From: Prescottella equi
GTDB lineage: Bacteria > Actinomycetota > Actinomycetes > Mycobacteriales > Mycobacteriaceae
NCBI RefSeq assembly: GCF_002094305.1
Contig: NZ_LWTX01000005.1
Coordinates: forward strand, 1 to 64,000
Length of the DNA stretch: 64,000 nt
Reading direction: 5' to 3'
Shown here: in pieces, positions 1-64,000 of the stretch
How positions within the stretch are numbered: position 1 is the stretch's first letter
How the letters are laid out: each line of letters opens with the position of its first letter
Notes under the pieces: model-generated
What the model was told of the DNA's origin: nothing
Seen by the model: the letters and a program-made list of their open reading frames with translations, nothing else
Databases searched by the model: none
Made by a program: the position numbers and the translations under genes

Positions 1-3000
1 CGACAGCCACACCCTTCGGCCGACCCGTCGAACCCGACGTGAAAATCACATACGCAGTGTTGCCGGACCGCAGCGGAGCATTCCGCTCGACGTCGGCGAT
101 CGGACCGTCGGCGAAGTCCGACACGTCGACCGTGTCGATCTCCACGCTACGCAGGCCCGGCACGTCACCCGCGTCACGCGACGTGGTAAGCAGCAGCACG
201 GGATTCGCGGTCGCGAGGATGTACCGGTTGCGCTCGGCCGGCTGATCGGGGTCGATCGGCACATACGCACCACCGGCCGCGAGCACCGCATACATGCCCA
301 CCAGCAGATCCACCGACCGCCGCATCCCCAGACCCACCAACGAGTCCGGCCCCACACCCTCCGCAATCAGCAACCGCGCAGTACGCCGCACCCGCGAAGC
401 GAACTCCGCATACGACAGCGACTCACCCTCGAACACCACCGCAACCGCATCCGGCGTCCGCGCCACCTGCGCCTCGAACAGATCCACCAACGTTGCGTCC
501 GGCACCGGCCGCGACGTCGCGTTCCACTCCCCCACCACCAACGACCGCTCGACCTCGTCCAGCAGCTCGATGTCGCCGACGACCCCCGACGGTGTGGCGG
601 TCACGACCGACAGCACGCGAAGACAGCGGTCACCGAGAATACGAATCGTGTCGGCGTCGAACAGTTCCGTCGCATACGTCAGGTCGATCGTCAGCCCACG
701 GTCGGGCGCGCCTTCCGTGACCGTGACTTGCAGATCGAACTTCGCTGTCGTCGAATCGAACTCGACGTCCGAGACCGCGAGCCCACCGAGTTCGAAGCTG
801 GTGAGGCCGAGGTTCTGGAACGTCAGCATCACCTGGAACAGCGGATGCCGCGCCTGCGAGCGCGCCGGGTCCAGAATCTCCACCAGCCGCTCGAACGGCA
901 CGTCCGCATGCGCGAACGCCGCCAGATCGGTCTCCCGCGTCCGTGCCAGCAGGTCCTCGAACGAGCCGGCGGCGTCGACCTCGGTCCGCAGCACCAAAGT
1001 GTTGACGAACATGCCGATCACGTCGTCGAGAACAGCCTCGCCACGACCCGCGACCGGCGTGCCGATCGCGATGTCCGACGTCCCACTCAACCGCGCCAAC
1101 AGCACCGACAACGCCGCATGCACCACCATGAACGGCGTGACGCCGCGGGTGCGGGCGAGCTCGGCGATCGCCGACTGCAGGTCCGCCGGAACCTCGACTG
1201 TGTGGCGGGCGCCGCGGTACCCGGCGACGGCGGGCCGCGGCCGGTCCGTCGGCAGGTCCAGCTGATCCGGCAGCCCCGCAAGGGTCCGCTTCCAGTACGC
1301 GACCTGCGTCGACATCGGCGATTCCGGATCGTCCTCCGAGCCGAGGACTTCGCGCTGCCACAGCGTGTAGTCGGCGTACTGCACCACGAGCGGCGCCCAT
1401 GCGGGCAGCGTGCCCGCCGAGCGGGCGGCATACGCGGTCATCACGTCGCGCGTCAGCGGACCCATCGAGAATCCGTCGGCAGCGATGTGGTGCACGACGA
1501 GCACCAGCACGTGCTCGGTGGGCGAGACCGCGAACAGACCCACCCGGACCGGGATATCGGCGGTGAGGTCGAACCCGGCGACCACCATTCGCTCGACGAG
1601 CGCCGGCAGGTCGGCCTCCGTGACCGCCTCGGCGGTGAGCGTGCCCGCAACCTCGGAGGTCGGGCGAATCGACTGGTAGCCGACACCGTCGACGTCGGGG
1701 AACACCGTGCGCAGCGATTCGTGCCGGTCCAGCACGTCACCGATTGCGGCAGAGAGCGATTCGACGTCGAGGTCACCCGACAGCCGGATCGCCAGCGGGA
1801 TGTTGTTCACCGCAGATTCCGGTTCGAACCGGTTCAGGAACCACATCCGCTGCTGCGCGAGCGACAGCGGGATCCGGTCCGGGCGCGGCGCGGCCACGAG
1901 GGCCTTCGTCCGCGCACCGGTGGACGCCGACACCCGTGCAGCGAGGGCCTCGACGGTGGAGGCGTCGAACAGGACGCGGACCGGGACCGTGGTGTCGAGC
2001 GCCGCGCCGAGGCGGGCGCATACCTGTGTCGCCAGCAGCGAGTTGCCGCCGAGCTCGAAGAAGTCGTCGTCGCGGCCCACCCGGTCGACGTCGAGGACGT
2101 CGGCGAAGACCGCGGCGACGGCTTCCTCGACCGGAGTGCTCGGGGCCCGGAATTCCCGCGCCTCGAACTCGGGTTCGGGCAGTGCCTTGCGGTCCAGCTT
2201 GCCGCTGCCGGTCAGTGGCAGGCGGTCGAGAACCACGAACACCGCCGGCACCATGTACGCCGTGAGGGAGCGGGCCGCGAACTCCTTCAGTTCGGCCACC
2301 TCGATCGACCGATCCGCGGCCGCGACCACGTACGCGACGAGCTGGTCACGCAGCACGACGACGGCGGTCTGGGCCACCGTGTCGTGCCGGGCGAGAACGG
2401 ATTCGATCTCACCGAGCTCGATGCGGAAGCCGCGCAGCTTCACCTGGTCGTCGGCGCGGCCGACGTACTCGAGCACCCGGTCCGCGGTGGTGCGCACGAC
2501 GTCACCGGTCCGGTACAGGCGCGAGCCGGGCAGGCCGAACGGGTTGGCCACGAACCGTTCCGCCGAGAGCGCGGGACGGCCGAGGTAGCCGCGGGCGACT
2601 CCGGCACCGGCGAGGTACAACTCTCCGGGGACGCCGGCCGGGACGGGCCGCAGGCGGCCGTCGAGGACGTACGCGTCGGCGCCGCGGATGGCCCGACCGA
2701 TCGTGACGGGCTCGCCGGGGACGAGGGCGTCGGAGATGTTGGACGCGACGGTGGCCTCGGTGGGACCGTACGCGTTGAACATCCGGCGGCCCGGCGCCCA
2801 TCGTGCGACGAGTTCGGCCGAGCAGGCCTCGCCGCCGACGACCACGGTGCGCAGGGCCTCGAGGCCCGCCGGGTCCACCGAGGCCAGGGCGGCCGGCGTG
2901 ACGAACGCGTGCGTGACGTGCTGCGTGCGCAGGAGGTCGGCCAACTCGTGACCGCCGTAGATCGACGTCGGGGCGATCACCATCGTCGCGCCCGCACCGA

Positions 3001-6000
3001 AGGCCATCAGCAGTTCCAGGATCGACGCATCGAAGCTCGGGGATGCGAAATGCAGTGTCCGCGAAGCGGAATCGATGCCGTACCGCTCCACCTGCTCGGC
3101 CGCGAACGCGGCCAGGCCGGTGTGCGTGACCACGACGCCCTTCGGCACACCCGTGGAACCGGACGTGTAGATGACGTACGCGGCGTCGGTGACGCGCAGC
3201 GGTGCGGTGCGGTCCGCGTCGCTCACCGGAGCATCCGGCTGCGCGGCCACTTCGTCCGCCGTCGCGGGGTCGTCGAGCACGAGCCACGGCACCGCGGCGG
3301 GCAGGGCGCCCTCGTGTTCGGTGCGGGTGATGCCGAGCAGCGCCCGGGAATCGGTGACCATGTGCGCGACGCGGTCGGCCGGATAGTGCGGGTCCACCGG
3401 AACGAAGGCCGCGCCGCTCTTCGCGACGGCCCACACGGCCACGACCGACTCGATCGAGCGAGTGAGCGCCACCGCGACCACCGTTTCCGGGCCGGCGCCG
3501 CGCGCGATCAGTGCGCGCGCCAGTCGTGACGACTGCTCGTCGAGGTCCCGGTACGCGACGGTCCGCTCGCCCGAGACGAGCGCGGCCCGCGCCGGATCCG
3601 CGCTCGCGGCAGCGGACAGGATCTGCGGCAGCAGCATCGGGGCCGGGCCGGCGTCGCCGGACGCGGCGGTGAGCGCGGAGCGCTCCGCCGCATCGAGGAC
3701 GTCGATGTCACCGACGACGACGGACGCGTCGGCGGCGACGGCCTCGAGCACGCGGACGAAGCGGTCGGCGAACACCCGCATCGTCGACGCGTCGAACAGG
3801 TCGGTCGCGTACGTGAGGTCCACGTCCAGTGCGCCGGTCGCGGAGTCGCTCTCGGCGACCGTGACGGCCAGATCGAACTTCGCGACAGCGGCGTCGAAGT
3901 CGACTCCCGACACTGTCAGATCACCGAGCGCGAGGTCGGTGCGGTCCATGTTCTGGAACGACAGGGCGACCTGGAACAGGGGGTGACGGGACTGCGAGCG
4001 GGCCGGGCTCAGTGCCTCGACCAGGCGCTCGAACGGCACGTCCGCATGGCCGAACGCCTCGAGATCGGTGGCGCGCACACCGGTGAGTAGTTCGGTGAAG
4101 GGGCGGTCGCCGCGGACGTCGGCCCGCAACACCAGGGTGTTGACGAACATACCGACCAGGTCGTCCAGCGCTGCCTCGCCGCGGCCCGCGACGGGGGTAC
4201 CGATCGCGATGTCCGACGTGCCGCTCAGACGCGCCAGCAGCACCGACAGGGCCGCGTGCACCACCATGAACGTCGACGCCCCGTGGTCGCGGGCGATCGC
4301 GTCGAGTCGCGCCGCCGTCTCGGCACCGATCGAGAAGCGATGCGAGGCACCGTTGTTCGAGGCGACGGCGGGACGCGGGCGATCCGCGGGCAGATCCAGG
4401 CGGTCGGGCAGATCGGCCAGGGCGCCCCGCCAGAACTGCATCTGCTGGGCGATGACCGACTCCGGGTCGTCCTCGCTGCCGAGCACCTCGCGCTGCCACA
4501 GCGCATAGTCGGCGTACTGCACCGCGAGCGGCGCCCGTGACGGGGCCGCACCGGCCGACCGCGCGGCGTACGCGGTGACGATGTCGCGCGTGAGCGGATT
4601 CATCGAGAAGCCGTCGGCGCTGATGTGGTGCACCACCACCACCAGCACGTGCTCGGTGGGCGTCACCGCGAGCAGCCGCATCCGGAGGGGGACGGCCGCC
4701 GTGACGTCGAAGCCCTGCGAGATCGTCCGCGCGACGGCGTCGGCGACGTCGGACTCGCGCACCGGTTCCGCGGCGAGATCCACCTTCACCCGGTCGGCGG
4801 GCAGGATCACCTGGCTCGCGGCGCCGTCGATCTCCGGGAACACGGTGCGCAGCGACTCGTGCCGCTCGATCACGTCGGACACGGCCTCGCGGAGAGCGTC
4901 GACGTCCAGCGCGCCGGTCAGCCGGATCGCGACGACGATGTTGTTCGCCGCCGAGTCGGTGTCGAAGCGGTTGAGGAACCACATCCGCTGCTGTGCCATC
5001 GACAGCGGGAGCGTGTCGGGGCGCTCCTGCGCCACGAGCGGGGCCCGGGTGTCGCCGCCCGCGGCCACGGCCGCGTCGACGAGTGCCGCGAGCTGCGCGA
5101 CGGTGGGGGCGTCGAAGAAGTCGCGCACATCGATGCGGATGCCCAGGTCGGCGTTGATGCGTGCGACGACGCGGGTGGCGCTGAGCGAGTTGCCACCGAG
5201 CGCGAAGTAGTCGTCGTCGACGCCGATGCGCTCGGCACCGAGGACCTCCGCGAACGTCGCGGCGAGTGTCTCCTCGGTGGGGGTGGTCGGTGCCCGGTAC
5301 TCACTCGCGAGCGACGAGAAGTCCGGGGCCGGAAGGGCCTTGCGGTCCAGTTTGCCGCTGGCGTTCAGCGGGAACTCGGCCAGCGCGACGAACAGCGACG
5401 GCACCATGTACTCGGGTAGGCGGACGCTCACCGCGGCGGCCAACTCGTGCCGGTCCACGTCGGCGCCGCCGTCGGTGACGACGTACGCCACAAGGTGGTC
5501 GCCCAGGTCGGCGTCGGCGTGCACCACGACGACGGACTGCGACACTGCCGGGTGGTCCAGCAGCGCCGACTCGATCTCGCCGAGTTCGATACGCAGACCG
5601 CGCAGCTTCACCTGGAAGTCGGTCCGGCCGATGTACTCCAGCTCACCGGAGCGGCCCAGCTTGACCAGGTCACCGGTCCGGTACATGCGCGCGCCCGGTG
5701 CGCCGTACGGGTCGGCGACGAATCGGTCGGCGGTGAGGTCGGGACGCTGCAGGTAGCCGCGGGCCAACTGCACGCCCGCAAGGTACAGCTCACCCTCGGT
5801 GCCGGCCGGGACCCGCCGCAGGCCCTCGTCGAGGACGTACAGGGCGGTGTCGGCGACCGCCGCACCGATCGGGACCGTCGTCTCGTCGTCCGCGGTGACC
5901 TCGTGGAACGTGACGTCGACGGCGGCCTCGGTGGGCCCGTACAGGTTGTGCAGCGCGGCGCCGGAGATATCCCGGAAACGGGCCGCCGTCTGCGGCGGCA

Positions 6001-7189
6001 GCGCCTCACCCGACGCGAAGACGTTCCGCAGCGTCGCGACGTCCTCCGCGCTCGGCTGTGTCGGGTCCCCCGCCGCTCCGCTCGCCAGCGACGCCACGAA
6101 CACCGACAACATCGAGGGCACGAAGTGCGCGACGGTGACGCCGCGCTCGGCCATGATCCGCGCGAGGTACGCCGGATCCCGGTGCCCGTCGGGCGCCGCG
6201 ACCACCAGTCGTGCACCGACCTGCAACGGCCAGAAGAACTCCCACACCGACACATCGAACGTGAACGGCGTCTTCTGCAGCACGACGTCGGCGTCGGTCA
6301 TGGGGTACATGTACTGGCGCCAGCGCAGGTTGGCCACGATCGCCCCGTGCCCCACCGCGACGCCCTTGGGCCGGCCGGTGGAGCCGGACGTGAAGATGAC
6401 GTACGCGAGGTTCTCCGCCGACAGCGGCGCCGACCGGTCCGCATCGGTGACCGGCGTGTCCGAGTGGGCCTCCAGATCCAGGGCGTCGACCGCGACGATC
6501 GGGGTGTCGGTGTCCAGGGTCAGCTCGTCCCGAGTGGTCGTGAGAATCACGACGGGACGCGCGATGTCGAGGACGTAGCCGAGGCGGTCGGCGGGATGAT
6601 CGGGGTCGAGGGGCACGTACGCGCCGCCCGCCTTGACGATCGCGTACATGCCGACGAGCAGCTCGAGCGAGCGCCGGATTCCCAGACCCACCAGGCTGTC
6701 CGGTCCCACACCGAGTGAGATCAGGTGGCGCGCGAGACGATTGGCACGCGCGTCCAGGTCCGCGTACGTGAGGGTGGCGCCGGCGTACTCGAGCGCGACC
6801 GCGTCGGGGGTGCGGGCGACCTGCTCGTCGAACAGCGATGCGAGTGTTACGGCCGATCCGGCCGGCGCGGCGGTCGCCGAGTCGCCGAGCACCTCTACAG
6901 CGTCCGCGAACAGTGTGTTCAGCAGCCCGGGCAGTCCCCCGGTCTCGGGGGCCTCGAGCAACCCGGGCGCCACGGTCGACAGCACGACCGGGACGAGCGC
7001 ATCGATGCCGAGCACGCCGCCCATCGCGGCATCGAGGTTCTCGATCTCCTGCTTCAGCCGGGCGTACGTGACGGTGGTGTCGCCGACGGTCAACGCGATC
7101 CGGTCGGCATCGACCTCGACCACACCGGCGAGAAGCCTGGGCAGGTCCTCGATCGTCAACGCGTCGACTCCGGGCTGCTGGGCCGCCAT
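1..7189 (-). CDS. Non-ribosomal peptide synthetase, second subunit (3' end outside window)
   Basis: About 2,396 residues are visible, and the frame stays open to the left edge. Order seen: a 112-residue head unlike a C domain; A7 ([10 protein letters not shown] near residue 266); T7 (GGNSL near 666); C8 (HHISADG near 856); A8 (A3 motif near 1341); T8 (near 1715); C9 (HHIAADG near 1904); and the start of A9, cut just after its [10 protein letters not shown] core. Lining A7 up with GrsA by eye gives pocket residues D-V-W-H-F-S-L-V-D, the classic serine code. A8 reads D-A-L-F-V-G-A-V-A, the same as A3 of the upstream gene, with no residue assigned. The ATG at 7189 follows an AAGGAT ribosome site. 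The protein should accept the chain from the C-terminal C domain of the preceding subunit. Release domain and total length cannot be seen. Confidence 0.95.
2973..3178. repeat. 206-bp perfect direct repeat, copy in module 8
   Basis: This stretch matches 19542-19747 base for base by my reading. It lies inside the A8 domain and covers the A3 core through the start of the substrate pocket region. The first mismatches are at 2972 and 3179. Identity at third codon positions points to recent gene conversion or duplication rather than selection on protein alone. Confidence 0.9.
6853..7189 (-). other. N-terminal head of second NRPS subunit, related to tail of first
   Basis: Residues 1-112 precede the A7 domain. 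Residues 11-80 align without gaps to the last 96 residues of the upstream NRPS, with 26 of 70 identical by my count, including LT..DLP.L.AG near the start and PG.L.A at the end. Both resemble the first strands of an A domain (the 'LPELF...TPDAVAL...LTY.EL' region) but diverge afterwards. A role in docking the two subunits is inferred; it does not match the classic short COM-domain helix that I know. Confidence 0.6.
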
Positions 7190-7228
7190 GTACTTATCCT
7201 TCCCGACATCTGAAAACTTCGATCGCTC

Positions 7229-7264
7229 GATGCGGGGGAGCCGACGGATCGGCTCCCCCGCATC
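7229..7264 (-). terminator. Strong hairpin between the two NRPS genes
   Basis: A perfect 16-bp inverted repeat (GATGCGGGGGAGCCGA and its complement) encloses a 4-nt loop. It starts 12 nt past the stop of the first NRPS and ends about 40 nt before the ATG of the second. No U-run follows on the minus strand, as is common for actinobacterial terminators. It may be a partial terminator or attenuator, or may protect the 3' end of the upstream message. Confidence 0.6.
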
Positions 7265-7276
7265 ATCCGAGCGCGA

Positions 7277-28081
<20,805 letters not shown>

Positions 28082-28392
28082 CGAAACACATGACCCTTCT
28101 CAGCCGCGCCCGACACGGGTCCGGAACGACAGCCGACAAGGCACACACTCGGGATATATCTGCTGATCGGACCTGTTCCGTTACAGCAGTGCGGCGCCGA
28201 CGGACGCCGGTCACAGAGTTCAGGGAGAGACGGCCGACCGCGTGGATCGCAATCGCGCAGACTCGCCGAACCCCTGTCTTTCCGAGGGGTCACCTATGGC
28301 GGTCTGTCACCGATTCACCTGGGTCGAACACACCCGCATCAATCTACAGGGTCGGTCCGTCAGAACCCATTTCCGCCCAGTTCACCGAGCAT
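28082..28392 (-). promoter_or_regulatory. Non-coding leader upstream of the NRPS genes
   Basis: These 311 bp hold no convincing gene and must carry the NRPS promoter unless transcription reads through from the PPOX gene. An imperfect inverted repeat lies at 28160-28189: CTGCTG, 2 nt, CGGA, then a short loop, TCCG, 3 nt, CAGCAG. An AT-rich TATATC hexamer sits beside it (minus strand), with no clear -35 box. A possible regulator-binding site is inferred; no family motif was recognised. Confidence 0.3.
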
Positions 28393-28830
28393 TCATTCGG
28401 TGACGTCGAGGGCGGCGATCACCTTGGTGGGGCGGACCCGCACCACGAGTTCTCCCTGGACAGCGTTGCGGCGTCCGAACTCCTCCGCCCGCTCCTCCCC
28501 CATGTAGCGTCGGGCGATCTCGGTCGCGACCCGCAGCAAGTCGTCCGGATCGGTCGAGATCGCGGCCTCACCCTGGATCTGCACGAACGCATACGGCGGC
28601 TCCTCGAGGTCGACACACAGGGTCACGCGAGGATCCCGGGCGAGGTATCTCCCCTTGGCCGTCGACGCCCCCGTGTTGAACACCACATCCTCCCCCTCGA
28701 GGACGTACCAGACGGGGGCAACCAGAGGGCGGCCGTCTCCGGAGAGAAAGCCGAGCTTGCCGGTCCGGGTCCCTCGCCTGAGGAACTGCCGGACTTCCGG
28801 GTCCTGCAAACTGTCATGCAGACTGCTCAC
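28393..28830 (-). CDS. PPOX-class (split-barrel) F420- or flavin-dependent oxidoreductase
   Basis: The 145-residue protein has the split-barrel layout of the pyridoxamine-oxidase-like family: an N-terminal strand set (LGFLSGDGRPLVAPVWYVLEG), VVFNTGASTAKGRYLARDPRV in the cofactor-binding middle, and the VQIQGEA strand. Length and motifs fit the actinobacterial TIGR03618-type subgroup, many of which bind F420 and reduce or bind unknown substrates in the cytoplasm. It lies 44 bp downstream of the GntR gene and 311 bp upstream of the NRPS, so co-transcription with the regulator is possible. Substrate unknown; FMN or haem binding cannot be excluded. Confidence 0.8.
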   Translation of the reverse strand: MSSLHDSLQDPEVRQFLRRGTRTGKLGFLSGDGRPLVAPVWYVLEGEDVVFNTGASTAKGRYLARDPRVTLCVDLEEPPYAFVQIQGEAAISTDPDDLLRVATEIARRYMGEERAEEFGRRNAVQGELVVRVRPTKVIAALDVTE

Positions 28831-28874
28831 GAACCGAACAGTACGCGGGCGGGCCGCCGGGCGCCTGGCTCTCG

Positions 28875-29630
28875 TCAGGACAGGACTTCGACCAGCGTCG
28901 TCGCCGAGTCGCCGACCATGTACTTCTCGATACCGTCCAGGTGCTTGCGCCAGAAGTCCTGGGCCGCGATCGCGTCGCCGCTGCGCAGGTGAGCGAGCAG
29001 CTTCGTGTAGGCGCGATGCGCCGCCCGCGCGGCCGGCTTGTCCTGATTGTCGCCGTGCGACGCGATGAACAGCGCGTTGTGCGCCTCGATGATGTGTACG
29101 AGCATGCCCGCGAGCACCGCGAGGGTCTCGTTGCCGGCGAGGTCGACCAGGCTCTGGTGCAGCTGCACGTCGTGGTGCGCGAACGCCGCGGCGTCGTCCA
29201 CGAGGTCGGCACCCTCGTCGATCAACTCGGCGAGGCGATCGAGTTGCTCCGTATGCCCCGGACCCGCCAGGACCCCCACCGCGGACACCTCGAGCGAGGC
29301 GCGGGCGCGATAGACGTCGACCAGCGGGGTCCCCTGGTATTGCAGCAACAGGCCGGTGTACCGCGCGGCGACCGATGCGTCCGGTGCCATGACCCGAGCG
29401 CCACCGCGTGCTCCCCGGAGCACCGTGATGATCGACTCCGATTCGAGAATCCGGAAGGCCTCCCGGAGAGTGGGACGAGAGACCCCGAACTGCTCCATGA
29501 GCACCGACTCGTTCGGCAACGGATCACCCGCGCCGAGCTCGCCGGTGATGATCCGTCGGCGCAGGTTCGCGGCGACGAGCTCACCCGCCTTGGGCACCCG
29601 CACCACAGTCGACTTCGATCCGACCGCCAC
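28875..29630 (-). CDS. GntR-family (FadR/FCD subfamily) transcriptional regulator
   Basis: The 251-residue protein starts at a GTG (29630) preceded by a strong GAGGAGAGGG ribosome site; a longer reading to 29750 adds 40 basic residues with no family similarity. Residues about 10-75 form the winged helix (AANLRRRIITGELGAGDPLP, then FGVSRPTLREAFRILES). The remainder is an all-helical FCD ligand domain whose histidines (FAHHDVQLHQSL, HIIEAHN) fit the usual metal or ligand site. FCD regulators sense small acids or acyl compounds. It sits just after the acetoacetate-CoA ligase gene, so it may control that operon or an unlinked one; the target is not evident. Confidence 0.85.
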   Translation of the reverse strand: MAVGSKSTVVRVPKAGELVAANLRRRIITGELGAGDPLPNESVLMEQFGVSRPTLREAFRILESESIITVLRGARGGARVMAPDASVAARYTGLLLQYQGTPLVDVYRARASLEVSAVGVLAGPGHTEQLDRLAELIDEGADLVDDAAAFAHHDVQLHQSLVDLAGNETLAVLAGMLVHIIEAHNALFIASHGDNQDKPAARAAHRAYTKLLAHLRSGDAIAAQDFWRKHLDGIEKYMVGDSATTLVEVLS

Positions 29631-29791
29631 GTTGTCCCTCTCCTCGGCTCCCGTCCCGGCACGCGCCCGGACTCGGTACCGATGAAGAGTACAAGGCTTT
29701 AGTTGTTTCCTCGCCTTCCGACGGCGCAATCGGTCGGTGTCACCCCGCACGACGAGCGCAAGCGATGTTACCGATGGGTAATCTCACACCG

Positions 29792-31753
29792 TCAACGAGA
29801 TCCGAATCGGGCGAACCAGTCGAGCAGTGCGGGATCGTCGACGGCGCTGCGATCGACGACGCGGGCCGCGTCGCCGCCCTGGAACAGCCGCTTGAGCGGG
29901 ACCTCGAGTTTCTTGCCGGTGCGGGTGTGGGGAATGCCCGGAGCAGCGACGATCTCGTCCGGCACGTGCCGCGGCGACGCCTTCTCCCGGATCTCCGTGC
30001 GGATCCGCTCGCGCAGCGCGTCGTCGAGCTCACATCCGTCGGCGAGGACGACGAACAACGGCATCCAGTAGCCGCCGTCACTTCGCTCGGCACCTATGAC
30101 GAGGGCCTCCACGACCTCCGGCAGCCGTTCGACGGCCTGATAGATGTCGGCGCTGCCCATCCGGATGCCGTTGCGATTGAGGGTCGAATCCGAGCGCCCG
30201 TGCATCGCGACGCCACCGCGGTCGGTGATCGAGATCCAGTCGCCGTGCCGCCACACCCCGGGAAAAGTCTCGAAGTAGCTCGCCCGGTACCGGGCGCCGT
30301 CCGGGTCGTTCCAGAACCGGACCGGCATCGACGGGAGCGGGCGGGTGATCACGAGTTCGCCCACGCCGTCGCGCACCGGCCGACCGGACTCGTCGAACGC
30401 GTCGAGAGCGACGCCGAGGTACGGGGCCGACAACTCCCCCGGCCACACGGCGGTGATGCGGGTCCCGCCGACGAACGCCGACACGACGTCGGTACCGCCG
30501 CTGATGGACCTGACCGGCACGTGCTCACCCACGTTCTCGGACAGCCACCACGACGAGGACGCCGGCAGCGTGGACCCGGTGATCCCCACCGCCCGGAGCG
30601 CGCCCAGGTCGTACTCCGCCGCCGGCACGATCCCGGCCTTCTGACAGCCCAGGACGTAGCCGGGGCTGGTTCCGACCACGGTGACGCCGAGCCGGGCCGC
30701 CGACTCCCACAACCGGCCCTGTGCCGGGTAGGCGGGGCTGCCGTCGTAACAGACGACCGTGGCGCCCACCAGGAGTCCGGCCACCTGGAAGTTCCACATC
30801 ATCCAGCTCGGACTCGTGTACCAGAAGAAGGTGTCGTCTCGCCCGATGTCGCTCTGCAGCGCGATCGCCTTGAGATGTTCGAGGAGGACACCGCCGTGAC
30901 CGTGCACGATGCCCTTGGGCAGGCCCGTCGTGCCGGACGAGAAGACGATCCACAGGGGGTGGTCGAACGGCACCGGTACCGGTTCGAGCGCGGCGTCGCC
31001 CGCAGTGGCCTGCTCCCACCGGATTGCGCCGGGCACTTCGCCGGCTGCGAGTCGCGGGACCACGACGGTCGCTGCGAGCGAGGGCATGCCGGCGCGCAAC
31101 TGCTCGATCTCGCCGGTACGCGGATGCTCCTTGCCGCCGAACCGGTAGCCGTCGGCGGCCACCAGCACCGTCGGTTCGAGCTGTCCCAGGCGGTCCAGCG
31201 CGGCCGGCGCCGAATAGTCCTGCCCGCACGCGGACCACACGGCACCGATGCTCACGGTCGCGAGGAACGCGACGATCGCCTCCGGCACGTTGGGCAGGTA
31301 GCCGACGACACGGTCTCCGGGCCCGACGCCGAGCGAGCGCAGGGTCGCGGCGAGCGCCCCGGTCTGCCGCATCAGCTCGGCCCACGACACCGTCTCCCGG
31401 TCGCCGGCCTCGCTCTCGTACACCACGGCGGGCCGGTCGGTTCGGGCGTTGCGCATCACGTGGTCGACGTAGTTGAGCCGGGCCTGCGGGAACCAGACGG
31501 CCCCGGGCATCGCGTCGACGGCCAGAGCCGGCCCGGGATCCGACACCGAGCCGACCTCGAAGTACTCCCACACCGACTGCCAGAACGCGCCCACGTCGTC
31601 CACCGACCACTGCCACAGCGCCCGGTAGTCCGGGAACGTCCGCCCCGTGCGGCGTTCGACCCGGCGCGCGAAGTCGGTGATGCGGGCGCGGGTGACGTCC
31701 TCGTCGGTCGGCACCCACTGCGGCCGGGTACCGACGGTTCCTTCACTGGTCAC
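29792..31753 (-). CDS. Acetoacetate-CoA ligase (acetoacetyl-CoA synthetase)
   Basis: At 653 residues this matches full-length acetoacetyl-CoA synthetases. An N-terminal ACS-type cap (FWQSVWEYFEVG, about 55-70) precedes the adenylate-forming core: SSGTTGLPKGIVHGHGG near 275-290, WYTSPSWMMWN, and GDWISITDRGG before the C-terminal lid (TGKKLEVPLKRL). The enzyme turns acetoacetate, ATP and CoA into acetoacetyl-CoA in the cytoplasm. Its start lies 3 bp after the stop of the CitE-like lyase gene, which would produce acetoacetate from HMG-CoA, so it completes leucine degradation within one operon. In M. tuberculosis the equivalent operon carries CoA-transferase genes scoA/scoB instead. Confidence 0.92.
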   Translation of the reverse strand: MTSEGTVGTRPQWVPTDEDVTRARITDFARRVERRTGRTFPDYRALWQWSVDDVGAFWQSVWEYFEVGSVSDPGPALAVDAMPGAVWFPQARLNYVDHVMRNARTDRPAVVYESEAGDRETVSWAELMRQTGALAATLRSLGVGPGDRVVGYLPNVPEAIVAFLATVSIGAVWSACGQDYSAPAALDRLGQLEPTVLVAADGYRFGGKEHPRTGEIEQLRAGMPSLAATVVVPRLAAGEVPGAIRWEQATAGDAALEPVPVPFDHPLWIVFSSGTTGLPKGIVHGHGGVLLEHLKAIALQSDIGRDDTFFWYTSPSWMMWNFQVAGLLVGATVVCYDGSPAYPAQGRLWESAARLGVTVVGTSPGYVLGCQKAGIVPAAEYDLGALRAVGITGSTLPASSSWWLSENVGEHVPVRSISGGTDVVSAFVGGTRITAVWPGELSAPYLGVALDAFDESGRPVRDGVGELVITRPLPSMPVRFWNDPDGARYRASYFETFPGVWRHGDWISITDRGGVAMHGRSDSTLNRNGIRMGSADIYQAVERLPEVVEALVIGAERSDGGYWMPLFVVLADGCELDDALRERIRTEIREKASPRHVPDEIVAAPGIPHTRTGKKLEVPLKRLFQGGDAARVVDRSAVDDPALLDWFARFGSR

Positions 31754-31756
31754 AGG

Positions 31757-32614
31757 TCACCTCTCCCCTGTCCGGGCGATGCCCGAGCGGCGCACGATCT
31801 CCTCCGCGTGCCGTAGCACCGGACCGTCGACCATCTGCCCGTCGAGGGTGAACACCCCGCGTTCCCTCGTCGCTGCCGCGAGAACCCGCTCCGCCCAGCC
31901 CAATTGCTTCGCGGTCGGCGTGTAGGCGGTGCGGATGACGTCGATCTGGCTCGGGTGGATCGCCACCTTCGCATCGAATCCGACCGCGACGGCGTCCTCG
32001 CACTCGGCGCCGAGCCCGTCGAGGTCGCCGATGTCGAGGAACACCGAGTCGAGCGCGAACCTGCCGTGTGCCTTCGCCGCGAGCAGGGCGGTCGACCGGA
32101 CGTGCCGGGCCACGTCCCGATAGGAGGCGTCCGGCTTCCGGCTGGACGTGCCGCCGAGGGCCGCGACGAGGTCCTCGGCTCCCCACATCACGCCGACGGC
32201 GTTCTCGGCCTGCACCGCCCCTTCGATCGCGAGCGCCCCGAGCGGCGATTCGACGAGAGCGATCACCGACAGCGGCGCGAGGTCGAGCACCTGGTCGACG
32301 GACTCGCACTTGGGCAGCATCACCGCGGTGTACGGCGTGCGGTCCAGTGCGGCGCAGTCGAGTGCGTGGTCGTCGGTACCGTGCGCGTTGACGCGGACGA
32401 CGGTCCGGTCGGGGTCGAGCGGGACGTCGACGAGTGCGCGACGCGCGGCCTCCTTGTCGGCGGGTGCGACGCCGTCCTCGAGGTCGAGGATCACCACGTC
32501 GGCCGCGGCGGCCGCCTTCGCGAAGCGTTCCGGGCGGTCGGCGGGACAGAACAGCCACGCAGACCCGGGAATCGTTCCCGCCCAGATGCTCTCGCCGTTC
32601 GACGGTTCACTCAT
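31757..32614 (-). CDS. CitE-like CoA-ester lyase, probable (R)-HMG-CoA lyase
   Basis: This 285-residue TIM-barrel protein belongs to the HpcH/HpaI-CitE family: [13 protein letters not shown] at the start, DLEDGVAP for the Mg site, [29 protein letters not shown] and [12 protein letters not shown]. It is close in length and setting to Rv2498c, described as a stereospecific lyase acting on (R)-HMG-CoA and related CoA esters. Here it would cleave HMG-CoA to acetoacetate and acetyl-CoA. Its ATG overlaps the stop of the MaoC gene by 4 bp, implying coupled translation. Citramalyl- or malyl-CoA could be alternative substrates. Confidence 0.85.
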
Positions 32615-33084
32615 GCCGGCCTCTTCCTGACGAGGGTCTTGCGAACGGCGGTCGCCACGACGTCACCGTGCTGATTGCGGCCGGTGTGCTCGAGCGTGAC
32701 GATGCCCTCCCCCGGCCGGCTGCGGGATTCGCGCAGGTCGGTCACGACGGTCTCGGCGTACAGCGTGTCGCCGTGGAACAGCGGCTTGGGGAACGCGATC
32801 TCGGAGAATCCGAGGTTCGCGACGATGGTGCCCTGTGTCAACTGGGCCACCGACAGACCGACCAGCGTCGAGAGCGTGAACATCGAATTGACCAGCCGCT
32901 CACCGAACTGCGTCTCGGCGGCGAACGCGGCGTCGAGGTGCAGCGCCTGCGTGTTCATGGTGAGCGTCGTGAACAGGACGTTGTCCGCCTCGGTGATGGT
33001 GCGACCGGGCCGGTGGGCGTACACGACCCCGGTCTCGAATTCCTCGAACCACAGCCCGCGCTGGACGATCTTTCGTGCCGTCAC
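32611..33084 (-). CDS. MaoC-family enoyl-CoA hydratase, probable methylglutaconyl-CoA hydratase
   Basis: The 157-residue protein is a single hot-dog domain of the MaoC type: [25 protein letters not shown] is the hydratase-2-like active-site segment, and [12 protein letters not shown] is the conserved central strand. It corresponds in position to Rv2499c. Within this operon the chemistry left for it is hydration of 3-methylglutaconyl-CoA, and the downstream CitE-like enzyme favours the (R)-HMG-CoA isomer, consistent with a MaoC-type rather than crotonase-type hydratase. The role is inferred from context. It starts 3 bp after the acyl-CoA dehydrogenase stop. Confidence 0.85.
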
Positions 33085-33087
33085 TGG

Positions 33088-34251
33088 TCAGACCCCCAGT
33101 TCCCGTGCGATCAGCATCAACTGGACCTCGGTGGTGCCCTCCCCGATCTCGAGGATCTTGCTGTCGCGGTAGTGCCGGGCCACCGGGTACTCGTTCATGA
33201 AACCGTATCCGCCGAAGATCTGGGTGGCATCGCGCGCATTGTCCATCGCGGCCTCGCTCGCGACGAGTTTCGCGATCGACGCCTGCTTCTTGAACGGCTT
33301 GCCGGACAGCATGAGTGCGGCCGCGTCGTAGTACGCGGCCCGTGCGGTGTGGGCCCGCGCCTCCATGCGCGCGATCTTGAATTCGATGGCCTGGTTGGCC
33401 CCGATCGGACGCCCGAACGCCTCGCGTTCCTTCGCGTACCGGACGGACTCGTCGACGCAGCCCTGCGCGGCGCCCACCGACAGAGCTGCGATCGCGATGC
33501 GGCCCTCGTCGAGGATGCGCAGGAAGTTCGCGTAGCCGCGGCCGCGTTCGCCGAGCAGGTTCGCCTCGGGCACACGCACGTCCTGGAACGTCAGCGGATG
33601 GGTGTCGGAGGCGTTCCAGCCGACCTTGTCGTACGCCGGTTCGGCGGTGAAGCCGGGTGTGGAGGTCGGGACCAGAATGGTCGAGATCTCCTTGCGGCCG
33701 TTCTCCTTGGTTCCGGTGACCGCGGTGACGGTGACGAGCTTGGTGATGTCGGTGCCGGAGTTGGTGATGAACTGCTTGTTGCCGTTGATCACCCACTCGC
33801 CGTCGACGAGTTCGGCCTTGGTGCGGGTGCCGCCGGCGTCGCTGCCGGCGCCGGGCTCGGTGAGACCGAACGCGGCCAGCGCCTTGCCGCTCGTGAGCTG
33901 CGGCAGCCACTCCTGCTTCTGTTCCTCGTTGCCGAAGCGGTACACCGGCATCGCACCCAGCGAGACACCGGCCTCGAGGGTGATCGCGACGGACTGGTCG
34001 ACCTTGCCGAGTTCCTCGAGCGCGAGGCACAGCGCGAAGTAGTCGCCGCCCATGCCGCCGTACTCCTCGGGGAACGGCAGACCGAACAGGCCCATGTCGG
34101 CCATCCCGTCGACCACCGCATACGGGAACGTGTGGTTCGCATCGTGTTCCGCGGACACCGGAGCGACGACGTTCTGCGCGAAGTCCCGAACGGTCTTGGC
34201 AAGCTGCTGGTACTCGTCGGGCAGCGATCCGGTGGACAGATATTCGGTCAT
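33088..34251 (-). CDS. Acyl-CoA dehydrogenase, probable isovaleryl-CoA dehydrogenase (FadE19-like)
   Basis: The 387 residues carry both acyl-CoA dehydrogenase signatures: [17 protein letters not shown] near the FAD/substrate site and [34 protein letters not shown] at the C-terminus. It matches the place of fadE19 (Rv2500c) in the mycobacterial operon and would oxidise isovaleryl-CoA or 2-methylbutyryl-type branched acyl-CoA, passing electrons to electron-transferring flavoprotein. The ATG overlaps the stop of the biotin carboxylase gene by 4 bp. The exact chain specificity cannot be read from the sequence by eye. Confidence 0.9.
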
Positions 34252-36272
34252 GACGCGGCATCCTCCGTTGCGAGTTCGGGTGAGGGCTGTGATTCGGTGG
34301 CGGGACTGACCCGCGCGAGGGGTTGATCGACCTTGACCTGATCGCCGACGGCGACGAGAACCTCGACGACGCCGCCGATCGGCGCGGACAGGGTGTGTTC
34401 CATCTTCATCGCCTCGACGACCACCACGGCGGTCCCGGCGTCGACGGTGTCACCGGACGCCGCGGACACCGCGATGACGGTGCCGGGCATCGGGCTGGTC
34501 AGTTCGGCGTCGCCGGCGTGGGCGTCACCGCCGCGGACATTCGCCTCGCGCAGTTGCGAGACGGTCCACGTGCCGGTGGCGCCGGCGAGCCACAGGGTGT
34601 CGGCGTCCTCCGCGACGCGATAGCGATCGCTACGCCCGTCGAGCACGACGGTGAGGACGCCGTCGTCGAGTCGTGCTGTGAGCGTGCGCTTCTCGCCGCC
34701 CTCGACGCGCACGAGGCCGTCGGCGGGAGTGCCGGCGACCAGTACGTGCTCGGTACGGTCGCCGGCGCGCAGGCGCAGCGAGACCGGACGAGTCCCGCCG
34801 ACCCGCCACCCGCTCGGGACGTCCCACGGATTCGAGGTGTCCCGGGCCCAGAGTGCGAGCCAGTGGTAGGCGGCCGCGGCAACGAGGACGTCGTCGTCGA
34901 CCGGCGGGGTGTGGAAGTCGGCGACCCGGCGATCGAGCAGACCGGTGTCGAGACGTCCGGCGCGGACGTCGTCGTCGGCGAGCAGGAACCTCGCGAAGGC
35001 GATGTTGGTGACCACGCCCAGCACCGAGGTGTCGGCGAGCGCCCGGTCGAGCCGTCGCAACGCCTCGGCCCGATCGTCGCCGTGCGCGATCACCTTCGCC
35101 AGCATCGGGTCGTAGTCGCTGCCGACGACGGTCCCGTCCTGCAGCCCCGAGTCGACACGCACGCCGGCACCGGTCGCCTCCGCGAGACCGAGGACCGTGC
35201 CGCCGGTCGGCAGGAAGCCACGAGACGGATCCTCGGCGTACACGCGTGCCTCGATCGCGTGTCCGGTGAGTGTGACGTCGTCCTGAGTGAATCCCAGCGG
35301 CTCCCCGGCGGCGATCCGAACCTGCCACTCGACGAGGTCGAGTCCGGTCACCATCTCCGTCACCGGGTGTTCCACCTGCAGGCGGGTGTTCATCTCCATG
35401 AAGAAGAACTCGTCGGGCCGGTCGGCGGACACGATGAACTCCACGGTTCCGGCGCCCGTGTAGTCGACGCTGCGGGCGGTGTCGCACGCCGCGGCGCCGA
35501 TCCGTGCCCGGGTCGCGGCGTCGAGCAGCGGCGACGGCGCCTCCTCGATCACCTTCTGGTGCCGGCGTTGCAGGCTGCACTCGCGCTCGCCGAGATGCAC
35601 GACGTTGCCGTGGCCGTCGGCGAGGATCTGCACCTCGATGTGCCGGGGCCGCAACACGAACCGCTCCAGGAACAGCGTGTCGTCCCCGAAAGCCGAGGCC
35701 GCCTCACGGCGTGCGCTCACCAGCGCACCGGGCAGATCCGCGGCATCCTCGACCAACCGCATGCCCTTGCCGCCGCCTCCCGCGGACGGCTTGACGAGCA
35801 CCGGGTAGCCGATGTCGTCGGCGGCCGCGATCAGTTCGGCATCGGACAGTCCCGGCCTCGCGATGCCCGGCACCACCGGGACGTCGAACGCGGCCACCGC
35901 GTTCTTCGCGGTGATCTTGTCCCCCATCACCTCGATGGCCCGCGCGGACGGGCCGAGGAAGGCGATACCGGCCGCAGCACAAGCCGCGGCGAACGCCGTG
36001 TTCTCGGAGAGGAACCCGTACCCGGGATGGATCGCCTGCGCGCCGGTGCGCTTCGCCGCATCGAGCACCCGGTCGATGTCGAGGTAGCTCTCACGGGCCG
36101 CCGCCGGCCCGATCAGTACGGCGGTGTCGGCCTCGCGGACATGCCGGGCGCCGGCGTCGGCCTCGCTGTAGACGGCGACCGAGCGGATCCCCATCTGCCG
36201 GAGAGTGCGGATCACCCGGACCGCGATCTCGCCGCGGTTGGCGACGAGGATCGTCTGGAACTGTGTAGTCAT
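34248..36272 (-). CDS. accA1: Acyl-CoA carboxylase alpha subunit (biotin carboxylase + BCCP), probable methylcrotonyl-CoA type
   Basis: Starting at the ATG at 36272 ([19 protein letters not shown]) gives 674 residues. The first 450 are biotin carboxylase: NRGEIAVR, the ATP-grasp loop [24 protein letters not shown], and [14 protein letters not shown]. The C-terminal biotinyl domain carries EAMKMEH with the biotin lysine near residue 623. It lies 8 bp downstream of the beta-subunit gene and overlaps fadE, so one transcript is certain in practice. Together with the beta subunit it should carboxylate 3-methylcrotonyl-CoA using bicarbonate and ATP. Propionyl-CoA as a further substrate cannot be ruled out. 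Confidence 0.93.
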
Positions 36273-36280
36273 ATGTGCCC

Positions 36281-37840
36281 TCACATCCGGAAGACGCCGT
36301 AGGAGACCGGCTCGAGCGGCGCGTTCGCACACGCCGACAACGCCAGGCCGACAACGGTTCTGGTATCGGCAGGATCGATCACGCCGTCGTCCCACAGCCG
36401 GGCGGTCGAGTAGTAGGGGTTGCCCTGCGCCTCGTACTGGGCACGAATCGCGTCGGGATCCTTCCCGGACCCGACGGCGCCGAGAACGGACGCGGCCTGC
36501 TCACCGCCCATGACGGAGATGCGGGCGTTCGGCCACATCCACAGGAATCGCGGCGAGTAGGCGCGGCCACACATCGAGTAGTTACCCGCACCGTACGAGC
36601 CGCCGATCACCACGGTCAGTTTCGGCACCCGGGCGCAGGCGACGGCGGTGACCATCTTGGCGCCGTGCTTGGCGATGCCGCCGGCCTCGTACTCGCGGCC
36701 GACCATGAAGCCCGTGATGTTCTGCAGGAACAGCAGCGGGATGCTGCGCTTGTCGCACAGTTCGATGAAGTGGGCACCCTTCATCGCCGACTCGGCGAAC
36801 AGCACGCCGTTGTTCGCGACGATGCCGACCGGGTGGCCGTGGATGCGGGCGAACCCGGTGACCAGGGTCTTGCCGTACTCGGCCTTGAACTCCTGGAACC
36901 GCGGCGCCCCGTCGCCGTCGCCGTCCACGAGGCGGGTGATGACCTCGCGCACGTCGTACGGCATGCGCGGGTCCGTGGGGACCACGTCGTACAACTCGTC
37001 CTGGTCCGCAACGGGCGCAACCGGCTCGGCCACGTCCCACGGCCGGGGCGCGCGCGGACCGAGGGTCGCGACGATGTTCCGGACGATGCGCAGGGCATCA
37101 CGATCGTCCTCGGCGAGGTGGTCGGTGACGCCCGAGACCTTGGAGTGCAGGTCGCCGCCACCGAGTTCCTCGGCCGTGACCACCTCGCCGGTCGCCGCCT
37201 TCACCAGCGGCGGACCGCCGAGGAAGATCGTGCCCTGATTGCGCACGATCACGGCCTCGTCACTCATCGCCGGGACGTACGCACCGCCCGCGGTGCACGA
37301 GCCGAGGACCGCGGCGATCTGAGGAATCCCCTTGGCGCTCATGGTCGCCTGGTTGTAGAAGATGCGCCCGAAGTGCTCGCGATCGGGGAACACCTCGTCC
37401 TGCATCGGCAGGAACGCGCCGCCGGAGTCGACGAGGTAGATGCACGGCAGATTGTTCTGCAGCGCGATCTCCTGCGCCCGCAGGTGCTTCTTCACCGTCA
37501 TCGGGTAGTAGGCGCCGCCCTTGACGGTGGCATCGTTGGCGACGATCACGCACTCCCGGCCGGAGACTCGGCCGATTCCGCCGATCACGCCGGCACCGGG
37601 GCACTCGTCGTCGTACATGCCGTTCGCGGCGAGCGGGGCCAGTTCGAGGAACGGGCTACCCGGGTCGAGCAGGGCGTCGACGCGATCGCGGGGCAGCAGC
37701 TTGCCGCGAGCGACGTGGCGCTCCCGGGACTTCTCGCTGCCGCCGAGCGCCGCCGCGGCCAGCCTGCCGCGCAACTCGGACACGAGGGCGAGGTGTTGCT
37801 CCCGATGGGAGCTGATGGAAGCGGTTCGAGCGGTTGTCAC
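36281..37840 (-). CDS. accD1: Acyl-CoA carboxylase beta subunit (carboxyltransferase), probable methylcrotonyl-CoA type
   Basis: The 519-residue protein has both carboxyltransferase halves: [22 protein letters not shown] and the [12 protein letters not shown] / [16 protein letters not shown] oxyanion segment in the N-half, then [11 protein letters not shown] and [25 protein letters not shown] in the C-half. The last two blocks are typical of methylcrotonyl-CoA carboxylase beta chains rather than propionyl-CoA chains. It is first in the operon, 117 bp from the divergent TetR gene, with two repeated operator sites in between. Confidence 0.93.
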
Positions 37841-37877
37841 GTCACCGTCCTCGCAGTTGATGAATACGATGAGATTC

Positions 37878-37922
37878 GGTTAATCCCGACTAACTGAATT
37901 TAGGTTATCCGTGATTAACTGA
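37878..37922. promoter_or_regulatory. Tandem operator repeats between accD1 and the TetR gene
   Basis: The motif GGTTA-N8-TAACTGA occurs twice in the same orientation, at 37878-37897 and 37903-37922, with starts 25 bp apart. Each copy is an inverted repeat (GGTTA/TAAC). They lie 37 bp from the carboxylase start and 35 bp from the TetR start, the expected place for autoregulation and control of the leucine operon. The assignment to this TetR is inferred from position. Confidence 0.7.
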
Positions 37923-37957
37923 GTTGTCCAGATCACACGAACGGAAATATGTGACCG

Positions 37958-38587
37958 ATGACCGACGTCGATCGTGAAGCGGGTGTCGTCCCCGGCCGGC
38001 GCAGCCGCGCCAAGGCCGACCGACGCCGCGAGCTCCTGCGTGCCGCGGCACGGCTGATCGCCGAACGCGGCTTCCCCGGTGTGCGCCTCGAAGACCTCGG
38101 GTCCGCGGTGGGAATCAGCGGACCCGCCGTGTACCGACACTTTCCCAACAAGGACGCGCTGCTCGTCGAACTGCTCACCGACATCAGCGAGCGGCTGCTC
38201 GCGGGTGGAACAGATGTCGTCGAGCGGGTGCCCGACCCCCACCGGGCCCTCGCGGAACTGGTGGACTTCCACCTCGACTTCGCGTTGGGTGAGCCCGACC
38301 TGATCCGGGTACAGGACCGCGACCTGCATTCGCTGCCCGACGAAGCCCGCCACCGGGTGCGTCAGACGCAGCGTCGGTACGTGGAGTTGTGGGTGGGGGT
38401 ACTGCGGAAGATGGATCCGGGTCTCGACAGCACGCAGGCGCGCATCGCCGCCCACGCGGCGTTCGGCCTGATCAACTCGACTCCCTACAGCGCCGTGTCC
38501 CCGACCGCCGATGCGGCGGACGGGGATCTGACCCGCTCGGTGCTGCGCCGAATGACGTTGGCGGCGCTCGCCGCCGAGACCCGCTGA
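37958..38587 (+). CDS. TetR-family regulator of the leucine-degradation operon
   Basis: The 209-residue protein has an N-terminal HTH (RRRELLRAAARLIAERGFPGVRLEDLGSAVGISGPAVYRHFPNKDALL, about residues 22-70) and a helical ligand domain. It is read divergently from the carboxylase operon and matches the place and size of Rv2506. It probably represses the operon and itself through the paired GGTTA-N8-TAACTGA sites, releasing DNA upon binding a branched acyl-CoA intermediate; the ligand is inferred. It ends 5 bp from the convergent membrane-protein gene. Confidence 0.88.
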   Translation: MTDVDREAGVVPGRRSRAKADRRRELLRAAARLIAERGFPGVRLEDLGSAVGISGPAVYRHFPNKDALLVELLTDISERLLAGGTDVVERVPDPHRALAELVDFHLDFALGEPDLIRVQDRDLHSLPDEARHRVRQTQRRYVELWVGVLRKMDPGLDSTQARIAAHAAFGLINSTPYSAVSPTADAADGDLTRSVLRRMTLAALAAETR

Positions 38588-38592
38588 GTCCG

Positions 38593-38856
38593 TCAGCTCC
38601 GCTTGGCCGTGACCGACGTGTACGCGAGCGTGAGGACCGCCGCGACCGCGATGCTGATGATCCACCGCCACCAGTCGATGCCGGGCGTGTCTCCCTTGTC
38701 GCTGATCAGTCCCCAGATCCAGTAGCCGATCAGCGCGCCGACGATGCCGATCACGATCGTGATGATCCAGCCCATCGCCTGCTTGCCCGGGACCACCAAG
38801 CGCGCGAGGACGCCGATGACCGCGCCGAAGATGATCGTGCCGATGATCTCGCCCAT
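38593..38856 (-). CDS. GlsB/YeaQ/YmgE-family small membrane protein
   Basis: Starting at the ATG at 38856 with an AAAGGAG site 8 nt upstream gives 87 residues. Three hydrophobic segments are visible (IIGTIIFGAVIGVLARLVV; AMGWIITIVIGIVGALIGYWIWGLI; WWRWIISIAVAAVLTLAYTSV), with the family's typical LVVPGKQ.MG loop. These 'transglycosylase-associated' proteins are stress-linked inner-membrane proteins with no defined activity. The C-terminal third helix is an extension over the two-to-three-helix E. coli YeaQ form. Nothing in the neighbourhood suggests a specific job. Confidence 0.85.
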   Translation of the reverse strand: MGEIIGTIIFGAVIGVLARLVVPGKQAMGWIITIVIGIVGALIGYWIWGLISDKGDTPGIDWWRWIISIAVAAVLTLAYTSVTAKRS

Positions 38857-38900
38857 GACAGGCTCCTTTCCTACGCCCCCGTCATGCGCGGAACACACTC

Positions 38901-38942
38901 CCGCCCTGGCTCGACGGTACTTTCTCCGACGAACCAGGGCGG
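38901..38942 (-). terminator. Inverted repeat after the NDMA-dependent alcohol dehydrogenase gene
   Basis: CCGCCCTGG at 38901-38909 pairs perfectly with CCAGGGCGG at 38934-38942 across a 24-nt loop. It starts about 34 nt beyond the dehydrogenase stop and before the small membrane-protein gene. There is no U-run. It fits a factor-assisted terminator, though the long loop weakens the case. Confidence 0.4.
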
Positions 38943-38975
38943 AAGATCACCGAGATCGTTGTGCGAGCGAGTCCA

Positions 38976-40088
38976 TCACGACTCGTGGATGATGACGCCG
39001 CGGATGTTCTTGCCGTTGCGCAGGTCCTCGTAGCCCTGATTGACGTCCTCGAGCGAGTAGCGCGTCGTGACCAGTTCGTCGAGTTTGAGCTCACCCTGGT
39101 CGTACATCCGCAACAGGCGGACGATGTCGTACTGCGGATTGGCCGAGCCGAACAGCGTCCCCTTGATGGTCTTCTCGTTGAGGGTCAGGTCGGCACCCGA
39201 GACGTGCACGGTCAGCTTGGTCGGATCGGCGAGGCCGGTGATGACCACGGTGCCGCCCTTGCCGATGACTGCGGTCGCCGCCGCCACCACCTCCTCGTCC
39301 ACCGTGCCCACCAGGATCAGTGCCTGATCGGCTCCCTGGCCCCAGCTGAGTTCGTTCACCTTCACCGCGGCCTCCTCCGCTGACGCGAAGGCGTGCGTCG
39401 CCCCGAACTTCAGCGCGGTCTCCCGCTTGAACTCGAGCGGATCGACAACCACCACGTATCGGGCGCCGGCCTGCACCGCACCCTGGACGGCGTTGATACC
39501 GAGACCACCGATGCCGTAGATGACGACGATGTCGCCGGCGCGGACGCCGCCCGCGTACACCGCCGTCCCCCACCCCGAGGGCACACCGCAGCCGACGAGA
39601 ACGGCGGTCTCGAGCGGCAGCCACTCGTCGACCTTGACGACCGAGTGCTGCGAGATGGTCGCCCGCTCGGAGAACGTGCCGAGCATGCACATCGCACCGA
39701 ACTCCTTACCGCCGGAGCGGAATCGGAACGTGCCGTCGGGCATCGAGCCCTCGAGGATCGTGGCTCCCATGTCGCACAGGTTCTGCCGCCCGGTGGCACA
39801 GTAGCGACACGTGCCGCAGTTGGGAATGAAGCTGCACACCACGTGGTCACCGGGCTTGACCTTGGTGACGCCCGGACCGACCTCCTCGATGATGCCGGAA
39901 CCCTCGTGCCCGCCGACGATGGGATAGCGCGGCGGCAGATCGCCGTCGGTGAGATGCAGGTCCGAATGGCACAGTCCCGCAGCGGTGTACTTGATCAGGA
40001 CCTCACCGGGGCCGGGCCCGTCCAGGTCCAGTTCCATGATCTCGAACGGCTTCCCGGCGTCGAGCAGCACGGCGGCCTTGGTCTTCAT
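38976..40088 (-). CDS. NDMA-dependent (nicotinoprotein) zinc alcohol dehydrogenase, mycofactocin-linked
   Basis: The 370 residues form a medium-chain Zn dehydrogenase: GLCHSDLHLTDGD and GGHEGSGIIEEVGPG hold catalytic zinc ligands, CSFIPNCGTCRYCATGRQNLC holds the four structural-zinc cysteines, and YGIGGLGINAVQGA is the NAD-binding loop. Overall it matches the nicotinoprotein class purified from Rhodococcus and Amycolatopsis, in which NAD(H) never leaves and an artificial acceptor (NDMA) is needed in vitro. This family (TIGR03989) co-occurs with mycofactocin, the likely natural acceptor; the mft genes lie 13 kb away. It follows the aldehyde dehydrogenase gene by 38 bp with a GGAGA site, so alcohol and aldehyde oxidation are co-expressed. 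Confidence 0.92.
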   Translation of the reverse strand: MKTKAAVLLDAGKPFEIMELDLDGPGPGEVLIKYTAAGLCHSDLHLTDGDLPPRYPIVGGHEGSGIIEEVGPGVTKVKPGDHVVCSFIPNCGTCRYCATGRQNLCDMGATILEGSMPDGTFRFRSGGKEFGAMCMLGTFSERATISQHSVVKVDEWLPLETAVLVGCGVPSGWGTAVYAGGVRAGDIVVIYGIGGLGINAVQGAVQAGARYVVVVDPLEFKRETALKFGATHAFASAEEAAVKVNELSWGQGADQALILVGTVDEEVVAAATAVIGKGGTVVITGLADPTKLTVHVSGADLTLNEKTIKGTLFGSANPQYDIVRLLRMYDQGELKLDELVTTRYSLEDVNQGYEDLRNGKNIRGVIIHES

Positions 40089-40126
40089 GGGTTCTCCTTC
40101 GAAGTGTTCTGTCGGGGGTGTCGAAG

Positions 40127-41620
40127 TCAGAGCGCGACGTTGACGGCCTTGGTCTGGGTGTAGAGGTCGATGGCGGAGGCGCCGAGCTCACGGCCCCAGC
40201 CGGACTGCTTGTAGCCACCGAACGGCATCGCGGTGTCGAACCCGTTGTACTGGTTGATCCACACCGAGCCGGCCTTCAGGCGGCGCGCGGTGCGATGCGC
40301 CTTGGAGATGTCCCGGGTCCAGATGCCGGCGGCGAGTCCGTAGATCGAGTCGTTGGCGGCGGTGACGATCCCCTCGTCGGCATCGAACGGCATGGCCGCG
40401 ACGACGGGTCCGAAGATCTCCTCCCGAACGACACTGAAGTCGGGTTCGACGTCGACCAGCACCGTGGGCTCGACGAAGTAGCCCGTCTCGCCCCAGCGCT
40501 TGCCGCCGGTCAGGGCGCGGGCGCCGTCGGCGAGACCGTCGCGCAGGTATCCGGTGACCCGGTCGAGCTGTTCCTGCGACACCAGCGGGCCGAGTTCGGT
40601 GGTGGGGTCGAGCCCGGGCCCGATCTTGACGTTGCTCGCGGCCTCCGCGACGGCCTCGGTGAAACGCTCGAAGATGGAGTTCTCGACGTACAGTCGCGTA
40701 CCCGCGACACAGCACTGGCCGTGGTTGAACAGCCACGCGTTGAGCGAACCCTGCACGGCCGCATCGAAATCGGCGTCCGCGAAGACGATGTTGGGACTCT
40801 TGCCACCGAGCTCGAGAGTCACCTTCTTCAGGTTGCCCTTGGCCGCCTCGACGATCTTCTTGCCCACCTCGGTGGAGCCGGTGAATGCCACCTTGTCGAC
40901 GTCGTCGTGCGCCGACAGGGCGGCACCGGCGTCGCCGAACCCCGTGACGACGTTGACGACACCGGGCGGGAAGCCGGCCTCCTCGAAGACCTCGGCCAGC
41001 ATGAGCGCGGTGAGCGGGGTCTGCTCCGCGGGCTTGAGGATCACCGTGTTGCCGGCCGCGAGTGCGGGGGCGAGCTTCCACGACGCCATCAGCAGCGGGA
41101 AGTTCCACGGCACGATGAGCCCGCACACCCCGACGGGTTCGCGGAGGGTGTAGGCGTGGAACTCGCCGCCCGGAACGAACGGCATCGACACGTTGACCGT
41201 GCTGCCCTCGATCTTGGTGGCCCAGCCCGCGTAGTAGCGGAACACGTCCGCAGCCCACGCGGTGTCGACGGCCGATGCGATGGCGGCGGACTTGCCGTTG
41301 TCGAGCGCCTCGAGCTGCCCGAACTCTGCCGCACGCTCGGTGAGCAGGTCGCCGACCCGCCAGATGAGACGCTCGCGCTCGTTGGGCTTCATCGCGGCCC
41401 ACGGCTCGAAAGCCCGTCGCGCCGCGCGCACCGCGCGGTCGACGTCCTCGGCCTCCCCGTGTGCGACGTCGGCGAGGCGCTCGCCCGTCGCGGGGTCGTA
41501 CGTGACGAACGTCCGCCCCGACGCAGCGTCGACGAACTCGCCGTCGATGTACAACTGCTTGGTGCCGGCGAGGAACTCGCGAACTCGCGGCGAAAGGGTC
41601 TGCTCGGCAACGACTGTCAT
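40127..41620 (-). CDS. NAD(P)-dependent aldehyde dehydrogenase
   Basis: Starting at 41620 behind GCAGGAGG gives 497 residues; a further 15 upstream codons are not needed. Conserved blocks: [43 protein letters not shown], the general base in LELGGKSPN, the catalytic cysteine in FNHGQCCVAG, and EEIFGPVV. It should oxidise the aldehyde produced by the adjoining nicotinoprotein alcohol dehydrogenase to a carboxylate, which the acyl-CoA ligase gene further upstream could activate. The promoter region between this gene and the regulator holds a shared operator motif and a Crp-like site. Confidence 0.92.
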   Translation of the reverse strand: MTVVAEQTLSPRVREFLAGTKQLYIDGEFVDAASGRTFVTYDPATGERLADVAHGEAEDVDRAVRAARRAFEPWAAMKPNERERLIWRVGDLLTERAAEFGQLEALDNGKSAAIASAVDTAWAADVFRYYAGWATKIEGSTVNVSMPFVPGGEFHAYTLREPVGVCGLIVPWNFPLLMASWKLAPALAAGNTVILKPAEQTPLTALMLAEVFEEAGFPPGVVNVVTGFGDAGAALSAHDDVDKVAFTGSTEVGKKIVEAAKGNLKKVTLELGGKSPNIVFADADFDAAVQGSLNAWLFNHGQCCVAGTRLYVENSIFERFTEAVAEAASNVKIGPGLDPTTELGPLVSQEQLDRVTGYLRDGLADGARALTGGKRWGETGYFVEPTVLVDVEPDFSVVREEIFGPVVAAMPFDADEGIVTAANDSIYGLAAGIWTRDISKAHRTARRLKAGSVWINQYNGFDTAMPFGGYKQSGWGRELGASAIDLYTQTKAVNVAL

Positions 41621-41642
41621 GCCCGAACCTCCTGCAGTTCTG

Positions 41643-41658
41643 TCTGTGATGTGCAACA
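41643..41658. promoter_or_regulatory. Candidate Crp/GlxR-type site upstream of aldehyde dehydrogenase
   Basis: TGTGATGTGCAACACA differs at one base from the TGTGA-N6-TCACA Crp-family consensus. It lies 22 nt upstream of the aldehyde dehydrogenase ATG. One such near-match could arise by chance in a window of this size, so this is only a candidate for carbon-source control. Confidence 0.3.
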
Positions 41659-41685
41659 CAGCCATCGTGCTTCGGGAGGTGGGTC

Positions 41686-41707
41686 GTCAACTGTTCAAGC
41701 TTTGGAC
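41686..41707. promoter_or_regulatory. Operator-like site, copy 1 (ALDH-ADH promoter)
   Basis: CAACTGTTCA, 6 nt, then GGACAG: arms CTGTTCAA and TTGGACAG form an 8-bp inverted repeat with one mismatch. The same CAACTGTTCA start recurs at 45152 upstream of the acyl-CoA ligase-regulator pair. The Fis-type regulator encoded next door is the natural candidate ligand. Confidence 0.55.
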
Positions 41708-41726
41708 AGCTCTGCCGATCGCCCGG

Positions 41727-43370
41727 TCAGACGGTGATGTCGAGCGCGCGGATACGGCTGTAGAGCGTCGTTCGACTGATCCCGAGTCGAGCCGCGGCAT
41801 GCACCTTGTTGCCACCGCTCTCGCTGAGGGCCTCGACGATCGCGTCACGCTCGGCCCGCTCGCGCCCACCGAGCCGCGCGATACGGCCCGGCGCGCGGTA
41901 ATCCTCCGGCAGATCCTCGACCCGGACGACGCCACCGTCCGGTCGGTCCGGCAGCCCGGCGAGCACAGCACGCAACTCGACGAGATTCCCGGGCCAGGCG
42001 TGCTCGGACAGCGCGGCCAGTGCGCTGGGCCCGAGCCTGAGATCCGCGCGCCCGAGCTGATCCGCGAGTGCCGCGACCAATCCGTCGAGTTCGCGGATCC
42101 GATGCCGGAGCGCGGGAACGCTCACCTGATTTCCGCAGCGCGCGAGCAGATCACGCGCAGCCGGCGGCACGGTGTCCACCGGGTCGCTGGTCATGACGAT
42201 CCGCGGTCCTGCCGGATTCGCGACGAGTGACGCGATGAGCGCGAGCACCGAGTCGGGCGCCAGATGCACGTGCTCGATCAGCACGTGCGAGGGCGCCTGC
42301 CCGACGACCTCGAGCAGCCCGGCGGACCACTCGCGCTCCCCCTGCCCCACGATCTGCGCGGCGTCCAGCACGTCGACCGCGCCGTCAGCGAACTGCCGGG
42401 CCGCCCACGTCCGTCCGCTGCCGGGTTCGCCTACGAGCGCGAGCGAGCCCGTACCCGATCGCAATTCGTGCAACCGGCGTCGCAGCCGCGACGTCGCGTC
42501 CTGCGGTACGGCGGTGCGGCGCACCGGTGCCCGCGTCCGACCGGCGTCGAGCAGGAAGAGGGCACCGCTGTCCGCTCCGGCGACCCGGTCGATCTGCAGC
42601 GCCGTGCTGCCGCCGGCCGACAGCGCGAAGTGCAGCCGACGCGATTCCCCGGCCGGGACGTCCGCCGCGAGGGCGCGCAGCGCCGCGTGGTCACTCGGCG
42701 CGAGCATCTCGACCGCGGCCTTGTTGGTGAGCATGATGTCCTGCCCCATCGCGGCGACCGCCAGTCCGCGCTGCCGGGCGGCGCGCTGGAACGCGTCGAC
42801 GACGCGACGATCCGACTCGCGCGCCCCCTCGAGCAGGCGCGCCTCGATGTCGCCGACCGCGCGGGCGACGAACGGCGCGAAGAGCGGGTTCGCGGTCTTC
42901 TCGGTGGCGGTGATGTCGAGGATGCCCTCGATCCGCCGGGTCACCGGATGGACGATCGGTTGTCCGTAACAACTGAACTGGCGGAACGACTCCAGGAAGT
43001 GCTCGTGACCGTGGACGACCACGCCCTGCCGCACCTCGAGCGGTGTGCCGAGCGCGTTGGTGCCGTAGTTCTCCTCGCTGAGCACGACGCCGGTCAGCAG
43101 ACCGACACCCTCCATCGCGCCTCGCAGCGCGTCCGAATCGAACACGCGCGCCACCACACGGCAGTCGCGGTCGACCAGGAGGACGCCGCAGCCCGTCCCC
43201 GCCAACTGGACCCCGAGTTCGTCGAGCACCGGGCGGGCTGCCCGCAACAGACGCTCGGACGAGTCCGACGGATCGAACAGGGTCGGCTCGGGCACCCTGG
43301 CCGGGTCGATGCCGCTGAGCTGCGAACGCTTCCAGGACAGTTCGATCTCCGGCCGTAGACCGTGCACCAC
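41727..43370 (-). CDS. GAF-AAA-Fis type transcriptional activator (AcoR/MimR-like)
   Basis: The protein is 547 residues from the first GTG (43370); the second GTG at 43367 has better spacing from GGAGGAG. Residues about 60-200 form a GAF sensor region (GCGVLLVDRDCRVVARVFD to HPVTRRIEGILDITA). A central part keeps a P-loop (LVGEPGSGRTWAARQ) and the AAA C-subdomain WPGN sequence, and the end is a Fis HTH (GNKVHAAARLGISRTTLYSRIRAL). I see no GAFTGA loop, and actinobacteria lack sigma-54, so it should work with ordinary sigma factors as do related activators of alcohol and propane genes. It starts 12 bp after the ligase stop, and copies of an operator lie before both flanking operons. Confidence 0.85.
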   Translation of the reverse strand: MVHGLRPEIELSWKRSQLSGIDPARVPEPTLFDPSDSSERLLRAARPVLDELGVQLAGTGCGVLLVDRDCRVVARVFDSDALRGAMEGVGLLTGVVLSEENYGTNALGTPLEVRQGVVVHGHEHFLESFRQFSCYGQPIVHPVTRRIEGILDITATEKTANPLFAPFVARAVGDIEARLLEGARESDRRVVDAFQRAARQRGLAVAAMGQDIMLTNKAAVEMLAPSDHAALRALAADVPAGESRRLHFALSAGGSTALQIDRVAGADSGALFLLDAGRTRAPVRRTAVPQDATSRLRRRLHELRSGTGSLALVGEPGSGRTWAARQFADGAVDVLDAAQIVGQGEREWSAGLLEVVGQAPSHVLIEHVHLAPDSVLALIASLVANPAGPRIVMTSDPVDTVPPAARDLLARCGNQVSVPALRHRIRELDGLVAALADQLGRADLRLGPSALAALSEHAWPGNLVELRAVLAGLPDRPDGGVVRVEDLPEDYRAPGRIARLGGRERAERDAIVEALSESGGNKVHAAARLGISRTTLYSRIRALDITV

Positions 43371-43382
43371 CGACTCCTCCGA

Positions 43383-45035
43383 TCAGCCGCGATCGATCAG
43401 TTCGAGCGACAGCTCCCGCATCTCGACCTTGCGGATCTTTCCGGTCACCGTCATCGGGAACTCGTCGACGAGGTGCACGTACCGCGGGATCTTGTAGTGC
43501 GCGAGGCGCCCCGTGCAGAACTCGCGAACCTTGTCGACGTCGAGCGGCTGCGCGCCCTCCCGCATCCGGATCCACACCATCAGTTCCTCACCGTACTTCG
43601 CGTCCGGCACGCCGATCACCTGGGCGTCGAGGATGTCGGGATGCGTGTAGAGGAACTCCTCGATCTCCCGCGGATACACGTTCTCGCCGCCCCGGATCAC
43701 CATGTCCTTGATCCGGCCGGTGATCGCGACGTAACCGTCGGAGTCCATCACCCCGATGTCACCGGTGTGCATCCAGCGGGCGGAATCGATTGCCTCGGAA
43801 GTCTTCTCCGGGTTGTTCCAGTAACCCAGCATCACCGAGTACCCGCGCGTACACAGTTCCCCCGCTTCGCCGCGCGGCACCGTCAGTCCCGTCGCCGGGT
43901 CGACGATCTTGACCTCGAGGTGTGGGCCGACACGACCGACCGTGGACACCCGCTGATCGATGGAGTCGTCCCGACGGGTCTGCAGCGACACCGGCGACGT
44001 CTCGGTCATGCCGTAGCAGATCGACACCTCCGCCATGCCCATGCGCTCGATGACTTGCTTCATCACCTCGACCGGGCACGGCGATCCGGCCATGATGCCG
44101 GTGCGCAGGCTCGACAGGTCGTAGCTGTCGAAGTCGGGGTCGGCCAGTTCGGCGATGAACATCGTGGGCACCCCGTACAACGATGTGCACCGCTCCGCCT
44201 GCACCGCCGCCAGAGTCGCGGCCGGCTCGAACGCCGGACCGGGAATCACCATCGCCGCTCCGTGGCTGGTGCACGCGAGGTTGCCCATCACCATGCCGAA
44301 GCAATGATAGAAGGGCACCGGTATGCACACCCGGTCGTGCTCGGTGTATCCGCACAGCTCGCCGACGAAGTAGCCGTTGTTGAGGATGTTGTGGTGACTG
44401 AGCGTCGCGCCCTTCGGGAATCCGGTTGTCCCCGAGGTGTACTGGATGTTGATGGGATCGTCGGCGGAGAGCGCCCCCTGCGCCCGGTCCAGGGCTGCGC
44501 GGTCGGCCTCGAGAGCGGCCCGTCCGTCGTCGAGCAGCCGGTCCCACTGCTCCGACCCCAGCAGCAGCACGTGCTCCAGGGCGGCACGTTCGGGGCGGAC
44601 CTGCTCGATCATCGCCGCGTAGTCGGACGTCTTGAACGCCGGTGCGGCGATCAGCATCCGGATTCCCGCCTGATCGAGGACGTACTCCAGCTCGTGGGAG
44701 CGGTACGCGGGGTTGATGTTGACCAGGATCGCACCGATCTTCGCCGTCGCGTATTGCACCATCGTCCACTCGGCGCAGTTGGGCGCCCAGATGCCGACCC
44801 GGTCGCCCTTCGTGATGCCGGTGCCGAGCAGTCCCGTCGCGAGCGCGTCGACCTCGCGGGCGAGCTCACGATAGGTCCAGCGGCGGCCCGAGCCTCGATC
44901 GATCAACGCGTCCCGGTCGCCGTGCGCCGCGACGGTGCGGTCGAAGTTGTCGCCGATGGTGTCGCCCAGCATGGGCGCATCCCACGTGCCCGAGGCGTAG
45001 CTCGGCACCGATTGCGACAGCGAAGTCGTGGTCAT
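43383..45035 (-). CDS. AMP-forming acyl-CoA ligase (FadD35-like)
   Basis: From the ATG at 45035 (GAGAGGAA site) the protein has 550 residues. Core motifs: [19 protein letters not shown] (P-loop-like, about 195-215), [28 protein letters not shown], the hinge [37 protein letters not shown], and the lysine in [14 protein letters not shown]. These define a medium- or short-chain acyl-CoA synthetase of the fadD35/acetyl-CoA-ligase-like group. The gene precedes the Fis-type regulator and shares a motif with the alcohol-oxidation promoter, so the substrate is probably the acid formed from the imported or oxidised alcohol. Exact substrate unknown. Confidence 0.88.
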
Positions 45036-45151
45036 CGCGTTCCTCTCCGGGCGCCTTCCCGGCACCCACGGGGAAAGCCCGGCAATGCGGGCTCCCCCAA
45101 CGTACTCGCTCGAGTGTGATGTAGGACATAGTCGACGGTCGGGGGTGCCGA

Positions 45152-45173
45152 CAACTGTTCAGTGTTCGAACAC
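45152..45173. promoter_or_regulatory. Operator-like site, copy 2 (ligase-regulator promoter)
   Basis: CAACTGTTCA, 7 nt, then AACAC; it contains the perfect palindrome GTGTTCGAACAC. The first ten bases and the RACA at matching distance repeat the site at 41686. It lies about 117 nt upstream of the acyl-CoA ligase ATG. Confidence 0.55.
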
Positions 45174-45186
45174 CCCCGACCGGTCA

Positions 45187-45207
45187 AACGTTCGGAGAAC
45201 GAACGTT
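45187..45207. promoter_or_regulatory. Inverted repeat at the 3' end of the transporter gene
   Basis: AACGTTC and GAACGTT are perfect 7-bp arms around a 7-nt spacer, touching the transporter stop codon. It could end the transporter transcript or be a second operator of the downstream ligase operon. The short stem and absence of a U-run favour a protein-binding site slightly. Confidence 0.35.
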
Positions 45208-46523
45208 CAGAGGGCGCGGTCCTTCGTCTCGACCAGCGCCCTGGTGCACACGAAGCTGACGACGCCGAGCACCGCGAGCATCAGGCCGATCGCGAAGCTG
45301 CCGAAGGACGAGGCCAGCGGCGCCGCGATCAGCGGCGGGATCGCGCCGCCGAGCACGCCGGCGAGGTTGTAGCCCAGCCCGGCACCGGTGTAGCGGTAGC
45401 GCGTGTGGAACATCTCCGGCAGTAGAGCCCCGCACGGTCCGTAGGCCATGCCGAAGATCGCGAGCGTGACGCACATGCCGATCACGAACGCGGCGGCCGA
45501 GCCGGTGTCGAGGAGCGGGAAGAGCACGAGCGCCCAGACGACGGCGAGAACGCAGGAGATCATGATGACCCGGCGGCGGCCGATCCGGTCCGAGTAGAGC
45601 GCCGACACGACGATCGCCGCGCCGAAGACGACGGCCGAGACGATGCCGACAGCGAGCACGAAAGGGCGGCCGAACCCGAGGGTCTTGGTGCCGTAGCTGG
45701 TGAGGAACGCGGTGCCCATGTAGAAGAGCGCGAACAGCGTCGCGAGGGCGCCGCCCGAGAGCAGGATCTCCTTGGACTGGAATCGCCATGCGTCGAGGAA
45801 CGGAAGCGTCCGCGGAGCCGACGTGTCGTCGGACGCCTGCTGGGCGCGGAACACCGGAGTCTCCTCGATGGCGAGACGCATGTACAGCCCGATGCCGACG
45901 AGGACGATCGAGAACACGAACGGCACGCGCCAGCCCCAGTCGAGGAACGCCTCGTTGGTGTCGCCGAAGATCGCCCCGGTGAGGATGAACGTGCTGCTCG
46001 AGAGCACGAACGCGATTGCCGGGCCCAGTTGGGGGAACATCGCGTACAAGCCGCGCTTGCCCGGTGGGGCGTACTCCGCGGTGAGCAGGGTCGCGCCGGC
46101 CCATTCGCCGCCGACCGCGAAGCCCTGACCGAACCGGAGCAGCACCAGGATGATCGGCGCCGCGACCCCGATGGTCTCCGCCCCCGGCAGCAACCCGATG
46201 AGGAGCGTCGAGATGCCCATCAGCAGCAGCGTCGAGACGAGGGTCTTCTTACGTCCGATGCGGTCGCCGTAGTGCCCGAACAACATTGCGCCCACGGGCC
46301 GGGCGATGAACGCCACCGCGAACGTCGCGAAGGACGCGACGGTGCCCGCGGTGGAACCGAGCGCCGGGAAGAACACCGTCGGAAAGACCAGTGCGGCAGC
46401 GGTTCCGTAGATGAAGAAGTCGTAGAACTCGATCGTCGTTCCGATGCAACTCGCGACTGCCACTCTGCGCACTCCGGTGCGCGGGGTGATCGTCGAGTCG
46501 ACCGATGGCGACACAGTCGTCAT
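45207..46523 (-). CDS. MFS transporter, metabolite:H+ symporter (MHS) family
   Basis: The ATG at 46523 gives 438 residues with about twelve hydrophobic spans. Family marks: GTTIEFYDFFIYGTAAALVF in helix 1, the loop GHYGDRIGRKKTLV, RFGQGFAVGGEWAGA in helix 5, and SDRIGRRRVIM in the second half. MHS carriers import organic acids or zwitterions with protons (citrate, proline/betaine, shikimate, ketoglutarate relatives). It lies upstream of the acyl-CoA ligase with 171 bp between, so it may bring in an acid used by that ligase. The substrate is not readable from sequence. Confidence 0.9.
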   Translation of the reverse strand: MTTVSPSVDSTITPRTGVRRVAVASCIGTTIEFYDFFIYGTAAALVFPTVFFPALGSTAGTVASFATFAVAFIARPVGAMLFGHYGDRIGRKKTLVSTLLLMGISTLLIGLLPGAETIGVAAPIILVLLRFGQGFAVGGEWAGATLLTAEYAPPGKRGLYAMFPQLGPAIAFVLSSSTFILTGAIFGDTNEAFLDWGWRVPFVFSIVLVGIGLYMRLAIEETPVFRAQQASDDTSAPRTLPFLDAWRFQSKEILLSGGALATLFALFYMGTAFLTSYGTKTLGFGRPFVLAVGIVSAVVFGAAIVVSALYSDRIGRRRVIMISCVLAVVWALVLFPLLDTGSAAAFVIGMCVTLAIFGMAYGPCGALLPEMFHTRYRYTGAGLGYNLAGVLGGAIPPLIAAPLASSFGSFAIGLMLAVLGVVSFVCTRALVETKDRAL

Positions 46524-46607
46524 GGATCCCTCTTCTCGAGCCGTGCGTGACGCCCCGATTGGCGTCAGCGACTGCGAGGAAAGGTAGTGATCCACGTCAC
46601 TGACCGG

Positions 46608-46627
46608 CCACCCCCGAAAGGGGGTGG
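46608..46627 (-). terminator. GAAA-loop hairpin after the DUF1275 gene
   Basis: CCACCCCC and GGGGGTGG form a perfect 8-bp stem with a GAAA tetraloop 11 nt past the DUF1275 stop, before the transporter gene. This is a compact, stable hairpin with no U-run. Confidence 0.6.
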
Positions 46628-46638
46628 AGTGAGCTGTG

Positions 46639-47295
46639 TCACCCGCGCGCGGGGCGCGGTGGGGGCATCCGGGCGAGGACGACGGCGAGCGCCGCCGCCC
46701 ACGACGCGGCCGCCCACAGCGCGTTCAATCCGACGAGATTGTGGGCGAACGCCCCGAGAGCGGCTCCGATCACCATCGCCGCCCAGAGCAGGAAGTGCCG
46801 GACCCACCCCCACCGCTCGCCGCCCGTCAGCGCGGTGACCAGGCGCTGGCCCATCTTCACGAGAGTTCCCGTCATGTAGGTGAGGCTGATACTCACCTCT
46901 CCCTCGCGTTCGAAGGTCGCGTTCTCCGCCCCCATCGCCAGGACCATCAGCGCGATCGCGACGGGCGTGCCCCCCACGAGGTGGGCCGTCGCGGCGAGGG
47001 CGAGGAGCACCGCGACGAGGGTGAGAACCGCCTGGCGGTGACTGCGTCCGGCGGTCCTGCCCGTGAAGGATCCGGCCATCACCCCGATCACGAACAGGAC
47101 GACGATGCCGGCACCGGTGAGCGCGGTGCCGACCAGCCCCTCGCCGAGGGAGACCGCCAGCTTGGTCGAGTTACCACTCATGAAGGAGACGAAGTATCCA
47201 CCGAGCGTGATGAATCCCATCGCGTCCACGAACCCCGCCAGGGCGGACAGGAAAACCGCGACGACCGCGACGCCACGGGGATAGTGCAGCACCAT
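46639..47295 (-). CDS. DUF1275 (YoaK-like) membrane protein
   Basis: From the ATG at 47295 the protein has 218 residues with six likely membrane spans. Family marks are the first helix (FLSALAGFVDAMGFITLGGYFVSFMSGNSTKLAV), where the FVDA.GF..L and MSGN.T blocks are near-invariant, and the SLTYMTGTLVKMGQRL repeat later on. Function of the family is unknown; members are predicted inner-membrane proteins. A longer frame upstream overlaps the neighbouring gene and lacks similarity, so this start is preferred. The gene lies between strong hairpins on both sides and is probably transcribed alone. Confidence 0.88.
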   Translation of the reverse strand: MVLHYPRGVAVVAVFLSALAGFVDAMGFITLGGYFVSFMSGNSTKLAVSLGEGLVGTALTGAGIVVLFVIGVMAGSFTGRTAGRSHRQAVLTLVAVLLALAATAHLVGGTPVAIALMVLAMGAENATFEREGEVSISLTYMTGTLVKMGQRLVTALTGGERWGWVRHFLLWAAMVIGAALGAFAHNLVGLNALWAAASWAAALAVVLARMPPPRPARG

Positions 47296-47316
47296 GGTTG
47301 GAACATAGTCCGGGTG

Positions 47317-47350
47317 CCCCGCCCACCGGCCGTCCGGCCGCCGGGCGGGG
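47317..47350 (-). terminator. Strong terminator hairpin after the 186-residue HTH-like gene
   Basis: An 8-bp CCCCGCCC/GGGCGGGG stem, a 2-nt internal mismatch, a 5-bp CGGCC/GGCCG stem and a GTCC loop. It begins 7 nt beyond the stop at 47357 and is the most stable hairpin I noticed outside the NRPS junction. Confidence 0.7.
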
Positions 47351-47356
47351 ATCGCG

Positions 47357-47917
47357 TCAGGCCGCGGCGTCCTCGTCCAGCCCGCAGGCGCCGCGCAGCT
47401 CGCGCGCGATCTCACCCCACACCGTGGCGTACGACGCGATCTCCGGGGCGGCGATCCACGCCGCGTCGCCGGCCTGCGCCTTCCGCAGCGCCTCGGCGAA
47501 CAGGTCCTGGTAGCGCGACAGCCGCGGCACGAACGCGGAGACGTCGTCGAGGACGTCCTGCGCCTTCCGGTCCAGCGCCGCGAGCGCCTCGACGTTCGGG
47601 TCGCCCTCGACGAGTTCGCGCAGCGGACCGTCGAGTTCCAGGAAGCGCTCGTGGATCTCGGCGATCGAATCCTCGTCGATCGACACGCGCTCGGCGTCGA
47701 GCTGATCGCCGAGCTCGGCCACACCCGCATCGGTCAGCGCGAACGCGCCGTCACCGGTCTCCTCCGCCTTGCCCTGTGCCAGGAGGGCGTCACGTGCCGC
47801 CTCCGCGGATGCGAGTGCGACGCCCAGCTGCGCGGCGAGGACGTCGGCCGTCACCTGCCCCTTCAGCCGGATCGTCTGCAGCAGTGCCAGTTCGTCGACG
47901 TTGCCCGCGAAGGCCAT
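47357..47917 (-). CDS. Conserved hypothetical protein with N-terminal winged-helix-like region
   Basis: The 186-residue protein begins behind a good AGGAG site. Residues about 8-70 (LALLQTIRLKGQVTADVLAAQLGV, then AEAARDALLAQGKAEETGDGAFALTDAG) read like a MarR/ArsR-type winged helix, with the closing strand pair and 'LTDAG' characteristic of such folds. The remaining part is helical and acidic (LDAERVSIDEDSIAEIHERFLEL, DVLDDVSAFVPRL) with no family that I recognise. It stands alone between two terminator-like hairpins and the DUF779 operon. DNA binding is plausible but unproven. Confidence 0.7.
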   Translation of the reverse strand: MAFAGNVDELALLQTIRLKGQVTADVLAAQLGVALASAEAARDALLAQGKAEETGDGAFALTDAGVAELGDQLDAERVSIDEDSIAEIHERFLELDGPLRELVEGDPNVEALAALDRKAQDVLDDVSAFVPRLSRYQDLFAEALRKAQAGDAAWIAAPEIASYATVWGEIARELRGACGLDEDAAA

Positions 47918-47981
47918 CGTGTTCTCCTCGTGTGTGCGGTGGTTCCGACAGGAAACCTACCGCCCGAGGATCCGCGCCGGG

Positions 47982-48512
47982 TCACCCACGGTGGCCCGGC
48001 ACCGGGCACGCGTCGGCGGCCTCGGCCACCACGAGCGGGGCCGACGCCGGCCCGGGACGCGCGCCGCGTTCCCAGTCGGCACCGAGCAGCGGGACCTCGC
48101 CGTCCAGCGCGGCGAGTTCGGCGGCGTCGAACACCCGCCCCCGGCTGAGCAGGCGCACCCCCTCCGGCGCCTCGAGGCTGAACCCCGCACCGCGGCCGGG
48201 GACGACGTCGAGGACCAACTGCGTGTGTTTCCACGCGTCGAACTGCGGACCCGAGATCCACAGCGGCACGGCGTCGTCGTCCTGCGGGGTGATCGTGCCG
48301 AGCTCGCCCACCCCCAGACTCAGATCGAACACCCCGAGCAGGACGTCCCGATCGCCGACGGTGAACTCTCCCATCGGGAAACACATCGGCGCGGAGCCGT
48401 CGCAGCAGCCCCCGGACTGGTGCAGCATGAGCGGGCCGTGGACGTCCGCGAGGTGGCGCAGCAACGACGCCGCCGCGCCCGTGACGACCGCGCGGGGCGG
48501 GGCCGCGCTCAT
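47982..48512 (-). CDS. DUF779 protein linked to aldehyde dehydrogenase
   Basis: The 176-residue protein carries the DUF779 core: LMLHQSGGCCDGSAPMCFPMGEF with three cysteines, DVLLGVF, and FWISGPQFDAWKHTQL-like VPLWISGPQFDAWKHTQLVLDVVPGRG. Its ATG overlaps the stop of the alcohol dehydrogenase gene by 4 bp (48509-48512), so translation is coupled. DUF779 genes regularly accompany aldehyde dehydrogenases (Rv0459 beside Rv0458 in M. tuberculosis). The clustered cysteines suggest metal or redox chemistry, perhaps protecting or loading the dehydrogenase; this is inference, as no activity is established to my knowledge. Confidence 0.88.
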   Translation of the reverse strand: MSAAPPRAVVTGAAASLLRHLADVHGPLMLHQSGGCCDGSAPMCFPMGEFTVGDRDVLLGVFDLSLGVGELGTITPQDDDAVPLWISGPQFDAWKHTQLVLDVVPGRGAGFSLEAPEGVRLLSRGRVFDAAELAALDGEVPLLGADWERGARPGPASAPLVVAEAADACPVPGHRG

Positions 48513-49534
48513 GCGAAGTCCAGGACGACGCGGCCGTCGATCATGCCGCGATCGAGTTCGTCGAAGACATCGTTGATGTCCTCGATTCGCCGCGCGTGGA
48601 CGGTGGGATGGATCGAGCCGCGGGCGTAGAAGTCGAGCGCCTCCACCATGTCCTGCCGGGTGCCGACGATCGATCCGCGCAGCGTCAACCCCTTCAGCAC
48701 GGTGTCGAAGATCGGGGTGGGGAACTCGCCGGGCGGCAGGCCCGTGAACGTGACGGTTCCACCCCGTCGGACCATGCCGATCGCCTGCGCGAACGCGGCC
48801 GGACTGACCGCGGTCACCAATACCGCGTCGGTGCCGCCGGTGGCCTGCCGCACCTTCTCCACCGGATCCTCCTCGAATGCGTTGACGAGCAGTTCCGCGC
48901 CGTGGCGGGCCGCAAGCGCGAGCTTCGAGTCGGCGACGTCGACCGCGGCGACGCGCAACCCCATCGCGGTGGCGTACTGCACCGCGACGTGCCCGAGCCC
49001 GCCGATCCCGGAAATGGTCACCCACTGGCCCGGGATGAGGGCACTGACCTTGAGCCCCTTGTAGACGGTGATTCCGGCGCACAGGACCGGCGCCACCTCG
49101 ATCGGATCGGCTCCCTTCGGCACTCGGGCGGCGAACCTGGAGTCGACCAGCATGTACTCGGCGAACGAGCCGTCGACAGTGTATCCACCGTTGATCTGTC
49201 TCTCGCACAGCGTCTCCCAGCCCGTGCGGCAGTAGCGACACTCGAGGCACGTCGACCACAGCCACGCATTGCCCACGAGATCGCCCACCGTCAGTTCGGT
49301 GACGCCCTCCCCCACCTCGACGACCTCGCCGTAGCCCTCGTGCCCCGGAACGAAGGGCAGCGTCGGCTTGACGGGCCAATCTCCCTTGGCGGCATGCAGG
49401 TCCGTATGGCAGACGCCGCTGGACCGCACCTTCACGAGCGCCTGATCGCGTCCTGGCTTCGGGATCGGGACGTCCTCGATCGAGAGGGGCTTGCCGAACT
49501 CACGAACTACCGCGGCCTTCATCGTCTCGGCCAT
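48509..49534 (-). CDS. adhP: Zinc-dependent NAD alcohol dehydrogenase (AdhP type)
   Basis: The 341 residues fit AdhP-like bacterial ethanol dehydrogenases: GVCHTDLHAAKGDWP and VPGHEGYGEVVEVGEGV hold the catalytic zinc, WLWSTCLECRYCRTGWETLC the four structural-zinc cysteines, and GIGGLGHVAVQYATAMG the NAD loop. Unlike the nicotinoprotein enzyme at 38976 it should use exchangeable NAD. It sits between DUF779 (4-bp overlap) and an aldehyde dehydrogenase (27 bp upstream), making a primary alcohol to acid unit. Confidence 0.92.
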   Translation of the reverse strand: MAETMKAAVVREFGKPLSIEDVPIPKPGRDQALVKVRSSGVCHTDLHAAKGDWPVKPTLPFVPGHEGYGEVVEVGEGVTELTVGDLVGNAWLWSTCLECRYCRTGWETLCERQINGGYTVDGSFAEYMLVDSRFAARVPKGADPIEVAPVLCAGITVYKGLKVSALIPGQWVTISGIGGLGHVAVQYATAMGLRVAAVDVADSKLALAARHGAELLVNAFEEDPVEKVRQATGGTDAVLVTAVSPAAFAQAIGMVRRGGTVTFTGLPPGEFPTPIFDTVLKGLTLRGSIVGTRQDMVEALDFYARGSIHPTVHARRIEDINDVFDELDRGMIDGRVVLDFA

Positions 49535-49561
49535 GCGAAACCTCCGGACTCGGTCGTTCGA

Positions 49562-51085
49562 TCAGAAGAAGCCCTGTGCGCCGGGCGCGTAGCTGACGAG
49601 CAGGTTCTTCGTCTGCTGGTAGTGATCGAGCATCATGTGGTGGTTCTCGCGCCCGATGCCGGACTGCTTGTAGCCGCCGAACGCCGCGTGCGCGGGGTAC
49701 TGGTGATAGGTGTTGGTCCACACCCGGCCCGCCTGGATGTCGCGTCCGGCCCGGTACGCGACGCCGCCGTCCCGCGACCACACTCCGGCGCCGAGACCGT
49801 AGAGGGTGTCGTTCGCGATCGCGATGGCCTCGTCGTAGTCGGCGAAGGACGTCACGGACACCACCGGACCGAAGATCTCCTCCTGGAAGATCCGCATGTC
49901 GTTGGTGCCGGTGAAGATCGTCGGCTGAACGAAGTACCCCTCGGACAGGTCGCCGCCGAGCTCGGCGCGCTCGCCGCCCGTGACGACCCGGGCGCCCTCG
50001 TTCTTCCCGATCTCGATGTACGACAGGATCTTCTCGAGCTGGTCGTTCGACGCCTGCGCACCGATCATCGTGTCGGTGTCGAGCGGGTCACCCTGCCGAA
50101 CGGCCTTGGTGCGCACCGCGGCGAGCGCGAGGAAGTCGTCGAAGATGTCGCGCTGGATCAGTGCGCGCGACGGGCACGTGCACACCTCGCCCTGGTTCAG
50201 CGCGAACATCGTGAAACCCTCGAGGGCCTTGTCCTGGAAGCTGTCGTTCGCGGCGAGCACGTCGGAGAAGAACACGTTGGGACTCTTGCCGCCGAGTTCG
50301 AGCGTGACGGGGATGAGGTTCTGCGACGCGTACTGCATGATCAGCCGGCCGGTCGTGGTCTCACCGGTGAACGCGATCTTCTTGATCCGCGGGCTCGACG
50401 CGAGCGGCTTGCCGGCCTCGGTACCGAAACCGTTGACGATGTTGACGACACCGGGCGGCAGCAGGTCGCCGATGAGCGAGAACAGATACAGCACCGACGC
50501 CGGTGTCTGCTCGGCCGGCTTGAGGACCACGGCGTTACCCGCCGCGAGCGCGGGCGCGAGCTTCCACGTCGCCATGAGGATCGGGAAGTTCCACGGAATG
50601 ATCTGCCCCACCACGCCGAGCGGCTCGTGGAAGTGATAGGCGACGGTGTCCGCGTCGATCTCCGACAGCGCACCTTCCTGCGCGCGGATGGCGCCGGCGA
50701 AGTAGCGGAAGTGGTCGACCGCGAGCGGGATGTCGGCGTTCAGGGTCTCCCGGATCGGCTTGCCGTTGTCCCACGACTCGGCGAGCGCGATCTTCTCGAG
50801 GTTGGCCTCGATCCGGTCGGCGATCCTGTTCAGAACGAGCGCTCGCTGCGCGACCGGCGTCTTCCCCCATGCCGGCGCCGCGGCGTGTGCGGCGTCGAGG
50901 GCGAGTTCGATGTCCTCGGCCGTCGACCGTGCGACCTCGCAGAACGGCTGGCCCGTGATCGGTGTCGGATTCTCGAAGTACTGCCCCTTCACCGGAGCCA
51001 CCCACTCGCCGCCGATCCAGTTGTCGTAGCGCGTTTCGAAGGACATCAGGGCATCGGGAGAACCAGGGCGGGCGTACACGCTCAT
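49562..51085 (-). CDS. Aldehyde dehydrogenase (acetaldehyde dehydrogenase II / ExaC type)
   Basis: From the ATG at 51085 the protein has 507 residues; 45 upstream codons lack similarity. Blocks: [56 protein letters not shown], the catalytic cysteine in [24 protein letters not shown], and the C-terminal [22 protein letters not shown]. The [11 protein letters not shown] and HAAFGGYK forms are typical of the acetaldehyde/chloroacetaldehyde group found with DUF779 (Rv0458-like). It is first in its operon, followed by AdhP and DUF779. A perfect 18-bp palindrome lies in the 5' leader. Confidence 0.93.
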
Positions 51086-51112
51086 CGAAGACTCCTTACT
51101 CGGACGGGGCGA

Positions 51113-51130
51113 ACACCCCGATCGGGGTGT
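51113..51130. promoter_or_regulatory. 18-bp perfect palindrome in the ALDH leader
   Basis: ACACCCCGATCGGGGTGT reads the same on both strands and ends 28 nt before the aldehyde dehydrogenase ATG. It could bind a dimeric repressor or fold as a leader hairpin. No family motif was recognised. Confidence 0.5.
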
Positions 51131-51278
51131 GACACAGGACACTAAGCACGCGAACATTGCGATTACGACGTAGAAGTGGTCACAACTGGGCGACGGCGCC
51201 ACTTCGGAGCAACAGCACACTTCGCCGCCGCGCGACGGAGGATGTCCGATTTCGTCACGAAACCGGCATCCGACTGGC

Positions 51279-51312
51279 TAGTGTGCGGACCAGAGGTGGA
51301 ACACGTTCCACC
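51279..51312 (+). promoter_or_regulatory. KstR-type operator and -10 element of the FadD gene
   Basis: TGGAACACGTTCCA at 51297-51310 matches the KstR consensus TNNAACNNGTTNNA at every fixed base and sits within a longer inverted repeat, GGTGGAAC-AC-GTTCCACC (51295-51312). A TAGTGT hexamer at 51279-51284 could serve as -10, which would put the operator at the transcription start, as in repression. A second palindrome, TTTCGT-C-ACGAAA, lies at 51250-51262 near the -35 position. KstR is the actinobacterial steroid-catabolism repressor. Confidence 0.6.
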
Positions 51313-51342
51313 GGATGATTCGTTGCTCTGGAAGGAATGCCG

Positions 51343-52965
51343 ATGCAGTTCAACCTGGCCGATATCTTCGAGACCGTCGCGGACGCCGTGCCCGACCGCA
51401 TCGCGCTGACGTACGAAGGCCAGCACCTGTCGTACAAGAGCCTGAACGCGGAAGCGAACAAGGTTGCACACTTCCTGGCCGAGGCCGGGGTGGCACCGGG
51501 CGAGCACGTGGCGCTCTTCCTGAAGAACAGCATCGAGCACGTGACGTCGCTCCTGGGGATCCTCAAGATCCGCGCGGTCCCGATCAACGTGAACTACCGG
51601 TACACCCCGTCCGAGCTCGAGTACATCTTCACCAACTCGGACTCGGTCGCGGTGGTCGTCGAACTTCCCGAACACCAGCGCACCCTCGCCGGCCTCCTCG
51701 ACAACTGCCCGTTGGTCCGGACGGTGATCGTCGTCGGCGAACCCGAGCAGGAGCTGCTCACCGAGGCCGAGGCACGGTCCGTGACGGTGCTGCCGTTCAG
51801 TGACTCGCAGGCGCACTCGGACGCCACCGACTTCCCGGCCCGGTCGGGTGACGACCTGTACGTCCTCTACACGGGCGGCACCACCGGCTATCCGAAGGGC
51901 GTCATGTGGCGCCACGACGACTTCTTCCACAAGCCGCTGTCGGGCGGCAACCCCTACGGCGCGGAAGCCCGCAAGGATCTCGCGGAGATCGCGGCCGCCG
52001 CCAAGGAGTTCCCCGACATGACGTTCCTGATCGCGGCGCCGCTCATGCACGGCGCCGCGTCGTACTCGCTGTTCACCTTCTTCACCCTCGGGGCCCGCCT
52101 CGTGGTGATGCGCGACTTCGATCCCGTCAAGGTCGTCGAAGGCATCGAGAAGGAGAAGCTGCAGGTGATCCTGATCGTCGGTGACGGCATGGGGCTGCCG
52201 CTGGTCGACGAGATGGAACGCCGCAAGGGCGAGGTCGACCTCAGCTCGCTGTTCTCGATCACCTCGGGCGGCGCGATCTGGTCACTGAGCGTGCGCGAGC
52301 GGATGCTGGCCGTCAAACCGGAACTGTTGCTGCGCGACAACTTCGGTGCGTCGGAGTCCGGCAACGACGGCGCGTTCACGATCGACGACAACGGCAACCT
52401 GCGCATGCCCCCCTCCCCCAACCTGATCCTGGTGAACGAACGTCTCGAGCAGATTCCCGCGGGCTCCGACGAGATCGGGTACATCGCGCGCATCGGCAAC
52501 GTTCCCCTCGGTTACTACAAGGACGAGGAGAAGACCGCCCGCACCTTCCCCACCCGCGCCGACGGCACCCGCATCTCGGTGCTCGGCGACATGGGCACGA
52601 TCGAGGCGGACGGCACCATCGTCTTCCTCGGCCGCGGTTCGCAGTGCATCAACACCGGCGGCGAGAAGGTCTTCGCGGAGGAGGTCGAGGCGGCACTGCA
52701 CGCACATCCGTCGATCTCCGACGCCCTCGTCGTACCGGTGCCGGACGAGCGGATGGGGCAGCGCGTCGCCGCCGTCGTCGCGGTGTACCCCGGCTCCGAC
52801 GAGCTGACCCTCGACGCCGTCCAGGACCACTGCCGCAAGACACTCGCGGGCTACAAGGTGCCGCGCGCGTTCGTTGTCGTCGACGAGGTCAAGCGCACAC
52901 CGGCCGGCAAGGCCGACTACCGCTGGGCCACCGACGTCGCCGCATCGGACGCCGTCTCGAGCTGA
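51343..52965 (+). CDS. Acyl-CoA synthetase, FadD19/FadD17-like (steroid side-chain type)
   Basis: The second ATG (51343) is preferred over 51337 because GGAAGGA then sits 6 nt upstream; it gives 540 residues. Motifs: YTGGTTGYPKGVMWRHDD, a form (TGGTTG...MWRHED) shared with FadD19, FadD17 and FadD3; NFGASESGNDGAF; and IGNVPLGYYKDEEKTARTF. The C-terminal lid carries GRGSQCINTGGEKVFAEEVE and VKRTPAGKADYRWA. With a KstR-type operator just upstream, a sterol side-chain acid is the most likely substrate, though bile acids or other bulky acids are possible. It is the only metabolic gene here on the plus strand and ends 1 bp from the convergent mftG stop. Confidence 0.88.
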   Translation: MQFNLADIFETVADAVPDRIALTYEGQHLSYKSLNAEANKVAHFLAEAGVAPGEHVALFLKNSIEHVTSLLGILKIRAVPINVNYRYTPSELEYIFTNSDSVAVVVELPEHQRTLAGLLDNCPLVRTVIVVGEPEQELLTEAEARSVTVLPFSDSQAHSDATDFPARSGDDLYVLYTGGTTGYPKGVMWRHDDFFHKPLSGGNPYGAEARKDLAEIAAAAKEFPDMTFLIAAPLMHGAASYSLFTFFTLGARLVVMRDFDPVKVVEGIEKEKLQVILIVGDGMGLPLVDEMERRKGEVDLSSLFSITSGGAIWSLSVRERMLAVKPELLLRDNFGASESGNDGAFTIDDNGNLRMPPSPNLILVNERLEQIPAGSDEIGYIARIGNVPLGYYKDEEKTARTFPTRADGTRISVLGDMGTIEADGTIVFLGRGSQCINTGGEKVFAEEVEAALHAHPSISDALVVPVPDERMGQRVAAVVAVYPGSDELTLDAVQDHCRKTLAGYKVPRAFVVVDEVKRTPAGKADYRWATDVAASDAVSS

Positions 52966-52966
52966 T

Positions 52967-54448
52967 TCACAGGAGGGTGCTCGCACGCTCCGCCACCATC
53001 ACGGCGGTGGCGTGCGGGCCCCGGCCCGGGATCGCGGGGAAGATCGACGTGTCGACGATGAACAGTCCGTCGACACCGTGGACGCGGCACTCCTCGTCCA
53101 CCACCGACGTCGCCGGGTCGGCCCCCATCCGGCAACTGCCCGACAGGTGCAACGACGTGCCGAGGTGATCCGACAACCACTCGTCCGACGTGTCGACGTC
53201 GTCGGGATCGACCAGGGCACGCATCGCACCGGTGCGCATCAGGTCGGCGGCATGGAGCACCGCGGCCCGCAACGCGTCCCGATCCGCTGCCGACTCGAGG
53301 TAGCGGTACGACACCGAGGGCGGGGCGCCCGGATCGGCCGAGACCAGTCTGATCTCACCGCGGCTGTGCGGCTTCATCAGCACCACGCCCAGGCACGGCC
53401 GGCCGATCCCGGATCCGGGTATGAGGTCACCGAACGACGCTGTGTACGGGCGCATTTCGATGCCGTCGGCGTTGAGGGTCACCTGCAGGGCAGGCACACT
53501 CGTGGTCCTGGGGACCGGCACCCGGTAGCTGTACGGCAGCACCACCTCGGGATGGTCACTGAAACCGGACCCCACCGCCGGCAGGTCCGCGACCACCTCG
53601 ATGCCGAGATCTCGGAGGTGTCGGGCGTCGCCGACCCCGGACAGCATCAGCAGGTGCGGGGTCGCTACCGCGCCGGCAGTGAGCACGACCGTCGACGCAC
53701 GGATGGTGTGCAGCCCCTCTTCCGTCGCGATCTCGAGGCCGGCCACGCGGGTGCCGTCGAACAACACCTTGGTGACCGTTGCGCCGGAGCGCACCGTGAG
53801 GTTGGGGCGCCCCAGGTTCGGCAGGAGGTAGGCCGACGCCGGACCCACCCTCACGCCGTCCCGGATGTTGAGCGGCACCGGGCCGACGCCGTGCGAACCG
53901 GGCGCATTCTTGTCCGGATCCTCGGCGTGCCCCGCGTCGCGGGCAACGTCCACGAAGGCGCTGCTCACCGGGTGCCAGCGATCACGAGGTTCCCGATGCA
54001 CCGGGATCGGCCCGTCCGACCCGTGCCACGGTCCGGTGAAGTCCGCGTCGGATTCGATGCGCTTGTAGTACGGCAGCACCTCGTCGAAGGACCACGACCG
54101 CGGCCAGCGATCGAAGTCGTCCGTCTGCGCGCGCACGAAGTACCCACCGTTGACGGCCCCCGAACCACCGAGGACCCGGCCGCGAGCGATCCACCCGGAC
54201 CGTTCACTGGTGAGGTTCACCTGGTACGGCCACACCCAACGACTGTCGGGCCCCACCGGCAGCACCCCGGCGTCGACGAGCTCAGGGGGATATTCCGAGG
54301 GAATCCGATGTCCGGGAGCGGATTCGACGAGCAGCACCCGACGGTTCGGATCCTCACTGAGCCGTCCGGCGAGAACGCTGCCGCACGAGCCGCCCCCGAT
54401 GACGACGACATCGGCGGACTCGGACGGATGCGGCTGGTCCCGACTCAC
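52967..54448 (-). CDS. mftG: Mycofactocin system GMC-family oxidoreductase MftG
   Basis: Start taken as the GTG at 54448, 2 bp after the mftF stop, giving 493 residues; the longer frame upstream only shadows mftF. The FAD dinucleotide loop VVVIGGGSCGSVLAGRLSEDP is at residues 13-33, RGRVLGGSGAVNGGYFVRA is the first GMC signature, and the C-terminus has HLSGSCRMG (active-site histidine region) and VVDTSIFPAIPGRGPHATAVMVAERAS. In mycobacteria MftG is needed to reoxidise mycofactocinol, linking mycofactocin-dependent alcohol oxidation to respiration. It is last in the mftE-F-G unit. Confidence 0.92.
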   Translation of the reverse strand: MSRDQPHPSESADVVVIGGGSCGSVLAGRLSEDPNRRVLLVESAPGHRIPSEYPPELVDAGVLPVGPDSRWVWPYQVNLTSERSGWIARGRVLGGSGAVNGGYFVRAQTDDFDRWPRSWSFDEVLPYYKRIESDADFTGPWHGSDGPIPVHREPRDRWHPVSSAFVDVARDAGHAEDPDKNAPGSHGVGPVPLNIRDGVRVGPASAYLLPNLGRPNLTVRSGATVTKVLFDGTRVAGLEIATEEGLHTIRASTVVLTAGAVATPHLLMLSGVGDARHLRDLGIEVVADLPAVGSGFSDHPEVVLPYSYRVPVPRTTSVPALQVTLNADGIEMRPYTASFGDLIPGSGIGRPCLGVVLMKPHSRGEIRLVSADPGAPPSVSYRYLESAADRDALRAAVLHAADLMRTGAMRALVDPDDVDTSDEWLSDHLGTSLHLSGSCRMGADPATSVVDEECRVHGVDGLFIVDTSIFPAIPGRGPHATAVMVAERASTLL

Positions 54449-54450
54449 CG

Positions 54451-55848
54451 TCAGCTGCCGATGCGGGGAGCGAGTGCTCGCAGGTCCCGGGCACGAATCG
54501 CGCCCTGCCACAGGCCCGCGCCGTACGCGACGTCGTCGAGTCGCTTGAATGCCGTGTGCCGCAGCGGGTCCAAACCACCCGGCTCGCGATGCTTCACCCA
54601 GTCGACGACGCCCTCGGCGACGGCCACCGCCACGGCCAGGCGCCGAATGCGCGGCGAACACAGAACCGCCAGGAACGTCACCGGCCAGTAGTGACGGCAC
54701 ATCGCGGACGCGAGTTGCCATGCGCCACCGGCAAAGCCGCGAGCTGCGAGAATCGCTGCGATCCGTGTCGGCTGGTCGAGCTCACGAAACGTGCGCCGCA
54801 GTCGCGTCGCCGTCACGAGCAGGGTCGCGAGGCTGCCGAGCAGGCCGATACGCGTTCCCGTCGCCGCCGCGAGCACGGCGAACAGCGTCCATTTCGACAT
54901 CGCCAGCGGCGGGACCATGCCGTCGTGCCGTGACGCCAGCGGGGCCGCACCGGTGCCGTAGAAGAGCTTGCGCGAAAACCACTTCCGGAAGGTGACGCGG
55001 TGGTCGTGCGCTACCTGAGACACCGGTTCGTACCGCAATCGCCAACCCGACTCCTGCAGACGCCAGCACAGATCGACGTCCTCCGCGACGTGCATGGTCT
55101 CGTCGAATCCACCGGCCTCCACCAGGACGTCGCGGCGCACGAGCATCGCGGCGCTCGGCACGTACGCCACCGGGCTGCCGGAGCGGACCGCGGCCTCCTT
55201 GCGGCCCAGGTCCAGTGAAGAGCGCGTGTGCTCGTACCGGGCGAGCATCGACCCCTCGGGTTCGAGGGCCACGATGCGCGGCGCCACAAGTGCCACCGCG
55301 GGGTCGCTGAAATGCCCGAGCATCAGTTCGAGCCACCCGGTCTTCGGTACGACGTCCGAGTCCAGGAAGGCGACGAAAGGTGTTTGCGCCGCACGCAGTC
55401 CCGTGTTGCGGGCGGCGGCCGGGCCGCGCGAGGCGTCGTGCCGCAGCAGCGTCACGTGGGCGGTGCAACCGGACAGATCCGGAAGCTCGAGGGGCGTGGC
55501 GGAACCGTCGTCGACGACGATGACGTTCAACCCCCGCAGCGCCGGCACCAGGCGCGCGATGCCGTCGACGTTGTCGCGGATCGGCACGACGACCGTCACG
55601 TCACTCGGCGACGGCGTACTCATGGGGCGCGGGTTCCCGACGCCCGAGTCCAGCAGGCGACGCGCCACCACAGCGGTCTGCGAGTCCACGACCTCGAGGT
55701 AGCCGTCGCCGATCATCTCGGCCGCCGCCGGTGCCAGCTTGAGCATCCGCATCGGTGACCCGCCGATCAGTACCCGGCCTCCCGAATAGGCGCGTACCTG
55801 GGGATCGAGGCGGACCCCGAACCCGTCGGGGAGTCGAGCATTGCGCAT
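54451..55848 (-). CDS. mftF: Mycofactocin biosynthesis glycosyltransferase MftF
   Basis: The 465-residue protein starts with [21 protein letters not shown], the typical MftF opening, and a roughly 75-residue leader domain of PqqD-like appearance. A GT2 fold follows ([49 protein letters not shown] with the DxD metal site, and [13 protein letters not shown] as the base region). Hydrophobic C-terminal helices ([26 protein letters not shown]) suggest membrane association. MftF adds the oligoglucose chain to mycofactocin. mftE lies 73 bp upstream and mftG 2 bp downstream. Confidence 0.93.
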
Positions 55849-55921
55849 CAGACGATGTTAAGGGGCGGTGCAGTCATGGGCAGAACTTGCCGCGAAAAAC
55901 CAGGACAAACCGCCACACCAG

Positions 55922-56614
55922 TCACACCAGCCTCCCGTCGGGCCGTGGCGCCCAGTTCTCGATCGCCTTTCCGGCCCGGCGAACGAGGTCTGCGAACAGT
56001 CGTTCCCCCTCCTCTGCGGTGGCCCCGGTGGGATCGCCGAGGATGCCGTTGGGGGTCGCCGCGAGCATGCCACCCGACCGCAGTTGCGGCATGAGGTCCG
56101 CGATGGGCGCGGTGTTGCCGGGCTCGGCTCGGTCCATCGCCACGTCAGCGGGTGAAAGATGCAGCAGCATGGATGTTTCGGTGTGTCCGGCGTGCGCGTC
56201 GGCACCCGGTACCGCACACGGCAGCCAGGCCGCGTCGCGGCCCTCGTAGCGAAGGAGTTCGACGGCCTTCACCACCGCCGGGCCGTTCCCGCCGTGGCCG
56301 TTGACGAACACGACACGCCGGGCCCACCGACACGCCGAGCGGCCGAACTCGACGAGCAGCGCCTCGAGCGCCTCGGTGCCGATCGAGATGGTCCCGGCGA
56401 AGCCCTCGTGCTCGCCACTCGCCCCGTACGTGATGGCGGGCGCCGTCACGACGCCGGTGAGCGCGCCGGCGACAGCGCCGGTGAGAGCGGTCGCGATGCG
56501 TGTGTCGGTGTCCAGCGGCAGGTGCGGGCCGTGCTGCTCGAAAGAGCCGACCGGGACCGCGACGGTGAGGTCGTCGCGCGGCACATCGGGCCACGGGATG
56601 CGGGCGAGGTCCAT
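55922..56614 (-). CDS. mftE: Mycofactocin precursor peptidase MftE (creatininase family)
   Basis: From the ATG at 56614 the protein has 230 residues, the usual MftE size. Metal ligands of the creatininase fold are visible: VGSFEQHGPHLPLDTDT (Glu, His, Asp) near residue 25, FVNGHGGNGPAV near 105, and GADAHAGHTETSMLLHLSP near 140. MftE releases the C-terminal Val-Tyr-derived dipeptide from modified MftA so that MftD can act. In the classic cluster mftE follows mftD directly; here seven kb and five genes separate them, and a DUF1707 gene lies 29 bp upstream. Confidence 0.92.
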   Translation of the reverse strand: MDLARIPWPDVPRDDLTVAVPVGSFEQHGPHLPLDTDTRIATALTGAVAGALTGVVTAPAITYGASGEHEGFAGTISIGTEALEALLVEFGRSACRWARRVVFVNGHGGNGPAVVKAVELLRYEGRDAAWLPCAVPGADAHAGHTETSMLLHLSPADVAMDRAEPGNTAPIADLMPQLRSGGMLAATPNGILGDPTGATAEEGERLFADLVRRAGKAIENWAPRPDGRLV

Positions 56615-56643
56615 CGGTCGATGGTAGAGCGGGCTCCCGCCGC

Positions 56644-57495
56644 TCACGGGCCCTGCACCTCGACGACCTCGCCGGCAAATGTCGCCGTCACGTTCCCCTT
56701 GGCGACGTCGGCGTCCACGACGTAGACCGTGACCCGCGGCTCGGCGACACCCGACGGCGAGCGAAGGGCGCGGATGGCGACCCGATCGACGTGGCCGCTG
56801 GGCAGACCCACGAGGCCGGTAGCGCGCCCGACCAGATCGACGATGGACTCGCTGTCGAGTAGCGCGAGGTCGACCGTATCTTGGTCCTCGTCCCGCATCG
56901 TGGGCGGCGTCCACGGCTCGAATCCGGCAGCGCCCGTGAACATCCACCGCTGCATCCGGGTCGGCTGCCGGGGGATCATCTTCGCAACCACCGCGTCATC
57001 GCTGTACAGATCGACATCGTCGGCGACCAGATTGCCGAACTTCGACTCGAAGCGGCGCACGAACTCGCGCATGCCGTCGGCGGTGAACAGAGCGATCGAC
57101 TCGGCCGAGTGGTCGTCGGCGCTCGATTCGGAGGAGGCGGCAGGGCCATTGGAGCCCCCGGCGGACATCACCTGGACCAGGCCGACCACGATCAACGCCA
57201 CGACGACCACCGCAGCGAGGACCACAAGGAGGTGGCGCGACCGCGGCGAGCCGGAGTCGGATTCAGTCTCGGACTCACCGCCGGTCCCGTCACCGACAAG
57301 ATGATCGGGTACCTGCAAGTCCTTGGTCAGCGCCTGAAGAGCGCCGAGCGTCGTCGCGCGCATCGCTGCCGCAGTACGGGACTCGTGCTCTTCGACACCC
57401 AGCTGACCGTCCGCATATGCGGCGTCGAGCAGGCTGCACGTCTGCGCGCGATCGATGTCGCGCGCCCGGGTCTTGTCAGATCGAGGGTCCGGCAC
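56644..57495 (-). CDS. DUF1707 membrane protein inserted upstream of mftE
   Basis: The 283-residue protein has an N-terminal DUF1707 domain (RARDIDRAQTCSLLDAAYADGQLGVEEHESRTAAAMRATTLGALQALTKDLQ, about 10-62), one membrane span (HLLVVLAAVVVVALIVVGLVQVM, about 88-110), a Ser/Gly linker and an extracytoplasmic region rich in acidic residues. DUF1707 is a common actinobacterial fold at the start of membrane or surface proteins, function unknown. The outside half (ADGMREFVRRFESKFGN onward, VTVYVVDADVAKGNVTATFAG) looks like a lipoprotein-type beta domain. It shares a 70-bp divergent region with the HNH gene and probably leads the transcript into mftE-F-G. Confidence 0.8.
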   Translation of the reverse strand: MPDPRSDKTRARDIDRAQTCSLLDAAYADGQLGVEEHESRTAAAMRATTLGALQALTKDLQVPDHLVGDGTGGESETESDSGSPRSRHLLVVLAAVVVVALIVVGLVQVMSAGGSNGPAASSESSADDHSAESIALFTADGMREFVRRFESKFGNLVADDVDLYSDDAVVAKMIPRQPTRMQRWMFTGAAGFEPWTPPTMRDEDQDTVDLALLDSESIVDLVGRATGLVGLPSGHVDRVAIRALRSPSGVAEPRVTVYVVDADVAKGNVTATFAGEVVEVQGP

Positions 57496-57535
57496 GCCCA
57501 GACCCTACTGCGTGGCGTACTCGATACCCATTGAC

Positions 57536-57551
57536 TCGAACATATATTCGA
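57536..57551. promoter_or_regulatory. LexA/SOS box upstream of the DUF222-HNH gene
   Basis: TCGAACATATATTCGA matches the actinobacterial SOS box TCGAAC-N4-GTTCGA at all fixed bases but one. It lies 14 nt before the ATG at 57566 and 40 nt before the divergent DUF1707 start. 13E12-family genes in M. tuberculosis are known to carry LexA boxes and respond to DNA damage. Confidence 0.7.
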
Positions 57552-57565
57552 ACTAGGCTCGGGTC

Positions 57566-58867
57566 ATGAATCCGGGGGGACTCAACAATTCGGGCATCGC
57601 AGTCGCTTCGCTGCGGCCTGGCGACGTGGGATCGCTCGCCGAAGCGGCCCTTGTGCAGGGCATGGCCGACGTTTGCCGTGAGATCGAACGGCTCCAAGCG
57701 TTGCGGGTAGCGATGGCCGCCGAAGTCGATGCGCGCGCAGTCTCGTTCGACACCCTCGGCTTCCGAAGTGTCAAGCAGTGGTTGGCCGCGAACTCACTGT
57801 TGGAAGTGCCGGCCGCGGCACGGATCCTCGCATTGGGCCGGATGCTCGCCCGGCAGCCCGAGATCGCCGACGCCTTCAACGCCGGAGATATTTCGGCCGA
57901 GCATGCGGCGTTGATCGGGAAGTTCTGCGAAACCACACCTCGTGGCATGCCCGTGGAAGCGCTAAATTCGTGCCGGAAGGTGTTGCTGGACGCCGCGTCC
58001 GGTCCCGCCGCAACCACCACGACCGTCCGCACGTGCATCTCCCGGTTGGAGCGGATCTTCGAATCCGACGAACTCCCACCCAGCGAAGACACCGAACGCA
58101 ACGAATTCCACGCCTCGAAAACCCTGAACGGACGGGTCTCGGTCAAGGGTGACCTCGACGCCGTCACCGGCGAGATGCTCCTGACCGCACTGTCCGCGCT
58201 GACCAAACCGAGGAATCCGGTCGACGACCCCGCCGAGAAACTCACCCCCGCACGGCAGCGGGCGGACGCGTTCGCCGAGATCCTGCGCCGCTACCTCGAC
58301 TCCGGCGACGCCCCGATCGAGGGCGGCGAGCGGCCACACCTGTCACTCCATGTGAACGCCAGCGACCTCGCCCGCAGCGAGTCGGCTCACGAGTGGACGC
58401 ACACCGATGAAGGGTCGGACCTGTTCGGCGACAAAGACATCGCACGCATGCCCCACACCGGACCGCTGTCTATCGCGACCGCTCGCCGGATCGCCTGCGA
58501 CTGTCACCTCACCGCCATCGTCATGGACGACGACGTCCCCCTGAATCTGGGGCGAACCAGCCGGACCGTGTCGAAGAAACAGCGCCGCGCCCTGATCGCC
58601 CGCGACCACGGCTGCGCCTTCCCCGGCTGCGGCACACCACCCGCCCACTGCGAAGGCCACCACGTAAAGCATTGGGCAGACGGCGGCCCCACCGACCTCG
58701 ACAACCTCGTCCTACTCTGCCGCTACCACCACACCTTGCTGCACCACTCCCACTGGGACGTGAAAATCGGCGCCGACCGGCACCCGTGGTTCACCCCACC
58801 CAGCACCGTCGACCCCTACAAGAAACCCATCCCAGCCAATAGGCGGGCAGGACCACACGCAGCGTAG
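57566..58867 (+). CDS. DUF222 / HNH endonuclease (13E12 repeat family)
   Basis: The 433-residue protein appears intact. Residues about 30-330 form the helical DUF222 region (ERLQALRVAMAAEVDARAVSFDTLGFRSVKQWLA, RQPEIADAFNAGDISAEHAALIG, TPARQRADAFAEILRRYLDSG). The C-terminus is an HNH nuclease with zinc cysteines: RDHGCAFPGCGTPPAHCEGHHVKHWADGGPTDLDNLVLLCRYHHTLLH, with HH, N and the second HH in place. These genes are multicopy in mycobacteria and rhodococci and behave like selfish or repeat elements. It is on the opposite strand to the mft genes it interrupts, behind an SOS box, and its DNA looks less GC-rich than its neighbours. Substrate and biological role unknown. Confidence 0.9.
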   Translation: MNPGGLNNSGIAVASLRPGDVGSLAEAALVQGMADVCREIERLQALRVAMAAEVDARAVSFDTLGFRSVKQWLAANSLLEVPAAARILALGRMLARQPEIADAFNAGDISAEHAALIGKFCETTPRGMPVEALNSCRKVLLDAASGPAATTTTVRTCISRLERIFESDELPPSEDTERNEFHASKTLNGRVSVKGDLDAVTGEMLLTALSALTKPRNPVDDPAEKLTPARQRADAFAEILRRYLDSGDAPIEGGERPHLSLHVNASDLARSESAHEWTHTDEGSDLFGDKDIARMPHTGPLSIATARRIACDCHLTAIVMDDDVPLNLGRTSRTVSKKQRRALIARDHGCAFPGCGTPPAHCEGHHVKHWADGGPTDLDNLVLLCRYHHTLLHHSHWDVKIGADRHPWFTPPSTVDPYKKPIPANRRAGPHAA

Positions 58868-58894
58868 GACGCTGTGTCGGGGGCGTCGTCGTTG

Positions 58895-60853
58895 CTACAG
58901 CGCCGCCGCCACCCGATGCCCCTCGATCACCGCGGCATGCGAGCGGCGCGGCGTCACGGCGTCACCGATCCGATACACCTCGAACGGAGTGGAGCCACTG
59001 TGCGTCAATACTTTCCACAACTCGTCACAGGGTTCCTGGTGACTCGCGCACACCAGCCAGTCGAACACCTCGGTCAGAGTGACACCGGAGAGGTGGTTCT
59101 CCAGGGTGACCCGCAGACGGCCCGCCGCATCGGCGACACCGCTCACCGCCACATCGGTCCACTGCTCGATGTCCGCACGGTGCGCTCGCTGCTGCCATCG
59201 CTCCATGTCGAGTGTGACACCCAGGTCCTGTCCGACGATCATTCCTGGCGTACAGATCGTCACGGCACAACCGCGAGCAGCCAACGTCTCCGCCACGGAC
59301 GGCCCCTGATGAAAACCCAGCTCGTCCACCACGAGAACCCGCCCGGCCGGGGCCACACTTTCGTCCAGCACGCCCCGGGCATGGACCACACGAGCACACT
59401 CCCCCGCCCACCACGGGCGAACCGGACGCGCCCCCGTCGCGACCACCACCACGTCCGGGGCCAGCGCCCGCAACTGCTCCGCGCTCATCTCGACACCGGT
59501 CTCGATCCGCACCCCGCGACGCACGCATTCACCCTCGAGATTCCGTACGAGATCACCCAGCTCGCCGCGCCCCGACGCAGACGACGCGACCCGGATCTGA
59601 CCACCCACGACAGGCGAGCGTTCGAACAGTGTCACCCGATGCCCGCGCTCAGCCGCGGTCGCCGCCGCCGACAGCCCCGCCGGCCCGCCCCCGACCACCA
59701 CCACCCGTCTGCCGGGCACCCGAGGATCGGGCAGCGGAACCGATTCCTTTCCGGCACGGGGATTCTCGACGCAACCGAGCCAACGACCCAGCCCCATGCG
59801 TCCCACACACTCCTGATTGCACGACAGGCAGGTGCGGATCTCGTCCGCGGCGCCGCGCAGCGCCTTCGTCGCGAAATCGGGGTCGGCGATCTGCCCGCGA
59901 GTGATACCGACGAGATCGCACCGCCCGTCGGTGAGCGCGCGTTCGGCCTCGGCCGGTTCTTTCAGCCGGCCCACGCCGATCACCGGCAGCGCCACCGCTG
60001 CCCGAATCGCCTCCGAGATGTGCAGCGCGTAGCCGCGGGGAGCCGCCATGGACGGCTCCACCAGGTGCAGCGTCTCGGTCGCCACGCCCATCGTGGTGTT
60101 GATGTAGTCGACGACGCCCGAGGCCTCCACGATCCGGGCCACCGCGACGGCGTCGTCGAGCACGATCCCGCCGGGCACCTGCTCGTCGCCCGAAAGACGC
60201 ACACCGAGCACCAGATTCGGACCGATCGCGGCTCGGACGGCGGCAATCACCTCGACGAGGAACCGGGCGCGGTTCTCGAGGGATCCGCCGTAACGATCGC
60301 TCCGCCGGTTCGTGGCCGAGGACAGGAACCCCCGGATGAGCGACGACTGCGAGCCCTGCAGTTCGACGCCGTCGAATCCCCCGTCGCGGCAACGGGCGGC
60401 GACGACGGCGTAGGCGGCCACCAGCTCCGCGATCTCCGCCGCGTCGACCGCCTTGGGCACCTCCCGGAACAAGGGATCCGGAACGGGGCTCGGCGCCCAC
60501 AGCGGTCGGCGCGAATACATGCCCGACCCCTGCCCGCCGTTGTGGTTGAGCTGCGCGAGGATCACCGCGCCGTGACCGTGCACAGCGTCGGTGATCGCCC
60601 GGTACCCGTCCACCACCTCCGGGCGATAGCCGTGAATCACTTTCTCGTACGGCCAGTCCGACGGATGGACACACTGTTCCTCGGTGATGATCATCCCCGC
60701 TCCGCCGGCGGCACGGGCCGCGTAGTACGCGGCGTGCTGTTCGGTGGGCAGACCCCCGTGCGCGTAGTTCGTCAGGTGCGCGGTGAACACGACCCGATTA
60801 CGCAGGGTCCGCCCGCCGAGGCGAAGCGGGGACGACAACCGTGGATACAGCAT
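58895..60853 (-). CDS. Mycofactocin-system FadH/OYE-family oxidoreductase 1
   Basis: The 652 residues follow the 2,4-dienoyl-CoA reductase layout. First comes an OYE-type FMN barrel (LRNRVVFTAHLTNYAHGGLPTEQHAAYY; LQGSQSSLIRGFLSSATNRRSDRYGGSLENR). A 4Fe-4S site follows, with cysteines in CLSCNQECVGRMGLGRWLGC, and then an FAD/NAD domain (VVVVGGGPAGLSAAATAAERGH, VVVVATGARPVRP). Family TIGR03996 is confined to mycofactocin genomes; its substrate is unknown. The gene starts 12 bp after the SDR stop and ends 28 bp from the convergent HNH gene. A role in reducing enones or in shuttling electrons with mycofactocin is inference. Confidence 0.9.
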   Translation of the reverse strand: MLYPRLSSPLRLGGRTLRNRVVFTAHLTNYAHGGLPTEQHAAYYAARAAGGAGMIITEEQCVHPSDWPYEKVIHGYRPEVVDGYRAITDAVHGHGAVILAQLNHNGGQGSGMYSRRPLWAPSPVPDPLFREVPKAVDAAEIAELVAAYAVVAARCRDGGFDGVELQGSQSSLIRGFLSSATNRRSDRYGGSLENRARFLVEVIAAVRAAIGPNLVLGVRLSGDEQVPGGIVLDDAVAVARIVEASGVVDYINTTMGVATETLHLVEPSMAAPRGYALHISEAIRAAVALPVIGVGRLKEPAEAERALTDGRCDLVGITRGQIADPDFATKALRGAADEIRTCLSCNQECVGRMGLGRWLGCVENPRAGKESVPLPDPRVPGRRVVVVGGGPAGLSAAATAAERGHRVTLFERSPVVGGQIRVASSASGRGELGDLVRNLEGECVRRGVRIETGVEMSAEQLRALAPDVVVVATGARPVRPWWAGECARVVHARGVLDESVAPAGRVLVVDELGFHQGPSVAETLAARGCAVTICTPGMIVGQDLGVTLDMERWQQRAHRADIEQWTDVAVSGVADAAGRLRVTLENHLSGVTLTEVFDWLVCASHQEPCDELWKVLTHSGSTPFEVYRIGDAVTPRRSHAAVIEGHRVAAAL

Positions 60854-60865
60854 GGATCGGTCGCG

Positions 60866-61678
60866 TCAGACCTTCGTGTTGCCCTGGTCCAGTGCGACCT
60901 GGCTGGCCGTCACCGTCTTGGCGCCGTCACCGGCCAGCCACAGCACCGCATCCGAGATGTCGTCGGGATCGGCGATGGGCTTCTCGGTGAGGATCGGCGC
61001 AAAGTTCGGGCCGTAGTGCGGGTACTGCTGGAGGATCACGAGGCTGCCCGGGTCGGTGCCCATGTGCGTGTTGACGCCGTACGGATGGATCGAGTTGACG
61101 CGAATCTTGTACTCGCCGAGTTCCTTCGCCGCGGCCTGCGTGAGACCGACAAGACCGAACTTCGACGCCGCGTAGTGCGCCTGGCCGGGCAGCGCCTTGA
61201 TTCCGGCAACCGAACTGACGACGATGATCGAGCCACCGTTGCCGGCCTCGATCATGGCCGGCACCGCGGCCTTGAGGGTCTTGAAGGCGCCGGTGAGGTT
61301 GATGTCGATCAGCGTCTCCCACTGGTCGTCGGACATCTCCCAGAAGCGATTCCAGTTGCAGATACCGGCATTGGCGATCACGATGTCGAGCCGGCCGAAC
61401 TGTTCCACACCCGCGTCGACGACGGCCTTCAGCGCCGCGCTGTCGCGGACATCCGCCTCGCGGGCGTAGATCTTGGCGCCCTCGGCCTCGACGAGTCGAA
61501 CGGTCTCCGCGAAATCGTCGGCCGTCGCGGCGTCGTAGGTGTTGTGGTCGGTGACGCTCTTGCAGACGTCCACCGCGATGATCGCCGCGCCCTCACGCGC
61601 CAACCGCACCGCGTGCGTGCGTCCCTGCCCACGCGCCGCGCCCGTGATGAAGGCGACCTTGCCGTCGAACTGTCCCAC
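60866..61678 (-). CDS. Mycofactocin-coupled SDR-family oxidoreductase
   Basis: The 270-residue protein is a classical short-chain dehydrogenase with the insert typical of the mycofactocin-coupled group: TGAARGQGRTHAVRLAREGA (cofactor loop), an extended VDVCKSVTDHNTYDAATADDFAETV segment after beta-2, IANAGICNWNRFWEMSDDQW, VVSSVAGIKALPGQAHYAASKFG (Ser, Tyr, Lys catalytic set) and HPYGVNTHM. TIGR03971-type SDRs such as carveol dehydrogenase keep NAD bound and need another acceptor, probably mycofactocin. It is the middle gene of the OYE2-SDR-OYE1 set with 9- and 12-bp gaps. Substrate unknown; monoterpene alcohols are one option. Confidence 0.92.
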   Translation of the reverse strand: MGQFDGKVAFITGAARGQGRTHAVRLAREGAAIIAVDVCKSVTDHNTYDAATADDFAETVRLVEAEGAKIYAREADVRDSAALKAVVDAGVEQFGRLDIVIANAGICNWNRFWEMSDDQWETLIDINLTGAFKTLKAAVPAMIEAGNGGSIIVVSSVAGIKALPGQAHYAASKFGLVGLTQAAAKELGEYKIRVNSIHPYGVNTHMGTDPGSLVILQQYPHYGPNFAPILTEKPIADPDDISDAVLWLAGDGAKTVTASQVALDQGNTKV

Positions 61679-61687
61679 CGTGATCTC

Positions 61688-63619
61688 CTAACCCGTGACT
61701 ACCTCGTACTGCGCCATGGACATTGCCGCGAGTCTTCCCTCGCGGACGGCTTCGAGGACGGTGCGGGGGGCGACACAGTCGCCGACCCTCACCGCACCCT
61801 CGCCCACGGCCGACCACTCGTCCGGCAACGGAAGCGAACAGTCGACCAGTACCGAGCACGGTACGCCGAAGCGGACACCCGTGAAGCGGTTCTGCAGCAG
61901 CACTTCCCCCGCTGTCCCGGCCATCGGGAGAACCGCAAGAAGCGCCGTCACACCGGCGTCCCGCAGGCGTTTGTTCGCAGCCACCAGATCTCCCGTCGGC
62001 CCGAGTCTCGATCCGACCAACTGGTCGGGCGTCGCGATCGTGACGTCCACCCCGCGGTCCGCCAGCAGCAGTGCGACGGACACCGCCACCGGGCCGCCGA
62101 CCGGGTCGAACACGACGACCGGCCCCGCATCCACCCTGGAACCGGACAGCACCTCGGCCGCGGTGAGCACGCGCATCGCGGCATCCACGGGGCACGGTGC
62201 CGGGCGGGGCCTGCTCCCGGTCGCGACGATCAGCGCCCCGTCTCCGCTCCGCCCGTCCGCGACATCGTCCGGCTCGATCTCGGCGGCCGTCCTGATCTCC
62301 ACGCCCAGTCGACGGCACTCCGCCTCGAGCCAATCGGCGAGCATCGACAGTCGTGTCCGGCCCGGTCCCGCTGCGGCGGTGCGGAGCATCCCACCGAGCC
62401 GAGTGGTGCGCTCCGTCAACGTCACCCGCAAGCCCCGCGACGCGAGCACGCGCGCCGCTTCGAGCCCGGCAGGTCCTCCGCCCACGACCTGCGCGGAGGC
62501 GGGGCCGGCCACGGCCACCGGTTCCGGATCGACAGTCTCGAATCCGGCCGTCGGGTTACCGATGCACGTCACCACCGGGTTGCGAGGATCGCGGACCAGG
62601 CAGGTCTGGTTGCACAGCACGCACGGCCGCGGGGCCGACCCGGCCCGCACCCGCGACACGAGGTCCGGCTCGGCAATCTGGGCGCGCGTCATCTCGACGA
62701 GATCCGCGACGCCGTCGTCGAGCGCCCGCTGCGCCTGCGCCGCGTCTACGACGCTGCCCTGCAACACCACCGGAACCCGGCCACCCGCGGCCGCACGCAT
62801 CGATCTGCACAGCCCGAGATTGAACCCGGGCGCGGTGTGGCCGTCCGGTCGATAGGCGGCGGTGGAGTACGGCCCGCCCCGGACCACCACGAGCAGGTCC
62901 AGCGACTCGGCCAACTCAGCGACGTGGTTCGCCGCGTCGTCCGGGGTGATGCCGGCCCACGGCGCCTGCTCGTCGCAGCTGAGCCGCAGCGACAGGATGC
63001 GGTCACCGAGTTCCGCCCGGACCGCAGCGATCACCTCACGCGTGAGGTGCAGCCGATCGACGCCGTAGCCGTCGGTGCGCCGGTTCGTCAGCCCCGAATG
63101 AAACTGGCGCAGAAGAGAGGACGGGCCGGCGTCGAGCTCGACACCGTCTACGCCCGCGGCCACCGCGAGCCGGGCAGCCCGACCGAAACCCTCGACGAGC
63201 GCGGCGATCTCGCCGGGCTCCATCTCCATCGGCAGCTCCCGCGACACCGGGTCCGGGAAGCGAGACGGCGCCCACAACGCCGACTGCGACCACGCACTCG
63301 ACCCCTGCAGCCCGGTGTGCCCGAGACCCGCGAGCACGAGCGTCCCGTGCGGGCGGCACGCATCCGCCACTGCACGCCAACCCGGCTCGCAGTCCGCGGC
63401 CAGCGGGGACCGTTCGTACGGCCAGTCACTCTGGTGAACAGACGCGGTCTCGGTGACGACCAGTCCGGCGCCGCCGCGGGCACGACGTTCGTAGTACGCG
63501 ACGTGCCGAGCGGACAGTGCGCGGGCGTCGCCCAGATTGGTCTCGTGCGGACCGAAGAGCACCCTGGCCGGGGCGATGCGCCCGGCCAGGGTGAACGGTT
63601 CGGTGAGGCTGCCGCGCAC
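61688..63619 (-). CDS. Mycofactocin-system FadH/OYE-family oxidoreductase 2
   Basis: The 643-residue protein is a diverged paralogue of the OYE protein at 58895. It has the FMN barrel (RIAPARVLFGPHETNLGDARALSARHVAYYERRARGGAGLVVTE; SSLLRQFHSGLTNRRTDGYG), the 4Fe-4S cysteines in CVLCNQTCLVRDPRNPVVTC with a shorter spacer, and an FAD/NAD domain (VVGGGPAGLEAARVLASRG, LIVATGSRPRPAP). This fits TIGR03997. It begins 12 bp after the mftD stop, so it is co-transcribed with mftD. In many mft loci the two OYE proteins occur together and may act as a pair or on different substrates. Confidence 0.9.
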   Translation of the reverse strand: MRGSLTEPFTLAGRIAPARVLFGPHETNLGDARALSARHVAYYERRARGGAGLVVTETASVHQSDWPYERSPLAADCEPGWRAVADACRPHGTLVLAGLGHTGLQGSSAWSQSALWAPSRFPDPVSRELPMEMEPGEIAALVEGFGRAARLAVAAGVDGVELDAGPSSLLRQFHSGLTNRRTDGYGVDRLHLTREVIAAVRAELGDRILSLRLSCDEQAPWAGITPDDAANHVAELAESLDLLVVVRGGPYSTAAYRPDGHTAPGFNLGLCRSMRAAAGGRVPVVLQGSVVDAAQAQRALDDGVADLVEMTRAQIAEPDLVSRVRAGSAPRPCVLCNQTCLVRDPRNPVVTCIGNPTAGFETVDPEPVAVAGPASAQVVGGGPAGLEAARVLASRGLRVTLTERTTRLGGMLRTAAAGPGRTRLSMLADWLEAECRRLGVEIRTAAEIEPDDVADGRSGDGALIVATGSRPRPAPCPVDAAMRVLTAAEVLSGSRVDAGPVVVFDPVGGPVAVSVALLLADRGVDVTIATPDQLVGSRLGPTGDLVAANKRLRDAGVTALLAVLPMAGTAGEVLLQNRFTGVRFGVPCSVLVDCSLPLPDEWSAVGEGAVRVGDCVAPRTVLEAVREGRLAAMSMAQYEVVTG

Positions 63620-63631
63620 GCGCGCGGTGTT

Positions 63632-64000
63632 CTAGCCGACGCCGAGATCGCGGCGGAAGCCCTCGGGGACCACGAGGTCGTTCGGGCTCAGGTCGTGAAT
63701 CGACTTGTGGCCCAAGCCGAGAACCGCCGAGTCGATGCCCCCGCGGAGGATGTCGAGGACGTTCTCGACACCTGCCTGGCCGTTGGCCGACAGACCCCAG
63801 AGGTAGGCGCGCCCGATCATGACGGCGCGGGCGCCGAGGGCGAGCGCCTTGACGACGTCGCTGCCGCGGCGGATGCCGCCGTCGAGCACGACCTCGAGCT
63901 GATCACCGACCGCCTCGGCGATCGCCGGCAGCGCCCGGATCGGAGCGGGGGTGCCGTCGAGGTTGTTGCCGCCGTGGTTCGACACCGAGATCGCGGAGCA
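63632..64000 (-). CDS. mftD: Mycofactocin biosynthesis protein MftD (C-terminal part; 5' end outside window)
   Basis: The last 122 residues of an FMN-dependent alpha-hydroxyacid oxidase-like protein are visible; the frame is open to the right edge. [23 protein letters not shown] is the active-site loop in the MftD-specific form (NHGGNNLDG), [38 protein letters not shown] is the FMN phosphate site, and the end [13 protein letters not shown] fits the family. MftD oxidises the Val-Tyr-derived intermediate to pre-mycofactocin. The rest of the cluster (mftA-mftC) is expected just beyond the edge. Confidence 0.9.

Follow-up and report, generated by a model that had tools for sequence, protein, structure and literature searches.

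The window, by which we denote the entire 64 kb stretch of Prescottella equi DNA under analysis, contains an open reading frame encoding a putative nuclease in which a DUF222 domain (E-value 3.9e-26) precedes an HNH domain (E-value 1.4e-7), both scoring above the Pfam cut-offs (Table 1). The gene lies in a mycofactocin (mft) locus with the order OYE2, nuclease, DUF1707 gene, mftE, mftF and mftG. MftE, MftF, MftG, OYE1, OYE2 and a mycofactocin-dependent SDR all pass their NCBIfam cut-offs, which for mft proteins are set at the equivalog level. The nuclease gene is encoded on the strand opposite to the mftE, mftF and mftG genes, and its stop codon is separated by 27 bp from that of OYE2. Strand assignments and NCBIfam matches hence agree with a preliminary description of this DNA, which had placed the nuclease within a mycofactocin locus and opposed to the mft genes. 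The same description reported a 70-bp divergent region between the start codons of the nuclease and of the DUF1707 gene, and this region is present as described. Downstream of the latter gene, and in the same direction, mftE starts approximately 30 bp past the DUF1707 stop codon.

Table 1. Features of the nuclease cassette and of the adjoining mycofactocin genes in the window.
Feature	Position	Strand	Basis or remark
mftG	52967..54415	-	TIGR03970 above cut-off; start approximate, taken from the profile match
mftF	54451..55848	-	TIGR03965 above cut-off
mftE	55922..56614	-	TIGR03964 above cut-off
mftE -10 element TACCAT	56621..56626	-	6 nt before the ATG at 56614
DUF1707-domain gene, 283 aa	56644..57495	-	GTG start at 57495
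DUF1707 probable -10 element TAGGGT	57502..57507	-	6 nt before the GTG
Nuclease promoter -35 hexamer TTGACT	57531..57536	+	Common to most copies
LexA (SOS) box TCGAACATATATTCGA, 11/12 consensus positions	57536..57551	+	Consensus match; same position in 47/47 copies
Nuclease promoter -10 hexamer TAGGCT	57554..57559	+	17 nt past the -35 hexamer, 6 nt before the ATG
DUF222/HNH nuclease gene, 433 aa	57566..58867	+	Open reading frame and domain profiles
HNH domain, conserved Cys pairs and H-N-H residues present	58622..58747	+	Profile and alignment
Mycofactocin OYE2	58895..60853	-	TIGR03997 above cut-off; convergent with the nuclease gene

The Cys and His residues of the HNH domain are invariant in 16 relatives of the window nuclease. 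The predicted structure of the protein was poor (mean pLDDT 56, pTM 0.38), with confidence restricted to its N-terminal helical part, and a fold search with this model returned no significant match. Matches in a sequence search of solved structures were limited to the HNH parts of IscB. PADLOC did not assign the nuclease to any defence family, and its one weak, partial match on the DUF1707 protein was given no weight as evidence.

The region upstream of the nuclease gene presents a TTGACT-17-TAGGCT-6-ATG layout, a predicted leaderless arrangement in which the spacer between the -35 and -10 hexamers is filled by a LexA box. The box deviates at one of 12 positions from TCGAAC-N4-GTTCGA, the SOS consensus cited for mycobacteria (PMC4181829), and ends 14 nt before the nuclease start codon. 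The near-perfect box that the preliminary description had noted at this distance (57536-57551) is thus borne out.

Thirteen DUF222 genes were identified in this genome. Nine of these, the window copy included, are near-identical full copies of the nuclease that all begin with MNPGG; the other eight show 84-94% identity to it within BLAST segments and map to unrelated places, and further copies are partial or diverged. The 5' edge common to the nine full copies is abrupt and falls near CATTGACTCGAAC; the box is embedded in the spacer of a TTGACT-17 nt-TAnnnT promoter, with the ATG 6 nt past the -10 element. When the window's genome was analyzed together with eight others of the genus (Prescottella / Rhodococcus equi group), each of the 47 copies whose 5' end is intact proved to carry a box that deviates from the consensus at no more than one position and starts at -30 from the ATG, a few of the offsets being read by eye where the scripted start was 1-15 nt off. 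Relatives from R. jostii and Rhodococcus metagenome-assembled genomes (MAGs), with 56-60% identity, also carry the box, which in one MAG relative (L170) is recognized only if two mismatches are allowed. Two relatives from gammaproteobacterial MAGs are devoid of it.

A genome-wide search identified ten exact boxes, at least eight of which belong to copies of the nuclease cassette: six lie before intact copies, and one each before a decayed copy and a copy truncated at a contig end. Of the remaining two, one precedes a gene for a DnaE2-like polymerase and the other has no assigned context, the last four of these ten contexts having been assigned by eye from translations. Because the window gene is one of nine near-identical copies, and because the box is kept in all 47 copies, the box is not specific to the mft locus.

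The genome encodes a lexA gene preceded by three SOS-like boxes, each with one or two mismatches. A LexA-type DNA-binding domain above the Pfam cut-off is also present in a further protein, encoded at L207 (G000:C13:28880-29053), which lacks a close SOS box upstream. In M. tuberculosis, members of the 13E12 family are described as part of the LexA regulon in two reports (PMC4181829, PMC5005354), and mitomycin C has been found to induce five putative HNH endonucleases by a RecA-dependent route (PMC8151990). The window gene presents the traits of both the LexA regulon and the 13E12/DUF222-HNH family: an SOS box overlapping its promoter in a genome whose lexA is itself preceded by boxes, and a DUF222 domain followed by HNH in a dispersed multicopy repeat. 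Its domain composition and repeat structure hence identify the nuclease cassette as a member of this already known family. Given the spacer box in 47 of 47 copies, a lexA gene with boxes of its own and the LexA control published for 13E12 relatives in M. tuberculosis, LexA repression of the window nuclease appears very likely, and the preliminary proposal that this gene responds to DNA damage through the SOS system is well supported.

We infer LexA binding, induction, nuclease activity and the transcription starts at this locus from sequence. The reading that we favor, and hold with considerable confidence, is that the window contains one copy of a dispersed, self-regulated 13E12/DUF222-HNH cassette, composed of the nuclease gene and a leaderless promoter whose spacer holds a LexA box, next to mftE and DUF1707 genes that would be served by their own promoters. 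LexA bound to the spacer would block RNA polymerase at the nuclease promoter, and its cleavage upon DNA damage would lead to the joint transcription of all cassette copies. Transcription of mftE would proceed from its own leaderless promoter and that of the DUF1707 gene from a separate one, neither changing much upon SOS induction. The single mismatch in the box of the window copy stands against this explanation.

An effect of SOS induction on the mycofactocin genes could also be exerted from the opposite side of the cassette. The stop codons of the nuclease and OYE2 genes are closely opposed, and hairpins following several other copies fold better than shuffled sequences (z between -2.3 and -3.9), whereas mft-site copies present no better-than-shuffle hairpin (z of -0.7 and -0.85). 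Read-through of the window copy after induction could hence yield antisense RNA over OYE2, and SOS induction would then lower expression of OYE2, and perhaps of the genes preceding it, by convergent antisense transcription. Factor-dependent termination is, however, invisible in sequence, and we regard this effect as rather unlikely.

The preliminary description had further proposed that DNA damage could raise not only the nuclease but also mftE-F-G, through a single box repressing transcription in both directions. The box does lie between two start codons only 70 bp apart, and the proximity and shared direction of the DUF1707 and mftE genes mean that DUF1707 transcripts could run into mftE. 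Relative to the DUF1707 start, the box is located upstream of the probable -10 element, at about -41 to -56, a position from which LexA could reduce the activity of this promoter. The mftE gene, however, has a candidate promoter of its own. Of the 14 same-genus genomes, 12 have a TAnnAT element at the same 6-nt spacing from the mftE start codon, as do two other genera. The sequence beyond this -10 element is not conserved, and the DNA that varies within the genus starts just past it. In the two exceptions, mftE overlaps an upstream gene whose translation appears MarR-like. In the window, this element (56626-56621) falls inside 56615-57495, the interval in which a separate mftE promoter had been named beforehand as evidence against the proposal.

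The DUF1707 gene likewise has a probable -10 element between the box and its start codon. Four DUF1707 homologues at other loci present TAGGAT at the same spacing, which indicates that this promoter came with the gene, and are devoid of such a box in the 60 nt shown. Among the genomes compared, the DUF1707 gene adjoins mftE only in that of the window, and the survey of mft loci suggested in the preliminary description did not detect the box-DUF1707-mftE arrangement in any of 13 further genomes of the genus. Several adjacent DUF1707-type genes are clustered at G000:C3:340860-344056 and at similar places in relatives, and the gene next to mftE, which shares 59% identity with its closest relatives, may be a translocated member. 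When named genomes were searched with the DUF1707 protein, no relatives were retrieved. A published precedent for one box between divergent genes is whiB2/fbiA, where fbiA is described as unresponsive (PMC4181829), and an incomplete search of the literature yielded no mention of mycofactocin together with LexA. The sequence evidence thus points away from a dependence of mftE on the promoter region holding the box. Since mftE has its own conserved -10 element, an SOS link to mycofactocin through the box is not supported, and induction of both the nuclease and DUF1707-mftE-F-G appears improbable.

The weakest alternative holds that the resemblance to a LexA box arose by chance and that the nuclease lies outside LexA control. 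It draws on the window scan, where two matches deviating at no more than one position, compared with a chance expectation of 0.33 in 64 kb, make for weak enrichment. This alternative can be practically dismissed, given that the box position is fixed in 47 of 47 copies while its four central bases vary, and that the ten exact genomic sites compare with none for a reversed-pattern control. Considered alone, the match in the window provides modest evidence for a LexA box. The second one-mismatch site, TCGAACTCGGGTTCGG at 2163-2178, is probably a chance occurrence.

The variable state of the same site in related genomes speaks for the reading of the window gene as one copy of a dispersed, self-regulated cassette. 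At the mft site, the nuclease looks intact in one genome (G012) and is intact or nearly so in another (G007), contains an internal stop in a third (G009), is broken or partial in two (G002, G010) and persists as a remnant in two more (G008, G013), with no trace in the other six. The distance between OYE2 and mftE is about 120 bp in G006 and 76 bp in G035, which belongs to another genus. Five genomes without any trace of the cassette carry about 1-7 kb of other DNA at this position, and because such DNA is present even without a cassette, the OYE2-mftE junction represents an insertion hotspot independently of the cassette. Examples of junctions with 1-7 kb of unrelated DNA and no cassette trace are provided by L046, L047, L048 and L054 (L045-L056; L031-type). 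The notion that the nuclease is required for the entry of extra DNA is weakened by the five cassette-free mft junctions, although at another cassette site (site D) extra DNA is mostly limited to cassette-bearing genomes.

The comparison of copies occupying the same site in different species outlined a marked asymmetry between the two sides of the cassette. With contiguity defined as a gap of at most 150 bp in both copies, the 3' flank was contiguous in 19 of 31 such pairs and the 5' flank in two; these pairs share sites and are not independent, with 3'-only continuity extending to about seven sites. The first gene on the 3' side, as called by a simple script, is convergent with the nuclease in 34 of 40 copies. 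A quick tree of the copies, with some decayed rows included, groups them by genome (10 changes, against a minimum of 8) and not by site (28 changes), which indicates that same-site copies in different species were not simply inherited. On the basis of this tree, copies appear to evolve in concert within each genome, implying gene conversion or repeated insertion. Among genomes lacking the cassette at the site in question, the core flanks are separated by no more than about 40 bp in seven of nine at site D and in two of seven at site A, in a comparison complicated by extra DNA beside the cassette. Support for a shuffling of variable DNA between cassette sites is scattered, the gene content of this DNA having been skimmed with a simple ORF script.

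Several features of the flanks were observed in addition. A short 5' flank resembling GAAAGTCTGACGCACGAGA recurs beside cassettes at unrelated sites (L003, L007, L074, L079, L080, L088, L093, L095 and L100), and in G008 near-identical 700-bp 5' flanks are found at three places (L069, L109 and L110). At L150, a nearby open reading frame appears transposase-like by eye, raising the possibility of an insertion sequence beside the cassette.

The fixed 3' end, the variable 5' side, the apparently empty sites and the concerted evolution of the copies suggest SOS-regulated mobile or homing-like cassettes. In a broader and still tentative model, the DUF222/HNH genes of the genus would be homing-like cassettes triggered by the SOS response, with new DNA joined on the 5' side while the 3' end stays fixed close to a core-gene stop codon, so that some ten dispersed nucleases, switched on by DNA damage, would drive homogenization and gene turnover at fixed sites, one of them in the mft locus.

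Like the M. tuberculosis REP13E12 family (for example Rv0515, Rv1702c, Rv3074 and Rv3776), these cassettes encode a DUF222 and HNH protein in dispersed multiple copies. Membership in the LexA regulon there is paralleled here by the putative LexA box in the spacer, and the gene conversion reported among REP13E12 copies (PMC13061034) by that implied by the copy tree. The 13E12 family has also been attributed characteristics of mobile elements in a report citing earlier work (PMC5005354). The cassettes described here differ in being near-identical, with the box always at -30 in the promoter spacer and, as far as the flanks compared within this genus go, in having the 3' end against a core gene. 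The consensus and the boxes preceding lexA and the DnaE2-like gene match the mycobacterial SOS regulon, but here most of the exact boxes belong to one nuclease family. The mycofactocin locus itself differs in that OYE2 and mftE are separated by the cassette and the DUF1707 gene. Homing HNH endonucleases share with the cassettes an HNH gene, homogenized copies and, apparently, filled and precisely empty sites in related species, yet the cassettes occupy many sites per genome and lie outside introns and inteins. The site pattern of the cassettes may be a new detail, as judged from an incomplete search of the literature.

Coupling of a redox cofactor to the SOS response would have been a novelty, but the promoter evidence speaks against it. 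A multicopy nuclease family accounts for most of the perfect LexA sites in this genome. A recognizable leaderless mftE promoter in the genus makes part of mft regulation amenable to testing, and the site pattern of the cassettes makes a mobile or homing role directly testable.
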